Shown here in pieces: positions 1 to 60,839 of a DNA stretch of 60,839 nt. Position 1 is the first letter of the stretch. Each line of letters opens with the position of its first letter. Made by a program: the position numbers and the translations under genes. Below the pieces are notes generated by a model. That model ran no database searches. It had not been told where the DNA came from and worked only from the letters and a program-made list of their open reading frames with translations. This DNA comes from Streptomyces sp. NP160. GTDB lineage: Bacteria; Actinomycetota; Actinomycetes; Actinomycetales; Quadrisphaeraceae. The stretch covers positions 1 through 60,839 of the forward strand of contig NZ_VDMJ01000024.1 in NCBI RefSeq assembly GCF_006335115.1. The letters run 5' to 3'.

Positions 1-23
1 CATGATCACGGAGGGGGTGGGGG

Positions 24-2252
24 TCAGGCGGGGACGGATGCGACGCCGCGGGGCAGGAACCGCTGCCCGGTGACGCGCTCGGACACCCCGGTCCGGTCCA
101 GCAGCGGCAGGATCCCGCCCAGGTGCGCGGGCCAGCCAGCGCCCAGCTGCAGGCACAGGTCGATGTCGCGCGGGTCGGAGACCACGCCCTCGTCGAGCAT
201 GCGCCTCGCCTCGTCGGCCAGTGCCGCGAGCACGCGCTCGCGCACCTGCTCCTCGGTGGAGGGGGAGTCGCCGAGCACCAGCACGCCGCGGGCGGCGTCC
301 GTGAGCGTGCGCGAGCCCTTCTCGTAGACGCCGGGGAGCCCGGCCTCGACGATCCGCCGGAGGTTGGCCGACACGGGGAACCGCTCGGGGAACGCCGCGT
401 GCAGCGACTCCGCCACGTGCAGCGCCACCGCGGGACCGACCAGGCCGAGCAGCTCGAAGTTGCTCATCGGCAGGCCGAGGGAGTCGAGCGCGGCCTCGGC
501 CACCTCCACCGGCGTGCCCTCGTCGACGACGACGCTGGCCTCGCTCATGAACCGCGTGAGCAGGCGGTTCACCACGAAGGCCGGGGCGTCCTGCACGAGC
601 ACGCAAGACTTGCGCAGCCCCTTGCCCACGGCGAACGCGGTGGCCAGGGTGACGTCGTCAGTCGGGGTCTCGCCCGTGGTCCGCACGACCTCCACCAGCG
701 GCATCACGGCCACGGGGTTGAAGAAGTGGAACCCGACCAAGCGCTCCGGGTGCTCCAGCGCTCGGGCCATCGCCGTCACCGACAGCGAGGAGGTGTTGGT
801 CATGAGCACGCAGTCCTCCCTGACGACGCGCTCCACCTCCCGGAAGACCTGCTGCTTGACGGACAGCTCCTCGAAGACCGCCTCGATGACGAGGTCGGCG
901 TCGCCGAAGGCCTCGGCGGTGGAGGTGGTCCCGGTGACGCCGGCCGTCAGCCGCTGCGCGGCGCCGTCCGAGAGGCGCCCCTTCTCGCGGAGCTTGGCGA
1001 TCTCGCCGTGCACCCACGCCACGCCCTTGTCGACGCGCGCCTGGTCGAGGTCGGTGAGGACGACGGGCACCTTGAGCTGCCGGGCGAACACCAGCGCCAG
1101 CTGGCTGGCCATGAGCCCGGCGCCCACCACGCCGACCTTGCCGACCGGCCGCGCGAGCTTCGGGTCGGGCGCGCCGGCGGGCTTCTTGGCCCGGCGCTGC
1201 ACCAGGTCGAAGGAGTACACGCCGGAGCGGAACTCGTCGGTCATGATCAGCTCGGCGAGGGCGTCGTCCTCGGCGGCGAAGGCCGCCTCCCGGCCCTGCT
1301 CACCGACGTCGGTGCGCGCGCGGGCCAGCAGGTCCAGCGCCCGGTAGGGCGCGGGCGCCGCCCCGTGGAGCTTCTTGTCGACTCCCGTGCGGGTCGCCGC
1401 GAGCACGCCGTCCCAGAGCCGCTCGTCGCGGCTGACCTCGGGCCTGTCGACGACGACGTCGCCGTCCACCACGCGCGCGGCCCAGCGCAGCGACTCCTCG
1501 AGGAAGTCGGGGGAGTCCAGCACGACGTCCACCACGCCCAGCTCCAGCGCCTGCTGCGCTGTGAGGGTCTTCTGCGACGCGGGGTCGGCGATGACCACCC
1601 GCACGGCCTTCTCGATGCCGATCAGCGCCGGCAGCAGGTGCGTGCCGCCCCAGCCGGGCACCAGGCCGAGGGCGACCTCGGGCAGCGCCAGCCCGCGCGC
1701 CACCGACGAGGCGGTGCGGTAGGTGCAGTGCAGCGCCACCTCCAGGCCGCCGCCCATGGCGGGGCCGTTGACGAACGCGAACGACGGCACGCCGAGCTCG
1801 CCGAGACGGCGCAGCTGGTCGTGGCCGTGCTGGGCGACGGCGCGGGCCGCAGCGGTCGAGGAGATCCGGGCGACGTCCTTGAGGTCGGCGCCGACGGCGA
1901 AGACGAACGGCTTGCCCGTGATGGCCACCGCCGTCACCGCGCCCTCGCGCACCCGCGCCTCGACGGCGTCGAGGGTGTCGCGCAGCTGCAGCAGCCCGGC
2001 GGGGCCCAGCGTGGTCGGACGGCGGTGGTCTTCAGGATCGCGGGGGGAGTTGTCCATGGTGATCAGCGCGATCGATCCCGCCAGCCCCGGGCGCAGCGCT
2101 GCCAGCGGCACCTCCTGCCAGGGGAAGAGCGTCACGCGCTCGGACCCGTTCGGGTCGACGAGGTCCTCGGGGCGCACGACGCCCTCGGTGCCTCCGGTGC
2201 CCTGGTCGAGGCGGGCCTGCTCGGGCTGGGCCTGCACGGTCTGCTCGCTCAC
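24..2252 (-). CDS. fadB: 3-hydroxyacyl-CoA dehydrogenase / enoyl-CoA hydratase (FadB type)
   Basis: Bifunctional beta-oxidation enzyme that hydrates enoyl-CoA and then oxidises 3-hydroxyacyl-CoA with NAD. Residues ~50-260 form a crotonase domain with the two expected glutamates (GGGLEVALHC near 166, PEVALGLVPGWGG near 192). A Rossmann domain starts near 372 (VVGAGLMASQ), followed by the dehydrogenase C-terminal domains. About 742 aa, normal for the family. I chose the GTG at 2252 because it overlaps the stop of the upstream thiolase gene by 4 bases (GTGA); the open frame runs further upstream, but that part is a shadow of the thiolase gene. With the thiolase it makes a two-gene FadAB operon. 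Confidence 0.93.
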   Translation of the reverse strand: MSEQTVQAQPEQARLDQGTGGTEGVVRPEDLVDPNGSERVTLFPWQEVPLAALRPGLAGSIALITMDNSPRDPEDHRRPTTLGPAGLLQLRDTLDAVEARVREGAVTAVAITGKPFVFAVGADLKDVARISSTAAARAVAQHGHDQLRRLGELGVPSFAFVNGPAMGGGLEVALHCTYRTASSVARGLALPEVALGLVPGWGGTHLLPALIGIEKAVRVVIADPASQKTLTAQQALELGVVDVVLDSPDFLEESLRWAARVVDGDVVVDRPEVSRDERLWDGVLAATRTGVDKKLHGAAPAPYRALDLLARARTDVGEQGREAAFAAEDDALAELIMTDEFRSGVYSFDLVQRRAKKPAGAPDPKLARPVGKVGVVGAGLMASQLALVFARQLKVPVVLTDLDQARVDKGVAWVHGEIAKLREKGRLSDGAAQRLTAGVTGTTSTAEAFGDADLVIEAVFEELSVKQQVFREVERVVREDCVLMTNTSSLSVTAMARALEHPERLVGFHFFNPVAVMPLVEVVRTTGETPTDDVTLATAFAVGKGLRKSCVLVQDAPAFVVNRLLTRFMSEASVVVDEGTPVEVAEAALDSLGLPMSNFELLGLVGPAVALHVAESLHAAFPERFPVSANLRRIVEAGLPGVYEKGSRTLTDAARGVLVLGDSPSTEEQVRERVLAALADEARRMLDEGVVSDPRDIDLCLQLGAGWPAHLGGILPLLDRTGVSERVTGQRFLPRGVASVPA

Positions 2253-3478
2253 GCCGCCTGCTCCTTCGCGCCAGTCGTGCCGGTCGATCCGTCGAAGTGG
2301 GGGTTCTCCCACAGCACCGCACCACCCTGGCCCAGGCCCACGCACATGGCGGTGAGGCCGTAGCGGACGTCGGGACGCTGGGCGAACTGCCGGGCCAGCT
2401 GCGTCATGAGGCGCACGCCGGAGCTGGCCAGCGGGTGGCCGACGGCGATGGCGCCGCCCCACGGGTTGACGCGCTCGTCGTCGTCGGCGATGCCGAAGTG
2501 GTCGGTGAAGGCCAGCACCTGCACGGCGAAGGCCTCGTTGAGCTCGAACAGCCCGATGTCGTCGATGGACAGGCCCGTCTTGGCCAGCAGCTTCTCCGTG
2601 GCGGGCACCGGGCCGATGCCCATGACCGCCGGGTCGACGCCGGCGAACGCGAAGCCCGCCAGGCGCATGGCCACGGGCAGGCCCAGCTCGGCCGCCGTCT
2701 CACCGGAGGCCATCAGGCACATCGTGGCGCCGTCGTTGAGCCCGGCGGCGTTGCCGGCGGTGACGCGGCCGTGGGGCCGGAACGGGGTCTTGAGGCCAGC
2801 GAGCTGCTCGACCGTGGTGCCGGGGCGCGGCGGCTCGTCGGCCGTGGCCAGGCCCCAGCCCTTCTCGGCGTGGCGCGTGGCCACCGGCACGAGGTCGGGC
2901 TGGACGTCGCCGCGCTCGTAGGCCGCCGCCAGCTTGGCCTGGGAGGCCGCGGCGAAGGCGTCGGAGCGCTCGCGGGTGAGGTGCGGGTACCGGTCGTGGA
3001 TGTTCTCCGCGGTGCGGCCCATGACCAGCGCGTCGCCGTCGACGATCCGGTCGGCCACGAAGCGGGGGTTCGGGGCGAAGTTGGCGCCGAGGGGGTGGCG
3101 GCCCATGTGCTCCACGCCGCCGGCCAGCACCGCGTCGTAGGCGCCGGCAGCGATGCCCGACGCCGTCGTCGTCACCGCGGTCATGGCGCCGGCGCACATC
3201 CTGTCGATGGCGAACCCCGGCACGGACTGCGGCAGGCCGGCCAGCATGCCGGCGCTGCGGCCGAGGGTGAGGCCCTGGTCGCCCTCCTGCGTGGTGGCGG
3301 CGATCGCCACCTCGTCGATGCGCTCCGGCGGCAGCGAGGGGTTGCGGCGCAGGACCTCGCGCACCAGCCGGACGACCATGTCGTCGGCGCGCGTCTGCGC
3401 GTACATCCCCTTCTCGCCGGCCCTGCCGAACGGCGTGCGCACACCGTCCACGAACACCACGTCGCGCCCTGAGAGCAC
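2249..3478 (-). CDS. fadA: acetyl-CoA C-acyltransferase (thiolase, FadA type)
   Basis: Thiolytic cleavage of 3-ketoacyl-CoA, the last step of beta-oxidation. 409 aa, the usual thiolase length. The three active-site elements are visible: nucleophilic Cys near residue 95 (DRMCAGAM), His near 347 (VGHPLASSG) and the second Cys near 377 (MCVGLGQGG). It starts with GTG behind a strong GAGGAGG ribosome site and is followed by FadB with a 4-base overlap, so the two are probably translated together. A 33-base inverted repeat just upstream may be its operator. Confidence 0.94.
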   Translation of the reverse strand: MLSGRDVVFVDGVRTPFGRAGEKGMYAQTRADDMVVRLVREVLRRNPSLPPERIDEVAIAATTQEGDQGLTLGRSAGMLAGLPQSVPGFAIDRMCAGAMTAVTTTASGIAAGAYDAVLAGGVEHMGRHPLGANFAPNPRFVADRIVDGDALVMGRTAENIHDRYPHLTRERSDAFAAASQAKLAAAYERGDVQPDLVPVATRHAEKGWGLATADEPPRPGTTVEQLAGLKTPFRPHGRVTAGNAAGLNDGATMCLMASGETAAELGLPVAMRLAGFAFAGVDPAVMGIGPVPATEKLLAKTGLSIDDIGLFELNEAFAVQVLAFTDHFGIADDDERVNPWGGAIAVGHPLASSGVRLMTQLARQFAQRPDVRYGLTAMCVGLGQGGAVLWENPHFDGSTGTTGAKEQAA

Positions 3479-3819
3479 GCCGACCTCCTCGTCGATGGAC
3501 CACCTGTGCGGTACGAGGAGTACACGGTACTCGCGGTACCGGGTTCTGGCGAGCCACCTGCCGGCCGGGCGGACGGGGCGCAGGTCACCGGCCGGAGCTG
3601 CGGACGCCGCCGACCGCGGTCAGCGCGGACCGCCTGCCGTCAGAGGTCCGCCGGCGCGACGCCGGCCGGGGCGCGTCGTCGTCGGTGCGCCCGGTCGACC
3701 GCGTGAGGCGCCCGACGCAGAGCGGTCCCCGCCGGGTGGAAGCCGACGGGGACCTGGTCCTGCACCTGGCGAAGGGTGGAGGACCTGTCCCCATCGTGCC
3801 ACCCCGCCCCGACCGGCGG
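3479..3819. other. intergenic stretch upstream of fadA
   Basis: About 340 bases with no convincing gene on either strand. The fadA-proximal end carries the ribosome site and the inverted repeat at 3509-3541, and must hold the fadAB promoter. The rest is plain GC-rich sequence in which I see no further structure. Confidence 0.5.
3509..3541. promoter_or_regulatory. candidate operator (33-bp inverted repeat) upstream of fadAB
   Basis: Two 15-base arms separated by 3 bases; 12 of 15 arm positions pair, and the outer CGGTAC/GTACCG and inner GAGTAC/GTACTC are perfect. It lies about 30 bases before the fadA start. Beta-oxidation genes are often controlled by TetR-type or FadR-type repressors that bind such palindromes, so this is a reasonable operator candidate. 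No regulator gene is adjacent. Confidence 0.45.
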
Positions 3820-4482
3820 TCAGTCGAGCTCGACGAAGCGCTCCACGTCGGACGGCTTCCCCGCGATGACGATGACCGAGCCGTAGCTCAGCACCGTGTC
3901 GTACCCGGCGTGCGTGTACTGCTCGGAGCCCTCGGGCTTCACCGAGACCACGGTGACCCGGTGCTTGGAGCGCAGCTTGGACTCGCCCAGCGGCACGCCC
4001 ACCAGGTCGCGCGGCGGTCGCGTCTTGGCCAGCACCCACTGCGGGCCCAGCTCCACCCAGTCCTGCATGCGTCCGGCGACGAGGTGGGCCACCCGCTCGC
4101 CCATCTGCTGCTCGGGCAGAACGACGTGGTGCGCTCCGACGCGCCTCAGGATGGTGGCGTGCTGGTCGGACAGCGCCTTGGCCCAGATGGTGGGCACCTC
4201 GAGGTCCACCAGCACCGCCGTGGTGAGGATGCTGGCCTCCAGGTGGGTGCCGATGCCCACCACGGCGCGGGGGAAGTCCTGGATGCCGATCTCGCGCAGC
4301 GCCTCCGGGACCGTGGTGTCCGCCGTGATGACCTGCGGGAGCACCCCGGACAGCGACTGGACGACGTCGGCGCGGGCATCCACGCCGATCACCTCCGTGC
4401 CGCCGCGCTGCAGCTCCAGGGCCAGGGCGGTGCCGAAGCGGCCCAGGCCCAGGACGGCGACGGGATCTCTGCGGCTAGCCAA
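3820..4482 (-). CDS. ktrA: potassium uptake regulatory subunit (TrkA/KtrA, RCK domains)
   Basis: Cytoplasmic gating subunit of a Ktr/Trk-type K+ transporter. 220 aa, with an N-terminal RCK_N Rossmann fold (GLGRFGTA at residues 12-19, acidic residue at the end of strand 2 in VIGVDAR) and a C-terminal RCK_C domain from about 140. Starts with TTG overlapping the stop of the membrane-subunit gene by 8 bases, a sign of coupled synthesis of the two partners. One ring-forming RCK pair, as in KtrA, rather than the two of enterobacterial TrkA. Confidence 0.9.
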   Translation of the reverse strand: MASRRDPVAVLGLGRFGTALALELQRGGTEVIGVDARADVVQSLSGVLPQVITADTTVPEALREIGIQDFPRAVVGIGTHLEASILTTAVLVDLEVPTIWAKALSDQHATILRRVGAHHVVLPEQQMGERVAHLVAGRMQDWVELGPQWVLAKTRPPRDLVGVPLGESKLRSKHRVTVVSVKPEGSEQYTHAGYDTVLSYGSVIVIAGKPSDVERFVELD

Positions 4483-5869
4483 CGATCATCCGCTCCTCGG
4501 GGAGGTGGTGGAGCTTCGCGCGCTCGCGCAGGGCGAGCGCGGAGGCCAGGGTCACGGGCCCGATGCGCCCGATGTACATCAGCACCACGATGACGACCTG
4601 CGCCGCGGTCGGCAGGTCGGCCGTCACCCCGGTGGACAGGCCCACGGTGCCGAAGGCGGACACGGCCTCGAACAGCACGATGTCGGTGGGCTGGTCGGTG
4701 GTGGCGTGCAGGGCCAGCGTCCCGACCGCCACGATGCCGATGCCCAGCAGCGCCACGGCGAGCGCCTGCCGCTGGGTGGCGGCGGGCACCCGGCGGCGCC
4801 CGACCTCCACGTCGACGTCGCCGCGCAGCTCCGCCCACAGGACCGCCGCGAGCAGGCCGAAGGTGGTGACCTTGATGCCGCCGGCGGTGCTGGCCGAGCC
4901 GCCGCCGATGAACATCAGGACGTCGGTGACGAGCAGCCCCTCCGGTGTCATCGCGCCGATGTCGATGGCGTTGAACCCCGCTGACCCGGCCATCACGGCC
5001 AGGGTGAACGCCCCCACCGCGGCGTCGACGGGGTCGAGCGCGCCGAGCGTGGCGGGGTTGGGGACCTCGAAGACCGCCAGGAGCGCCGTGCCGACGGCCA
5101 GCAGCCACACCGTCACGGTGACCGTGACGCGCGTCAGCACCGACCACGAGCGCGGGTGGCGCCACCCGCCGCCGCGCAGGCCACCGCGGGCCAGCTCGAA
5201 CACCACGGGGAAGCCCAGGCCGCCGAGCAGCGTGGCCGCGCAGATGATGAGCAGCGTGGCCGGGTCGTCGGCGTACCGGACGAGGCTGTCGCTGGCCAGC
5301 GAGAACCCGGCGTTGTTGAAGGACATCACGGCGTAGAAGACCGAGCGCCAGGCGGTCCGCAGCACCGGCTCGCCGTCGAGCAGGGCCCACTTCGCGAACA
5401 GCAGGACGGCGAAGACCGCCTCCGAGGCGATGCTGAACAGGAAGACCGTGCGGATGACGGTGCGGACGTCACCCGCGCTCAGCGAGCGCGACTCCGTCTG
5501 CGCCACCAGGCGCGCGCGCAGCCCCAGGCGGCGCGAGAGCAGCAGGGCCACGAGCGTGGCGGCCGTGGTGATGCCCAGCCCGCCCAGCTGCACCAGCAGC
5601 ATGATCACTACGTGGCCGTAGACGGTCCACGCGGTGCCCGTGTCCACGATCGCCAGGCCCGTCACCGACACGGCGGACGTGGCGGTGAAGAGCGCCGCGA
5701 TGAGGTCGACGCTGCCGTCCGTGTGCGCGATCGGGAGCGCGAGCAGCACGGTCCCCACGGCGATGGCGGCGGCGAAGCCGCCCGCGATGACGCGCCCGGG
5801 GTGGGGCGCCCGGGCCCGGGGCGTCCGCCTGGCGGGGATGGTCGGGGAGCTGGCCGTGCTGTCGGGCAC
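4475..5869 (-). CDS. ktrB: potassium uptake membrane subunit (TrkH/KtrB)
   Basis: Multi-pass K+ channel-like transporter of about 464 aa. The four selectivity-filter loops with their central glycines can be read: SAVSVTGLAI, FNNAGFS, GSAGFNAID and FGTVGLSTG. I start it at a GTG at 5869, just before the first hydrophobic segment; another in-frame GTG lies 4 codons upstream (5881). The open frame extends ~90 codons further, but that part is Pro/Arg/Thr-rich and looks non-coding. Its stop overlaps the ktrA start, so the two form one K+ uptake operon. Confidence 0.88.
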   Translation of the reverse strand: MPDSTASSPTIPARRTPRARAPHPGRVIAGGFAAAIAVGTVLLALPIAHTDGSVDLIAALFTATSAVSVTGLAIVDTGTAWTVYGHVVIMLLVQLGGLGITTAATLVALLLSRRLGLRARLVAQTESRSLSAGDVRTVIRTVFLFSIASEAVFAVLLFAKWALLDGEPVLRTAWRSVFYAVMSFNNAGFSLASDSLVRYADDPATLLIICAATLLGGLGFPVVFELARGGLRGGGWRHPRSWSVLTRVTVTVTVWLLAVGTALLAVFEVPNPATLGALDPVDAAVGAFTLAVMAGSAGFNAIDIGAMTPEGLLVTDVLMFIGGGSASTAGGIKVTTFGLLAAVLWAELRGDVDVEVGRRRVPAATQRQALAVALLGIGIVAVGTLALHATTDQPTDIVLFEAVSAFGTVGLSTGVTADLPTAAQVVIVVLMYIGRIGPVTLASALALRERAKLHHLPEERMIVG

Positions 5870-6026
5870 GGGCGACCACACTGCCAGAGCGCCGCGTCCG
5901 CCGTCGTCGTCCTCCCGGGCGACTCGCCGCCCGCACCGGCGGGCCGGCTGTGCAACGAGGACGACGACGACGGCGTCGTGCAGGTGGCGGCCTCGGCGGC
6001 GGGGCCCCGGGTGCGGAGGTGCTGGC

Positions 6027-6890
6027 GTGGTGGCAGGTCGGCGGTCGGTGGTGGGCCCTGCGGCGGCGGCGGTGGTGGCCGCGCTCGTCGTCGTCCTGGG
6101 GGCGGGGCTGGTGGGAGCGGCTCCGGCGCGAGCGGCCACGTCGGCGCCGACCGGGCCGACCGGGCCGACCGGGCCGACCGCCGTGGGGAGCGTGCCGCCG
6201 CAGGTGCAGGCGGCCTACGACGGGGAGTTCCTGCGCCGGATGGTCACGTCCACGCACGGACCAGGTGGCACGGTGAGCGCGGGCACGGTGCACCAGCTCT
6301 TCTCCTTCACCGAGGCGTTCCAGGAGGGCGACAGCGACGCAGACCCCGTGGAGGCCGGTGACGCGTGGATCGCCGCGGTCGAGGTCGACGGCGTGGTGGT
6401 GGGGTGGCAGCGGACGTTCCTCGACGACGCCGGCGACGTGCGGTCCTCGGGGTGGAGCCCCGACCCCGTCGGCGCGCGGCCATTCCTCGAGACCGCAGCG
6501 GGCGCGCTCGTGGAGGTGCCGTGGGACGGCGCGTTCTTCACGCTCGTGGACGGGGTGGTCACGCCCATGAGCGTCCAGTCGTGGGACGCCGGGCTGGGGC
6601 CGCGCAGCCTGGCGCAGGTGCAGGCGGACTTCGCGGTCTCGCGCGCCGAGACCGCGGCGGCCTACGCCTGCTGCACCCCCGCTGACGCCTGCGCCGGCGG
6701 GGGCGGCGCCGCGGTCGGCGGGGGCGGTGGCGGTGGGGCCGGTGACGCGGCCGGTGACCGGGCGTCGTGCGGCACGTCGCCGCCCCGCCCGGAGGTGCTC
6801 GCCCTCGCCGGCGCGGCCGTCGCCCTGGCGGTCGGTGTCGGCTGGGCCGCGGTGCGGCAGGGACGACAGGGACGCCTTCGACGGGCCTGA
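6027..6890 (+). CDS. secreted or membrane-anchored hypothetical protein
   Basis: No family recognised. 287 aa from a GTG with GGAGG 7 bases upstream. The N-terminus has Arg residues, a long Ala/Val hydrophobic stretch and an APARA signal-peptidase-like site near residue 35-40, followed by a short TGPTGPTGPT repeat. The middle is a soluble acidic domain rich in Trp and Val. Near the C-terminus a Cys-rich, Gly-rich linker (YACC, then poly-Gly, then one more Cys) precedes a hydrophobic helix and a basic tail, the layout of a protein held in the membrane by its C-terminus. No LPxTG motif is present. Divergent from the K+ uptake operon. Confidence 0.7.
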   Translation: MVAGRRSVVGPAAAAVVAALVVVLGAGLVGAAPARAATSAPTGPTGPTGPTAVGSVPPQVQAAYDGEFLRRMVTSTHGPGGTVSAGTVHQLFSFTEAFQEGDSDADPVEAGDAWIAAVEVDGVVVGWQRTFLDDAGDVRSSGWSPDPVGARPFLETAAGALVEVPWDGAFFTLVDGVVTPMSVQSWDAGLGPRSLAQVQADFAVSRAETAAAYACCTPADACAGGGGAAVGGGGGGGAGDAAGDRASCGTSPPRPEVLALAGAAVALAVGVGWAAVRQGRQGRLRRA

Positions 6891-6920
6891 CCCGCCCCGG
6901 CGCGTGGGCGCCGGGATCCG

Positions 6921-6938
6921 CGGAGCACCCGTGCTCCG
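6921..6938. terminator. possible stem-loop between the secreted protein and GGDEF genes
   Basis: CGGAGCAC and GTGCTCCG form an 8-bp perfect inverted repeat with a 2-base centre, 30 bases after the stop at 6890. No T-run follows, which is usual in this GC-rich DNA, so termination is only a guess. Confidence 0.3.
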
Positions 6939-7072
6939 GGCTCCTGCGGCTCCCCGCGCGTCGGCTCGGCTCCCGCTGGACCGTCGAGGGGTCTGCGCTC
7001 CAGTTCGTCGTGCCGGGTGTCGATGCTCCTGCTGACCGGGTTCGCCGCACCCACGGGCGGGAGGCTCCAGCG

Positions 7073-7999
7073 TTGAGCACCACCCCCTCCGACCAGGCCA
7101 CCGCCTGCGCGTCGAGCGACCTCGCCCTGATGGCGGCGGCCTTCACCGGGAGCCGGGCGCTGCTGATGGTCATCGGCCGTGACGCCCGCGTGCTGGTGGC
7201 CAACCCGGCGGTGACCCGCACCACCGGCTGGACCTCGGACGAGCTGGCCGCCCGCCCCTTCTGGGAGACCTTCGTGGCTCCTGAGGACCGCGCGCGAGCG
7301 CGCGCCGACTTCTCCCGCGCGATGGCCACCGGCCTGCACTTCACGGTCGAGGGCGACTGGGTGGACCGCTGCGGAGGCCGGCGGCGGGTCTCGATGCAGG
7401 TCGACGTCCTGCTCGACGCGGACGGGCGGCCCTGTGCGGAGTCGCTGGTGGGGGTGGACGTCACCGACCAGCGCCACGAGCAGGCCGCGCTGCGGCGCCG
7501 CGCCGAGACCGACGCCCTGACCGGGCTGGCCAACCGCACGAGCGCCCTGGCCCGTCTGCAGGAGGCCCTCTCCGAGGGCGGACCAGGAGCGGGCGTGCTG
7601 TTCTGCGACCTGGACGGGTTCAAGGCCGTCAACGACCGGGACGGCCACCACGCCGGTGACCTGCTCCTGGTCGAGGTGGCCCGGCGCCTCTCAGCGGTGG
7701 TCGCGCCCGGGGAGCTGGCGGGCCGCTACGGCGGCGACGAGTTCATCGTCATCAGCCCCGGCGCCGACCACCGCCGCCTGGACGCCCTGGCCGCCGCGGT
7801 GCGGTCCGCGGTGGAGCGGCCGGTGGCGCTGCTCGACCCCTCGGCACCCGCCGGTCCGGGGGACCCGAGGGCGGTGCGGGTCGGGGTCAGCACCGGGACC
7901 GCGACGGGCCACCCGGGCGACGCCCCCGACGAGGTCGTGCGCAGCGCGGACCGGCGCATGTACCAGGCCAAGACCGCGCGACGCAGCTGTCGCGGCTGA
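7073..7999 (+). CDS. PAS-GGDEF diguanylate cyclase
   Basis: Makes the second messenger cyclic di-GMP from two GTP. About 308 aa: a PAS sensor domain at residues ~20-135 and a GGDEF domain at ~145-300 with an intact RYGGDEF active site near residue 220, so it is probably active. The position of the inhibitory RxxD site reads APGE, so product feedback through that site is probably lost. The TTG at 7073 is preceded by GGGAGG at good spacing; an ATG at 7130 is the alternative. No membrane segment, so a cytoplasmic sensor. It stands alone. Confidence 0.85.
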   Translation: MSTTPSDQATACASSDLALMAAAFTGSRALLMVIGRDARVLVANPAVTRTTGWTSDELAARPFWETFVAPEDRARARADFSRAMATGLHFTVEGDWVDRCGGRRRVSMQVDVLLDADGRPCAESLVGVDVTDQRHEQAALRRRAETDALTGLANRTSALARLQEALSEGGPGAGVLFCDLDGFKAVNDRDGHHAGDLLLVEVARRLSAVVAPGELAGRYGGDEFIVISPGADHRRLDALAAAVRSAVERPVALLDPSAPAGPGDPRAVRVGVSTGTATGHPGDAPDEVVRSADRRMYQAKTARRSCRG

Positions 8000-8232
8000 G
8001 GACCGCCCGACGACGCCGCGGAGCCCGGAGGACCCCGCCGTCGGTCGGCCGGCGCTCCGTCGGTCGGACTGGTGACCTCTCGGGGGCAGGTACCCCCCGT
8101 CGGCTCTCGCGGACCTGGGCTGCCGAGGAGCGGCTGTCGGCCACTGCGGTGTCCGTGCTCGACCGGGTCGACGTGGACGGCGACCGCGCAGGACCGGTGC
8201 ACCGGCGTGAAGGGCGACGGGCGTGCTGACGA

Positions 8233-8352
8233 TCCCCGTCCGACGGCTGCGTTGATGCGGGCGGTGATGAGGCGGCCGGAGATGGAGCGGTCCAGGGTCT
8301 GGCGCGCCGTCAGGTCGTCGTAGCTCAGGACGTGGGCGACGACGTCGCGCAC
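8233..8352 (-). pseudogene. DinB/maleylpyruvate-isomerase-like fragment
   Basis: About 40 codons starting VRDVVAHVLSYDDL and ending near ARINAAVG resemble part of mycothiol-dependent DinB-type enzymes of actinobacteria. Both the start of such a protein and everything after this piece are missing; downstream in the same frame the sequence is Pro/Arg-rich and unrelated. The fragment begins where the adjacent RibD-like gene loses its homology, in a different reading frame. I read it as the remnant of a deletion joining two genes. The remaining ~230 bases toward 8000 show nothing recognisable. Confidence 0.5.
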
Positions 8353-8630
8353 GGCGCATCCCGCAGCCGACGGGAGAAGACCGTCTTGGGCGTGGTGTTC
8401 CCCAGCTGCGCCACCGGCAGGTCAGCCGTCGGCCAGAACTGGACGAAGGACTCGTAGGTGTTCCGGCCCAGCAGCACCTCGGCCACCTCGGACAGGAGAC
8501 GGACGTCGTGCTCCATGCTGGCGGCGTCTGCCTCCGCCGGCACCGCCGAGAAGAGGTCCGCCTCTCCACCGGGCCCGGCGGCGCAGCCGTCCAGGCTGAC
8601 CCACTGCTGGGCGAGGACCCGTGCGCTCAC
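8325..8630 (-). pseudogene. truncated RibD-like dihydrofolate reductase family gene
   Basis: The first ~90 codons match the N-terminal half of the RibD C-terminal/dihydrofolate reductase-like family (QQWVSLDG at the start, LLGRNTYESF, TPKTVFSR). The homology stops after FSRRL and the frame ends at 101 aa, where the family needs ~180-200. The missing part is replaced by a DinB-like fragment in another frame. It overlaps the stop of the intact paralogue upstream by 4 bases, so it was once the second gene of a duplicated pair. Confidence 0.6.
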
Positions 8631-9229
8631 GGAGCCCCACCACCAGCGGCACTCCCCGGTGGGTCGCCCGGTGCGACGCCGTAGCGGGTGTAGGTGGTGC
8701 CGCTGCGGAAGGCCCGTGACTCCAGCAGCCGCAGTGCCGGCAGCTGGTGGCCGTCGGGGAACAGCCGGCGCCCGCCGCCCTGGACCACGGGGTAGGTGAA
8801 CAGGCGGTACTCATCGACCAGGCCGGCGGCGATGAGGGTGTGGCACAGCCGGATGCTGCCGGTGACGACGACGTCCCTGCCGGGGCCCTCCTTCAGCGCG
8901 CGCACCTCCGCGATGACGTCGCCGCTGATGACGGTGGTGTTCTGCCAGCCGGGGTCGTTCATCGTGGAGGTGACGACGTGCTTGGAGACGGCGTCCAGGT
9001 GGGCGCTGACCCCGGTGGTGTCACCGTCCTGGTGGGGCCAGTACCCGCGCAGGTCCTCGAAGGTGCGTCGACCGACCAGGAGGGCGTCGGAGGCGGCGCT
9101 GTCGCGCTGGAGCACCTCCAGCAGGTCGGACTGGTCTGAGCCGCCTTGTCCTTGAGCGTCGAACCAGTCGCCGAGCACCTCCACTGCTCCGTCGACGGTG
9201 GTGTTCTGGGTGATGGCCAAGGTCCTCAC
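8627..9229 (-). CDS. dihydrofolate reductase family protein (RibD C-terminal-like)
   Basis: NADPH-dependent reductase-like protein of unknown substrate, about 200 aa. Family marks are the early ITQNTTVDGAVE segment, LLVGRRTFEDLRGYW, a Gly-Ser segment (VTGSIRLCHTLIAAGLVDEY) and the PVVQGGGRRLF motif near the end, which mirror the cofactor-binding features of RibD C-terminal domains. The GTG at 9229 follows a GAGGAG ribosome site. It is divergent from a MerR-type regulator, and a truncated paralogue follows with a 4-base overlap. Confidence 0.85.
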   Translation of the reverse strand: MRTLAITQNTTVDGAVEVLGDWFDAQGQGGSDQSDLLEVLQRDSAASDALLVGRRTFEDLRGYWPHQDGDTTGVSAHLDAVSKHVVTSTMNDPGWQNTTVISGDVIAEVRALKEGPGRDVVVTGSIRLCHTLIAAGLVDEYRLFTYPVVQGGGRRLFPDGHQLPALRLLESRAFRSGTTYTRYGVAPGDPPGSAAGGGAP

Positions 9230-9424
9230 CGTGGCACTCCTCGCCTCGTCCGTGGGGTCGGGGTGCTGACCGCTGCGGGTGCGGGGACTCATCGGTGCAG
9301 CGGTCACCCGGACCGCTCGACGCCGGCGCTCGACCTTGCTGCTCTCCACCCCTCCGGAGCGGTGCGCGGCTCGTCGGCCCGGCCCCTTGACCCTCACGCG
9401 GCGTCAGGGCCCACGGTGGTCCCC

Positions 9425-10267
9425 GTGACACCACCGCACGAGCGCCGTGAGCACGGCGGCGACGAGGACGGCGAGCACCGCGCGGCCGAGCTGTGGACCG
9501 TGGGGCGCGTGGCCGAGGTGACCGGGGTCAGCGTCCGTGCGCTGCACCACTACGACGCCGTCGGCCTGGTGCGCCCGTCCGGGCGCACCGCCGCCGGGTA
9601 CCGGCTGTACGCGCCCGACGACGTCGAGCGGCTGCAGGCGGCGGTGGTGTACCGGCGCCTCGGCTTCTCCCTCGACGACGTCAGCGCGCTGCTGGACGCG
9701 GACGGCGAGGAGCTCGTCGACCACCTGCGGCGCCAGCGCGACGCGGTCACGGCCAGGCTGCGGGAGGACTCCGACCTCCTCGCGGCGATCGAGAGAGCAC
9801 TGGAGGCGACGATGACCGGGACCCAGCTGACCCCTGAGGAGCGGCGAGAGCTCTTCGGCGACTCGTCCAGCGAGGACCACGCCCTCGAGGCGCAGGAGCG
9901 CTGGGGGCAGACCGAGCAGTGGGCGCAGTCGCAGCAGCGCACCGCGCAGCACGCGAAGGCGGACTGGGAGCAGGTCAAGGCCGAGGCGGACGCCATCAAC
10001 GCCGACTTCGCCGAGCTGCTCGCGGCGGGGGAGCCCGCCGACGGTGATGCCGCCACGGCCGTCGCCGAGCGGCACCGCCTCCCCGTGTGCGAGCGCTTCT
10101 ACGAGATGTCCCACGCGATGCACCGGTCCGTCAGCCAGCTGTACGTGGACGACCCGCGCTTCACCGCCACCTACGAGGCCGTGGCTGTGGGGCTCGCGCA
10201 GTACGTGCGCGACGCCGCCTACGCCAACGCGGCGCGTCACGGCGTCACGGAGGGCTGCAGCGGCTGA
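9425..10267 (+). CDS. MerR-family regulator with TipAS domain
   Basis: DNA-binding regulator of about 280 aa. The N-terminal MerR winged helix (WTVGRVAEVTGVSVRALHHY) is followed by a coiled linker and a C-terminal TipAS-type domain from ~120, the ligand-binding module that in Streptomyces TipAL traps thiopeptide antibiotics. It probably senses a small molecule and activates its own or nearby promoters. No strong ribosome site is visible; in-frame GTGs exist at 9416 and 9425. Its divergent neighbour is a RibD-like reductase gene, a possible target. Confidence 0.85.
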   Translation: MTPPHERREHGGDEDGEHRAAELWTVGRVAEVTGVSVRALHHYDAVGLVRPSGRTAAGYRLYAPDDVERLQAAVVYRRLGFSLDDVSALLDADGEELVDHLRRQRDAVTARLREDSDLLAAIERALEATMTGTQLTPEERRELFGDSSSEDHALEAQERWGQTEQWAQSQQRTAQHAKADWEQVKAEADAINADFAELLAAGEPADGDAATAVAERHRLPVCERFYEMSHAMHRSVSQLYVDDPRFTATYEAVAVGLAQYVRDAAYANAARHGVTEGCSG

Positions 10268-10382
10268 GCCGCAGTCCCGGAACAGCCACCCGCCGTCGAG
10301 ATCCTGCCGACCTGCTCGCGCACGGGTCTCGGCGGCGCGGACCGGAGTGCGCGGTCGCCCACCATGTCCCTGTGATGTGCTC

Positions 10383-11300
10383 GTGAACCGCCGCTCCGCC
10401 CTGCTCTTCGCCGGCCTCGGCATCGCCTGGGGCGTCCCGTACCTGTTCATCGCGATCGCCGTGACCGAGCTGGCGCCGTCGGTGCTCGTGCTCGCGCGCA
10501 CGGCGCTGGGCGCGCTGCTCCTGCTGCCGCTGGCCCTCGCCCGCCGCGAGGTCGCCCCGGCCCTGCGCCACTGGCCGGCCGTGCTCGTCTACACCGCGGC
10601 CGAGGTGCTCGTCCCCTGGCTCCTGCTGGCCCGCGCCGAGCGGTCGCTGCCCAGCTCCACCACGGCGCTGCTCATCGCCGCCGTCCCGCTGGTCGGGCTG
10701 GCCGTGGGCGCTGCCGCCCGCCGCGCCGGCCTCGACGACTCCCCGCACCGCCCCCTCGGCGGCCGCGGGGTGCTGGGCCTGGCGGTCGGCACGCTGGGGG
10801 TCGCGGCGCTCGTGGGCGTGTCCCTGACCGGCACGGACCCGGTCGCCGTGGTCGAGCTGGGCGTGGTGGTGGTCTGCTACGCCATCGGGGCGTGGGTGCT
10901 CGGGGCTCGCCTGCGCGACGTCCCCAGCGCCGGGGTCATGGCGGTCTCGCTGGCGCTCTCCGCGCTGCTGTACCTGCCCGTGGTGCTCCTCGGGCCCGGC
11001 CTGCCGGCGCAGCTGCCGTCAGCGCCGGTGGTGCTGTCCGTCGTCGTCCTCGGGGTGGTGTGCACGGCGGGGGCGTTCCTGCTGTTCGGGGCGCTGGTGG
11101 CCGCCGTCGGCCCGGTGCGCACCACCACGGTGGTCTACGTGAACCCGCTGGTGGCGGTGGTCGCGGGTGCGGTGGTGCTGGGGGAGCGGCTCACCGCGTG
11201 GACGGCGCTGGGCGCCGTGCTCGTGCTGGCCGGGTCCGTGCTGGCCACGGTGCCGCCGCGCCGCCGGTCGGCCTCCGACCCGGCGGTCGCGGCGGCCTGA
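10383..11300 (+). CDS. EamA/DMT-family transporter
   Basis: Inner-membrane exporter-type protein of about 305 aa with ten hydrophobic segments arranged as two EamA repeats. It opens with the family's usual GLGIAWGVPYLFIAIAV. The substrate cannot be told from sequence. GTG at 10383 is preferred; another GTG lies two codons upstream. Convergent with the ClC channel gene, only 5 bases separating the two stops. Confidence 0.88.
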   Translation: MNRRSALLFAGLGIAWGVPYLFIAIAVTELAPSVLVLARTALGALLLLPLALARREVAPALRHWPAVLVYTAAEVLVPWLLLARAERSLPSSTTALLIAAVPLVGLAVGAAARRAGLDDSPHRPLGGRGVLGLAVGTLGVAALVGVSLTGTDPVAVVELGVVVVCYAIGAWVLGARLRDVPSAGVMAVSLALSALLYLPVVLLGPGLPAQLPSAPVVLSVVVLGVVCTAGAFLLFGALVAAVGPVRTTTVVYVNPLVAVVAGAVVLGERLTAWTALGAVLVLAGSVLATVPPRRRSASDPAVAAA

Positions 11301-11305
11301 GGGCC

Positions 11306-12724
11306 TCAGGCCGCCGCCCCGGCCGTCACCGGGGTGACGGGAGCGGCCCCGGCGCGCTCCTCCCGGCGGGTGAGCTTCAACGTGTAGACGGTGCCGTGGG
11401 AGAGCATCCGCGAGACCGCGGTCGCCGGGACCACGGCCAGCGCGAGCGGCAGGAGCAGCGCCGGGGCGGCGGTCAGCTCGAACAGCATCACCGCCCCCGT
11501 GATGGGGGCCCGGGTGGAGCCGGCGAACGTGGCGGCCATGCCCACCACGGCGAACAGCGCCGTGCGCCCCGCCAGCGACGGGTCGACAGCGGCCGCGACG
11601 TCGCCGAAGGCCGCCCCCGCCATCGCCCCGACGAACAGCGACGGCGCGAAGACACCGCCCGAGCCGCCGATGCCCAGGGTGAGGGAGGTGGCGAGCACCT
11701 TGGCCAGCAGCAGCACCACGAGGGCGCCCAGGGCGGTGCGCCCGAAGACGGCGCTCTCCAGCACGGGGTAGCCGACGCCGTACATCTGCGGCACCGCCAG
11801 CAGCAGGAGGCCCAGAACGAGGCCGCCGACCGCCGGGCGCGCCCACTCGGGCGCGCGGGTCCGGCCCCACAGCGCCTCGCACGCGTCCTCGACGAGGTAG
11901 ACCGCTCGCGCGAAGCCGATGCCGACAGCCCCGGCGAGCACGCCGAGCAGCAGCACGAGCAGGTAGTCCTCGGGGTGGACGGCGCCCAGGTCCGGCAGGG
12001 AGATGAACGGGGCGTCCCCGAACGCGGCGCGTCCGATCAGCGCAGCGATCACCGCGGAGACCGTCACCGCTCCGAAGGACGTGGGCGAGAAGTCCTGCAG
12101 GAGCAGCTCGAGGGCGAAGAAGATGCCGCCCAGCGGGGCGTTGAAGGTGGCTGCGACACCGCCGGCGGCGCCGCAGGCCACCAGCGTGGACAGGCGCGAG
12201 CCGGGCAGGCGCATCCGCTGGCCCAGGGCCGAGCCGAGCGCGGAGCCGATCTGGATGATCGGCCCCTCCCGGCCCACGGACCCGCCCGAGCCGATGCAGA
12301 TCGCACTGGCCAGGGCCTTCACCGCCGCGACGCTGCCGCGGATGCGGCCGCCACCGGCGCTGATGGCGCGCATGACCTCCGGGACGCCGTGCCCGCGGGC
12401 CTCGGGGGCGAAGCGCTGCACCAGCGGTCCGTAGAGCAGGCCGCCGACGGCGGGGGCGAGGACGACGAACCCGGCCCCCAGCCACGGCACCCACGGATCG
12501 GCGGGGTGGCCGACCACGGCGGAGTAGTCCGCGTGGCCGCTGAAGACCAGCGTCGCCGCGTGGACCATCCAGCGGAAGACCACGGCGGCCAGGCCCGCCC
12601 CGACGCCGATGAGCACGGCCGGCAGGGCCAGGCGCAGGACCTGGCCGTCGAAGGCGGCGCCGAGGGCCGGTCCGCGCCGGCGGGTGGAGGAGGGGGACGA
12701 CGGGTGCGAGGAAACTACTTGCAC
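11306..12724 (-). CDS. ClC-family chloride channel / H+:Cl- antiporter
   Basis: Membrane anion transporter of 472 aa. Selectivity motifs are present: GSGGSVGREGP around residue 145-152, containing the gating glutamate of GREGP, and GIGGSGGVFAPSLFVGA in the second half. The first signature reads GSGGS instead of GSGIP, which is common in actinobacterial ClC proteins. No CBS domains. The GTG start lies inside a TTGCA-N4-TGCAA palindrome, 55 bases after a MarR regulator gene, so it is probably repressed by that regulator. Confidence 0.9.
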   Translation of the reverse strand: MQVVSSHPSSPSSTRRRGPALGAAFDGQVLRLALPAVLIGVGAGLAAVVFRWMVHAATLVFSGHADYSAVVGHPADPWVPWLGAGFVVLAPAVGGLLYGPLVQRFAPEARGHGVPEVMRAISAGGGRIRGSVAAVKALASAICIGSGGSVGREGPIIQIGSALGSALGQRMRLPGSRLSTLVACGAAGGVAATFNAPLGGIFFALELLLQDFSPTSFGAVTVSAVIAALIGRAAFGDAPFISLPDLGAVHPEDYLLVLLLGVLAGAVGIGFARAVYLVEDACEALWGRTRAPEWARPAVGGLVLGLLLLAVPQMYGVGYPVLESAVFGRTALGALVVLLLAKVLATSLTLGIGGSGGVFAPSLFVGAMAGAAFGDVAAAVDPSLAGRTALFAVVGMAATFAGSTRAPITGAVMLFELTAAPALLLPLALAVVPATAVSRMLSHGTVYTLKLTRREERAGAAPVTPVTAGAAA

Positions 12725-12734
12725 GCATGCAAAT
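12717..12734. promoter_or_regulatory. MarR-type operator overlapping the ClC gene start
   Basis: TTGCA at 12719-12723 and TGCAA at 12728-12732 form an inverted repeat inside ACTTGCACGCATGCAAAT. It closely resembles the ACTTGCATGCATGCAAGT type of site linked to actinobacterial MarR regulators. It covers the GTG start of the ClC gene and sits between that gene and a MarR gene. A bound regulator would block transcription of the channel gene. If the promoter is here, the ClC message is leaderless or starts at a later codon. Confidence 0.6.
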
Positions 12735-12779
12735 GTACGCCTTGGGCAACCATTGGGGCCAGGGGCTCCCCGGTGGCGC

Positions 12780-13253
12780 TCAGCCGCCGTACGGGGAGAG
12801 CTCCTCCGGCAGGGGCTCGCCGGCCGCCCGGCGGAAGGCCGCCGCGCCCTGCGCCAGCACCGCCCGCTCCTGCGGGGACAGCCGGGCCACCACGCGCGCG
12901 AGCTCCGCGCGCCGCCGGTCGGTGACCTCCCGCACGAGGAGCAGGCCGGCCTCCGTGGCGGCCACGAGCACCTCGCGCCGGTCCGAGGCCCCGGCCCGCC
13001 GCTCCAGCCACCCCCCGGCCACGAGCCTGTCGACGGTGCGGGTCAGCGTGGAGCCGCTCACCGCCAGCCGCTCGGCCAGGTCCCCGGAGCGCACCGGGCC
13101 CAGCTCGCTGGCCAGCACGAGCAGCCGGAACTGCGGCACCGTCACCTCCTCGAGCGCCGGCGCGAGCGAGCGCGCCACCACGCCCAGCAGGGCGCGCGAC
13201 GCCGCGACGAGGTCCTCGACGCCCTCAGCGCTGTCGTCCACGCCCACCATCAT
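12780..13253 (-). CDS. MarR-family transcriptional regulator
   Basis: Dimeric winged-helix regulator of 157 aa. The core helix-turn-helix (RSGDLAERLAVSGSTLTRTV) and the basic wing (WLERRAGASDRREVLVAA) are clear. Two ATGs are adjacent (13253 and 13250). It lies 26 bases after an alpha/beta hydrolase gene and 55 bases before the ClC gene on the same strand, with a MarR-like palindrome at the ClC start, so it probably controls the channel and perhaps the hydrolase. Confidence 0.9.
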   Translation of the reverse strand: MMVGVDDSAEGVEDLVAASRALLGVVARSLAPALEEVTVPQFRLLVLASELGPVRSGDLAERLAVSGSTLTRTVDRLVAGGWLERRAGASDRREVLVAATEAGLLLVREVTDRRRAELARVVARLSPQERAVLAQGAAAFRRAAGEPLPEELSPYGG

Positions 13254-13279
13254 CGGCGCCGTCCCCGGCGCCCCCGCCG

Positions 13280-14206
13280 TCAGGCCAGCAGCGCCCGCAG
13301 CTGGCGGGCGAAGCGGTCCGGGTCTCCACCCATCCACGGCACCCAGTCGACGTGGCCGCCGGTCACCATCGCGGCCTCCCGGTCCAGCAGCGCCGCCACG
13401 CCCTCCGCTCCGCGGCGCGCCAGCTGGCGGCCGGACTCGCGCCCGGCCGCCAGCACCACGCGGGCGCCGGAGGCCTCGGCCGCGCGCAGGGCCTCGACGT
13501 CGACGTCGTACCCGCAGACCGTGAGCAGTCCCTTGTCGATCATGCGGGTCATCGCCGCCACGTGCTGGTCGGTGGGGTCGGCGGGCGGTTGCGGGTCCTG
13601 CGTCGCCGGAGCGTGGTCGGTGCCCTCCGGGGCCTCGAAGCCGGCCAGCGCCATGAAGGCGCCCATCGCGGGCCACACGCCCTGCTCGTGGAGCGTCGTG
13701 ACCACGCGCTCGGCGTCCGCCCGCCGCTCGGTGCCGTCGGGCAGCGGCCCGAACAGCGGCGGCTCGTGCGCCACCAGCACGCGCAGCCGCTGCGGGTGCC
13801 GCGCGGCGAACGCCAGCCCGGTGACAGCGCCACCGCTGGAGCCGAAGACGTCGGCGCGGGCGCCCGGACCGGCGACCGCGTCGAGGAGCGCGGCGACGTC
13901 GTCGGCGAGGCGGTCGGGGTCGGCCGGGTCCGCCGGGTCGTCCAGGGGGCTCGCGCCGAAGCCGCGCGGGTCGTGCAGGACCACGCGGTGGTCGGTGGCC
14001 AGGTGGGCACCCAGGTCGCGGAAGTCGTCGGCACCGGCGGGGTGGCCGACGAGGACGACGACGGGCGCGTCCGGCGGCCCGGCCACCTCGTGGTGCAGCC
14101 GGGCGCCAGGGACCTGCAGGGTGCCGGGCGTCCAGGTGGTGGCGGGGGTGTGGCTGACGGCCATGGAGGTCATGGTGGGGGGACCGCGCAGCCGTGCGGA
14201 AGTCAT
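13280..14206 (-). CDS. alpha/beta hydrolase
   Basis: Soluble esterase/hydrolase-type enzyme of about 308 aa with unknown substrate. The nucleophile elbow reads GSSGGAV, and the HDPRGFGASP loop is typical of the fold. A HVDWVPW segment near the C-terminus probably supplies the catalytic His. ATG at 14206 is the chosen start; ATG at 14173 is an alternative with poorer upstream sequence. Transcribed just ahead of the MarR gene, probably as one unit. Confidence 0.85.
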   Translation of the reverse strand: MTSARLRGPPTMTSMAVSHTPATTWTPGTLQVPGARLHHEVAGPPDAPVVVLVGHPAGADDFRDLGAHLATDHRVVLHDPRGFGASPLDDPADPADPDRLADDVAALLDAVAGPGARADVFGSSGGAVTGLAFAARHPQRLRVLVAHEPPLFGPLPDGTERRADAERVVTTLHEQGVWPAMGAFMALAGFEAPEGTDHAPATQDPQPPADPTDQHVAAMTRMIDKGLLTVCGYDVDVEALRAAEASGARVVLAAGRESGRQLARRGAEGVAALLDREAAMVTGGHVDWVPWMGGDPDRFARQLRALLA

Positions 14207-14302
14207 CGGGGTCCCGATCCCGCCGTGATCATGGGCGATCGGCCACCTGCAGCGCTGGACGGGGTCTGGCGCCGGGGGGCGGGGGCGCGACACCATGGCC
14301 GG

Positions 14303-14670
14303 GTGCCGGAGCACGCCACCGACGAGCGCCGTGCGCAGCGGCTCCTGGGCCAGGTGCTCCTGGACGACGTCGTCGCCGACCTCGAAGCCCTGCCCGGCTC
14401 CTCCCGCCGCCGCATGTTCGGCTGCGAGGGCCTCTTCGCCTCCGGGCGGGTGGTGGCTTCGTCGACGGCGACGGTGCCCTCGTGGTCAAGGTCCCCGCCG
14501 ACCTCGCCGCCGAGCTCGTCGACGCCGGCACCGCCACTCGGGTGCGCATGGGCCGCTCACCCGCACGGGAGTGGGTCGCGGTGCCACGCGCTGGTGCGCC
14601 CGACGAGGTGCGGTCGCTGTGGGCGCGGCTCGTGCACGTCTCCTACGACCACGTCACCACCGGCGCCTGA
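14303..14670 (+). pseudogene. TfoX N-terminal-domain protein, frameshifted
   Basis: Two overlapping frames together give a normal small TfoX_N-type protein. The first part, from GTG 14303, reads to RRMFGCEGLFASGRVV; the rest, FVDGDGALVVKVPADLAAELV to the stop at 14670, is in another frame. One base appears missing near 14450-14456. Either the gene is broken or the sequence has an error there. The complete protein would be ~120 aa, the usual size. It is convergent with a ClgR-like regulator and shares a stem-loop with it. Confidence 0.6.
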
Positions 14671-14682
14671 GCGAGCTCAGGC
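14665..14682. terminator. shared bidirectional stem-loop
   Basis: GCCTGAG-CGAG-CTCAGGC, a 7-bp stem with a 4-base loop, contains the stop codons of both convergent genes (TfoX-like on plus, ClgR-like on minus). A compact bidirectional terminator is the likely role. Confidence 0.5.
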
Positions 14683-15045
14683 AGCGAGCGCCCGCACCGC
14701 GCCCGGAGCAGCGACCGGGGCGGCCAGCGCCGCAGCGGCCGGCTCGGCCAGCGCCAGGTCGGCGGCCACGGCGCGCAGCAGCACCGCCTGGGGCAGCGAC
14801 AGCGAGCGGCACACCGCCCGGAGCACCTCCGAGGAGGCCTCGGCCAGCCCGCGCTCCACCTGGGACAGGTGCCCGGTGGAGACGCCGGCGGATCCCGCGA
14901 CCTCCTTGAGCGACCTGCCTTGCGCCGTCCTCGCCCGCCGCAGCCGGGCACCGACCACCTGGCGCAGGAGCGGCGCTCCGGTCGGTGGCGCCGTGGGGAC
15001 GGCGTGCAGGAGGCGCTCGGAGCGCGGGGTCCTCGCGCGGCTCAC
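14677..15045 (-). CDS. XRE-family regulator, ClgR-like
   Basis: 122-aa helix-turn-helix protein. The central segment ([16 protein letters not shown], then [20 protein letters not shown]) strongly resembles ClgR, the activator of clp protease genes in actinobacteria. It ends in RALAA, like the Ala-rich degrons that ClpP-dependent proteases recognise; Streptomyces ClgR itself is degraded by Clp protease. The GTG overlaps the upstream epimerase stop by 4 bases. True clgR usually lies near recA/cinA/pgsA, which are absent here, so this may be a paralogue. Confidence 0.75.
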
Positions 15046-16067
15046 CGCAGGCTCCCCGCGGAGGCGAGCAGCTCTCGCTCCAGGTCCTGCGGGAGACCCG
15101 GTGCTGGTCGGTCCGCTCGCAGCTCCTGGCCGTCGCCGGCGGCCTGCAGCCACGCCCACGTGTCGGCCACCGTCTCGCAGACCGTGCGCTGCACCAGGCC
15201 CGTCTCCCGCGCCCGCGGCGTGGCGACGTCCCACGCCGTGACGGCCACGTCCCGGGGCAGCCAGTACGGCAGGTGCACCCACGGCTCCACGCCCGCGGCG
15301 AGCAGGTGCTCCTCGGGCACCTCCACCAGCTCCGCGTCACCGCCCGCGACGTCGGCGCAGGTGCGCAGCAGGCGGCCGAGCGTCGTCGTCCCCGCCGTCG
15401 AGGTGGCGTTGACGCCGCCGGACCAGCCCTCCTCCACGCCGCGGACCAGCCAGTCGGCCAGGTCGCGCGCGTCGACCAGGGCCACCTGCTGCTCCATCGC
15501 CCCGGACCCGGGGACCACGACGCGTCCCCCTCGCGCCAGGCGGCGCAGCCACCACGCCACGCGGCCGACGTCGTCGTGGGGACCGGCGATGAGACCCGCG
15601 CGCGCCAGGAGCACCGGGCCGCGCACGGCGGCGGTGAGCACCCGCTCCGCGTGCGCCTTGACCGGGCCGTAGGCGTCGGGCTCCACGCCGTCGCCGTCCT
15701 CGGGCCAGGTGGCCTCGGCGTCGGAGGGGACGGGGCCGGGCGGCCACGCCCGGTAGGCGTTGAGGCTGCTCACCAGGGCGTACGCCCGCACGTCGGCGAG
15801 CGCTCCGGCGGCCTGCTCCGCGGCCGCGCGCGTCTGGCAGGAGGTGTCGACGACGACGTCGGGCCGCCAGCCCCTCGCTGCGGCGCCGGACAGCGCCGCT
15901 GCCAGCGACGGCGGGTCGTCCCGGTCGCCGTGGAGGGCGAGCACGCCGTCCGGCGGGTGCCCGGACAGCCCCCGCGTGAAGGTGGCCACGTCGTGGCCGC
16001 GGCGCACGGCGGCGTCGACCACGTGGCGCCCCACGAAGCGCGTCCCACCGAGCACGAGCAGCCGCAT
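15042..16067 (-). CDS. NAD-dependent epimerase/dehydratase family protein
   Basis: Extended short-chain dehydrogenase-like protein of 341 aa. Begins [16 protein letters not shown], the nucleotide-binding loop, and has [10 protein letters not shown] and later [10 protein letters not shown], which carries the Tyr-x-x-x-Lys catalytic pair. The substrate is unknown; similar proteins act on sugar nucleotides or serve as reductases. It is the first gene of a pair with the ClgR-like regulator. Divergent from a VOC protein, with a GTTCACC-GCG-GGTGAAC palindrome between. Confidence 0.85.
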
Positions 16068-16108
16068 GGGCCCAGCAGGCCCGCTGGAGGTCTGCGCCGT
16101 CAAGCCGC

Positions 16109-16125
16109 GTTCACCGCGGGTGAAC
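16109..16125. promoter_or_regulatory. candidate operator between divergent epimerase and VOC genes
   Basis: Perfect palindrome GTTCACC-GCG-GGTGAAC in a 144-base divergent intergenic region, 42 bases before the epimerase start. Its size and symmetry suit a dimeric regulator. I cannot name the protein that binds it. Confidence 0.4.
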
Positions 16126-16211
16126 CCCTCCGCCGCGAAGGGGGGCTGGTGATCTCCTCGGCACCGGGACAGGCTCGAGGGCGACGGGTCCGCACGACCG
16201 GGGGAGGCGCT

Positions 16212-17105
16212 GTGGCCGAGGACGAGCAGCACGCGACGGAGGCCGCGGCAGAAGCCGGGGCGGAGGTGCCGCGGACCTACCCGCAGGGCGTGCCGTGCTG
16301 GGTCGACCTGGAGGTGGCCGACCTCGACGCCGCGCAGGCGTTCTACGCGGGGCTGCTGGGCTGGTCCTTCCACGACGCGGTGCCCCCCCAGGCGCCGGGT
16401 TCCTACCTCATCGCCACCGTCGACGGCCGGGACGTGGCGGCGATCGGCTCCCCGGAGGTGGCGATGGGCGCCGCCGGCACCCCGGCGTGGTCCACCTACG
16501 TGGCCGTGGAGGACGCCGACACGGCCGCGCGGCAGGTCGTCGAGCTCGGCGGAGCGGTGACGAGCCCACCGGCCGACGCCGGGCCCGGTGGGCGAGCTGC
16601 CGCCTGCAGCGACCCCGACGGGGTGGCGTTCCGGCTCTGGCAGGCCCGCCGCCGCCTTGGTGCCCAGCACGTCAACGCGCCCGGTGGCTGGAACTTCAGC
16701 GACCTCCTCGCCGACGACCCGGAGCGCTCGCTCGCCTTCTACGGCGGCCTGTTCGGGTGGCGCAGCACCGCGCTGTGGGAGGGCGGCGACCTCGCGGTCA
16801 GCGTGCCCGGGTACGGACACCACCTGGCGACCACCTCGGACCCCGGCATCCACGAGCGGCAGGCGTTCGCACCGCAGGACTTCGCCGACGTGGTCGCCTG
16901 GTCGGCGCGGGTGCCCCGGGGCGACCACCCGCGCTGGAGGGTCACCTTCACCGTGGTCGACCGCGACGCCGCTGCGGCGGCGGCCGAGCGGCTCGGCGGC
17001 GAGGTGGTCGGGACCGCTGAGACGGAGATGACGCGCGCGGCCGACCTGCGCGACCCGCTCGGGGCCGCTCTGAGGGTCAGCCAGTTCGTCCCGCCCGGCG
17101 GATGA
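16212..17105 (+). CDS. VOC-family (glyoxalase/bleomycin-resistance fold) protein, two domains
   Basis: 297 aa with two consecutive VOC modules: one from PCWVDLEVADLDAAQAFY (residues ~30-140), one from WNFSDLLADDPERSLAFY (~155-290). Such two-domain proteins include hydroxylases and dioxygenase-like enzymes, but the reaction is not evident here. GTG 16212 has a GGGGGAGG ribosome site. The 3' end overlaps the convergent acyltransferase gene by 29 bases. Confidence 0.85.
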   Translation: MAEDEQHATEAAAEAGAEVPRTYPQGVPCWVDLEVADLDAAQAFYAGLLGWSFHDAVPPQAPGSYLIATVDGRDVAAIGSPEVAMGAAGTPAWSTYVAVEDADTAARQVVELGGAVTSPPADAGPGGRAAACSDPDGVAFRLWQARRRLGAQHVNAPGGWNFSDLLADDPERSLAFYGGLFGWRSTALWEGGDLAVSVPGYGHHLATTSDPGIHERQAFAPQDFADVVAWSARVPRGDHPRWRVTFTVVDRDAAAAAAERLGGEVVGTAETEMTRAADLRDPLGAALRVSQFVPPGG

Positions 17106-18321
17106 GCACCGGGTCGAGGCGACGGCCGTTCAGCCACGCGCCCACCCACGTGCCGCGCACCAGCAGGTCGTAGCTGAGCAGGAGCAGCGGCACGGAGACC
17201 GCCCACGCGGCCAGCAGCTGGACGGACGGCCACCAGCCGGTCTTCGCGATGAGCAGCTGCACCACGGCGGTGAGGGGCAGGTGCGCGATGTAGACCCAGT
17301 ACGAGGAGTCCGCCAGGTAGCGCACCACCGGCGACCCGCCCGCCAGGGCCTTGAGGAACAGGCCGACGAGCCCGTAGCACCAGCACCACCCGGCCAGCGC
17401 CGACAGCGGAGCCGTGACGCCGATGGGGCCGGTGTCCTCCAGGAGCACCACGAGCGGCGTGAGCACCACGGCCGCGCCGAGGTGCACCGGCCAGCTGCCC
17501 GCGAGTCGGGACAGGGCGTCGGGGCGGGCGTGCAGCAGCCACCCGACCACGAAGGCGCCGCAGTAGGCGGTGAGGGTCGAGGGGAGGACGTCGAGGTGGG
17601 AGGGCTGCACCACGCCGTACCGCGAGCTGCCCTGCAGCAGCAGCGCGCCCAGGTACGGCAGCGCGGCCAGCGCGACGCCGCCGGGCAGCACGAGGACGGC
17701 GCCGGCGCGGTCGGCCCAGCGGGCGGCGCGCTCGCGGCCCGCGCAGGCGAGCACCACGGCCCGCACGACGAGCACGACGACGATGATCTGGACGAGCACC
17801 CACAGGAACCACAGGTGCGCCGGGTCCCGGAAGAGCCAGAACGGGATGCCGCTGGGCAGCGGCGGTAGGGGGTCCGGGTCCCCGCGCAGGCGCCGCGCCA
17901 GCTCCTCGACACCGATGATCGACAGCAGCACGAGCGGGCTGAACACGGCCAGCGGCAGGAGGATCCGCTGGGCGCGGTCCCTGGCGTAGGCGCCGGCGCC
18001 GCGGCGCGTGAGCACCAGCCGCCCGAAGTACCCCGCGAGCATCATGAAGAGCACCATGCGGAACAGGTGGATCATCGTCGTGGCGATGTCCGCGGCAGGC
18101 GCGAAGACCGGGTCCGGGCGGAACCACGTGGTGCCGGGCAGGAACGGGGCCAGGGTGTGCAGCACGATGCCGAGCCCGAGGGCGACCGCGCGCAGGGCGT
18201 CCAGGCCGTGCAGGCGGGTCGCCGTCGCGGGGGCCTGGGCAGCGGTGGCGGGCGACGGCGTCTCGGGAGGCGGAGCCGACGGCCCCGGGGCGGCTGCACC
18301 AGCCCCCGAGTGGGTCGTCAC
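17077..18321 (-). CDS. acyltransferase family membrane protein
   Basis: 414 aa with a Pro/Ala-rich N-terminal ~35 residues and then about ten hydrophobic segments. It shows acyltransferase-3 features: RLHGLDALRAVALGLGIVLH at the first helix and a late HLPLT segment. Such enzymes add acyl groups to sugars, glycans or lipids at the membrane. The GTG start lies 6 bases after a TAGCGT box, so the message is probably leaderless. Convergent with the VOC gene. Confidence 0.85.
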   Translation of the reverse strand: MTTHSGAGAAAPGPSAPPPETPSPATAAQAPATATRLHGLDALRAVALGLGIVLHTLAPFLPGTTWFRPDPVFAPAADIATTMIHLFRMVLFMMLAGYFGRLVLTRRGAGAYARDRAQRILLPLAVFSPLVLLSIIGVEELARRLRGDPDPLPPLPSGIPFWLFRDPAHLWFLWVLVQIIVVVLVVRAVVLACAGRERAARWADRAGAVLVLPGGVALAALPYLGALLLQGSSRYGVVQPSHLDVLPSTLTAYCGAFVVGWLLHARPDALSRLAGSWPVHLGAAVVLTPLVVLLEDTGPIGVTAPLSALAGWCWCYGLVGLFLKALAGGSPVVRYLADSSYWVYIAHLPLTAVVQLLIAKTGWWPSVQLLAAWAVSVPLLLLSYDLLVRGTWVGAWLNGRRLDPVLIRRAGRTG

Positions 18322-18327
18322 GCCCCG

Positions 18328-18333
18328 ACGCTA
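18328..18333 (-). promoter_or_regulatory. leaderless -10 box (TAGCGT) of the acyltransferase gene
   Basis: On the minus strand TAGCGT is followed by 6 bases and the GTG start at 18321. This fits the actinobacterial leaderless pattern of TANNNT about 7 bases before the initiation codon. Confidence 0.55.
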
Positions 18334-18426
18334 CGTGAGGATCGCCGCCGTGACCGACTCGAGATCGACTGGCCGTCACCCGCTGGGCCGTCCGCAAGCG
18401 GAGTGCCGCGCCGGTGCGGGCCGCCC

Positions 18427-18432
18427 TAGCGT
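18427..18432 (+). promoter_or_regulatory. leaderless -10 box (TAGCGT) of the Ada-like gene
   Basis: TAGCGT followed by 6 bases and the GTG at 18439. No ribosome site precedes the gene, which supports a leaderless start. Confidence 0.55.
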
Positions 18433-18438
18433 CCTCGT

Positions 18439-19323
18439 GTGGTGCTCGAGATGACCCTCCCCGCTGCTGCTCCCGGCGAGCGCGTGCTCGCGGCGTGCCG
18501 CGCCATGGACCAGGCAGGGGGGCCGCTGCCCCTGGAGGACCTCGCGTCGCTCACCGGGTGGAGCACCCGCCAGCTGGGCCGCCGGTTCGCGGAGGTCCTG
18601 GGCACCACGCCCCGGGCCTACGGCGAGGCGCTGCGCACCCAGCGCCTGCGGCCGGCCCTGCGCGAGGGACGCGCCGGTGGCGGCACGGTGCTCGACGCGG
18701 CCTTCGCCGCCGGGTACGGCTCGGTGCGGGCCTTCTACGAGCAGGGCGCCGCGCGCCTGGGCATGACGCCGTCGCAGTACGCGGCCGGGGGCAGCGGGGA
18801 GCGGCTGCTGTGGTCGGCCGGCCCCGTCGACGTGGGCGGGGTGGAGGTCCGTCGGGTGCTCGTCGTCGCGTCCCTGGCGGGGGTGGTGGCGGTGCGGATC
18901 GGCGACGACGACGACGCGCTGCTCGCCGAGGTGGCCGCTGAGCTGCCGCTCGCGGACCTCGACCACGAGCCCGAGGTGCTCACCGACGTGGTGGCCGCCG
19001 TCGCGGCGCTGGCGCGCGGGGCCGGTGACGCCCCGGAAGGTGCGGCCGCGCTGCCTCTCGACGTGCGCGGCACCGCGTTCCAGGCGGCGGTGTGGGCGGC
19101 GCTGCGGCGCATCCCCGCGGGGCAGACCCGCTCCTACGCCGAGGTCGCCGCGGAGCTGGGCCGCCCCACCGCCGTCCGCGCGGTGGCGCGGGCGTGCGCC
19201 ACCAACCCCGCGGCGCTCGTCACGCCGTGCCACCGCGTGGTCCGCTCCGACGGCGGCCTCGGCGGCTTCCGGTGGGGCCTGGAGGTCAAGCGGGCCCTGC
19301 TGGCCGCAGAGCAGCAGCGGTGA
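18439..19323 (+). CDS. AraC-type HTH / methylated-DNA-protein-cysteine methyltransferase fusion (Ada-like)
   Basis: DNA alkylation repair and regulation. 294 aa: an AraC-type DNA-binding region at ~15-115 (LASLTGWSTRQLGRRF, then AAFAAGYGSVRAFYEQ) and an O6-alkylguanine-DNA alkyltransferase domain at ~200-292 with the acceptor Cys in PCHRVV near 264. The N-terminal zinc-binding Ada domain that senses methylphosphotriesters is missing, so it cannot be switched on in the classical way. Starts at GTG behind a TAGCGT box. It overlaps the convergent DUF1772 gene by 38 bases. Confidence 0.9.
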   Translation: MVLEMTLPAAAPGERVLAACRAMDQAGGPLPLEDLASLTGWSTRQLGRRFAEVLGTTPRAYGEALRTQRLRPALREGRAGGGTVLDAAFAAGYGSVRAFYEQGAARLGMTPSQYAAGGSGERLLWSAGPVDVGGVEVRRVLVVASLAGVVAVRIGDDDDALLAEVAAELPLADLDHEPEVLTDVVAAVAALARGAGDAPEGAAALPLDVRGTAFQAAVWAALRRIPAGQTRSYAEVAAELGRPTAVRAVARACATNPAALVTPCHRVVRSDGGLGGFRWGLEVKRALLAAEQQR

Positions 19324-19807
19324 GCAGCGCGCTCGCCGCGAGGCAGCCGAGCGTCCGCACGTGGTTCCAGCCGCCCCACACCCGCACGTAGCGCTCCCAG
19401 GTCTGCGCGGCCGCGGGGGTGCCCGCGTCGACGCCCGCCAGCCGGTCGTTGAGCGGCACGTTCGCGGCCACCGTGACGAGCACGCCGGCGGCCAGGTACA
19501 GGGCCGCCCCGCCCATCGCCAGCAGCGCCGGGGTGCGGGTGGCACCGTCGTCGGCGCGCAGGGCCGGGACGGCGGTCACGGCCACGGCCGCCGCCACGGC
19601 GGCCGTGCCGAACAGCGCGGTCATCAGGGGCGGGGTGACGGCTGCGCGGTTCACCGCCTGCATGGCGCTCACCCCCGCCGAGGCCGGCAGCCGGGCCAGC
19701 GCCGGCAGGACGAAGCCCGAGAAGGTGAAGAAGACACCGCCCACCAGCCCGCTGCCGACGGCGGCGGTGCCCAGGAGGAGCGGCGTGAGGGTCGCGGTCG
19801 CGGTCAT
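19286..19807 (-). CDS. DUF1772 (anthrone oxygenase-like) membrane protein
   Basis: 173 aa with four hydrophobic segments. The pattern (FTFSGFVLPALARLPA, MQAVNRAA, then NVPLNDRLA and W..YVRVWGGWNHVRTLG) is that of DUF1772 proteins, some of which are annotated as anthrone oxygenases or as integral membrane proteins. Function here is unknown. Its 3' end overlaps the Ada-like gene; its start faces an AraC regulator gene 115 bases away. Confidence 0.8.
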   Translation of the reverse strand: MTATATLTPLLLGTAAVGSGLVGGVFFTFSGFVLPALARLPASAGVSAMQAVNRAAVTPPLMTALFGTAAVAAAVAVTAVPALRADDGATRTPALLAMGGAALYLAAGVLVTVAANVPLNDRLAGVDAGTPAAAQTWERYVRVWGGWNHVRTLGCLAASALLTAAALRPAGPA

Positions 19808-19908
19808 GCGACCAGCACAGCGCGCCGCGGTGAGACGGTCCACGGTCCACGTGCTCGTCTGCGTGCGCAAGCGTCTCGCCGCTGCTGGACGCCCGCGCCG
19901 CGGCGCCC

Positions 19909-19914
19909 TAGCGT
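19909..19914 (+). promoter_or_regulatory. leaderless -10 box (TAGCGT) of the AraC-family gene
   Basis: TAGCGT followed by 7 bases and the GTG at 19922; no ribosome site. It matches the boxes before the neighbouring Ada-like and acyltransferase genes. Confidence 0.55.
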
Positions 19915-19921
19915 CACAGCG

Positions 19922-20974
19922 GTGGACGCCGTCGCCGGACTGCTGGACGCCCCCCGCGCCCGGGAGGCGTTCCTCCTGCGGTGCTCGATGGCCGCGCCCT
20001 GGGCGGTGGAGGTGCGCGACCGCGCCCCGCTGACCCTCCTCGCCGTGGTGCGCGGCTCGGCAGCGGTCACCGCGGGAGGGGAGCGGCACCGGCTGGACGC
20101 CGGTGGCGTCGCCGTCCTGCGCGGCCCGGCGCCCTACGTCGTCGCGGACGCGGACGGCGCCGGACGCCCCGCCGACCCCTGCGGCGCAGCGCGAACGCCC
20201 GTGCAGGCCGTCATCCACCCCGGGCAGCGGTGCACCGCACCCGACGGCGGGCCCCAGAGCGCGATGGGCGAGGTGGGTGTGCGCGCGTGGGGCAACGCCC
20301 CCGACCGCACCGCCCGCGACGTGCTGCTCGTCGGCACCTACGCGCAGGCCCGCGCCGTGAGCGAGGACCTGCTGGCCGCGCTGCCCGCCGTCGTCCTCGT
20401 GCCCGGTGAGGACTGGTGCTGCCCGTACCTGCCCCTGCTCGCCGAGGAGGCCGCGCTGGAGGCGCCCGGCCAGCAGGCGGTGCTCGACAGGCTGCTCGAC
20501 CTGGTGCTCGTGGCCGTGCTGAGGCGCTGGCTCGAGGAGGGGTCAGCCGCCCGCCGCGCCGGCCAGGGGTGGTGGAGCGGCGCCGACGCCGTGGTCGCCG
20601 GTGCCCTGCGCCTGCTCCACGAGCAGCCGGAGCGAGGCTGGACGCTGCCCGCGCTGGCGGCCGCGGTCGGCGTCTCGCGCGCGACGCTGGCCCGCCGCTT
20701 CACCGCGGCCGTCGGCGAGCCGCCCATGGCGCACCTCGCGCGGTGGCGCCTGGCGGTGGCGGCCGACCTGCTCGACGAGACCGACGCCCCGCTGGACGCG
20801 GTGGCCCGCAGGGTCGGGTACGGCTCGGGGTCGGCGCTGAGCGCGGCGTTCACCCGCGAGCGCGGCACCTCGCCCAGCGAGCACCGGCTGCGCCGCCGGG
20901 CAGGTCTCGGATCCGGTCCCGCGGCGGCCTCAGCGCTGGACGGGGTGGCATCCTCCACCGGGTGGCGGGTCTGA
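19922..20974 (+). CDS. AraC-family transcriptional regulator
   Basis: 350 aa. The N-terminal half is a cupin-like sensor (LLAVVRGSAAVTAGGERHRL, then AVLRGPAPYVV). The C-terminal ~100 residues hold two helix-turn-helix motifs (LPALAAAVGVSRATLARRF and AVARRVGYGSGSALSAAF). Resembles AraC proteins with a cupin_6 domain that often sit beside oxidoreductase or DUF1772-type genes, so the divergent DUF1772 gene is a possible target. Overlaps the next small gene by 13 bases. Confidence 0.9.
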   Translation: MDAVAGLLDAPRAREAFLLRCSMAAPWAVEVRDRAPLTLLAVVRGSAAVTAGGERHRLDAGGVAVLRGPAPYVVADADGAGRPADPCGAARTPVQAVIHPGQRCTAPDGGPQSAMGEVGVRAWGNAPDRTARDVLLVGTYAQARAVSEDLLAALPAVVLVPGEDWCCPYLPLLAEEAALEAPGQQAVLDRLLDLVLVAVLRRWLEEGSAARRAGQGWWSGADAVVAGALRLLHEQPERGWTLPALAAAVGVSRATLARRFTAAVGEPPMAHLARWRLAVAADLLDETDAPLDAVARRVGYGSGSALSAAFTRERGTSPSEHRLRRRAGLGSGPAAASALDGVASSTGWRV

Positions 20975-21201
20975 TCGGGGCGGAGGAGTTCGGCGGCGAC
21001 GGCGTGCACGTCGAGCGGCACCGCGACGGGTCGGTGCGGGCCCGCGGGCCCGTGCTGGACGGCAAGCCGGAGGGCTACTGGGAGTGGTTCCGCCTGGACG
21101 GCACCAAGCTGCGGTCGGGCCACTTCACCGACGGCGAGCCGGTGGGGGAGTGGGCCACGTACGACCGGCAGGGACGCCTGTACAAGACCACCCAGCGCTG
21201 A
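20962..21201 (+). CDS. small MORN/YwqK-like repeat protein
   Basis: 79 aa from a GTG overlapping the AraC gene. The pattern G-x-YWEWFRLDGTKLRSGHF, then GEPVGEWATYDRQGRLYKT is the repeating short beta-hairpin of YwqK-type proteins, often labelled antitoxin components. No toxin partner gene is adjacent, so the toxin-antitoxin label should not be taken as a function. Confidence 0.7.
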   Translation: MAGLIGAEEFGGDGVHVERHRDGSVRARGPVLDGKPEGYWEWFRLDGTKLRSGHFTDGEPVGEWATYDRQGRLYKTTQR

Positions 21202-21239
21202 CCCCCACCCGCCGTGGTCATGGACTTCCCGAGCACCGG

Positions 21240-21635
21240 TCAGGGACGCACGTCGGCAGGTCCGTCGTCCACGGGCAGCCCGGCCGCCTTCCAGGCCTCC
21301 ACCCCGCCCACCACGTCGGTGGCCCGGTGCAGCCCCACGGCCTGCAGCGAGGCCGCCGCCAGGCTGGAGCTGTACCCGTGGCGGCACACGAGCACCACCT
21401 GCACGTCGTAGCCGGTCGCCTCGGGGACCCGGTGCGGGCAGGCCGGGTCGAGCCGCCACTCCAGCACGGTCCTGTCGATGACCAGCGCGCCCGGCAGCTC
21501 GCCCTGCTCCGCGCGGTGCACCGGGGTTCGCGTGTCCACGAGCAGCGCCCCGGCGGCCACGGCGGCGGCGGCCTCGTGCGGCGTCAGGCGCTGCAGCCCC
21601 GCCCTCGCCGTCGCCAGGACCTCCGCCGCACCCAC
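21240..21635 (-). CDS. rhodanese-like domain protein
   Basis: 131 aa, a single rhodanese domain. The first signature LLVDTRTPVHR is followed by the active-site loop VCRHGYSSS, whose Cys would carry sulfane sulfur. A sulfurtransferase role is likely but the acceptor is unknown. Start at GTG 21635, one base after the stop of the phosphotransferase gene, so the two are probably co-translated. Confidence 0.87.
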   Translation of the reverse strand: MGAAEVLATARAGLQRLTPHEAAAAVAAGALLVDTRTPVHRAEQGELPGALVIDRTVLEWRLDPACPHRVPEATGYDVQVVLVCRHGYSSSLAAASLQAVGLHRATDVVGGVEAWKAAGLPVDDGPADVRP

Positions 21636-21636
21636 G

Positions 21637-22584
21637 TCACGCAGTCTCCGCGACCGCCGCACAGAGCGCCCGCGAGGCCTGGGCGACCATGCCCGGGCCG
21701 GTCTCCCAGTAGTACGGCAGCGCCTGCACCGCCTGGTGGACGACGACGCCGCGCCCGCGCGCCCACGCCGCCTCGTCGGCGCCGACGGCCTCCCGGTACA
21801 GGTGCTGGGCGTGGTGCTGCGAGCGGGCGCCGAAGAGGTGCCATGCCGGCAGCAGGTCGACCGCGGGGTCGGCGAGGGCGAAGGCGCCCCAGTCGATGAC
21901 CGCGGTGAGCCGGCCCGGCGTCGCGGTGTCCGCGAGCAGGTTGCCCGGCAGCAGGTCGCCGTGGGCCCACCGCGGCGGGCCCTCGTGGGCGGGGGCCTCC
22001 AGGGCGGCATCCCAGCAGCGCAGCACCGCACGGGCTCCTCCGTCGACGACGACGCCGGCGCGGTCGCCCAGCTCCGCCAGCGCTGCGCGGACGTCGTCGT
22101 CCAGAGCGGCGAGGGGACCGCCGCGGCGGCCGGGGCCGCGCTCGGGCGCCGACCGGCGGTCGTCGTCGTCGAGCGGCAGCGACCGCAGGGCCGTCACGAA
22201 GGCGGCGAGGTCGGCGGCGGCCTGCGCGGTGCCGTCGCGGTCGGGGCCGGCCTGGCGCCCCGGCAGCCAGGTGACCACCGCCCAGTCGAAGGGGTAGCCG
22301 CAGCCCGGTGCCCCGAGCGCCTCGGTGCGCGGCAGCGCCAGCGGCAGGTGCGGTGCGAGCACGGGCAGCCAGTGCGCCTCGGAGCGCCCCTGGTCGCGGG
22401 CCCACGCGATCTTGGGCAGGCGTGCGGCGAGGTGGTCGCCGACGCGGTAGACGTCGTGGTCGGTGCCGGAGGAGGCGACGGGCTCGACGCGCTCGCCGGC
22501 GAGGTGGGGGAGCTGCTCGGCCAGGAGAGCGCGCACGAGGGCGGTGTCGGTGGGCACCTGGTCCCGGTGCATCAGCGAGGGCAC
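21637..22584 (-). CDS. aminoglycoside phosphotransferase-family (APH-like) kinase
   Basis: 315 aa protein-kinase-like fold phosphotransferase. The catalytic loop HGDLLPGNLL and metal-binding VIDWGAFALADPAVDLLP are intact, as is the GCGYPFDWAVVTWLPG segment of macrolide/aminoglycoside kinase relatives. It may phosphorylate a small alcohol or antibiotic, but resistance cannot be concluded. GTG 22584 or ATG 22572 is the start. The next gene encodes a rhodanese. Confidence 0.85.
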   Translation of the reverse strand: MPSLMHRDQVPTDTALVRALLAEQLPHLAGERVEPVASSGTDHDVYRVGDHLAARLPKIAWARDQGRSEAHWLPVLAPHLPLALPRTEALGAPGCGYPFDWAVVTWLPGRQAGPDRDGTAQAAADLAAFVTALRSLPLDDDDRRSAPERGPGRRGGPLAALDDDVRAALAELGDRAGVVVDGGARAVLRCWDAALEAPAHEGPPRWAHGDLLPGNLLADTATPGRLTAVIDWGAFALADPAVDLLPAWHLFGARSQHHAQHLYREAVGADEAAWARGRGVVVHQAVQALPYYWETGPGMVAQASRALCAAVAETA

Positions 22585-22688
22585 GGACGCCCACGCTGCC
22601 CCGCCGAAGAGCCTGCGCTCAACCCCTTTCCCGTCCCCGACCCTGGATCGACCGTGGATCGACCGTGGACGCGACCCACGGGGCTCCG

Positions 22689-22694
22689 TACCGT
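22689..22694 (+). promoter_or_regulatory. possible leaderless -10 box (TACCGT) of the GNAT gene
   Basis: TACCGT is followed by 6 bases and the ATG at 22701. It fits TANNNT at the leaderless spacing but is less clear than the TAGCGT boxes. Confidence 0.4.
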
Positions 22695-22700
22695 CGGCGG

Positions 22701-23291
22701 ATGCCCATCGAGGTGCGGCCAGCGCGTGACTTCGGCGACGTCGCCGCGGTGCTCGGGCCGAAGGACCCGGCGGCGAGCGTGTGCTGGTGCCTCTCGCACC
22801 GCCTCGACGCGAAGACCAACCGGTCGCTGGTCGGGCCGGCGCGCGGCGAGCTCGTGCGCGAGCTGGTGCAGCGGGACGTGGCGCCCGGCGTGCTGGCCTA
22901 CGACCTCGCCGCGGCCGACGGCGGTGGCGACCTCGTGGTCGGCTGGGCCGCCGTCGCCCCGCGCTCAGGTCTGCCGTACGCCCGCTCGACGAAGATCCCC
23001 CACCACGACGACCTGCCGGTGTGGTCGCTGTGGTGCGTCCGCGTGCGGCCGGGTCACCGCGGACGCGGCATCGCGCGGGAGCTCGTCGAGGGCGCTGTGC
23101 GGTACGCCTTCGAGCAGGGCGCCCCCGCGGTGGAGGGCTACCCGGTGGACAACCAGGGGCAGCGGGTCGACCTGACGATGGCGTTCGTGGGGACGCGGGC
23201 CCTGTTCGAGGGGGCCGGCTTCACGGTCGCGACGACGACGGAGTCGAAGGCCGGCGGCTTCCCGCGCGTCCTGGTGCGCCGCTACCCCTGA
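22701..23291 (+). CDS. GNAT-family N-acetyltransferase
   Basis: 196 aa acetyl-CoA-dependent acetyltransferase. The acetyl-CoA pyrophosphate loop RPGHRGRGIA and the ALFEGAGF segment near the end are typical. The N-terminus has a CWCLSHRLDAKTNR segment found in a GNAT group of unknown substrate. It overlaps the convergent LigD-Pol gene by 10 bases. Confidence 0.85.
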   Translation: MPIEVRPARDFGDVAAVLGPKDPAASVCWCLSHRLDAKTNRSLVGPARGELVRELVQRDVAPGVLAYDLAAADGGGDLVVGWAAVAPRSGLPYARSTKIPHHDDLPVWSLWCVRVRPGHRGRGIARELVEGAVRYAFEQGAPAVEGYPVDNQGQRVDLTMAFVGTRALFEGAGFTVATTTESKAGGFPRVLVRRYP

Positions 23292-24286
23292 CCGCCCTGG
23301 TCCTGGTCCGGGGCGGGGGTGCGGCGGGCGCGGGCACGGCGCTTGCCCTCGTGCATCGCCGCCACCCGCGGCACGGGGATCGCGCGCCCCTCCTCGACGA
23401 GCACCGGCGGCAGCGCCTGCGGCGCGGGCAGCGCGTCGCGCCACGGGTCACCGGTCTCCGGGGCGGCCTGCGCGGCCAGCCGCGCGGCGTTGTGGACGGT
23501 GACGTCGCCGGGGACGACGTCGTCGAGGGCGTCCCACGGCACGGGGAACGAGACCGGCACGCCCGGGCGGACCCGCGGGCTGTAGCAGCACGCGAGGCTG
23601 CCGCCGCCGGCGCGCGTGGGGTCCAGGAAGACCCTGCCGCCGCGGTCGGCCAGCAGGAACGCCGTCGTGGCGACGTCCGGGCCGAGCCGCTCGGCGCGGG
23701 CGGCCAGAGCCCGGGTGGCGGCAGCGGCGTCGTCCACCGCGACGTCACGCACGGGCACCACCACGTGCAGCCCCTTCGCGCCGCTCGTCTTCACCGCCGC
23801 CGCGAGGCCCGCCTCGCCCAGGGCGCGCTCCACCAGCCGGGCTGCGGCGACCACGGCGCTGAAGGGGGCGTCAGCCGGCGGGTCGAGGTCCAGCACGAGG
23901 TGCGTGACCCGGCCGTCGCCGTCGAGCACCGTCGGGTGCAGCTCGACGGCGCGCTGCCCGGCCAGCCACACGAGCGTGCGGCCGTCCTCGGCGAGCGGGT
24001 ACCTGACGGTCCGGTGCGACGCCTCGGCCCACACGTCCTTCGTGGCGATCCACTCCGGCGCGCTGGGCGGGAGGTTCTTCTGCACGAACGGCCGCTGCCC
24101 CGGCCGCACCCGCGTCACCGTCAGCGGGCGTCCGGCCAGCTCGGCCACCAGGGGCCCGGCCAGGGCGCGCACGTGCTCCACCAGGTCGCGCTTGGTGGCG
24201 CCCGCTCCCTCGAAGAGCTCCGCGTCGAGGTGCTTCAGCTCGACGCCCTCCACCGCCTCGGTGTCACCGGCGTCCGCTCGGGCCAT
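23282..24286 (-). CDS. LigD polymerase-domain protein (stand-alone Prim-Pol)
   Basis: Non-homologous end-joining polymerase/primase of 334 aa, made only of the LigD PolDom. Catalytic DLDPP near residue 134 and the nucleotide-binding TSGAKGLHVVVP are present, as are family segments KNLPPSAPEWI and LACCYSPR. No nuclease or ligase domain is attached. An ATP-dependent ligase is encoded 30 kb away; no Ku gene lies in the window. Leaderless-type start with TAGCGT 6 bases upstream, divergent from DUF1905. Confidence 0.9.
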   Translation of the reverse strand: MARADAGDTEAVEGVELKHLDAELFEGAGATKRDLVEHVRALAGPLVAELAGRPLTVTRVRPGQRPFVQKNLPPSAPEWIATKDVWAEASHRTVRYPLAEDGRTLVWLAGQRAVELHPTVLDGDGRVTHLVLDLDPPADAPFSAVVAAARLVERALGEAGLAAAVKTSGAKGLHVVVPVRDVAVDDAAAATRALAARAERLGPDVATTAFLLADRGGRVFLDPTRAGGGSLACCYSPRVRPGVPVSFPVPWDALDDVVPGDVTVHNAARLAAQAAPETGDPWRDALPAPQALPPVLVEEGRAIPVPRVAAMHEGKRRARARRTPAPDQDQGGQG

Positions 24287-24292
24287 GCACCG

Positions 24293-24298
24293 ACGCTA
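24293..24298 (-). promoter_or_regulatory. leaderless -10 box (TAGCGT) of the LigD-Pol gene
   Basis: On the minus strand TAGCGT is followed by 6 bases and ATG at 24286. It is back-to-back with an identical box serving the divergent gene. Confidence 0.6.
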
Positions 24299-24325
24299 GG
24301 GCTGGGCCCGGGCGCGCGCCGCCCG

Positions 24326-24331
24326 TAGCGT
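24326..24331 (+). promoter_or_regulatory. leaderless -10 box (TAGCGT) of the DUF1905 gene
   Basis: TAGCGT is followed by 7 bases and GTG at 24339. Only 52 bases separate the two divergent start codons. Confidence 0.6.
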
Positions 24332-24338
24332 CGCCCGG

Positions 24339-24629
24339 GTGGACCTGGAGGTCACCGGCGAGGTGTTCAGCTGGCGCGGCCCCGCGCCCTTCCACTTCCT
24401 GGCCCTCGGCGACGACGACGCCGCCGAGCTCGCCGAGGTGGCCGCTGCCGTGACGTACGGCTGGGGGATGGTCCCGGTGCGAGGACGGCTCGGCGGCACC
24501 GACTTCACGACGTCGCTGTGGCCGAAGGAGGGCACGTTCTACGTGCCCCTGAAGCACGAGGTCCGGCGGGCGGAGGGCGTCGAGGTGGGGGACGTCGTCA
24601 CGGTCCACCTGCACGTCGTGGGGCTCTGA
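24339..24629 (+). CDS. DUF1905 domain protein
   Basis: 96 aa, a small beta-barrel type protein of unknown function. The DUF1905 marks are [12 protein letters not shown], the [20 protein letters not shown] stretch, then [18 protein letters not shown]. Proteins of this family are often paired with a YdeI-like domain, which is missing here. Divergent from LigD-Pol. Confidence 0.85.
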
Positions 24630-24647
24630 CCGCGTCGGCGCGGGCGC

Positions 24648-25034
24648 TCAGGCCTGGGCTCCCCACGTCAGGCAGAACGGGTGGCCGGCCGGGTCGGCGC
24701 AGGCGCGGAAACCCGCCGCCGCTCCCAGGTCGTCGGCCGCGAGCAGCAGCCGGCCGCCCTTCGCCAGCACCTCCGCCTCGGCCGCGGCCGGGTCGTCGAC
24801 CTCCAGGTCGAGGTGCACCTGCTGGCGCACCTCCGGGTCGGGCCAGGTCGGCGGCACGTGGTCGGGCGCGTGCTGCACCCCGAGCACCGGCTGGCCCTCC
24901 AGGTGCACGCTGTGCCACCGCCCGTCCGACCAGCTCGGCACCACCACCTCGCCCTCCAGCAGGTCCGCCCAGAAGCGGCTCTCGCTGGGCACGTCCGACG
25001 CGTCGAGGACGACCACGCGGTGGCGCGGTCGCAT
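24648..25034 (-). CDS. VOC-family protein (second of a tandem pair)
   Basis: 128 aa, one VOC/glyoxalase-like domain ([15 protein letters not shown], then [20 protein letters not shown] and [10 protein letters not shown]). Very similar to the gene just upstream, so the pair arose by tandem duplication. Its ATG overlaps the upstream stop by one base (TGATG). Function unknown. Confidence 0.85.
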
Positions 25035-25414
25035 CAGCCGCCCCAGCAGAGGCAGAACGGGTGCCCGGCAGGGCTGGCGTAGACGCGGAAGCCCTCGTCG
25101 GCGTCGAGCGGCGCGGTCTCCTGCACCAGGCGGGCCCCCTTGGCCAGGGCCTCCTCCTCGGCGGCCCGCACGTCCTCGACGTCGACGTCGAGGTGCACCT
25201 GCTGCCGCACGGCCGGGTCGGGCCAGGTCGGCGGCACGTGGTCGGGGGAGAGCTGCACGCAGACGTCCGGCACGCCGGAGCCCTCGGGGAACTGCACCGT
25301 GTGCCAGTCGTGGTCGGTGCGCACCACCTCCCCGTCCAGCAGGTCGGCCCAGAACCGGCTCTCAGCTGCGATGTCGGCGGCGTCGAAGGCGATGGACAGG
25401 CGTGTCGTCCTCAT
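25034..25414 (-). CDS. VOC-family protein (first of a tandem pair)
   Basis: 126 aa, one VOC domain sharing most motifs with its neighbour ([45 protein letters not shown]). Substrate unknown. Divergent from the RidA-family gene with 62 bases between the starts. Confidence 0.85.
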
Positions 25415-25476
25415 GCCCCCGCATCGTGGACCCGACCTCCGACATCCGCCCGACGACCATCTGGTCGGATGGCCCC

Positions 25477-25878
25477 GTGACGACGGGCGAGCGGCAGCTG
25501 GTCTCCTCTGGTGCGGTGTGGGAGGAGGCCGTCGGCTACTCCCGAGCGGTGCGCGTGGGCCCCTGGGTGAGCGTCGCGGGGACCACCGCCGCGCTGCCGG
25601 GCGGGGGCGCCGTCGGCGGCGACGACCCGGCCGAGCAGACGAGGGAGGCGCTGCGCCGCATCGCCGCCGCGCTGGAGGAGGCAGGCGCCTCCCTGGCCGA
25701 CGTGGTCCGCACGCGCATGTACGTCACCGACATCAGCCGCTGGGAGGAGGTCGGCCGCGCCCACGGCGAGGTCTTCGGCGCGATCCGCCCCGCGACGTCC
25801 ATGGTCGAGGTGAGCGCGCTCATCAGTCCCGAGCTGCTCGTCGAGGTGGAGGCCGACGCCGTCGTCGTCCAGCTCTGA
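25477..25878 (+). CDS. RidA-family protein
   Basis: 133 aa. The YjgF/RidA fold is shown by [13 protein letters not shown], the central [20 protein letters not shown] and the active-site Arg in [17 protein letters not shown]. RidA proteins hydrolyse reactive enamine/imine intermediates; this one may belong to a divergent subgroup. Start at GTG 25477. Confidence 0.87.
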
Positions 25879-25925
25879 GGCGCTCACGACGACGACGGCG
25901 GGCGCGGCGGCAGGGTCGCCGCACC

Positions 25926-25983
25926 GACCGTGGACGCCGCGCCCCGGTCTGGACCGTCACACCGGGACACCGCGTCCACGGTC
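25926..25983. terminator. long-arm inverted repeat between convergent genes
   Basis: GACCGTGGACGC (25926-25937) and its exact reverse complement (25972-25983) flank a 34-base centre with a smaller CCGGT/ACCGG pairing. It lies between the convergent RidA and GNAT genes, so a bidirectional terminator is likely. The same 12-mer occurs at 22661-22672. Confidence 0.45.
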
Positions 25984-25989
25984 GCCCCG

Positions 25990-26580
25990 TCAGCGGAGCT
26001 CGCCGGCCAGCAGCGAGCCGATCCAGCCGTCGTCGCGCTGGCCGCGGGCCACGAGCAGGCCGCGGACCTCGCCCTCCACGCGGAAGCCGCACTTCTCCGC
26101 CACGGCCCGCGAGGCGCGGTTGCCCACCACGGCGCGCCAGTGGACGCCGACCAGGCCCAGCTCCTCGAACCCCCAGCGCAGCGCCGTGCGCGCCGCCCTC
26201 GTCATGACGCCGCGCCCGCGCGCCGCCGGGTGCAGCCCGAAGCCGACCTCGGCCCAGCGGCCCTCGCCGAGGCGCAGGTCCACCGTGCCGCCGAAGCGGC
26301 CGTCGACCTCGATCGCGAAGGCGGCCATCGACCCGTCGGCCCAGCCCGCGGCCACCTTCTCGAGGAACTCCTGCGCGTGCTGGCGCTCGTACGGCGCCGG
26401 CACGGTGGTCCACCGCTGCATGTCGGGGTCGCCGCCCTGCTCGAAGATCCCGTCGGCGTCGTCGGGGCGGTGGCGGCGCAGCAGCACGCCACCACCGGCG
26501 TCCAGCCGCGGGGGCTCCGGCAGCGGTCGACGCGCAGGGGCGTCCAGCGGGGTCGGCGGGGTGAGGTCCACCCGGACCAC
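25990..26580 (-). CDS. GNAT-family N-acetyltransferase (RimJ/RimL-like)
   Basis: About 196 aa. RimJ-like marks are LLRRHRPDDADGIFEQ, WAEVGFGLHPAARGRGVMTRA (acetyl-CoA loop) and VGNRASRAVAEKCGFRVEGE. Such enzymes acetylate protein N-termini or small amines. Two in-frame GTGs (26580 and 26571) are possible starts. Confidence 0.85.
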   Translation of the reverse strand: MVRVDLTPPTPLDAPARRPLPEPPRLDAGGGVLLRRHRPDDADGIFEQGGDPDMQRWTTVPAPYERQHAQEFLEKVAAGWADGSMAAFAIEVDGRFGGTVDLRLGEGRWAEVGFGLHPAARGRGVMTRAARTALRWGFEELGLVGVHWRAVVGNRASRAVAEKCGFRVEGEVRGLLVARGQRDDGWIGSLLAGELR

Positions 26581-26645
26581 GGTGGCAGCCCGCGCGCCGC
26601 TCCCTCCACCGGTTCCCGCCGCCCGTCGACGTGCGGTGAGGCCGG

Positions 26646-28082
26646 TCAGGGCGCCGACGCGACAGCGGGCAGCACGTGCTCGCGGTACCAGTCGCTGTGC
26701 AGGAGGCCGTGCGGGTCCACCTCGCGCTGGTGGGCCACCACGGCCGGAAGCTCCGGGTAGGCCCGCAGCAGCTGGTCTGGCCGGGCCCAGCGGTGGTAGG
26801 TGAGGAAGTAGCTGCCGCCCCGGTCGAGCGCCAGGTCGATGAGCCGCTGGAAGGCCGCGGCGCTCCTCGCGGTGCCCTCGGGCGTGTGCTCGGTGTGGAG
26901 GTTGAGCACCAGGCAGGCGGAGCGGCGGCGGGCCCACGGCAGCGCGGTGTCGACGTCCGCCTCGACGAAGCGCACCGTGCCGTAGACGACGTCCGCGGCC
27001 CGCTCGCGCAGGTCCTCGGCAGCGGCGCGGGCGAAGCCGGCCAGCTCGGCCGGGGGCACGTAGACCTCGCCGATGACCTCGCTGGCCGGCGGGCCGCCGA
27101 GGAGGGCGTCGAGCCGGCGGTGGTAGCCGTCCTCGTAGTCGGCCAGCTGGTGGGTGTCCGACCAGTACCGCTGGCCGGAGGTGGCCAGGTAGTGGCGCAC
27201 GTACCGCTCGAAGGCGCCCGGCTTGTCGCGGTGGGCCAGCTCCAGCAGCTCGGCCCAGTCCCCGCGGGAGAGCGCCAGCTGCCCTCCGGGGACCGCCTCG
27301 GCGCCCTCGTCCTCGTCGGGCCCACCGGTCTGGGCCGGGCGGTAGCAGGAGAAGACGCCGTCGCGCAGGAAGCCCGGCGAGGCGGCGTCGACGGCGGGCT
27401 GCAGGTCCCCGTAGAGGTAGCCGGCCCCGACGCGACCGGCCACGCACTCGGCCAGGTCCTCGGTGGTGGCCAGCTCGACGTCGCGCTGGAGCACCCGCCG
27501 CGGTGCGAGCCTCAGCACCACCGAGACGACGACGCCGAAGAGGCCGTAGCCCCCCAGCACCGCCCGGAACAGGTCCGGCTCCTGGTCGCGGCTGAGGTCG
27601 GCAGCGCGCCCGTCGGGCAGCACCACGCGCACGGACTCGACGTCGGAGGCCATCGGCGGCAGCGCCAGCCCGCGCCCGTGGGCGTTCACCGAGACCGAGC
27701 CGCCGATGCTGAACCTGTCGGCTCCCGTCTGCTTCTGCCGGACGCCCCACCGCCGGCTGGGCGGCAGGTGCGCCTGCTGCCGGGCGAGCGCCGCCACCAG
27801 CTGCGGCCACTGCACGCCGGCGCCGACCTCGACGAGGCCGCGCTCGGCGTCGACGGGTCCCACGCGGTCGAGCCCGCCGGTGTCCAGCAGCAGCCCGTCG
27901 GTGGCGAACTGCTGACCGCCCATGGCGTGCCGCCCACCCGCCGCGGTCAGGCGCAGCCGTCCGGCGCGGGCGCGGGCCAGCGCCGCCACCACCTCCTGCT
28001 CGGTGCGGGGGCGGAGCACCGCGCGCACGCGGGTGGCGTTGAGGGCGGAGTGGACGTCGTCGACCAGCTCGCTGGCAGTCAC
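26646..28082 (-). CDS. FAD-binding oxidoreductase (PCMH/VAO type)
   Basis: About 478 aa. An N-terminal FAD-binding PCMH domain shows RAVLRPRTEQEVVAALARAR, TAAGGRHAMGGQQF and DRFSIGGSVSVNAHGRGLAL; the C-terminal cap ends with DPHGLLHSDWYREHVL. It resembles sugar/alcohol oxidases such as alditol or gulonolactone oxidase relatives; substrate unknown. I prefer GTG 28082. A GTG at 28133 would leave only 14 bases to the divergent gene and would sit against its promoter box. Confidence 0.85.
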   Translation of the reverse strand: MTASELVDDVHSALNATRVRAVLRPRTEQEVVAALARARAGRLRLTAAGGRHAMGGQQFATDGLLLDTGGLDRVGPVDAERGLVEVGAGVQWPQLVAALARQQAHLPPSRRWGVRQKQTGADRFSIGGSVSVNAHGRGLALPPMASDVESVRVVLPDGRAADLSRDQEPDLFRAVLGGYGLFGVVVSVVLRLAPRRVLQRDVELATTEDLAECVAGRVGAGYLYGDLQPAVDAASPGFLRDGVFSCYRPAQTGGPDEDEGAEAVPGGQLALSRGDWAELLELAHRDKPGAFERYVRHYLATSGQRYWSDTHQLADYEDGYHRRLDALLGGPPASEVIGEVYVPPAELAGFARAAAEDLRERAADVVYGTVRFVEADVDTALPWARRRSACLVLNLHTEHTPEGTARSAAAFQRLIDLALDRGGSYFLTYHRWARPDQLLRAYPELPAVVAHQREVDPHGLLHSDWYREHVLPAVASAP

Positions 28083-28133
28083 GGGACCAGCCTGGCGCTC
28101 GCCGCCTGACGAGCCGGTGACGGTGATCGTCAC

Positions 28134-28139
28134 TAGGGT
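28134..28139 (+). promoter_or_regulatory. leaderless -10 box (TAGGGT) of the CYTH-CHAD gene
   Basis: TAGGGT is followed by 8 bases and ATG at 28148, with no ribosome site. A variant of the TAGCGT boxes seen elsewhere in the window. Confidence 0.5.
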
Positions 28140-28147
28140 CGACGGAC

Positions 28148-29797
28148 ATGGCGAGGAAGTCGGTCGAGGGTCCAGCGGCGGGTGCGACCGGAGGTGTCAG
28201 CACCTCACGGGAGACGGAGCGGAAGTTCTCCCTCGCCGAGGACGCGGCGCTGCCGGACCTCGCGGGGGCCGGCCGGGTCGCCTCGGTGGACGACGTGGTC
28301 GCGCACGACATGGTGGCCGTCTACTACGACACCGCCGACCTGCGCCTGGCGCGCGAGGGCGTGACGCTGCGCCGGCGCCAGGGCGGCTCCGACGACGGCT
28401 GGCACCTCAAGCTGCCCGTCGGCTCCAGCTCCGACCGCGACGAGCTGTCCGTGCCGCTGTCCGACGGCGGCGAGCCGCCCGAGGCCGCTGGGCAGAGCGG
28501 CCCGCCGACGGTGCCGGCCGCGCTCACGGCGCTCGTGACGGCCCTGGTGCGCATCTCCCCGCTGGGCCCGGTCGCCGAGCTGCGCACCCACCGCGAGGTG
28601 CACGTGCTGCGCGACGCCGAGGGCCGGGCGCTGGCCGAGGCGGCCCTCGACGACGTCGAGGTGGCCGTGCCGTCCGGCGCCGGCGAGGGGTCGGCCGGCG
28701 TGGTGCCCGGGCGCTTCCGCGAGCTGGAGGTCGAGCTGCTCGACGACGGCGAGGAGTCCGACCTCGACGCCGTCTCCGAGGCGCTCGTGGCCGCGGGAGC
28801 GGTGCTGGGCGCCCAGGTCTCCAAGGCCAGGCGGGCGCTGGGCACCCCCGCCACCGCCGCTCCCGACGTGCCCGAGCCCGGCGAGGTGGGCCCGCGCTCG
28901 AGCGCCGCGGACCTGGTGCGCGCCTCCACGGCCGAGCAGGTCCGCGCGCTGCGGCGGCACGACCTGGGCGTGCGCCGCGGCGAGGACGACGCCGTGCACC
29001 AGATGCGCGTGGCCGCCCGCCGCCTGCGCAGCGGCCTGCGGGTCTTCCGCCCCCTGCTCGACCGGGAGTGGGCCGACGACCTGCGCGCAGAGCTGGCCTG
29101 GCTGGCCGGTGAGCTGGGCGCCGCCCGCGACGGCGAGGTGCTGGCCGAGCGCCTGTCGCTGGCGCTGGCAGCGCTGCCGGCCGAGGTCGACGCGACCGAC
29201 GCCGCCCGCCTGCTGCAGGCCCACCTCGACGAGCAGCACCGCGACGGCGAGGCGGTGGCGCTCGCGGCGCTGGGCTCGCAGCGGTACGCGGCGCTGCTGG
29301 ACCGGTTGGTCGACGCCGCGACCGCCCCGCCGACCACCGAGGCCGCGGAGGGGGAGTGCCGCGAGGTGCTGCCGCCGCTCGTGCGCACGGCGTGGAAGAA
29401 GCTGGCGCGGGAGGTGACCGAGCTGCGGATGGCCGGCGACGACGACTCCTGGCACGAGGCCCGCAAGACCGCCAAGCGCGTCCGGTACGCCGCCGAGGCC
29501 GTCACCCCGGCGCTCGGCAAGCCCGCCAAGAAGTTCGCCAAGCAGGTCGAGCGCGTCACCGAGCTGCTCGGGCAGCACCAGGACGCCGCCGTGGCCGCTG
29601 ACGTGCTCGCGCACCTGGCCACGGACCGCAGCCGGGCGCTGCACCTGCCGCGCAGCGCGGCCGCGGCGGCGAAGGTGGGCTTCGCGCTCGGGTCGCTGCA
29701 CGCCGCGCAGCGCGCCGAGGTCCGCGTGCTGCGCGCGGACCTGCTGGACATCTGGCCCGAGGTCTCCCACGGCGGCCACCGCGCCTGGCTCGGCTGA
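28148..29797 (+). CDS. CYTH and CHAD domain protein
   Basis: 549 aa. The N-terminal CYTH domain has the ExExK signature (ETERKF, residues 22-27) and a YYDTADLRLAREGVTLRRR strand pair, the fold of triphosphate-processing enzymes. The C-terminal CHAD domain (from ~250: VHQMRVAARRLRSGLRVF, and later WHEARKTAKRVRYAAE) is a conserved-histidine helical module that binds polyphosphate. The pair suggests a role in polyphosphate or triphosphate metabolism. A strong stem-loop follows 59 bases after the stop. Confidence 0.9.
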   Translation: MARKSVEGPAAGATGGVSTSRETERKFSLAEDAALPDLAGAGRVASVDDVVAHDMVAVYYDTADLRLAREGVTLRRRQGGSDDGWHLKLPVGSSSDRDELSVPLSDGGEPPEAAGQSGPPTVPAALTALVTALVRISPLGPVAELRTHREVHVLRDAEGRALAEAALDDVEVAVPSGAGEGSAGVVPGRFRELEVELLDDGEESDLDAVSEALVAAGAVLGAQVSKARRALGTPATAAPDVPEPGEVGPRSSAADLVRASTAEQVRALRRHDLGVRRGEDDAVHQMRVAARRLRSGLRVFRPLLDREWADDLRAELAWLAGELGAARDGEVLAERLSLALAALPAEVDATDAARLLQAHLDEQHRDGEAVALAALGSQRYAALLDRLVDAATAPPTTEAAEGECREVLPPLVRTAWKKLAREVTELRMAGDDDSWHEARKTAKRVRYAAEAVTPALGKPAKKFAKQVERVTELLGQHQDAAVAADVLAHLATDRSRALHLPRSAAAAAKVGFALGSLHAAQRAEVRVLRADLLDIWPEVSHGGHRAWLG

Positions 29798-29855
29798 GGC
29801 CTGCCTCTCCCCGCTGGGACCGCAGCCGAGCGCCTCATCGCGGTTCACGGCCCCA

Positions 29856-29891
29856 CCGCAACCGCAACCGACCGCTCGGTTGCGGTTGCGG
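29856..29891. terminator. 16-bp perfect stem-loop with GGTTGC repeats
   Basis: Arms 29856-29871 and 29876-29891 pair perfectly around a CCGC loop. Each arm has two copies of CCGCAA / TTGCGG. It follows the CYTH-CHAD gene and precedes the nitrilase operon, so it may be the terminator of the former. Because the GGTTGC unit recurs in the next palindrome, it could also be a protein-binding array. Confidence 0.55.
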
Positions 29892-29932
29892 TTCCGGTGG
29901 CGGTCCGCGGGGAGCCGATCGTGGAGAGGACC

Positions 29933-29951
29933 TGGCAACCAGCGGTTGCCA
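29933..29951. promoter_or_regulatory. candidate operator (TGGCAACC palindrome) upstream of the nitrilase operon
   Basis: TGGCAACC-AGC-GGTTGCCA is a perfect 8-bp inverted repeat, 44 bases before the first gene of the operon. It shares GGTTGC with the stem-loop just upstream. The regulator is unknown. Confidence 0.45.
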
Positions 29952-29956
29952 CGGAT

Positions 29957-29972
29957 GTGACCAACCGGAAAC
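29957..29972 (+). promoter_or_regulatory. GlnR-like binding site
   Basis: GTGAC-CAACCG-GAAAC fits the actinobacterial GlnR consensus gTnAc-N6-GaAAc and also the AC-N9-AC spacing reported for mycobacteria. It ends 23 bases before the amidohydrolase start and 10 bases before a TTGACT hexamer at leaderless spacing, close to where an activator would contact the promoter. Related clusters are called nitrogen-starvation genes, so GlnR control is biologically sensible. Confidence 0.6.
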
Positions 29973-29995
29973 ACCCCGCTCGTTGACTCCCCGGC

Positions 29996-30853
29996 ATGGG
30001 CAGCGGGGGAGCCGGCACCGGCCGGGGGGTGGGGAGCGGCGTCCACGACGCCCACCGCCACCTCGGCGCGCTGCCCGCCCACCCCTTCTACGGCGGCCCG
30101 CCGGTCAACCCCGACACCGCCGCCGTCGCCGACGTCGACGCGCTGCTGCGCTCCCTCGACGAGGAAGGCGTCGAGCGGGCCCTCGTCATCCCCAACTACG
30201 GCGTCCCGGACGTCACCGCGTCGTTCGCGCTCAACGAGCTGGTGCTCGAGGCCGCCGCCCGCGACGACCGGGTCCGCGCCGGCCTGTGGGTCTCACCGCG
30301 CCCCCAGGACGCCGAGCTCACGGCGCAGGCGCTCCAGCTCGCGGGAGAGAGCGGCGTCGTCGCGCTGAAGACGTCGTTCCTGCTCGGCGGGCGTGCCACC
30401 GACGACGCCTGCCGCCCCCAGCTCGACGCCGTCTTCGACGCGGCCCGCGAGCACGGGCTGGTCGTCCACGTGCACACCAGCCCCGGCGCCGCCTCCGACG
30501 TCGACGAGGTGGGTGAGCTGGTGGAGCGCTACGGCGACCACGTCGCCATCCACCTCGTCCACCTCGGCGGCGGCATGAGCGGCCACATCAAGCTCATCGG
30601 CTCCCGCTTCTTCGACTGGATCGAGGCCGGCAAGCGCGTCTACACCGACACGTCCTGGGCCATCGGCTTCGCGCCGCGCTGGCTGGCCGCCGAGGTGCAG
30701 CGCCGCGGCACCGGACACGACCGCGTGCTCTACGCCTCCGACGAGCCCTGGGGCGACGCCGTCGGCGAGCTGGCGCGACTGCGCGCCGCCGCCGGGGACG
30801 GCGAGCTGGCCCGCCTGTGGCTCACCGAGAACGCCGCAGCCCTCTACGGCTGA
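29996..30853 (+). CDS. amidohydrolase-family (TIM-barrel) protein
   Basis: 285 aa metal-dependent hydrolase or decarboxylase-like enzyme of the amidohydrolase-2/ACMSD type. Metal-ligand candidates are the HRH of DAHRHLG near residue 19, His in VVHVHTSPG, His in HLVHLGGG, and Asp in YASDEPWGD. First gene of the nitrilase-type operon, 56 bases before the MSMEG_0572-like gene, and directly behind the GlnR-like site. It is not one of the core cluster genes I know, so it may add a step specific to this lineage. Confidence 0.8.
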   Translation: MGSGGAGTGRGVGSGVHDAHRHLGALPAHPFYGGPPVNPDTAAVADVDALLRSLDEEGVERALVIPNYGVPDVTASFALNELVLEAAARDDRVRAGLWVSPRPQDAELTAQALQLAGESGVVALKTSFLLGGRATDDACRPQLDAVFDAAREHGLVVHVHTSPGAASDVDEVGELVERYGDHVAIHLVHLGGGMSGHIKLIGSRFFDWIEAGKRVYTDTSWAIGFAPRWLAAEVQRRGTGHDRVLYASDEPWGDAVGELARLRAAAGDGELARLWLTENAAALYG

Positions 30854-30909
30854 GCGACCACCAGCCCACCCGCCCGACACCCACCCGTCACCCACCGGAG
30901 GAGCCCGAG

Positions 30910-31458
30910 ATGACCACCACCGCCGCCGCCACGTCCGACGAGACCGCCGCCGCCATCAAGGAGGCCGCCGAGAAGTCGAAGGCCGAGATCCAGCACCCCT
31001 CGCTGGAGAAGGGCAGCAACCTCTACGGCTCCACCAAGATCTTCCCGGACTACCAGGCCGAGCCCGGGCAGAGCTACCTCACGCTGGTGCACGGCATCGC
31101 GCACGAGTCCTCGGTGAGCTTCGTGGCGATCCTCCAGGCCACCCGCGCGCTGCGGAAGGGCTTCGACTCCGTCCTGTACTTCTACGGCCCCGGCTCGATG
31201 AACTGCATGGCCACCCGCGGTTTCCCGACCACCGGCGACTCCGCCTTCCCGGGCGAGCACAACATCAACAACAGCCTCGAGACCTTCATCGCCGAGGGCG
31301 GCACCGTCTACTGCTGCCGCTTCGGGCTGTCGCTGCACGGCCTGCGCGAGGAGGACCTCATCGCCGGCGTCATCCCCTGCCACCCGCTGGACGTGCAGGA
31401 CGCGCTCATCCACTACGCCAGCAAGGGCGCCATCATCAACAGCACCTACATGGTCTGA
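30910..31458 (+). CDS. MSMEG_0572/Sll0783-family nitrogen starvation response protein
   Basis: 182 aa, recognised by segments such as HPSLEKGSNLYGSTKIFPDY, FYGPGSMNCMATRGFP and PGEHNINNSLETFI. Core member of the conserved nitrilase cluster (Nit1C; MSMEG_0565-0572 in M. smegmatis, sll0783-0788 region in Synechocystis). Biochemical role unknown. A conserved Cys pair (VYCCRFG) and GVIPCHPLDVQ may matter. ATG at 30910 follows a GGAGGAG ribosome site. Confidence 0.92.
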   Translation: MTTTAAATSDETAAAIKEAAEKSKAEIQHPSLEKGSNLYGSTKIFPDYQAEPGQSYLTLVHGIAHESSVSFVAILQATRALRKGFDSVLYFYGPGSMNCMATRGFPTTGDSAFPGEHNINNSLETFIAEGGTVYCCRFGLSLHGLREEDLIAGVIPCHPLDVQDALIHYASKGAIINSTYMV

Positions 31459-31493
31459 GCCCGCCGACCAGCACAGCCGCGGGGACTCTCCTC

Positions 31494-32606
31494 ATGAGCC
31501 TGGACACCAGGGTCGCCGTCGCCATCCGCGGCGTGCGGACCGCCACCGGCGTGCCGGTGAACCGCCGCGGTGGCGCGGGCCCGAGCGACGACGGCCACCT
31601 CCGCCTCGGCGGGCGGGGCGCTGCCCTGCCGATCGACCCGACCAGCCCGTACCTCGTCCGCGACGGCCGGCTGCTGCGGTCCGCCGGCTGCGGTGACGGC
31701 GCCGGCAGCGCCGGTGGCCTCGCCGAGGAGCTGTGGGTCGACACCGGCCTGGAGGCCGAGGCCGTCGCCAGGCCGCGCTTCTACGACCTGACCACGGCGG
31801 ACGGCGTCCGGTACGACCAGCTCGCCCGCCTCCACGGCGCCGACGTGCTGGCCACCACGGTGGTGCAGACGTGCATCCGGTACGCCGAGGACCAGCGCTG
31901 CCGGTTCTGCTCCATCGAGGAGTCGCTGCGCGCCGGGGCCACGACCGCCGTCAAGCGCCCCGAGCAGCTGGCGGAGGTGGCCGAGGCCGCCGTCCGGCTC
32001 GACGGCGTGCGCCAGGTGGTCATGACGACCGGCACCTCCAACGGGCGCGACCGCGGCGCCCGCCACGTCGCTCGCTGCGTGCGCGCGGTCAAGGAGGCCG
32101 TGCCGGGTCTGCCGGTCCAGGTGCAGGTCGAGCCTCCGGAGGACCTGGGCGCGCTCGCCGAGCTGCGGGACGCCGGGGCCGACTCCCTCGGCATCCACGT
32201 GGAGTCCCTCGACGACGACGTCCGCCGGCGCTGGATGCCGGGCAAGGCCACGGTCTCCCTGGAGCGCTACCGCGAGGCGTGGGCCGAGGGCGTCCGCCTC
32301 TTCGGCCGCAACCAGGTCTCCACGTACCTGATCCTCGGGCTGGGGGAGGACCCCGACGAGCTCGTCGCGGGCGCCGCGGAGCTGGCGGCGATGGGCGTCT
32401 ACCCGTTCGTCGTCCCGTTCCGGCCGATCGCCGGGACGCTCGCCGTGGACGTCGACGGCGCCCGTCCACCGGCGCCCGAGGTGCTGGCGGACGTCACGGC
32501 TCGCGTGGCCGCTGACCTGCGCTCCCGCGGGCTGCTCAGCAGCGGCCAGAAGGCCGGCTGCGCGGCGTGCGGGGCGTGCAGCGCGCTCCAGGCGGCCGGG
32601 GCATGA
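31494..32606 (+). CDS. MSMEG_0568-family radical SAM protein
   Basis: 370 aa radical SAM enzyme of the nitrilase cluster. The probable cluster-binding cysteines are spaced C-x8-C-x2-C (residues ~127, 136, 139; TCIRYAEDQRCRFC), not the classical C-x3-C-x2-C. A C-terminal GCAACGAC motif (Cys ~356, 359, 362) could hold an auxiliary iron-sulfur cluster. Segments QVQVEPPEDLGAL and LGIHVESLDDDVRRRWMPGK support a TIM barrel. The reaction is unknown. Its stop overlaps the next start by 4 bases (ATGA). Confidence 0.9.
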   Translation: MSLDTRVAVAIRGVRTATGVPVNRRGGAGPSDDGHLRLGGRGAALPIDPTSPYLVRDGRLLRSAGCGDGAGSAGGLAEELWVDTGLEAEAVARPRFYDLTTADGVRYDQLARLHGADVLATTVVQTCIRYAEDQRCRFCSIEESLRAGATTAVKRPEQLAEVAEAAVRLDGVRQVVMTTGTSNGRDRGARHVARCVRAVKEAVPGLPVQVQVEPPEDLGALAELRDAGADSLGIHVESLDDDVRRRWMPGKATVSLERYREAWAEGVRLFGRNQVSTYLILGLGEDPDELVAGAAELAAMGVYPFVVPFRPIAGTLAVDVDGARPPAPEVLADVTARVAADLRSRGLLSSGQKAGCAACGACSALQAAGA

Positions 32607-34174
32607 GCATCGGCGGAGTGCTCCTCGGCGCGGTGCCGGCCCCGGCGCGCGCCGAGGCGCCGTCGTGGTCCGTCGAGGTGGCCGACGCCGCCGGCGTCGC
32701 GGCCCACCGCAGGCTGCGCCGCGAGGTGTTCGTGGACGAGCAGGGCCTCTTCGGCGCCGGTGCGGCGGAGACCGACGACGTCGACGACGACCCGCGCACC
32801 GTCGTCCTCGTGGCCCGCGAGGTGGCGTCCGACGGTGCTCCGGGGCGGGTGCTGGGCGGGGTGCGCCTCGCTCCTGCCGGTCAGCACCTCACCGGTGGGG
32901 TCGACGTCGGCTGGTGGGCCGGGTCGCGCCTGGCGGTGGCGCGCGGCGCGCGGGCCTCGAGGATCGGCCCCGCGCTCGTGCGGGCCGCCTGCGCGCACGC
33001 CGAGGCGGCTGGGGCGCTGCGCTTCGACGCCACGGTCCAGGCCGCCGCCGAGCCGATGTTCCGCCGGCTCGGCTGGGAGCGCGTGCGCGAGGTCGTCGTC
33101 CCCGGGGCCGAGACCGTCCCGCACGTGCTGGTGCGCTGGCCCATCGGCAGGACCGCGGTGCTGCTCGAGGCCACCAAGGCTCCGCTCGGCGGGCTGCTGG
33201 CGGGGCTGCTGACCGGTGGCGCCCACCTCGGCGACGACTCCGCGCCCGTCCCGGGCAGCGACCTCGTCGCTGCGTGCGACGCCGTCGTGCCGTCCATGGT
33301 CGAGCGGGACCCGGAGTGGGCGGGCTGGTGCGCCGCGCTGGTCAACGTCAACGACGTCGCGGCGATGGGCGCAGCACCCGTGGGGCTGCTCGACGCCGTG
33401 GGGGCGCGTGACGCGTCCTTCGCGGCACGGGTGCTCTCGGGCCTGCGCGCCGCGTGCGAGGCCTACGGCGTTCCGCTGCTCGGCGGGCACACGCAGCTCG
33501 GCGTGCCCGCCGCGCTGTCGGCGACGGCGCTCGGCCGGGTGCCGGCCGGGCTCGAGCCCGTGCCGGGTGGCGGGGGCCGGCCCGGCCATGCCGTGTGGCT
33601 GGCCGTCGACACCGGCGGCGGCTGGCGCCGCGGCTACGCCGGGCGCCAGTGGGACTCCACCACCGCGCGCACCCCCGAGGAGCTGCGCGCGCTGACCGGC
33701 GTCGTGGGGCGGGTCCGCCCGGCCGCCGCCAAGGACGTCTCGATGGCCGGGGTGGTCGGCACCCTGGCGATGCTCGCCGAGGCCAGCGGCACCGGCGCGG
33801 TGCTCGACGTGGCGACCGTCCCCAGGCCCGCCGGCGCCGCGGCGGGCGACTGGACGACCTGCTTCCCCGGCACCGGGTTCCTCCTCACCGACGACCCCGC
33901 CCGCGACCTCGCCGCCGCAGCACCCGAGCTGCTGGCCGTGGACGGCTTCCGCCTCGAGCGGTGCGGCGAGCTCACCGGGCGCTCCGCCTCGGCCGACACC
34001 CCTGGCGTGCTCCTGCGCTGGCCCGACGGCGAGACGACGCCCGGCACCGCCCCCGGAGGTCGAGCCACCGGCCTCGGCCCAGCCACCCCTGTTCGGGACG
34101 TCCACGACCACCGACCCGGAACGGACGTGATCATGGACGTCCCGAACACCTCGACCCTGGAGGTGAACCCCTGA
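32603..34174 (+). CDS. GNAT acetyltransferase fused to AIR-synthase-like domain (MSMEG_0567 type)
   Basis: 523 aa, two cluster functions in one chain. The N-terminal ~190 residues are a GNAT-like domain (RLRREVFVDEQGLFG, RFDATVQAAAEPMFRRLGWE), the Sll0786 part. The rest resembles PurM/AIR synthase (LLTGGAHLGDDSAPVPG, ALVNVNDVAAMGAAP, LLGGHTQLGVP), the Sll0787 part; PurM-like folds use ATP. This fusion is, as I recall, the mycobacterial arrangement. The last ~30 codons run through a dispersed inverted repeat and look like an acquired tail. Overlaps both neighbours (ATGA, TGATG). Confidence 0.88.
   Translation: MSIGGVLLGAVPAPARAEAPSWSVEVADAAGVAAHRRLRREVFVDEQGLFGAGAAETDDVDDDPRTVVLVAREVASDGAPGRVLGGVRLAPAGQHLTGGVDVGWWAGSRLAVARGARASRIGPALVRAACAHAEAAGALRFDATVQAAAEPMFRRLGWERVREVVVPGAETVPHVLVRWPIGRTAVLLEATKAPLGGLLAGLLTGGAHLGDDSAPVPGSDLVAACDAVVPSMVERDPEWAGWCAALVNVNDVAAMGAAPVGLLDAVGARDASFAARVLSGLRAACEAYGVPLLGGHTQLGVPAALSATALGRVPAGLEPVPGGGGRPGHAVWLAVDTGGGWRRGYAGRQWDSTTARTPEELRALTGVVGRVRPAAAKDVSMAGVVGTLAMLAEASGTGAVLDVATVPRPAGAAAGDWTTCFPGTGFLLTDDPARDLAAAAPELLAVDGFRLERCGELTGRSASADTPGVLLRWPDGETTPGTAPGGRATGLGPATPVRDVHDHRPGTDVIMDVPNTSTLEVNP
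34090..34148. repeat. dispersed GTGATCATGGAC-type inverted repeat inside the operon
   Basis: TGTTCGGGACGTCCA (34090-34104) and its exact reverse complement (34134-34148) flank 29 bases that include GTGATCATGG (34128-34137). The element sits in the final codons of the GNAT/AIRS fusion, just before the nitrilase start. Related copies occur at 1-10, 14225-14234 and 50232-50281. It may fold in the RNA and affect processing or coupling of the operon message. Confidence 0.6.
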
Positions 34175-35109
34175 TGCTCACCGTCGCGGCGGTCTCCGCC
34201 GGCTTCACCCGAGACCTCGACGCCTGCTTCGCGCAGGTCGAGAGCCTGGTCGCCGAGGCCCGCGAGCGCGGTGCCGGCCTGCTCGCCCTGCCCGAGGCCG
34301 CCATGGGCGGGTACCTGTCGACCCTCGGCTCCCACGGCGACGTCGCCGACCCCACCCGGCCCTCCCGCTCCCAGCCGCCCGCTCTGCGCCTCGACGGCCC
34401 CGAGGTGGCGCGGCTGCGCGCGATCGCCGGCGACCTCGTGCTGTGCGTCGGCCTGTGCGAGCTCGCTCCCGACGAGCCCGGTCCGGGCGGTGAGGGAGCC
34501 CGCTACAACACCGCGGTGTGCCTCACCGGCGACGCCGTGCTCGGCGCCTACCGCAAGGTGCACCAGCCCCTCGGCGAGCACCTCTCCTACGCCGCCGGCA
34601 GCGGCTTCGGCGCCTTCGAGACGCCGGTGGGCCGGATCGGGATGCAGATCTGCTACGACAAGGCCTTCCCCGAGGCGGCCCGCGCGCTGGCGCTGGACGG
34701 CGCCCAGCTGGTGGTGAGCCTGTCGGCGTGGCCGGCCTCGCGCACCGGGGCCGCGCCCGTGCTCGCCGACGACCGCTGGACCCACCGGTTCGACCTGCTG
34801 GACAGGGCCCGGGCCCTCGACAACCAGCTGTTCTGGGTGGCCTCCAACCAGGCCGGCACCTTCGGCTCGCTGCGCTACGTGGGGTCGGCCAAGGTGGTCG
34901 ACCCCGGTGGCGCGGTGCTCGCCCACACCGGCACCGGACCGGGCACGGCGGTGGCCACGATCGACCTCGACGGCGGCCTCGCCGCCGCGCGCGGCGGGAT
35001 GTACCACCTGCGCGACCGGCGCCCCGACGCGTACGGCAGCGCCCTGGCAGCCGTTCCGGGGCCGCTGCCCGAGCCGGTCTGGGAGCGCGCGGGGGCTGGC
35101 CGTGCCTGA
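34174..35109 (+). CDS. Nit1C-type nitrilase (carbon-nitrogen hydrolase)
   Basis: 311 aa. The Glu-Lys-Cys triad is intact: Glu 41 (LPEAAMGGY), Lys 128 (YRKVHQPLGE), Cys 160 (MQICYDKAFPE). Nit1C nitrilases are the namesake of this cluster and have been linked to growth on cyanide in Pseudomonas and to nitrogen starvation. The natural substrate is not settled; a nitrile made or trapped by the radical SAM and AIRS-like proteins is a fair guess. Start overlaps the previous stop by one base; the next gene begins 8 bases before its end. Confidence 0.92.
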   Translation: MLTVAAVSAGFTRDLDACFAQVESLVAEARERGAGLLALPEAAMGGYLSTLGSHGDVADPTRPSRSQPPALRLDGPEVARLRAIAGDLVLCVGLCELAPDEPGPGGEGARYNTAVCLTGDAVLGAYRKVHQPLGEHLSYAAGSGFGAFETPVGRIGMQICYDKAFPEAARALALDGAQLVVSLSAWPASRTGAAPVLADDRWTHRFDLLDRARALDNQLFWVASNQAGTFGSLRYVGSAKVVDPGGAVLAHTGTGPGTAVATIDLDGGLAAARGGMYHLRDRRPDAYGSALAAVPGPLPEPVWERAGAGRA

Positions 35110-35404
35110 GGCCACCTTCCGCGTGCGCTGGCCGGACGGCAGCACCGACGCCTGCTACTCGCCCAGCCTCGTCGTCCACGACCACCTCGCGCCGGGCGCC
35201 GAGTACCCGGTGGCCGACTTCACCGCCCGTGTGGGCGCGGCCATGGACGAGGCGTCTGACCGCGTGCGGGCGAAGTACGGCACGGCCTGCACCTCCGCGC
35301 ATGCCACGGCTGCCGGGGTGCGCTCCCGCGCCGCGCGCTTCTCCGCCGACGGCGTCGTGCGGGTGCTGTCGATCGAGCCGCCGCTGCCGGGGAGCACTCG
35401 ATGA
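35102..35404 (+). CDS. MSMEG_0570-family nitrogen starvation response protein
   Basis: 100 aa, a small soluble core member of the nitrilase cluster (FRVRWPDGSTDACYSPSLVV, then HLAPGAEYPVADFTARVGAA). No known catalytic motif; it may be a partner of the nitrilase or the flavoprotein. GTG start overlaps the nitrilase gene by 8 bases, and the stop overlaps the flavoprotein start by 4 (ATGA). Confidence 0.9.
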   Translation: MPEATFRVRWPDGSTDACYSPSLVVHDHLAPGAEYPVADFTARVGAAMDEASDRVRAKYGTACTSAHATAAGVRSRAARFSADGVVRVLSIEPPLPGSTR

Positions 35405-36702
35405 CCGCCCAGGTGAGCGGGCAGCTGGACGGGCTGGACGGGCGGCACGTGCCCGTCGTCGTCGTCGGTGGCGGCCAGGCGGGCCTGTCCATGAGCTGGC
35501 ACCTGGTGCGGGCGGGCGTCGAGCACGTCGTCCTGGAGCGGGGCACCGCCTGCCACGACTGGGCCGACCGCCGCTGGGACGCGTTCACGCTGGTCACGCC
35601 CAACTGGCAGTGCCAGCTGCCGGGGTACGCCTACGACGGCGGCGACCCCGACGGCTTCATGACGCGCGACCAGGTGGTGGCGTGGCTGAGCCGCTACCCC
35701 GCGACCTTCGGGGCGCCGCTGCACGAGGGCGTCGCGGTGACGGCGCTGCGCGAGGCGCCCGGCGGCGGCTTCGCGCTGACGACGACGGCGGGCGCGCTCA
35801 CCGCCGACCAGGTGGTCGTCGCGACCGGCGGGTACCACCAGCCGGTGCTGCCGGCGGTCTCCCAGCGGCTGCCCGACGACGTCGTGCAGCTCCACTCGGC
35901 GGCCTACCGGTCGCCGGAGGCGCTGCCGCCGGGGGCGGTGCTCGTGGTCGGCTCGGGGCAGTCCGGCGCGCAGATCGCCGAGGACCTCCACCTGGCCGGC
36001 CGCGAGGTGCACCTCGCGCTCGGCAGCGCGCCGCGCGTGGCCCGGCGCTACCGGGGGCGCGACTGCGTGGCGTGGCTGCACGACATGGGCGTCTACGACG
36101 TCGGCATCGAGGCGCACGCGGGCGGGCTGTCCAAGCGCGAGTCCACCAACCACTACGTGACCGGCCGTGGTGGCGGGCGCGACATCGACCTGCGGGCCTT
36201 CGCGCGCGACGGCCTGCACCTGCACGGGCGTCTGGAGCGCGTGTCCCCGGCCCACGGGTCGGCGGTGCTGCGCTTCGCCCGCACCACGGCCGCCTCGCTG
36301 GACGCCGCCGACGCCGTCGCCGAGTCCATCAAGGACGACATCGACCGGTGGATCGCCCGGCAGGGGATCGACGCTCCGCTGGAGGCCCGGTACGCGCCGG
36401 TCTGGCGGCCTCCCGCGCCGGAGGACGAGGACGTCGACCTCGACCTGCACGCGGCGGGCGTGGCGTCGGTGGTGTGGGCCGTCGGGTTCCGCGCGGACTT
36501 CCGGTGGGTGCAGGTCGGCGTCTTCGACGGCACCGGGGCGCCCACCCACCGCCGCGGCGTCACGGCCGTGCCGGGACTCCACTTCCTGGGCCTGCCGTGG
36601 CTGCACACGTGGGGCTCGGGGCGCTTCGCCGGTGTCGCGCGCGACGCCGAGCACCTCGCCGAGCACGTGGTGCGCAGGGCAGCGCCCAGCCGGGCTGCCT
36701 GA
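35401..36702 (+). CDS. MSMEG_0569-family flavin-dependent oxidoreductase
   Basis: 433 aa flavoprotein with an N-terminal FAD loop (VVVVGGGQAGLSMSW, ~20-33), a second Rossmann loop for NAD(P)H (VVGSGQSGAQIAEDL, near 185) and the late WAVGFRADFRWVQVGVFD segment. The layout matches group-B flavin monooxygenases and related oxidoreductases. It is the cluster's redox enzyme, perhaps oxidising a nitrogen-bearing intermediate. Codon-level overlap with the previous gene ties it to the operon. Confidence 0.92.
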   Translation: MTAQVSGQLDGLDGRHVPVVVVGGGQAGLSMSWHLVRAGVEHVVLERGTACHDWADRRWDAFTLVTPNWQCQLPGYAYDGGDPDGFMTRDQVVAWLSRYPATFGAPLHEGVAVTALREAPGGGFALTTTAGALTADQVVVATGGYHQPVLPAVSQRLPDDVVQLHSAAYRSPEALPPGAVLVVGSGQSGAQIAEDLHLAGREVHLALGSAPRVARRYRGRDCVAWLHDMGVYDVGIEAHAGGLSKRESTNHYVTGRGGGRDIDLRAFARDGLHLHGRLERVSPAHGSAVLRFARTTAASLDAADAVAESIKDDIDRWIARQGIDAPLEARYAPVWRPPAPEDEDVDLDLHAAGVASVVWAVGFRADFRWVQVGVFDGTGAPTHRRGVTAVPGLHFLGLPWLHTWGSGRFAGVARDAEHLAEHVVRRAAPSRAA

Positions 36703-36714
36703 GGGCGGTCGGGG

Positions 36715-37614
36715 GTGGCTGACGAGGTGGTGCTGGCGGCCGTCGCGGGGCACTTCGGCCGTGACGTCGCCCGCACCCTCGTCAAGCTCGAGGGGGTGGT
36801 CGGTGCTGCCCGCGCCGCGGGGGCGCACCTGCTCGTGCTCCCGGACGCGACGATCGGCGGGTACGTCGACGACCTCGTCGACCCGGCCCCGGCCGGCGAG
36901 GGTGCGCTGCCGCCCGCCGTCGACCTCGACGGTCCGGAGGTGGCGCGGGTCGCCGAGCTCGCCGGTGACGTCGTCGTGTGCTTCGGGATCAGCGAGCGCG
37001 CGGGCATCGATGCGCAGGGGCGGCCGATCCGCTGCAACACCGCGGTGTGCGTGCACCGCGGCGCCGTCCTCGGGGTCCACCGCAAGGTGCACCTGCCGCT
37101 GGGGGAGTCGCGCGCCTACCGCGCGGGTGACCGCTTCTGCGCCTTCGACACCCCCGTCGGCCGGATCGGGATGCTCGTCGACTTCGACAAGACCTTCCCC
37201 GAGAGCGCCCGCACCCTGGCGCTCGACGGGGCGGAGGTGCTGGCGTGCCTGTCGGCCTGGCCCGCCAGCGCCACCGAGCGCGCCGACCGGATCCGCCTCG
37301 ACCGCCAGGCCCGCCTCTTCGACCTGTACGACGCCGCCCGCGCCGCCGAGAACCAGGTCTGGCTGGTCTCCTCCAACCAGACCGGGGTGCAGGGCGGGCT
37401 GCGCTTCCTGGGCCAGGCGAAGGTCGTGGACCCGGCGGGGGAGGTGGTGGCCCGCACCTGGACCCAGGGCGGGATGGCGGTGGCACCGGCCCGCGTGGCC
37501 GAGGGCGTCGCGCGGGCCCGCCGCCGGGTGCACCACCTGCGCGACAGGGTGCTGTCCGCCTACGACTGCGACCGCCCGTTCCCCGACCACGACGACGAGG
37601 GAGCTGTCCCGTGA
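36715..37614 (+). CDS. nitrilase-fold protein with altered catalytic residues
   Basis: 299 aa paralogue of the nitrilase 1.6 kb upstream, similar throughout (NTAVCVHRGAVLGVHRKVHL, TPVGRIGM, SAWPAS). Lys 124 is kept, but the Glu is Asp 44 (LPDATIGGY) and the nucleophilic Cys is Asp 156 (MLVDFDKTFPE versus MQICYDKAFPE). It cannot run the usual thioester chemistry. The good overall conservation argues against a dead gene. It may be a structural partner of the active nitrilase, a binding protein for the product, or an enzyme with new chemistry. GTG start, 12 bases after the flavoprotein stop; overlaps the next gene by 4 bases. Confidence 0.85.
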   Translation: MADEVVLAAVAGHFGRDVARTLVKLEGVVGAARAAGAHLLVLPDATIGGYVDDLVDPAPAGEGALPPAVDLDGPEVARVAELAGDVVVCFGISERAGIDAQGRPIRCNTAVCVHRGAVLGVHRKVHLPLGESRAYRAGDRFCAFDTPVGRIGMLVDFDKTFPESARTLALDGAEVLACLSAWPASATERADRIRLDRQARLFDLYDAARAAENQVWLVSSNQTGVQGGLRFLGQAKVVDPAGEVVARTWTQGGMAVAPARVAEGVARARRRVHHLRDRVLSAYDCDRPFPDHDDEGAVP

Positions 37615-38789
37615 GGGTCGCGCTGGCCACGTACTCCACCAAGCCGCGCGGCGGGGTGGTGCACACGCTGGGGCTGGCCGAGGCGCTGGCCCGGCGCGGT
37701 CACGACGTCACGGTCTGGACCCTCGGGCGCGGCGGCGACACCACCTTCTTCCGCCCCGTCGACCCGGCCGTCCGCGTCGAGGCGGTGCCGTTCGCGCCGG
37801 TGGACGCCGAGGACGTCGGCGCGCGGATCGTGCGGTCGATCGACGTGCTCGGCGGCGCGCTCGCGGAGCACCTGCGGTCGCAGCGCGCTCGGCCCGACGT
37901 CGTCCACGCGCAGGACTGCATCTCCGCCAACGCCGCCCTGGCGCCGGCGCGCACCGCGGGCGTGCCGCTCGTGCGCACCGTCCACCACCTCGACGCGTTC
38001 ACCACCCCCCAGCTCGTGGCCTGCCACGACGCCGCAGTCCGCGAGCCCGACGCCCTGGTGTGCGTCTCCGCGGCGGTCGCCGGCGAGGTGCGCGCCGGGT
38101 ACGGGCTCCAGGCGACGGTCATCCCCGGGGCCGTCGACGCCGCGCGCTTCGCGGCCGCCGCGCGCCCCGCCCCCTCCGCGCGGGCCGCCCGGCGCGCCTG
38201 GCGCTCGCGGCTGGGGCGGTTCGTGCTGGCCGTCGGTGGCGTGGAGCCCCGCAAGGGGTCGCTCGACCTGCTGGAGGCGTGGGCGCTGCTGCGCCGCCAC
38301 CGCCTGGACCTGCGCAACGTGGCGCTCGTGCTGGCGGGCGGGGAGACGCTCTTCGACCACCGCGAGTACCGCGCCGCCTTCGAGGCCCGCGCCGCCGAGC
38401 TCGCGCAGGAGCTCGGCGCCGCGCCGGTGGTCCTGGGACCCGTCGACGACGACGCGCTGCCGTCCCTCGTGGCCGCCGCGGACGCCGTGGCCTTCCCCTC
38501 CACCAAGGAGGGCTTCGGCATGGCACCGCTGGAGGCCCTGGCCGCAGGCGTCCCCGTGGTGGCCCGCGACCTGCCCGTGCTGCGCGAGGTGCTGGGGGAG
38601 GCGGTCCTGTTCGGCGGCGGGGTGCCGGACCTCGCCGACGCCCTGGTCTCCGCACTGGACGGGGGTGCCCCCAGCGCCGCGCACGGACGGGTGGTCGCCG
38701 CCGGGTTCGGCTGGCCGCGCGCCGCCGCCGCTCACGAGGCCTTCTACGAGCGGCTGCCCGGTGACGGGAGGTCCAGGATCGGAGCGTGA
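37611..38789 (+). CDS. MSMEG_0565-family glycosyltransferase (GT4-like)
   Basis: 392 aa, two Rossmann-like halves. Begins with MRVALATYSTKPRGGVVHTL (GGVVHTLGLAEAL being the donor-side loop) and carries the GT4 signature STKEGFGMAPLEALAAGVPV near 299. It should transfer a sugar from a nucleotide donor to an acceptor made in the cluster. GTG start with a 4-base overlap on the nitrilase-fold gene; the stop overlaps the following kinase start by 4. Confidence 0.92.
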   Translation: MRVALATYSTKPRGGVVHTLGLAEALARRGHDVTVWTLGRGGDTTFFRPVDPAVRVEAVPFAPVDAEDVGARIVRSIDVLGGALAEHLRSQRARPDVVHAQDCISANAALAPARTAGVPLVRTVHHLDAFTTPQLVACHDAAVREPDALVCVSAAVAGEVRAGYGLQATVIPGAVDAARFAAAARPAPSARAARRAWRSRLGRFVLAVGGVEPRKGSLDLLEAWALLRRHRLDLRNVALVLAGGETLFDHREYRAAFEARAAELAQELGAAPVVLGPVDDDALPSLVAAADAVAFPSTKEGFGMAPLEALAAGVPVVARDLPVLREVLGEAVLFGGGVPDLADALVSALDGGAPSAAHGRVVAAGFGWPRAAAAHEAFYERLPGDGRSRIGA

Positions 38790-39949
38790 GCGCCGCCCCG
38801 GACCGTCCCGCCGTCGATCGCGAGCGCCTGGCGGCGTCAGCCGCAGCCGCCCTCGGGCTCTCCCGCGTGGACCTGGGCGAGGAGCTGGGGGGCTCCAGCC
38901 GGTCGTTCGTGGTGCGCGGCCGCGCGGACGGTCGTCCCGTCGTCCTCAAGCTCCCGCTGACCGACCCGGAGGCGGCTGCCCGCGAGGAGGCCGCGCTGCG
39001 GCTCGCGACCGAGCGCGGTGCTCCGGGCGTCGTGCCGCTCCTGGGCGTGGGGGAGGACCCGCCGGTGCTCGTCCTGGAGGACCTCGGCTCCGCGGCCACC
39101 CTGGCCGACCGGTTGCTGGGGGACGACCCGGCCTCGGCGACCGACGCGCTCGTGGCCTGGGGCTCGGCGGTCGGGAGGTTGCAGGCAGCGACCTGTGAGG
39201 CTCGCCCCGCGTTCGAGGCCGCGCTCGCGGAGGCCTCGCCGTTCGGTGCCCCCGACGTCGACGGCGTGCGCGACGCCGTCGCCGGTGCGGTGGCCGTCCT
39301 GCGGCGCGAGGCGCCTCGCGTGCACGTCCGCGCCGGTCTGGACGACGCCGCCGCCGACGAGCTCGCCGCGCTCGTCGAGCACCTGGAGCGCGCGGACGCG
39401 CCGCGCGGGTTGGTCCCCGGTGACACCTGCCCCGACAACGCCCTTCTCGTGGCTCCCGGTGACGGCGCACCCGACGGCGTGCGGCTGCTGGACTTCGAGG
39501 GCGCCGCGCACCGGCACGTGGCGTGGGAGGCCGCCTACCTCGCCCTGCCGTGGCCGTCGTGCTGGTGCAGCTGGCGGCTGCCGGACCACGCGGTCGAGGC
39601 GGGGCTGGCGGCGTGGCGGGAGGCCGTGGCCCCTGCCGTCCCGGCGTCCTGCAGCGCGGCCGACCTCGCCGCGGACGTCGACGCCGCCGTCGTCGCCTGG
39701 ACCGCCGTCTCCGCCGCGTGGTTCCTGCCCAGCGCCGTCGACGGCGACCACGGCACCGCCGACCCCGCGCGCGACCACGTCGTCCCGAGGCGGCGGGCGC
39801 TGCTCCAGCACCGCACCCGGGTGGCTGCAGAGCGGGCGGCCGCCGGGGGAGCGTGGCCGGCGCTGGCCGACTGGTGCGGGCGACTGCACGAGGCCGCCGT
39901 CGGCGCCTGGGGCGAGCGGCCCCTCGACCTGGCCCCCGCCTACCGCTGA
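38786..39949 (+). CDS. phosphotransferase/kinase-like protein coupled to the nitrilase operon
   Basis: 387 aa protein-kinase-like fold. Lys in VVLKLPL near 54, a catalytic loop PGDTCPDNALL near 211 (Asp and Asn kept, but the usual His of HGD is Pro) and the metal-binding LLDFEGA near 236. This resembles aminoglycoside/choline kinase relatives, so a small alcohol or a sugar is the likely substrate. The GTG overlaps the glycosyltransferase stop by 4 bases (GTGA), so it is probably made with the cluster proteins. I know of no kinase among the core Nit1C genes. Confidence 0.82.
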   Translation: MSAAPDRPAVDRERLAASAAAALGLSRVDLGEELGGSSRSFVVRGRADGRPVVLKLPLTDPEAAAREEAALRLATERGAPGVVPLLGVGEDPPVLVLEDLGSAATLADRLLGDDPASATDALVAWGSAVGRLQAATCEARPAFEAALAEASPFGAPDVDGVRDAVAGAVAVLRREAPRVHVRAGLDDAAADELAALVEHLERADAPRGLVPGDTCPDNALLVAPGDGAPDGVRLLDFEGAAHRHVAWEAAYLALPWPSCWCSWRLPDHAVEAGLAAWREAVAPAVPASCSAADLAADVDAAVVAWTAVSAAWFLPSAVDGDHGTADPARDHVVPRRRALLQHRTRVAAERAAAGGAWPALADWCGRLHEAAVGAWGERPLDLAPAYR

Positions 39950-40011
39950 CGCTGCGCGTGGCCCTGGCACCTGGCACTGCGGGCGCAGGCCCGGCGGGGC
40001 AGGGTGGGGGC

Positions 40012-40431
40012 GTGCCGAAGCTCTCCGAGAAGCCCATGCCCGCCGACGTCCTCGAGCTGTTCCGCAGGCCCAACCCCGCGGTGATGGCGACCGTCGCCGA
40101 GGACGGCCACCCGGTGACCGTGGCCACCTGGTACCTGCTCGACGACGACGGCCGCCTGCTCCTCGGGCTCGACGCCAGCCGCGCGCGCCTCAAGCACCTC
40201 ACCTCGGACGGCCGCGTCTCGCTCACCGCGCTCGCCGAGGGTGACTGGTACACCCACGTCAGCGTGCAGGGCCGCGTGGTCGAGGTGCGTGACGACGAGG
40301 GCCTGGCGGGCATCGACAGGATCAGCCGCCACTACACGGGCAGCGACTACTCCAACCGCACCAGCCCGCGCGTGCTCGTCTGGGTGGAGCTCGACCGCTG
40401 GCACGGCTGGGGCGGCGCCTCCGCCGACTGA
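40012..40431 (+). CDS. PPOX-class (F420/FMN-dependent) pyridoxamine 5'-phosphate oxidase-like protein
   Basis: 139 aa split-barrel flavin-binding protein. PNPAVMATVAEDGHPVTVATWY, LDASRARLKHLTSDGRVSLTAL and YTHVSVQGRVVEVRDD are typical of actinobacterial PPOX-class F420-dependent enzymes. It probably reduces or oxidises a small molecule with F420 or FMN. Follows the kinase by 62 bases but shows no overlap, and may have its own promoter. A stem-loop after the stop separates it from the efe operon. Confidence 0.85.
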   Translation: MPKLSEKPMPADVLELFRRPNPAVMATVAEDGHPVTVATWYLLDDDGRLLLGLDASRARLKHLTSDGRVSLTALAEGDWYTHVSVQGRVVEVRDDEGLAGIDRISRHYTGSDYSNRTSPRVLVWVELDRWHGWGGASAD

Positions 40432-40436
40432 GCCCG

Positions 40437-40457
40437 GTGCGCAGTGACGCTGCGCAC
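40437..40457. terminator. stem-loop between convergent PPOX and efeB genes
   Basis: GTGCGCAG-TGACG-CTGCGCAC, an 8-bp perfect stem and 5-base loop in the 41 bases between two converging genes. A bidirectional terminator is likely. Confidence 0.6.
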
Positions 40458-40472
40458 GCGGGGGAGGTGCTG

Positions 40473-41717
40473 TCAGGCGCTGAGGAGCTGCTGGCCCAGG
40501 TAGCCGCCGTCGGGCACCCCGGGGAAGACCGCCCACACACCCGACGCGGTGTGCTCCAGGTACTCCGACAGCGCGTCCTGGCGGGCCAGCACCGTCTGGA
40601 CCGGGATGAAGGCCGTGCGCACGTCGCGCTGGTAGGCCAGGAAGAACAGCCCCGCGTCCAGGTGGCCCAGGCCGTCGGTGCCGTCGGTGAAGTTGTAGCC
40701 GCGGCGCAGCATCTGCGCGCCGCCGTTCATGGAGGGGTGCGCGAGCCGCACGTGCGACGACGCCGGCAGGGTCCGCGCGTCGAACGCGTCGTGCTCGCCG
40801 GCGTGCCCGAGCGGAGCGCCGGTGCCCTTGGTGCGCCCGATGACCTGCTCCTGCTCCTGCAGGGAGGTGCGGTCCCAGGTCTCGATGTGCATCCGGATCC
40901 GCCGCGCCACCAGGTAGGAGCCCCCGACGACCCACGCCGCCGATCCCTGCTCGTCGCCGGCCTGCACCCACACCTGCTCGTCGAGGGTCTTCGTGTCGGA
41001 GGCCGCCGGGTTGGCGGTGCCGTCCTTGAAGCCGAAGAGGTTCCGCGGCGTCGGGGCGCTCGGGTCCACGGTGGCCGCGCGCCCGTACCCGAGCTGCGCC
41101 CAGCGCACCGCGGCGCGCCCGGCGGCGATGCGGGTCAGCGTGCGGATGGCGTGCACGGCCACCTGCGGGTCGTCGGCGCAGGCCTGCACGCACAGGTCGC
41201 CGCCGGAGCGCTCCGGGACCAGGGCGTCGGCGGGGAACGCCGGCAGGTCCACCAGCGCCGCGGGCCGCGCCGGGGCCAGTCCGAACCTGTCGTCGAAGAG
41301 CGACGGTCCCGCACCCACGGTCAGCGTGAGCCGGTTGGCGTGCAGGTCCACGGCCTCGCCGGTGTCCGACGGCGGGGCCAGCGGCTTCCCCCCGCTCGCG
41401 CCGCCCTGCCCGACCTCCTTCCCGGCGGTGAGCGCGACGGCGGCCGCGGTCCAGTCCTGCAGCAGGGACACCAGCTCCTCGCGGGAGGTGGCGGTGACGT
41501 CGAACGCGGCGAAGTGCAGGTTGGCCTGCACGTCCGTCGCGATGCCGGCCTGGTGCTCGCCGTGGAACGGCACGACCGAGGCCGACCCGCCGTCGGCCGA
41601 GGAGCCGGCGGCGCGCCCGGACGCCTCGGCCGCCACGACGCCCGCCCCCACGAGCCCGGCGCCGACTGCGCCCGACCCGAGCGCGGCGAGCAGCCCCCGG
41701 CGGGAGACGGAGCCCAT
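40473..41717 (-). CDS. efeB: Dyp-type haem peroxidase, iron uptake component EfeB
   Basis: 414 aa. Twin-arginine signal at the N-terminus (VSRRGLLAALGSG then a hydrophobic stretch), so exported folded with its haem. DyP signature GFKDGTANP near 229, with the catalytic Asp, and later HVRLAHPSMNGG. In EfeUOB systems it works with EfeO at the cell surface to oxidise ferrous iron or release iron from haem. Its ATG overlaps the efeO stop (TGATG). Confidence 0.93.
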   Translation of the reverse strand: MGSVSRRGLLAALGSGAVGAGLVGAGVVAAEASGRAAGSSADGGSASVVPFHGEHQAGIATDVQANLHFAAFDVTATSREELVSLLQDWTAAAVALTAGKEVGQGGASGGKPLAPPSDTGEAVDLHANRLTLTVGAGPSLFDDRFGLAPARPAALVDLPAFPADALVPERSGGDLCVQACADDPQVAVHAIRTLTRIAAGRAAVRWAQLGYGRAATVDPSAPTPRNLFGFKDGTANPAASDTKTLDEQVWVQAGDEQGSAAWVVGGSYLVARRIRMHIETWDRTSLQEQEQVIGRTKGTGAPLGHAGEHDAFDARTLPASSHVRLAHPSMNGGAQMLRRGYNFTDGTDGLGHLDAGLFFLAYQRDVRTAFIPVQTVLARQDALSEYLEHTASGVWAVFPGVPDGGYLGQQLLSA

Positions 41718-42895
41718 CAGGCCTGGCCCGCGGCCGCGGCGCCCAGCTGCGACAGCGGTTCGGAGAGGGCGTCGACGGCGCGGGCCAGCTCGCGGCGCTG
41801 GTCCTCGGTGACGGTGTCGTAGGAGACGTAGCCGCCCGGCACGCCGGGGTCGGCGTAGGGCGCCAGCGCCGCCTGCACGGCGGCGAACTGCGTGGTCAGC
41901 TCGATGACGAGCTCCGGGTCGGTGGTCTGCACGATCGGCGTGAGCACCTCGAACGCCTTCTGCGCGCCGTCGACGTTCCCCTTGAAGTCGACGAGGTCGG
42001 TGTGGCTGAAGGCCTCTTCCTCGCCGGTGATCTTGCCGGTGGCCACCTCGTCGAGCAGCTCCTTGGCGCCGTTGCCGATGGAGTTGGGCGTGATGGCGGC
42101 GTTGGGCACGCGCTGGGCGAGCTCCTGCACGTCGAGCAGCAGCTGGTCGGCCACCGGGACCACGCCGGCCAGGTCCTCGTCCGTCCACAGCGCCTTCTCG
42201 AGGCGGTGCCAGCCGGTGAACTGCTGGCCGGCCTCGAGGTCGGCCTCGCGGACGTCCATGCGCGGGTCGAGGTCTCCGAAGCTCTCCGCCACCGGCTCCA
42301 CCGACTCCCACCCGACGCGCGAGGGCGCGTACAGCGACTGGGCCTTCGCACGGTCACCGGCGGCGATGGCGTCGCGCAGCTGCTGCACCAGCGGCACCGT
42401 CGCGTCGGCCTGCTGCTGCACGTACGCGCGGTAGGAGTCCACCGCGGTCTGCTCCGCGGCGGTCAGCTGCGAGGAGCCACCGGTCACCGCGATGGCCTGG
42501 CGGATGCCGTCGCCGACCATGCCGGGCTTGCACGCCACCTGGTACTCGCCCTCGGTGAGGTCGACGGTGAGGTCGTAGCTGGTGCCCGGACCGATGTTCT
42601 CCTTCTCGGTGACGATCCGGTCCCCGTCGTAGACGTAGACCTCGGTCACCTGGTTGCCGGTGTTGGTGATGGAGAACGTGGTCACGCCGCCGGGCAGGTC
42701 GGTCTCGGCGACCTCGCAGGCGCTGTCGGAGGCGTCGATGGCCACGGACGCGTCAGCGGCTCCGCCGGAGGCGGCGTCGGAGGCCGCTGCGGACGACGAC
42801 GAGGGCGCGTCCACGAGCGCCCCGCAGGAGCTCAGCGCGAGGGCGGCCAGGGAGGCGAGGGGCAGCACGACGAGGGCGCGGGCGCGCGAGGGCAC
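41717..42895 (-). CDS. efeO: iron uptake lipoprotein EfeO (cupredoxin + imelysin/M75)
   Basis: 392 aa. Lipoprotein signal with the lipobox ALALSSCGAL at the N-terminus, a cupredoxin-like domain (~50-130) and an M75/imelysin domain (~140-385) with the HxxE metal motif in GWHRLEKALW near 229. It binds iron outside the membrane and passes it to EfeU. Start GTG at 42895. The middle gene of efeUOB. Confidence 0.93.
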   Translation of the reverse strand: MPSRARALVVLPLASLAALALSSCGALVDAPSSSSAAASDAASGGAADASVAIDASDSACEVAETDLPGGVTTFSITNTGNQVTEVYVYDGDRIVTEKENIGPGTSYDLTVDLTEGEYQVACKPGMVGDGIRQAIAVTGGSSQLTAAEQTAVDSYRAYVQQQADATVPLVQQLRDAIAAGDRAKAQSLYAPSRVGWESVEPVAESFGDLDPRMDVREADLEAGQQFTGWHRLEKALWTDEDLAGVVPVADQLLLDVQELAQRVPNAAITPNSIGNGAKELLDEVATGKITGEEEAFSHTDLVDFKGNVDGAQKAFEVLTPIVQTTDPELVIELTTQFAAVQAALAPYADPGVPGGYVSYDTVTEDQRRELARAVDALSEPLSQLGAAAAGQA

Positions 42896-42953
42896 GGTGA
42901 CTCCAGGAGGCTCGGTGGCCGGCCGCCGGCGGCGGCGCGGTCGGGAGGGGCTG

Positions 42954-43802
42954 TCAGGCGCTGACGGAGCGCAGGGCCGGGGCGCTGGGCGCCGGAGCCG
43001 CGGGGCGGCGCCGGGGGCGCAGGTAGAGCGCCAGCACGGGCACGACGTACGCCGTCCACGCGATCGCCTGCGCCCAGGTGGTGTCGGGGGAGAAGTTGAA
43101 GACGCCCTTGAGCAGCACGCCGTACCAGCTGGTCGGCGGGACCTGGGCGCTGACGTCGAAGGCGAGGCTGTGCAGGCCGGGCAGCACGCCGGCCTCCTGC
43201 AGGTCGTGCACGCCGTACGCGAGCACCCCGCCGGCGACGACGACGAGCGCGGCGCCGGTCCAGGTGAAGAAGCGGCGCAGGTCGACCTTCACGGCCTGGC
43301 GGTACAGGGCCCAGCCCAGGACGACGGCGGCCGCCAGCCCCAGCAGGGCCCCGACGAGGGGCTGCCACGTCTGGCCGGTGGCCTGGCCGGCGGCGTAGAC
43401 GAAGAAGACCGTCTCCAGGCCCTCGCGGCCCACCGCGAGGAAGGCCGTCAGGCCCACGGCGAAGCTGCTGACGCCCACGGCGGTGCGCATCTTGTCCGTC
43501 AGCTCGGTGGCCAGGGTGCGCCCGGCGCGCCGCATCCAGAACACCATCCACGTGACGAACGCGACGGCGACGATCGACAGCGTGCCGCCGAGCACCTCCT
43601 GCGCCTCGAAGGTGAGGGCCTTCGCCGCCACGGCCAGGGCCACGGCGATCGCCACGGGCAGGGCGACGGCCACCGCCACGCCCCAGCGCACGGCACCGAG
43701 GCGGTCGCGGCGACCGGTCTTGACCAGGAACGCCACGAGGATGGAGACCATGATCGTGGCCTCGAGGCCCTCGCGGAGGCCGATCAGGAAGTTGGCGATC
43801 AC
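42954..43802 (-). CDS. efeU: FTR1-family iron permease EfeU
   Basis: 282 aa with seven hydrophobic segments. Both REGLE iron-binding motifs are present (LREGLEATI at 9-17 and VGREGLETV near 124). It moves iron across the membrane. GTG start. First gene of the efeUOB operon; a DtxR/IdeR-like iron box lies 49 bases upstream, so the operon should be switched on by iron shortage. Confidence 0.93.
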   Translation of the reverse strand: MIANFLIGLREGLEATIMVSILVAFLVKTGRRDRLGAVRWGVAVAVALPVAIAVALAVAAKALTFEAQEVLGGTLSIVAVAFVTWMVFWMRRAGRTLATELTDKMRTAVGVSSFAVGLTAFLAVGREGLETVFFVYAAGQATGQTWQPLVGALLGLAAAVVLGWALYRQAVKVDLRRFFTWTGAALVVVAGGVLAYGVHDLQEAGVLPGLHSLAFDVSAQVPPTSWYGVLLKGVFNFSPDTTWAQAIAWTAYVVPVLALYLRPRRRPAAPAPSAPALRSVSA

Positions 43803-43850
43803 ACCGGGTCCTTCGAGCTCGCTGCACGTGGCGCCGTGATCGACGCCTGG

Positions 43851-43869
43851 TGAGGCGAGCCTAACCTCA
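43851..43869 (-). promoter_or_regulatory. DtxR/IdeR iron box upstream of efeUOB
   Basis: On the minus strand TGAGGTTAGGCTCGCCTCA matches the iron-box consensus TTAGGTTAGGCTAACCTAA at 15 of 19 positions and keeps its dyad form. The placement 49 bases before efeU fits iron-dependent repression. Confidence 0.75.
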
Positions 43870-43972
43870 GCGACCGGCGGTGTCGGTCAAGGGCGAGTAA
43901 AGGTTCTCGGCCGCCCTGTTCTCCCGGTCACAGCCGCACCCGCCGGTGCGCGGAGCCCGGCGGGGCGAGCTC

Positions 43973-45283
43973 TCAGCCGGCCAGGGCGCGGGAGAGCAGG
44001 CCCGCGGTGAGCTCGCGCTGCCACGGCCGCGCCCCGGCGTCCGCGAGCCACGCGCTCACCCCGTCCTCGCCGGTGTCGGCCGGGGGCTGCCAGCACAGGC
44101 GGCGCACCGCGTCGGGGGACAGGAGGTTCTCCAGCGGCACGTCCACCTCCTCGGCCAGCTCCGTCAGTGCCGCGCGGGCCCGGGTGAGCCGCTCGGCGGC
44201 CTCGGGGTCCCGGTCCTTCCAGGCGCGCGGCGGCGGCGGACCGTCGGTGGGCAGCGAGTGCGGCGGCAGCTGCGCCTCCGGCAGCGCCCGGGCGCGGTCG
44301 AGCGCCTCCAGCCAGCGCGCGCCGAGGCGCCGGTTGGCCGGACCGGAGAACACGGGCAGGGAGGCCAGCTCCCGGGTGGAGGTGGGCATGGCCTGCGCCG
44401 CGGCCACCACGGCGCGGTCGGGCAGGATCCGGCCCGGGGCGGTGTCGCGCTTGCGCGCGAGCTCGTCGCGGGAGAGCCACAGCTCCCGCACCGCGGCCAG
44501 CTGGCGGCGCTGGCGCACCGCGTGCAGGCCCGAGGTGCGGCGCCACGGGTCGGTGCGGGGAGGCGCCGGCGGGGCGTCGCGCACGGCCGCGAACTCCTGC
44601 CTGGCCCACTCGAGCTTGCCCTGCGCCTCGAGGTCGGCGGCCAGCGCGTCGCGCAGGTCCACCAGCAGCTCCACGTCGAGCGCGGCGTACAGCAGCCACG
44701 GCTCGGGCAGCGGCCGGGTGGACCAGTCGACGGCGGAGTGCTCCTTGGCCAGGCGCACCCCCAGCAGCCGCTCGACCACGGCGCCCAGCCCCACGCGCTG
44801 GTACCCGGCCAGGCGCCCGCCCAGCTCGGTGTCGAAGAGCTCACCTCCCGGCCGCAGGCCCACGGCGGCCAGGCACGCGAGGTCCTGGTTGGCGGCGTGC
44901 AGCACCCACTCGGCGTCGCCCAGGGCCTCGCCGACACTGGACAGGTCCGGCAGGGCGCGCGGGTCCACGAGCACCGTCCCGGCGCCCTCGCGGCGCAGCT
45001 GCACCAGCTGCGCGTCCTGGCCGTAGCGGTACCCGGAGGCGCGCTCGGCGTCCACGGCCACCGGGCCGGAGCCCGCGGCGAGGGCCTCGACCACCGCGGC
45101 GAGCGCCTCGGGGGAGTCCGTCAGCGCCGGCAGCCCGTCGGCGGGGGCGGCCAGCAGCGGGAGCTCGGGTGCCTCGGGAGCGCCTCCCGGGGCCTGCTCG
45201 GGCGCGGCCGCGGCCCCGGGGACCTCAGGGGTCTCCGGGGCCGTGCCGTGTCCGGAAGGGGTGCTGCTGGGCGATCTGCTCAT
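43973..45283 (-). CDS. rnd: ribonuclease D (HRDC domain)
   Basis: 436 aa 3'-5' exoribonuclease acting on tRNA precursors and other stable RNA. A Pro/Ala-rich N-terminal ~50 residues, then the DEDD exonuclease domain (VAVDAERASGYRYGQDAQL near 75, HAANQDLACL, and LLYAALDVELL), then an HRDC domain around 270-350. The first acidic pair reads DAE, as in actinobacterial homologues. Neighbours (LuxR regulator, DUF3000, hemE) are the common actinobacterial arrangement. Confidence 0.9.
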   Translation of the reverse strand: MSRSPSSTPSGHGTAPETPEVPGAAAAPEQAPGGAPEAPELPLLAAPADGLPALTDSPEALAAVVEALAAGSGPVAVDAERASGYRYGQDAQLVQLRREGAGTVLVDPRALPDLSSVGEALGDAEWVLHAANQDLACLAAVGLRPGGELFDTELGGRLAGYQRVGLGAVVERLLGVRLAKEHSAVDWSTRPLPEPWLLYAALDVELLVDLRDALAADLEAQGKLEWARQEFAAVRDAPPAPPRTDPWRRTSGLHAVRQRRQLAAVRELWLSRDELARKRDTAPGRILPDRAVVAAAQAMPTSTRELASLPVFSGPANRRLGARWLEALDRARALPEAQLPPHSLPTDGPPPPRAWKDRDPEAAERLTRARAALTELAEEVDVPLENLLSPDAVRRLCWQPPADTGEDGVSAWLADAGARPWQRELTAGLLSRALAG

Positions 45284-45316
45284 GTCAGCCGCCCATTCTG
45301 CACCGCGGGGCGGACG

Positions 45317-45934
45317 TCAGGAGATGACGCCCGCACGCAGCGTGATGAGCACCATCTCGGCGCGGTCGCCCGTGCCGAGCTTGCGGGCGATGCGGGCCAG
45401 GTGGCTCTTCACCGTCAGCGCCGACAGGCCGAGCTCCTCGCCGACCTCGCGGTTGGAGCGGCCGTCGGCCACCAGCTGCAGCACCTCGACCTCACGGGCC
45501 GACAGGCTGGACAGCCCGTCGGGGGAGGTCGGCACCACGGGGGCCTCGGTGCCGCGCGCGGCGGTGGACAGGAAGCAGCGCACGCCGGAGGCCAGCGCCG
45601 AGCGCACGGTCCACGGGTCCTCGGACGTCGAGACCACCACGGCGCGGGTCCAGCCCGCGGCGCGCAGGTCGCGGGCCAGCGCCACACCGGCGCCGTCCTG
45701 CAGACCGGCCTCGATGACGCACAGGTCCCCCTGGTGGTGCACCGCGGCGCGGCGCGCCTCGGTGACCGAGCTGGCCGCGACCACGTCGCTGGCGCCGAGG
45801 GCGCGCAGCACGCGCACCGCCACCTCGCGCGCGGCGAGGTCCTGCACCGCCACGAGCGCGGTGGTGCGGCGCCCGCGCGCGACGGCACCCGCGCGCGGCG
45901 CCCGAGCGAGAGCGCTCTCCGCCATGGTCGTCAT
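45317..45934 (-). CDS. LuxR-family response regulator with atypical receiver
   Basis: 205 aa. The C-terminal HTH is clear (LSAREVEVLQLVADGRSNRE, then LGLSALTVKSHLARI). The N-terminal half has the receiver layout, but the phosphorylated Asp position is Glu near 73 (LCVIEAGLQDG) and the N-terminal acidic pair is missing. It probably does not depend on phosphorylation; the Glu could mimic the active state. AGGAGG lies 6 bases before the ATG, and a GCACCCGGCCGGGTGC palindrome sits in the leader. Sits between rnd and DUF3000. Confidence 0.85.
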   Translation of the reverse strand: MTTMAESALARAPRAGAVARGRRTTALVAVQDLAAREVAVRVLRALGASDVVAASSVTEARRAAVHHQGDLCVIEAGLQDGAGVALARDLRAAGWTRAVVVSTSEDPWTVRSALASGVRCFLSTAARGTEAPVVPTSPDGLSSLSAREVEVLQLVADGRSNREVGEELGLSALTVKSHLARIARKLGTGDRAEMVLITLRAGVIS

Positions 45935-45952
45935 CCCTGACCTCCTGCTCCT

Positions 45953-45968
45953 GCACCCGGCCGGGTGC
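45953..45968. promoter_or_regulatory. perfect 16-bp palindrome in the LuxR-regulator leader
   Basis: GCACCCGG|CCGGGTGC lies 18 bases upstream of the regulator's ATG and next to its ribosome site. It could be an operator (perhaps autoregulatory) or a leader hairpin. Confidence 0.35.
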
Positions 45969-46051
45969 GTCCTGCAGGGGGTATCGGGCGGCCGAGGGGG
46001 TGCCTTGACACGTTCGGCGCAGGTAATCCCACCCGCCCGGAGCCCGGCGCG

Positions 46052-46654
46052 TCAGCGGCGGGGGAGCCTCGCCACGCCGTGCGGCAGGGGCGGCAGGCCC
46101 GCGGCCGCCCCGAGCAGCTGGGCCCACGCCTGCACCGCGTCGCCCACGGCCTCGGGGACGGCCGAGGGGCTGGGGCTGAAGGACGCCCGCACCTCCAGTT
46201 CCCCGTCCACCGGGCGCGCCGAGAGCTGCCCGTAGGAGCGCGACGTCGAGGTGGTCACCGTGCCGCCGAGCGTGCGGACCGGCAGGCCGTGGTCCTCCAG
46301 GGCCTCGACCAGCCAGCTCCACGCGACGTCGGCCAGCAGCGGGTCGTCGGCGTCCTCGGTGGCCGGGGAGCAGCGCGCCAGCACCACCACGCGCCAGGTG
46401 CCGTCCCAGCCCTCCTGACCGGCCGGGTCGTGCAGGAGCACGAAGCGGCCCTCCGCCACCTCGTCACCGGCCTCGTCCAGCACGTCGGCCGACAGCGCCA
46501 GGGAGAACGGCGCCAGCGAGCGCGGGCCGGGCCCCTCCTCCACCACGATCTCGGGGCGCAGCGCGGTGGCGCGCACCTGCTGCACCGCCGCGGCGAAGGC
46601 AGGGGGAGGAGCCGCCTGGCCCCCGGGGCCGGGCCCTTCGCCGCGCGCGTCCAT
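46052..46654 (-). CDS. DUF3000 family protein
   Basis: About 200 aa, an actinobacterial protein of unknown function. Segments [38 protein letters not shown] and [15 protein letters not shown] are characteristic. ATG 46654 is chosen over an earlier in-frame start. Divergent from hemE with 113 bases between the starts. Confidence 0.88.
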
Positions 46655-46767
46655 GGCGTCATCCTTCCCCACCCGGGCCGCCACCAGCACCTGCGGCGCC
46701 CCGAGCCGCTCCCTGGCCGCCCTCGGGGTGTCCGGGAGGACCGCCGCGCAGCGGCGATGATGGAGCC

Positions 46768-47835
46768 GTGAGCACCCCCGCCCCGCCGCTCGTCGCCGCC
46801 TGCCGCCACCAGCCGGTGACCCGCACCCCGGTGTGGTTCATGCGGCAGGCGGGCCGCTCGCTGCCGGAGTACCGGAAGGTCCGCGAGGGCATCCCCATGC
46901 TCGCCGCCTGCACCACCCCGGACCTCGTCACCGAGATCACCCTGCAGCCCGTGCGCCGCTACGGCGTGGACGGCGCGGTCCTCTACTCCGACATCGTGCT
47001 GCCGCTGAAGGCGGCCGGGGTGGACCTCGACATCGTCCCCGGCACCGGTCCGGTGGTCGCGAAGCCGGTCCGCACGGCCGCCGACGTCGACGCCCTGCCG
47101 GAGCTGCACCCCGACCAGCTCGAGCCCGTCGCGCAGGCCGTGCGCCAGCTGGTCGCCGAGCTCGGCGAGGTGCCCCTCATCGGCTTCGCCGGGGCGCCCT
47201 TCACCCTCGCCAGCTACCTGGTGGAGGGCGGGCCCAGCAAGGACCACGCCGCCACCAAGACCTTCATCCACACCGACCCCGGCCTGTGGCGGGCGCTCGC
47301 GGAGAAGCTGGCGCGCACCTCCGCGACCTTCCTGCGGGTGCAGGTCGAGAACGGCGCCCGCGTGGTGCAGCTGTTCGACTCCTGGGCCGGCGCGCTGTCG
47401 CTGGCCGACTACCGCGAGCACGCGGCGCCGGCCTCGGCCTCGGTGCTGGCCGCCGTGGGCGACCTGCGCGGCGCGGACGGCCTGCCGGTACCGCGCATCC
47501 ACTTCGGCGTCGGCACGGGGGAGCTGCTCGGCGCGATGGGCGAGGCCGGCGCCGACGTCGTCGGCGTCGACTACCGCGTCAGCCTGCGCGACGCCGCGGC
47601 CCGCACCCGGGCGGACGGCACGCGCCGCGCGCTGCAGGGCAACCTCGACCCGGCCCTGCTCGGCGCACCGCCGGCCGTGCTGGAGGCCGCCGTCGACGCG
47701 GTCCTGGACGACGCCGCGGCGGCCGTCGGCGCCACCGGCCACGTCTTCAACCTCGGCCACGGCGTGCCGCCGACCACGGACCCCGACGCGCTGCTGCGCG
47801 TGGTCGAGCGGGTGCACGAGCGCACCGCGCGGTGA
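46768..47835 (+). CDS. hemE: uroporphyrinogen decarboxylase
   Basis: 355 aa. Removes four carboxyl groups from uroporphyrinogen III to give coproporphyrinogen III. Signatures [20 protein letters not shown] (first substrate loop), the following [10 protein letters not shown] and [20 protein letters not shown], and [11 protein letters not shown] at the end. First gene of hemE-hemY-hemQ; GTG start at 46768. Confidence 0.97.
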
Positions 47836-47843
47836 GGGGGCCG

Positions 47844-49358
47844 ATGACCGCGCGGCCGCGCGTCGTCGTCGTCGGGGGAGGCGTCAGCGGGCTGGCCGCG
47901 GCGTGGGCGCTGACCTCCCGGGACGTCGACGTCGACGTCGTCGTCCTGGAGGCGTCCCCGCGCGTCGGCGGGCCGCTGCAGACCGCCGAGCTGGGGGGCG
48001 TGGTGGTCGACGTCGGGGCGGAGTCGCTGCTGGCGCGCCGCCCCGAGGCCGTCGACCTGGCGCGCGAGGTGGGGCTCGGGCGCGACCTCGTGCAGCCCGC
48101 CACCACGCGCGCGGCGGTCGTCCTGAGGGGTGAGCGGCACCCGGTGCCGCGCGGCACGGTCATGGGCGTCCCCGCGGACCCCGCGTCGATGAGCGGCCTG
48201 CTCACCGCCGCCGAGGTGGCCCGCGCCGCCGACGAGCGGCTCACCGAGCCGCTCGGGCAGGACGGCGACGTCGACGTGGCCTCCTTCGTGGCGGCGCGGC
48301 TGGGGAGCGCGGTGGTGGACGCGCTGGTCGAGCCGCTGCTGGGCGGGGTCTACGCCGGACGCGCGTCGGGGCTGTCGGTGCGGTCGGTGCTGCCGGCGCT
48401 GTGGCCCGCCGCGCGCGACGGCGCTCCGCTGCTGGAGGCGGTGCGCGCTGCGGCCCGGGCCTCGCAGGCGGCCGCGGCGGCCGGGCGGCCGGCGCTGGCC
48501 GGCGGTGGAGGGGGAGCGCAGGGTGCGGTCGGGCTGGTCGGCACGGCCGCCGGCGGCGGGGTGTTCGCCGGGGTGCGCGGCGGGGTGGGGCGGCTGCCCG
48601 GGGCGGTCGCCGCCGCGCTGGAGCAGCGGGGGACGCCGGTGCGCACCTCGGCGCGCGTGCGCGGGCTGCGGCGTGCAGGCGGGGCGTGGGAGGTGGCCGT
48701 CGAAGACCGCTGGACCGGCCTGCGCCGCGCCGAGCGCGCCGACGCCGTGGTCCTCGCGGTGCCCCCGCCGGCCGCCTCGGCCCTGCTGGCCGGTGAGGCG
48801 CCGCGGGCCTCGGCGGCGATGGCGCGGGTCGACGACGCCGGCCTCGCGCTCGTCACGCTGCTGCTGCCGCCCGGTTCGCTGGACGCGCTGGTGGACGAGG
48901 AGGGCCAGCCGCTCTCGGGGCTGCTCGTCCCGCCGTCCGAGGGGCGGCTGGTCAAGGCGATGACCGCCTCCAGCCGCAAGTGGGCGTGGGTGGCGCAGGC
49001 CGCGGGGAGGGCCGCCGGGCAGGGCACCGAGGTGCTGCGCCTCTCGGTGGGCCGTCGCGGCGAGGGCGCCGTGCTGGACCGCCCCGACGGCGAGCTGCTC
49101 GCCGCCGTCGTCGAGGACGGCGGCGACCTCGTCGGCCACCGCCTGGAACCGCTCGCCTCGCTGGTGACCCGCTGGCCGGCGGCGCTGCCGCAGCCCGACG
49201 TCGGCCACTCCGCCCGCGTCGCGTCGGCGCAGGCCGAGGTGGCCGCGCTGCCCGGGCTGGCGCTGGCCGGTGCCGCGGTCGACGGCGTGGGAGTGCCCGC
49301 CTGCATCGCGGCTGCCCGCCGCGCGGCCGCCGCGGTGGTGGCGGACCTCACCCCCTGA
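47844..49358 (+). CDS. hemY: protoporphyrinogen/coproporphyrinogen oxidase (HemY/CgoX type)
   Basis: 504 aa FAD enzyme. [17 protein letters not shown] is the FAD loop, followed by [11 protein letters not shown] and [13 protein letters not shown]; the C-terminus ends with [15 protein letters not shown]. In actinobacteria this protein oxidises coproporphyrinogen III to coproporphyrin III. ATG 47844 follows GAGGGGG, 8 bases after hemE. A Gly/Ala-rich insertion in the middle (~210-245) is a little unusual. Confidence 0.93.
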
Positions 49359-49404
49359 GGCGGCCCCCGGCCGGCGCCGGCTCGCCGGGGGCGAGGATGG
49401 GCGC

Positions 49405-50226
49405 ATGACGTCGCTGCAGCACTCGCCGGCCTCCAGCGCCCCGGAGACCGCCGTCACCGCCGCCACCACCACGCCGGACGGTCGCACCGCGCGGCAGGTC
49501 GCCGACGAGATCAACCAGACCATCCGCTACACGATGTGGTCGGTCTTCGCGCTCGACCCGTCGGCGCACACCGGGGGCGGGCTCGGCGGGGAGGCCGACC
49601 GGGCGGCCGCCACCGCCGAGGTCGAGGCGCTCCTGCGCTCCCTCGGCGCCGAGGGCGGTGCCGGCGGGGAAGGGGGCCACGACCTGGAGGTCCGCGGCTT
49701 CTACGACCTGTCGGGCATGCGCGCCGACGCCGACCTCATGGTCTGGTGGCACGCCTCCGACGTCGAGGTGGTCCAGGAGGCCTACCGCCGGCTGCGCCGC
49801 ACGGCGCTGGGGCGGCTGCTCCGCCCGGTGTGGTCGAGCGTCGGCGTGCACCGCACGGCGGAGTTCAACAAGGGCCACGTGCCGGCGTTCATGGCCGGCG
49901 AGGCCCCCCGCAAGTACCTCAACCTCTACCCGTTCGTGCGCTCCTACGAGTGGTACCTGCTCCCCGAGGACCAGCGCCGCACCATGCTGCGCGACCACGG
50001 CCTGGCCGCCCGCCCCTACCCGGACGTGCGCGCCAACACGGTCTCGGCCTTCGCGCTGGGCGACTACGAGTGGCTGCTCGCGTTCGAGGCCGACGAGCTG
50101 CACCGCATCGTGGACCTCATGCGCGACCTGCGGAACACCGAGGCCCGCCGCCACGTCCGCGAGGAGCTGCCCTTCTTCACGGGCCGCCGGGTGGAGCTGT
50201 CCGAGCTGGTCTCCCTGCTCCCCTGA
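49405..50226 (+). CDS. hemQ: coproheme decarboxylase HemQ (chlorite dismutase family)
   Basis: 273 aa. Converts iron-coproporphyrin to haem b in the coproporphyrin-dependent route. [12 protein letters not shown], the [20 protein letters not shown] helix and [18 protein letters not shown] (near 170-187), with the catalytic Tyr region, are typical. The N-terminal ~35 residues are a variable Ala/Thr-rich tail. A perfect 22-bp hairpin follows 5 bases after the stop. Ferrochelatase (CpfC) is not in this window. Confidence 0.94.
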
Positions 50227-50231
50227 CCCCC

Positions 50232-50281
50232 GTGATCATGGACGTCCGCCACCCTCGGAGGTGGCGGACGTCCATGATCAC
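50232..50281. repeat. perfect 22-bp inverted repeat (GTGATCATGGAC family), likely bidirectional terminator
   Basis: Arms 50232-50253 and 50260-50281 pair perfectly around a 6-base loop. The arms begin GTGATCATGGACGTCCGC. It sits between convergent hemQ and a GNAT gene and contains the GNAT stop codon. Copies of the core occur at other gene ends in the window. Confidence 0.75.
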
Positions 50282-50760
50282 CGAGAGGGGGTGCGTGTCA
50301 TCGGGACGTGGGGGATGCCGTCCTCCAGGAAGCCCGGCCCGCTGACCTCGAAGCCCCACCGGGCGTACCAGCGCTCCAGGTGGGCCTGCGCGTCGAGCAC
50401 CAGCGGTCGGCCGCCCTCGCGCGCCACCACGTCGTCGAGCAGCAGCCCGGCCAGCCCGTGCCCTCGCTCGGCAGGTGCGGTCACCACGCGCCCGATGCGG
50501 CGCGCACCCTCGGGGTCGGCGTGCTCACCGGAGCGCCCGGCCAGCACGCGCAGGTAGGCGCCGACCTCGCTGCCGCCCGGCCCGGCCACCCACAGGTGCT
50601 CGGCGTCGGGCTCGAGGTCGCGACCGTCCAGCTCCGGGTAGGCGCACTCCTGCTCCACCACGAAGACGTCGACGCGCAGCCTCATCACGGCGTAGGCCGT
50701 GGCGGGGTCGAGGTCGCGCCACGCGGCGCGCCGGACTGCGGGTGCTGCGGTGCTGCTCAC
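50278..50760 (-). CDS. GNAT-family acetyltransferase (ElaA-like)
   Basis: 160 aa. VMRLRVDVFVVEQECAYPELDG is the ElaA-type N-terminal motif; RIGRVVTAPAERGHGLAGLLL is the acetyl-CoA loop; WYARWGFEVSGPGFLEDGIP HVPM closes the fold. Substrate unknown. GTG 50760 start; the stop codon lies inside the large hairpin. Divergent from LysE. Confidence 0.88.
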   Translation of the reverse strand: MSSTAAPAVRRAAWRDLDPATAYAVMRLRVDVFVVEQECAYPELDGRDLEPDAEHLWVAGPGGSEVGAYLRVLAGRSGEHADPEGARRIGRVVTAPAERGHGLAGLLLDDVVAREGGRPLVLDAQAHLERWYARWGFEVSGPGFLEDGIPHVPMTRTPSR

Positions 50761-50787
50761 CCGCCCATCCTGCGGCAGCCGTGCCGC

Positions 50788-50793
50788 TAGCCT
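50788..50793 (+). promoter_or_regulatory. leaderless -10 box (TAGCCT) of the LysE-family gene
   Basis: TAGCCT is followed by 7 bases and GTG at 50801; no ribosome site. A variant of the TAGCGT boxes. Confidence 0.5.
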
Positions 50794-50800
50794 CGCCCGC

Positions 50801-51451
50801 GTGTCGGTGCACGAGGCGGTCGCGGGGTTCGCGCTGGTGGCGGCGCTGCTGACGCTCGTGCCGGGGCTCGACACGGCGCTCGTGCTCCGCACGTCGCTGA
50901 CCAGCCGCCGCACCAGCGCACTGTCCACCGCCGCGGGCATCCAGGTCGGGTGCCTGGCGTGGGGTGCGGCCGCGGCGCTGGGCGCCACGGCCGTGCTCGC
51001 GGCGTCGCAGACGCTGTACCGCGTGCTGACCCTCGCGGGCGCGGCCTACCTCGTGTGGATGGGGGCGCGCCTGCTCGTCGCGGGCTTCCGGACGACCGCT
51101 GCGGACGACGACGCGCACGCCGGCCCCCGTCCCGCGGCCGGCGTCTCGGCCGGTCGTGGCTTCACCACGGGGCTCGTCACCAACCTCCTCAACCCCAAGG
51201 TCGGCGTCTTCTACCTCGCGACCATCCCGCAGTCCTCCGCCGCCGGCGTCCCGCCGCTGGTGATGGGCCTGCTGCTGGCGGGCGTGCACTGCGTGATCGG
51301 GACGGTGTGGCTGACGGCGCTGGTGCTGGGCAGCTCAGCGCTGGGTGCGCGGCTCGCGTCCACGGCGTTCGCGCGCTGGGTCGACCGGGTCACCGGCGGG
51401 GTCCTCGTGCTGTTCGGCGTCCGGGTGGCCCTGTCCGCCCGCGCCCTCTGA
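50801..51451 (+). CDS. LysE/RhtB-family translocator
   Basis: 216 aa amino-acid exporter-type protein with six hydrophobic segments. Family marks are LVPGLDTALVLRTSL near the start and FTTGLVTNLLNPKVGVFYLA in the middle. The exported compound cannot be told from sequence. The 196 bases after it show no gene. Confidence 0.88.
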   Translation: MSVHEAVAGFALVAALLTLVPGLDTALVLRTSLTSRRTSALSTAAGIQVGCLAWGAAAALGATAVLAASQTLYRVLTLAGAAYLVWMGARLLVAGFRTTAADDDAHAGPRPAAGVSAGRGFTTGLVTNLLNPKVGVFYLATIPQSSAAGVPPLVMGLLLAGVHCVIGTVWLTALVLGSSALGARLASTAFARWVDRVTGGVLVLFGVRVALSARAL

Positions 51452-51647
51452 CCCGGCGCCCTCCTCTGCCCGCGCCCCCGTCCCCCGGACGTGATGGCCC
51501 CATGGCCGCGCAGATGGCCCCTTCCGCCGTCTCGATGGGGCTGACTGCGTCGCGAGGGGGCCACCTGAGCACGCGCGGGGCCCTGGTCGTGCTGGGGACG
51601 CGCGCTCGGGTCACCGGGAGTTCACCTCAGCAGGGCAGGGTCGCGCG

Positions 51648-52940
51648 GTGACCAGCACCACCAGCGGGGCCCTGCGGCGCGACCTGGGGCTGCGCGACGC
51701 CGTGGTCGTCGGCCTGGGCGCGATGCTCGGTGCGGGCGTCTTCGGAGCCGTCGGCCCCGCCGCCGCGGCCGTCGGACCGTCGGCGCCGGGCCTGCTCGCC
51801 GCGCTCGCCCTGGCCGCGCTGGTCGCCACCTGCAACGCCACGTCCACCGCGCGCCTCGCCGGGCTCCACCCCCTGGCCGGCGGTGCGTACGCCTACGGGC
51901 GCCGCGAGCTGGGGGACTGGTGGGGGTTCGCCGCCGGGTGGGCGTTCGTCGTCGGCAAGACCGCCAGCTGCGCCGCCATCGCCCTCGTGGCCGGCGCCGC
52001 GGTCTGGCCGGAGCACCCGGGGGTGCCCGCCGCCGTGGCGGTGGCGCTCTTCACCGCGCTGACGTGCGCGGGCGTGCAGCGGACCGCGCGCGTCACCGCG
52101 GTGCTGGTGGTCGTCGTCCTGCTGGTCCTCGCCGTCAGCCTCAGCGCGGCGGCCGGGGGTGGCCTCGACCCCACCGCGCTGACCAGCGCCGCCGCAGGCG
52201 CCACCCCGCTCGGCGTGCTCCAGGGCGCCGGCCTGCTGTTCTTCGCCTTCGCCGGGTACGCGCGGATCGCCACGCTCGGCGAGGAGGTCCGCGACCCGGA
52301 GCGCACCATCGGGCGCGCGGTGGCGATCGCGCTGGTCACCGTGCTGGTGGTCTACGCGGCCGTCGTCGTGGTGGTCCTCGGGGTGCTCGGGACGACGACG
52401 ACCGCCGCCAGCGCCCTCCCGCTGCGCGACGCCGTGGCCGCTGGACCCGCGCCGCAGCTGGCGGTGCTCGTCACGGTCGGAGCGGCGGTCGCGGCGCTCG
52501 GCTCGCTGCTGACCGTGATGACCGGCGTCGGGCGCACGGCGCTCGCCATGGCCCGCGACCACGAGCTGCCCGCACCCCTGGCCGCCATCAGCCCGCGCAG
52601 CGGTGCGCCGGCGGTGGCGCAGCTGGTGGTGGGCGCCGTCGTCGTGGCCGGTGTGCTCACCACCGACCTGCGCGGCGCCATCGCCGCCAGCTCGACCGGG
52701 GTGCTCGTCTACTACGCCGTGGCCAACCTCGCGGCCTGGGCGCGCGCCGGCCGCGACCCGCGCCGCCGCGCCTGGGAGCGGCCGGTCGCCGCTGTGGGCC
52801 TGCTCGGCTGCCTCGTGCTGGTGGTGGCGCTGCCGCCCGCCGCCGTGGCCGCCGGGCTGGCGGTGCTGGCGGCGGGCCTGGCCGGCCGGGCCGTGCTGCA
52901 GGGGCTCAGCGCTCGGAGGCGGGCTCCAGGTCGAGGCTGA
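51648..52940 (+). CDS. APC-family amino acid permease
   Basis: 430 aa with about twelve hydrophobic segments. LRDAVVVGLGAMLGAGVFGAVG is the APC first helix with its unwound glycines; HPLAGGAYAYGRRELGDWWG and FAFAGYARIATLGEEVRDPE are typical. Resembles amino acid or cationic amino acid permeases of actinobacteria. GTG start. The 3' end overlaps the convergent msrB gene by 35 bases. Confidence 0.88.
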   Translation: MTSTTSGALRRDLGLRDAVVVGLGAMLGAGVFGAVGPAAAAVGPSAPGLLAALALAALVATCNATSTARLAGLHPLAGGAYAYGRRELGDWWGFAAGWAFVVGKTASCAAIALVAGAAVWPEHPGVPAAVAVALFTALTCAGVQRTARVTAVLVVVVLLVLAVSLSAAAGGGLDPTALTSAAAGATPLGVLQGAGLLFFAFAGYARIATLGEEVRDPERTIGRAVAIALVTVLVVYAAVVVVVLGVLGTTTTAASALPLRDAVAAGPAPQLAVLVTVGAAVAALGSLLTVMTGVGRTALAMARDHELPAPLAAISPRSGAPAVAQLVVGAVVVAGVLTTDLRGAIAASSTGVLVYYAVANLAAWARAGRDPRRRAWERPVAAVGLLGCLVLVVALPPAAVAAGLAVLAAGLAGRAVLQGLSARRRAPGRG

Positions 52941-53340
52941 TGGAGTTGATGCAGTAGCGCTGGTCGGTGGGCGTCGGGAAGCCCTCGCCCTCGAAGACGT
53001 GCCCGAGGTGAGAGCCGCACGAGGCGCAGCGCACCTCGGTCCGCACCATGCCCAGCGACCTGTCGGTGATGAGCTCGACGGCGTCGGACTCCGACGGCGC
53101 GTAGAACGACGGCCACCCGCAGTTGGAGTGGAACTTGGTGGTGGAGCGGAACAGCTCCGCGCTGCACGCCTTGCAGCGGTAGACGCCCTCGGTCTCGGTG
53201 TCGGTGTACTCACCGACCCAGGCGCGCTCGGTGCCGGCCTCGCGCAGCACGCGGTACTCGGCGGGGGAGAGCTGCTGGCGCCACTCGGTGTCGGACTTGG
53301 CCACGGGGTACTGGCGGCTGGAGGTCGGGTGAGCGGTCAT
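52906..53340 (-). CDS. msrB: peptide-methionine (R)-S-oxide reductase
   Basis: 144 aa. Reduces methionine-R-sulfoxide in oxidised proteins. Two CxxC zinc pairs (CKAC and CASC), the substrate segment FHSNCGWPSFY and the catalytic Cys in RYCINSISL are all present. Normal length. It probably forms its own short transcription unit upstream of the DNA-ligase region. Confidence 0.96.
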   Translation of the reverse strand: MTAHPTSSRQYPVAKSDTEWRQQLSPAEYRVLREAGTERAWVGEYTDTETEGVYRCKACSAELFRSTTKFHSNCGWPSFYAPSESDAVELITDRSLGMVRTEVRCASCGSHLGHVFEGEGFPTPTDQRYCINSISLDLEPASER

Positions 53341-53387
53341 GCCCCGTCCAACACCCGTCGCGGGCGACGCGTTCCCGGACGTCCGGG

Positions 53388-53900
53388 TCAGCCGACCTGG
53401 CCGGTGCCCGCGTAGGTGTGCAGCACCGGCACGCCCAGCACCTCGCGGGCGCGGCTGGCCCAGTCGCGGTGGAAGGTCTCCTCCACCGCGTGGGGCCGCG
53501 TCACCACGACCACCTCGCGCGCCCCGTGCTGCTGCACGGCGGCTTCGAGGGCGGGCACCGGGTCGTCGTCGGTGATGACGCCGTCCGCGTCGCGTCCCAG
53601 CGCCCGCAGCGCCGCCACCGTGGTCTCGAGCACCTCCCCGGCTTCGGCCCGGGCGGTGGTGCCGTCGCGGCGGCTGCCCTCGCGCAGGGCCTCGACGGCC
53701 TCGCGCCAGTGCGCCAGGCTCAGCCTGTCGACCACCTCGGTGAGCACGTTGCGCCGCGTGTCCGCCGGCACGAGCACCCGGTAGACCAGCTCCTCGCCCT
53801 CGTGCAGCGCGAGGACGCGCTCCGCGTCGGGGCCCTCCACCGGCTGCTCGGTGAGGAGGACGACGACGGAGGATGCGATCTCTGCGTTGATCTCGGACAC
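53388..53900 (-). CDS. conserved hypothetical protein, universal-stress-like
   Basis: 170 aa, no firm family. The C-terminal part (REVVVVTRPHAVEETFHRDW, then LGVPVLHTY) resembles the end of universal stress domains, and the first third (SSVVVLLTEQPVEGPDAERV) looks like a beta strand plus loop. A role in stress or nucleotide binding is only a guess. Preceded by a TAGCGT box whose first three bases are the stop codon of the DNA ligase gene. Confidence 0.7.
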   Translation of the reverse strand: MSEINAEIASSVVVLLTEQPVEGPDAERVLALHEGEELVYRVLVPADTRRNVLTEVVDRLSLAHWREAVEALREGSRRDGTTARAEAGEVLETTVAALRALGRDADGVITDDDPVPALEAAVQQHGAREVVVVTRPHAVEETFHRDWASRAREVLGVPVLHTYAGTGQVG

Positions 53901-53907
53901 GCCTCGG

Positions 53908-53913
53908 ACGCTA
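53908..53913 (-). promoter_or_regulatory. leaderless -10 box (TAGCGT) overlapping the LigC stop
   Basis: On the minus strand TAGCGT is followed by 7 bases and GTG at 53900. The TAG of the box is also the stop codon of the upstream ligase gene, so the downstream gene can be transcribed independently. Confidence 0.6.
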
Positions 53914-54981
53914 TCCGCCCGTCAGCACGTCCGCGAGGTCGTAGTCGGCCGGCACGTCCAGCTGGTCGAAGCGGCACGAGGCCGGGTCGCGGTCGGGCCG
54001 CCAGCGGGCCAGCTGCACGGTGTGGCGGAACCTGTCGCCCTCCAGCTGGTCGTACTTCACCTCGGCCACCAGCTCCGGGCTCAGGGGGATCCAGCTGGCG
54101 TCCTTGTCCGCCGCCGCGAACCGGTTCTTCTCGCCGGCCTGCCGCCGGGGAGCGCCGTCGTCGTCGCGCAGCACCAGCGGCTGCAGCTCCTCCTCCAGCT
54201 GCAGGCGGACCTTGTCGGTGAACGCGCTGGCCCCGCCGACCTGGCGCAGCTGGCCGTCGTCGTCGTGCAGGCCCAGCAGCAGGGAGCCCACGCCGCTGCC
54301 GGACTTGTGCACCCGGTAGCCGACGACGACGACGTCCGCCGTCCGCGCGTGCTTGATCTTGAGCATGACGCGCTTGCCGGGAGAGTAGGGGGCGGCGAGC
54401 GGCTTGGCCACCACGCCGTCCAGGCCGGCCCCCTCGAAGGTCTGCAGCCACTCCTGGGCCAGCGCGGCGTCAGTGGTGGTGCGGGTGAGGTGCACGGGCG
54501 CGCTGACCGCGGCGAGCGCTTCCTCGAGGGCGGCGCGGCGGTCGGCGAACGGCCGCGAGGTGAGGTCGTCGTCGCCCAGGGCCAGCAGGTCGAACGCCAC
54601 GAACGAGGCCGGCGTGGTCTGCGACAGCAGCGTGATGCGGCTCGCGGCGGGGTGGATGCGCTGGGCGAGGGCCTCCCAGTCGAGGCGCTCGGCGCCGGGC
54701 TCGCCGCGGCGGACCACCACCTCGCCGTCCACCACGCAGCGCTCGGGGAGCTGGGCGCGCAGGTGCTCGACCAGCTCGGGGAAGTACCGCGTCAGGGGCT
54801 TGGTGCCGCGACTGCCGAGCTCGACGGCGTCGCCGTCCTTGAAGACGATGCAGCGGAACCCGTCCCACTTGGGCTCGTAGAGCAGCCCGCCGGCCACCGA
54901 GTCCTGGTCGGGCACGGTGGTCACGTCCTTGACCGCCTTCGCCAGCATCGGGGCGACGGGCGGTATCACGGGCAGGCGCAC
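53911..54981 (-). CDS. ligC: ATP-dependent DNA ligase (LigC type)
   Basis: 356 aa. Joins DNA ends using ATP. The adenylated Lys lies in LYEPKWDGFRC near 38; the other nucleotidyltransferase motifs are VVDGEVVV, ASFVAFDLLAL, LDGVVAKPL and RVMLKIKHARTADVV; an OB-fold domain fills the C-terminal third. Length fits stand-alone LigC proteins. It probably works in repair with the LigD-Pol protein encoded 30 kb away. GTG start at 54981. Confidence 0.93.
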   Translation of the reverse strand: MRLPVIPPVAPMLAKAVKDVTTVPDQDSVAGGLLYEPKWDGFRCIVFKDGDAVELGSRGTKPLTRYFPELVEHLRAQLPERCVVDGEVVVRRGEPGAERLDWEALAQRIHPAASRITLLSQTTPASFVAFDLLALGDDDLTSRPFADRRAALEEALAAVSAPVHLTRTTTDAALAQEWLQTFEGAGLDGVVAKPLAAPYSPGKRVMLKIKHARTADVVVVGYRVHKSGSGVGSLLLGLHDDDGQLRQVGGASAFTDKVRLQLEEELQPLVLRDDDGAPRRQAGEKNRFAAADKDASWIPLSPELVAEVKYDQLEGDRFRHTVQLARWRPDRDPASCRFDQLDVPADYDLADVLTGG

Positions 54982-55006
54982 GGCTCCCAGCCTGCCCCTC
55001 CACCCG

Positions 55007-55066
55007 CACTCGCGTGCCCCAGTGCGCGATGAGGGCCCCCGGATGGCGCACTCGGGTGCGCGAGTG
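55007..55066. repeat. imperfect 21-bp inverted repeat
   Basis: Arms 55007-55027 and 55046-55066 pair at 18 of 21 positions (outer CACTCGCG and inner AGTGCGC perfect). It lies between the LigC start and the glgX stop. It may be a second kind of dispersed hairpin or part of a terminator. Confidence 0.45.
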
Positions 55067-55087
55067 CTGGACGTGGGCGTCTCAGAA

Positions 55088-55110
55088 CCGCAGCCGGCGC
55101 CCGGCTGCGG
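55088..55110 (-). terminator. terminator-like stem-loop after glgX
   Basis: CCGCAGCCGG-CGC-CCGGCTGCGG, a perfect 10-bp stem with a 3-base loop, 55 bases downstream of the glgX stop on the minus strand. Confidence 0.6.
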
Positions 55111-55164
55111 TCCCAGCGGGGGCCGGGACCGCGACCGGGCGCCCGGCTGCGAGGAGGGGAGGCG

Positions 55165-57483
<2,319 letters not shown>

Positions 57484-57580
57484 GCGCTGATCGTGGTGGT
57501 GGTCCTCCTCGGGCGCGACCCGGGAGTGACACCCGCGCACGGCCCGCGCACGTCCGGCGGACCGCTGGCAGGATCGGGCC

Positions 57581-58042
57581 ATGAGGCGAAGCGGGCGTGC
57601 CACACCGCTCGGCACCGGCGCCACCGCACCGCCGGCCCTCGCGGCGCTGCTCGGGGTGGCGGGCGTCGCGCACTTCGCGGCCCCCGCCCCCTTCGCGCGC
57701 ATCGTGCCGCGCGCCCTGGGGGCGCCGGGCCCGTGGGTCGCGGTCTCGGGGGTCGCCGAGCTGGCGTGCGCGGCGGCCCTGCTGCCCCGCGCCACCCGCC
57801 GGTGGGCCGGCCTGGCCAGCGCCGCGCTGTTCGTGGCCGTCTACCCGGCCAACGTCACGATGGCGGTGCAGGCGCTGCGCAGCGACCGCACCCCCGGGTG
57901 GTACCGCGCGGTGGCGCTGGCGCGGCTGCCGCTGCAGCTGCCCCTGGTCGTGTGGGGCCTGCGCGTGGCCTCTGCCGCCCCGCGGCGGCGACGGCTGCCC
58001 GGACCGCCCGGAGCCCGTCCGGCGGCGGGGAGGGCCTCGTGA
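57581..58042 (+). CDS. DoxX-like membrane protein
   Basis: 153 aa with four hydrophobic segments; LLGVAGVAHFAAPAPFARIVP at the first helix and VYPANVTMAVQA later resemble DoxX-like proteins of actinobacteria. Function unknown. Its stop overlaps the start of the following hydrolase gene by 4 bases (GTGA), so the two are coupled. Divergent from glgX. Confidence 0.8.
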   Translation: MRRSGRATPLGTGATAPPALAALLGVAGVAHFAAPAPFARIVPRALGAPGPWVAVSGVAELACAAALLPRATRRWAGLASAALFVAVYPANVTMAVQALRSDRTPGWYRAVALARLPLQLPLVVWGLRVASAAPRRRRLPGPPGARPAAGRAS

Positions 58043-59271
58043 GCGCCCCCGGGACCGCCGGTGGCGGCGAGGTGGCGGCCGCTGCGCTGCGCGCCGCGTC
58101 GCTCACCCGCGCCGTCGTCCGCAGCGCCGTGGTCGGCGGGGCGGTGGGCCTGGCCGCCTCCGCCGCCGCGTCGGCGCTGGCCACCCACTTCGCCCGCCGC
58201 GTGGTGACGCCCGAGAAGGTCCGCGCCGACGACGTGCGCGTCCTGGCCGTCGAGCCGGACCGCGTGGTGCTCGCCGCCAGCGACCTGACGCTGGCCCCGG
58301 GCCGGTACGGGCTGTGGACCGCGGGCGGTGCCACGCACTCGCAGCTCGGCGACGTCATCGGCGTGGAGGAGGCGGGCCGCGGGCGGGCGGTGGTGCGCCG
58401 TCTGCTCGGCACCGACGCCGGCGTCCTGCGCCCGGGTCCCGGCCGCTGGAGCGGCTGGTTCCACACCGGCGACCCCGGCCGGGCGCTGGGCCTGCCCTTC
58501 GACGACGTCGTGGTCACCTCGCCCGTCGGCGACCTCCCCGCCTGGCTGGTCCACCCCGCCGACGGCCAGCTGCACGGCAAGGTGTGGGCGGTGCTCGTGC
58601 ACGGCCGCGGCGGCACCCGCGAGGAGTGCCTGCGCGCGCTGCCGGTGCTGCACCGCCTCGGCGTGCCGGCGCTGGTGCCGAGCTACCGCAACGACCCGGG
58701 CGCCCCCGCGAGCCTGTCCGGCCGCTACGGCCTGGGCGACACCGAGTGGGTGGACGTCGAGGCCGCCGTCCTGCACGCCCTGGACGCCGGCGCGCGCGAC
58801 GTCGTCCTCGTGGGGTGGTCGATGGGCGGCGCGATCGTCCTGTCGCACCTGTCGCGCTCGTGGACGGCCGACCGCGTGCGCGCCGTGGTGCTCGACGGGC
58901 CGGTGCTCGACTGGCGCACCGTGCTGCAGCACCAGGCCCGGGTGCACCGCGTGCCGCCACCCCTGGGACGCGCCGGCACGGCCCTCATGGGCTCACCGCT
59001 GGCGCGCGCCGCCCTGGGGGTCGAGGGCCCGCTGGACCTCGACAGGCTCGACTGGGTGACCCGCGCCGAGGAGCTGCGGGTCCCGCTGCTCCTGCTCCAC
59101 GGCGACGCCGACGCCGTGGTCCCCGTGGGGCCCAGCCGCCTGCTGGCGGCGGCCCGCCCGGACCTCGTCTCGCTGCTGGAGTTCCCCGGCGCCGGCCACT
59201 GCCGGGAGTGGAACTCCGACCCGGACCGCTGGGAGCGCGAGGTCGCCAGGTTCCTCCTGGAGCACCTGTGA
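58039..59271 (+). CDS. alpha/beta hydrolase with N-terminal membrane segment
   Basis: 410 aa. A hydrophobic Ala/Val segment lies at ~25-55, then an all-beta-like region (~60-170), then an alpha/beta hydrolase domain with AVLVHGRGGTREE, the nucleophile elbow VGWSMGGAIV near 259, LLHGDADAVVP and the His in GAGHCREWN. Resembles membrane-attached esterase-like hydrolases of actinobacteria. Substrate unknown. Coupled to the DoxX-like gene. Confidence 0.85.
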   Translation: MSAPGTAGGGEVAAAALRAASLTRAVVRSAVVGGAVGLAASAAASALATHFARRVVTPEKVRADDVRVLAVEPDRVVLAASDLTLAPGRYGLWTAGGATHSQLGDVIGVEEAGRGRAVVRRLLGTDAGVLRPGPGRWSGWFHTGDPGRALGLPFDDVVVTSPVGDLPAWLVHPADGQLHGKVWAVLVHGRGGTREECLRALPVLHRLGVPALVPSYRNDPGAPASLSGRYGLGDTEWVDVEAAVLHALDAGARDVVLVGWSMGGAIVLSHLSRSWTADRVRAVVLDGPVLDWRTVLQHQARVHRVPPPLGRAGTALMGSPLARAALGVEGPLDLDRLDWVTRAEELRVPLLLLHGDADAVVPVGPSRLLAAARPDLVSLLEFPGAGHCREWNSDPDRWEREVARFLLEHL

Positions 59272-59279
59272 GGAGCGGC

Positions 59280-59297
59280 CCGCCGCCTCAGCGGCGG
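59280..59297. terminator. stem-loop at convergent gene ends
   Basis: CCGCCGC-CTCA-GCGGCGG, a 7-bp stem, covers the stop of the small membrane protein and lies 8 bases after the hydrolase stop. Confidence 0.5.
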
Positions 59298-59512
59298 CGG
59301 TTCTGCACCAGCTGCACGACGCCGTAGACCGCCACCGCGCCGAAGACGACGAGCAGCACCGCCTTCAGCAGACCGGACATGTCCACGTCCCAGATCGAGT
59401 AGGCGAAGTAGCCGCCGAGCAGGGCGAAGCCCACGCCCGCGAGGTTCCGCTTGGGGTCCGGACGGCGCTGCTCGGAGGGCTGGCCTGACGGCGGGGGAGG
59501 GGTCGTCGACAC
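59288..59512 (-). CDS. small membrane protein
   Basis: About 74 aa: a Pro/Arg-rich cytoplasmic start (PPPPSGQPSEQRRPDPKR), then two hydrophobic segments (LAGVGFALLGGYFAYSI and a second Leu/Val-rich one) and a basic tail NRRR. No family recognised. Start at GTG 59512; a TTG at 59524 is also possible. Confidence 0.65.
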   Translation of the reverse strand: MSTTPPPPSGQPSEQRRPDPKRNLAGVGFALLGGYFAYSIWDVDMSGLLKAVLLVVFGAVAVYGVVQLVQNRRR

Positions 59513-59622
59513 CCCGGCAGTCAAGCAGGCGGCGCGTGCGCGCCGGTGGTGGTCCAGCAGGTGACGCGCAGATGGCCGGTCCGTGGACGCGCGAGGACCG
59601 CCAGTTGGGTCAGAATGACCCC

Positions 59623-60786
59623 ATGGCCCTCGGTACCACGCCCGGCGCGTCCGCGCCCTCCGTCGCCACCGTCGAGGTCCCGAGCCGCCGCCACCGCCAC
59701 CGCGTCCTCCTCCTGGCCGCGGGGACGGCGGCCGTGACGGGAGGCCTGGCGGTCATCGGGTCCGTCGCGCTCGGCATCCCCATGCGCGACCCCGACGGCT
59801 TCCTCGGCCCCGGCTGGGTGCGCATGCCGGCCATCGTGGCCGTCTGCCTCCTCCTGGACGTGCTGCCCCGGGCCGCTTGGCGCCTGCGCGCCCACGGCGA
59901 GCTGCGCTCGGTGCAGGGGCTGGTGCGGTCCGCGCGCGACGTCGCCGCGGCCCGCTGGCCGTGGCGTCGGCTCGTGCCGGTGCTCGTGGCGGTCGCGAGC
60001 TTCTACATCACCTACGTCGGCTACCGGAACCTCAAGAACTTCCTGCCGTTCATCCACGAGGGCTCCCAGGACCTGGCCCTGGTGGCCAGCGACCGTCTCC
60101 TGGCGTTCGGCAACAACCCCGCCGAGGTGCTCCACGCCGTGCTCGGCACCGGGGTCTCCGCGCACGTCCTGTCGTTCGTCTACATGGGCTACCTCATCTT
60201 CGTGCCCGTCTCCGTGGCCGTGGCGCTGATCTTCTGGCGGCACCTGTCGCACGGCCTCTGGTACGTCACCGCGCTCTGCCTCAACTGGGCGCTGGGCGCG
60301 GCCAGCTACTACCTCATCCCGGCGTCCGGCCCGTTCTACGCGCTGCCGTGGGACTTCACCGACCTGTCCCGCACGGACGTGACCGGGCTGCAGGCGGCGC
60401 TCGTGCGCAACCGCTCCATCGTCATGGCGGACCCCGACGTGTCGGGCACGGTGTCGGGCATCGCGGCGTTCGCGTCGCTGCACGTCTCGGTGGTGTTCAC
60501 CGCGGCGCTGATCGTCCAGCTCATCCGGATGCCCAGGCTGGTGCGCCGCGCGATGTGGGGCTTCTTCGTGCTGACGGTGCTGGCCACCATCTACTTCGGC
60601 TGGCACTACATCGTCGACGACCTCGCCGGCGTGGCGATCGGCGGCATCGCCGTCTGGGCCGGCGCGTGGGCCACGGGGAACCTCCGCGACCCCGCTCGCC
60701 GGCGCGAGGACGACGACGAGGACGACGTCGCCGGCAGCGCCGACGCGCTCGAGGAGCGCCGGCGGGGCGCCACGGTCTCCACCTGA
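59623..60786 (+). CDS. PAP2-superfamily membrane phosphatase
   Basis: 387 aa with about six to eight hydrophobic segments. The PAP2 phosphatase motifs are readable: FASLHVSVVFT near 285 (catalytic His of motif 2) and FGWHYIVDDLAG near 327 (motif 3), with PASGPFYALPW before them. Resembles the Aur1/inositol-phosphoceramide synthase-like branch of PAP2, acting on lipid phosphates at the membrane. The C-terminus ends in an acidic tail (EDDDEDD). ATG 59623. The last 53 bases of the window hold nothing I can support. Confidence 0.87.
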   Translation: MALGTTPGASAPSVATVEVPSRRHRHRVLLLAAGTAAVTGGLAVIGSVALGIPMRDPDGFLGPGWVRMPAIVAVCLLLDVLPRAAWRLRAHGELRSVQGLVRSARDVAAARWPWRRLVPVLVAVASFYITYVGYRNLKNFLPFIHEGSQDLALVASDRLLAFGNNPAEVLHAVLGTGVSAHVLSFVYMGYLIFVPVSVAVALIFWRHLSHGLWYVTALCLNWALGAASYYLIPASGPFYALPWDFTDLSRTDVTGLQAALVRNRSIVMADPDVSGTVSGIAAFASLHVSVVFTAALIVQLIRMPRLVRRAMWGFFVLTVLATIYFGWHYIVDDLAGVAIGGIAVWAGAWATGNLRDPARRREDDDEDDVAGSADALEERRRGATVST

Positions 60787-60839
60787 CCGCACTCCCACCC
60801 CGGGCCTTCCCTCCGCAGGAGGACGACGAGGGGCCCCCG

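Follow-up and report, generated by a model that had tools for sequence, protein, structure and literature searches.

Gene content of the cluster

The window, by which we mean the whole 60,839-nucleotide stretch of DNA that was analyzed, contains one run of genes on the + strand between 29996 and 38789, in which the MSMEG_0572, 0568, 0567, 0570, 0569 and 0565 families each scored above their NCBIfam cut-offs and between which lie two carbon-nitrogen hydrolase paralogues. The paralogue with intact catalytic residues is labeled ACT here, the K-E-D pseudo-hydrolase is labeled PSE and the glycosyltransferase that follows it is labeled GT. The features are as follows, with codon coordinates computed from residue numbers.

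29957..29972 (+): GlnR-box-like sequence GTGACN6GAAAC, the window's sole match, 23 bases upstream of the first gene
29996..30853 (+): amidohydrolase (PF04909) that opens the run and adjoins the cluster in many relatives (Pfam)
30907..31458 (+): MSMEG_0572/Sll0783-family protein (TIGR04044; NCBIfam)
31494..32606 (+): MSMEG_0568-family radical SAM protein (TIGR04043; NCBIfam)
32567..34174 (+): GNAT and AIR-synthase-like protein (TIGR04045/TIGR04050, MSMEG_0567; NCBIfam)
34168..35106 (+): ACT, intact paralogue, Glu-Lys-Glu-Cys (alignment, Pfam)
35102..35404 (+): MSMEG_0570-family protein (TIGR04042; NCBIfam)
35401..36702 (+): MSMEG_0569-family flavin oxidoreductase (TIGR04046; NCBIfam)
36715..37614 (+): PSE, K-E-D pseudo-hydrolase of carbon-nitrogen hydrolase fold, 299 aa (Pfam, alignment, tree, model)
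36844..36846 (+): Asp44 codon, at the place of the general-base Glu of active relatives
37084..37086 (+): codon of Lys124
37105..37107 (+): codon of Glu131 (second Glu)
37180..37182 (+): Asp156 codon, at the place of the nucleophile Cys of active relatives
37611..38789 (+): GT, MSMEG_0565-family glycosyltransferase (TIGR04047; NCBIfam), likely GTG start

The pattern GTGACN6GAAAC, which follows the GlnR-box consensus, would be expected by chance 0.53 times per window.

This is a Nit1C cluster in its actinobacterial form, called gpr in M. smegmatis. Nit1C was described by Podar et al. as a seven-gene cluster of cyanobacteria and proteobacteria with a true nitrilase, a radical SAM protein, a GNAT protein, a flavin oxidoreductase and sometimes a glycosyltransferase, and the terms "actinobacter" and "Mycobacterium" do not occur in the main text of that article (PMC1199592). 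Whereas the Nit1C of cyanobacteria and proteobacteria has one true nitrilase, the actinobacterial cluster has ACT, often together with PSE, instead. The gpr operon of M. smegmatis (MSMEG_0565-0572) is made up of the same gene families as the window cluster; it is described as induced by GlnR, its deletion resulted in peroxide sensitivity in nitrogen starvation and a lower NADPH/NADP ratio, and the authors of the study state that the individual responsible genes could not be identified (PMC6039565). Gene order at three loci (L136, L137, and L139), together with the family names, implies that MSMEG_0566 is PSE and MSMEG_0571 is ACT. The gpr study treated MSMEG_0566 as a putative aliphatic amidase with a possible contribution to nitrogen assimilation (PMC6039565). 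Under nitrogen starvation, the MSMEG_0566 transcript was reported to exceed its level in a glnR deletion strain 8.94-fold in the wild type (PMC4222082), and it is listed at 2.96 among the nitrogen-limitation changes in continuous culture (PMC4617892).

Fold and catalytic positions of PSE

The PSE frame is uninterrupted over its whole length and starts with GTG. Its translation reads LPDATIGGY (Asp44), HRKVHLPLGE (Lys124 and Glu131), and MLVDFDKTFPE (Asp156), in agreement with the Glu-to-Asp and Cys-to-Asp replacements and the retained Lys motif reported in the initial annotation. The corresponding motifs of ACT, which is ~51% identical and separated from PSE by a 1.6 kb gap, are LPEAAMGGY and MQICYDKAFPE. 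Pfam CN_hydrolase (PF00795) matched PSE at 112.9 bits and ACT at 140.9 bits, in both cases above the cut-off of 23.2 that marks membership of the superfamily, and AlphaFold2 with a 64-row alignment as input returned a model of PSE with a pLDDT of 93.7 and a pTM of 0.92. When this predicted structure was submitted to Foldseek, the best match was a D-carbamoylase (E 2.4e-22), and carbamoylases, N-carbamoylputrescine amidase and amidases made up most of the nearest solved folds, which also included 3ivz, an entry whose title names a hyperthermophilic nitrilase; identity to solved structures ranged from 19 to 26% among the 50 structure matches listed. The best structural and sequence matches (N-carbamoylputrescine amidase, D-carbamoylase, and a hyperthermophile amidase and nitrilase; 5h8i, 6lei, 6ypa, and 3ivz) are Glu-Lys-Glu-Cys enzymes in their natural forms, and 3ivz is a dimer and not a spiral. 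By descent and by predicted fold, PSE belongs to the carbon-nitrogen hydrolase (nitrilase) superfamily.

The suggestion that PSE is a subunit of a mixed nitrilase filament found no support, as the Nit6803 nitrilase model (TIGR04048, cut-off 502.6) gave 21.4 bits for ACT and no match to PSE at E 0.001, and the nearest folds are mostly those of carbamoylases and amidases. Among 148 genomes of the class, none contained a Nit6803-type nitrilase above the cut-off, the best score being 484.3 bits against 502.6.

In the superfamily, the buried Lys normally acts together with the Cys and two Glu residues. We read these positions in 90 PSE loci (89 distinct over the core) from Quadrisphaera, Cellulomonas, Microbacterium, Clavibacter, Rathayibacter, Curtobacterium, Frigoribacterium, Janibacter, Promicromonospora, Nocardia, a Rhodococcus plasmid, and further genomes. 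Positions 44, 124, 131, and 156 were occupied by DKED in 81 loci, GKED in 7, QKED in 1, and HKED in 1. Lys124 and the second Glu, Glu131, are therefore kept as in an active hydrolase in 90 of 90 loci, the general-base Glu is gone from position 44 (Asp 81, Gly 7, Gln 1, His 1), and the nucleophile Cys is replaced by Asp156 in 90 of 90, a count to be read with the possible bias that one of the six peptide patterns used to find some of the loci contained Asp156. By comparison, 107 of 110 Cys-type rows carried EKEC, and the three others were incomplete, one being cut by a contig end and two being pieces of a single frameshifted gene. As read from the aligned loci, the conserved signature of PSE is K-E-D: the Asp/Asp pair that the initial annotation proposed to look for in homologues held at position 156 and gave way at position 44, where Gly, Gln, or His also occur, and the Asp that matters, as judged from this pattern, is the one at the place of the nucleophile. 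Because the nucleophile Cys is absent from the sequence, the earlier statement that normal nitrilase chemistry is excluded stands, and it extends to cysteine hydrolase chemistry in general; if MSMEG_0566, which was taken as an amidase, is PSE as gene order implies, its K-E-D center makes cysteine amidase activity impossible.

The codon at position 156 is GAC in 87 and GAT in 2 of the 89 PSE loci other than the window, and TGC in 97 and TGT in 11 of the Cys-type copies, such that the change from TGY to GAY requires two nucleotide steps. A sequencing error was rejected on the basis of this two-nucleotide change and the presence of Asp156 in all of the loci.

PSE and ACT share their operon, predicted fold and Lys124 and Glu131 motifs, and further motif residues that are common to both are invariant in PSE (e.g., Tyr50, Trp182, Asn213, and Asn221). 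ACT differs in keeping both Glu and Cys where PSE has a drifting position 44 and Asp156, and positions 156, 160, 198, 201, 211, and 232 are conserved in both families with a different residue in each. Three of these six positions (198, 201, and 211) fall in the helix 197-213 (P = 0.003 counting 280 columns), which in this fold would belong to the dimer face. Conservation is confined to PSE at ten positions (Gly15, Asp53, Pro57, Cys89, Gly130, Leu179, Arg189, Leu204, Thr223, and Gly233) and to ACT at eight, among them 217 (Trp), 226 (Phe), and, near the C-terminus, 276, 277, and 279.

A separate observation concerns another carbon-nitrogen-hydrolase-like protein of the same genome (L006 1213-2040 (-); contig C118, ~7258-7710), which seems to lack the triad, with Gln for Glu, Cys for Lys, and Asn for Cys.

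Distribution and history

When 394 genomes of the class were surveyed using a profile built from PSE rows alone (E 1e-60), 49 matched, of which 32 held both PSE and ACT, 16 held ACT only, and 1 (G085) held PSE only. All 33 PSE proteins of this survey carry Asp156, and as the profile found the Cys paralogues too, a Cys-bearing PSE would not have been missed. The single orphan (L113 8342-9205) reads D-K-E-D and lies in a genome that lacks ACT (E 1e-40) and the radical SAM gene. In a sample of the phylum, 6 of 296 genomes matched, and the three outside the class carry EKEC copies only; since these copies are partly off-cluster and fall in a clade of their own, they were rejected as candidates for a Cys-bearing PSE outside the class. 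In 398 genomes from the phylum to which an alphaproteobacterial locus belongs, no PSE was found (E 1e-45), a search run with no positive control on a sample that may hold few Nit1C clusters, and three non-actinobacterial genomes gave weak superfamily matches only. A plasmid collection searched at E 1e-30 yielded four matching records, all from Rhodococcus.

A tblastn scan of the ACT-only loci L116-L127, L129, and L186 found no MSMEG_0569-type gene, and in the three such genomes searched whole (G194, G369, and G163) no protein scored above the cut-off of this family; the one gap that was read, in L121, holds a different, longer flavoprotein between ACT and the glycosyltransferase. At L128, L130, and L132, MSMEG_0569 is kept and PSE alone is absent.

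Two further loci are recorded here as observations in their own right. ACT is split over two reading frames (L187 8396-9330) in G003, a genome of the same genus, where the contig stops inside the flavoprotein gene, before the expected position of PSE. On a Rhodococcus qingshengii plasmid, the cluster including PSE (L153 3441-10915) lies between two copies of an IS3-family transposase that share one protein accession, and the presence of the same annotated transposase on both flanks suggests that this cluster can move.

In a 71-row tree, PSE forms one clade (98/89) and ACT another (95/91), while a third clade (100/99) consists of three EKEC copies from other actinobacterial families. These third-clade copies have an intact Glu-Lys-Glu-Cys set (L165 6740-7543, L168 7067-7897, and L169 226-1068); the first two lack cluster genes within the 15 kb around them, and the last is at a contig end. 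On this tree, position 156 changes once, from Cys to Asp at the base of the PSE clade, and never inside that clade, positions 124 and 131 do not change, and position 44 changes at least 4 times inside the PSE clade. Comparison of the window with four relatives (two of which, L021 and L190, are the same sequence) gave dN/dS values of 0.093-0.128 for PSE and 0.081-0.135 for ACT. Since there is a single Cys-to-Asp change with none later and a low dN/dS, the tree indicates that the Cys was lost once, long ago, and that the Asp that replaced it has been guarded since, with the base position released.

PSE thus combines a lost catalytic motif, purifying selection and long conservation, as expected of a pseudoenzyme, and judged by its sequence record it is an ancient, selected pseudo-hydrolase. 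The initial annotation had described the protein as full length, in frame and not decaying, which is borne out by the 299-aa open frame and by dN/dS of 0.09-0.13. It had also treated a local mutation as the case in which relatives would all retain Glu and Cys, and the 90 loci clearly speak against that case. A decaying pseudogene, a local mutation or a sequencing error would account for the loss of two catalytic residues, but the invariance of Asp156, its one origin, its two-nucleotide codon change and a dN/dS of about 0.1 make the probability of any of these negligible; decay and local mutation were rejected on these grounds.

Possible roles of PSE

PSE has probably taken on a new, non-cutting job. 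In the history that we propose, a carbon-nitrogen hydrolase was duplicated in actinobacteria, and one copy lost its nucleophile Cys together with its requirement for the base Glu. Asp156 filled the place of the Cys and became indispensable. It would pair with the buried Lys124 at what used to be the oxyanion site, and the negative charge formerly at Glu44 would have shifted to position 156; both the invariance of Asp156 and the freedom of position 44 could then be explained because the Asp would give Lys124 a fixed counter-ion. The pocket may be locked in an acyl-enzyme-like state with no acyl group, able to bind and unable to hydrolyze. In the least certain step, PSE would be a non-catalytic, ligand-sensing subunit paired with ACT via the usual dimer face and, with equal reserve, would tune ACT within the nitrogen-starvation (gpr/Nit1C) pathway.

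That PSE is a non-catalytic ligand-binding or regulatory partner of ACT is the reading that we tentatively favor. Consistent with it, 32 of the 33 PSE-bearing survey genomes also hold ACT, half of the positions that differ between the families fall in the helix that would lie at the dimer face, and in a partial distance correlation across 41 clusters and 21 gene pairs ACT-PSE was the highest (0.50; top in 220 of 300 bootstraps). The pairing is favored because the dimer face is conserved in the superfamily, where the A-surface joins the subunits of the dimer in crystal structures with a single exception (PMC4700190), and because dead subunits can impose specificity on active ones, as Cys-to-Ala nitrilase subunits did with their active partners (PMC6214922). 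Mixing of NIT4A with NIT4B2 in sorghum, a heteromeric plant nitrilase (PMC5154151), and of NIT1 with NIT2 in Capsella (PMC6214922) offers a precedent in which a second subunit sets the properties of the active one, although these are plant nitrilases, the Capsella ones form helices, and the dead subunits there were engineered (PMC6214922); the available text of this heteromer work contains no natural Cys-to-Asp replacement (PMC5154151, PMC6214922). Against the pairing, the closest gene neighbor of PSE is GT (80 of 87 loci) and not ACT, which it directly follows in only 10 of 85 loci, and once the 16 Quadrisphaera and Micrococcales clusters among the 41 are omitted, the ACT-PSE correlation drops out of the top 5. 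In addition, when the 16 ACT rows from PSE-less genomes were compared with 75 others, a single clade accounted for most of the changes at otherwise conserved positions, and three PSE-less genomes that are placed separately showed almost none, such that, this clade excepted, no clear interface change accompanies the absence of PSE. The occurrence of ACT alone in 16 of 48 ACT-bearing survey genomes shows that ACT does not need PSE, and together with the orphan in G085 it counts against an obligate complex.

The same gene order raises the question of GT. PSE lies directly upstream of GT in those 80 of the 87 other loci holding both, in spite of an otherwise shuffled operon order (the loci behind the neighbor counts were sampled unevenly, with many Microbacteriaceae), its stop overlaps the likely GTG start of GT by 4 bases in the window (GTGA, 37611-37614), and the PSE-GT correlation is the second highest (0.41). 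PSE could accordingly act mainly as a substrate-binding or activating partner of this MSMEG_0565-family glycosyltransferase and not of ACT, but we consider this improbable, as the PSE-GT correlation also leaves the top 5 on omission of the 16 clusters, GT is retained at loci that lack PSE (L116-L130 and L132), the two genes are apart in six Curtobacterium-type loci, no GT adjoins the orphan in G085, and adjacency may mean shared translation only. The existence of PSE without ACT and the radical SAM gene, and the invariance in PSE of the motif residues shared with ACT, would also suit a stand-alone homodimeric ligand-binding protein, a sensor or carrier with no stable protein partner; this is rather unlikely too, given that PSE is almost always encoded with ACT and mostly adjoins GT, and that a carboxylate at the place of the nucleophile would crowd the acyl site. 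A somewhat stronger, still doubtful candidate is an enzyme with a new, non-thiol reaction on the nitrilase fold, in which Lys124, Glu131, and Asp156 would form a catalytic center for a gpr/Nit1C intermediate, with the Asp acting for example as acid/base or nucleophile and the Lys as proton relay or imine former. Three charged residues that are invariant in 90 of 90 loci are unlike a simply decaying active site, some of the ten PSE-only conserved positions are near the active-site motifs in sequence, PSE survives without ACT in G085, and its patchy presence fits an accessory step. However, Gly is tolerated at the base position, a counter-ion may be all that a conserved buried Lys needs, and the open-access literature, as covered by titles, abstract openings and selected passages, yielded neither a description of the Asp protein nor a precedent for a natural Asp at the nucleophile position. 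The narrower version, in which a cysteine-free PSE enzyme carries out an undescribed gpr/Nit1C step and the new Asp makes the general base redundant, is unlikely as well.

PSE represents a clearly delimited subfamily of pseudo-hydrolases within a known superfamily, a K-E-D protein that has been kept since an early duplication. Nit1C/gpr clusters are found in several phyla, and nitrogen-starved M. smegmatis depends on its own for peroxide resistance. The K-E-D protein changes the list of possible reactions for this cluster: the gene that corresponds to it by gene order, an amidase according to published transcriptome tables, would not encode a cysteine amidase. Importantly, Asp156 offers a clean single-residue test between a non-catalytic and a new catalytic role of the fold.
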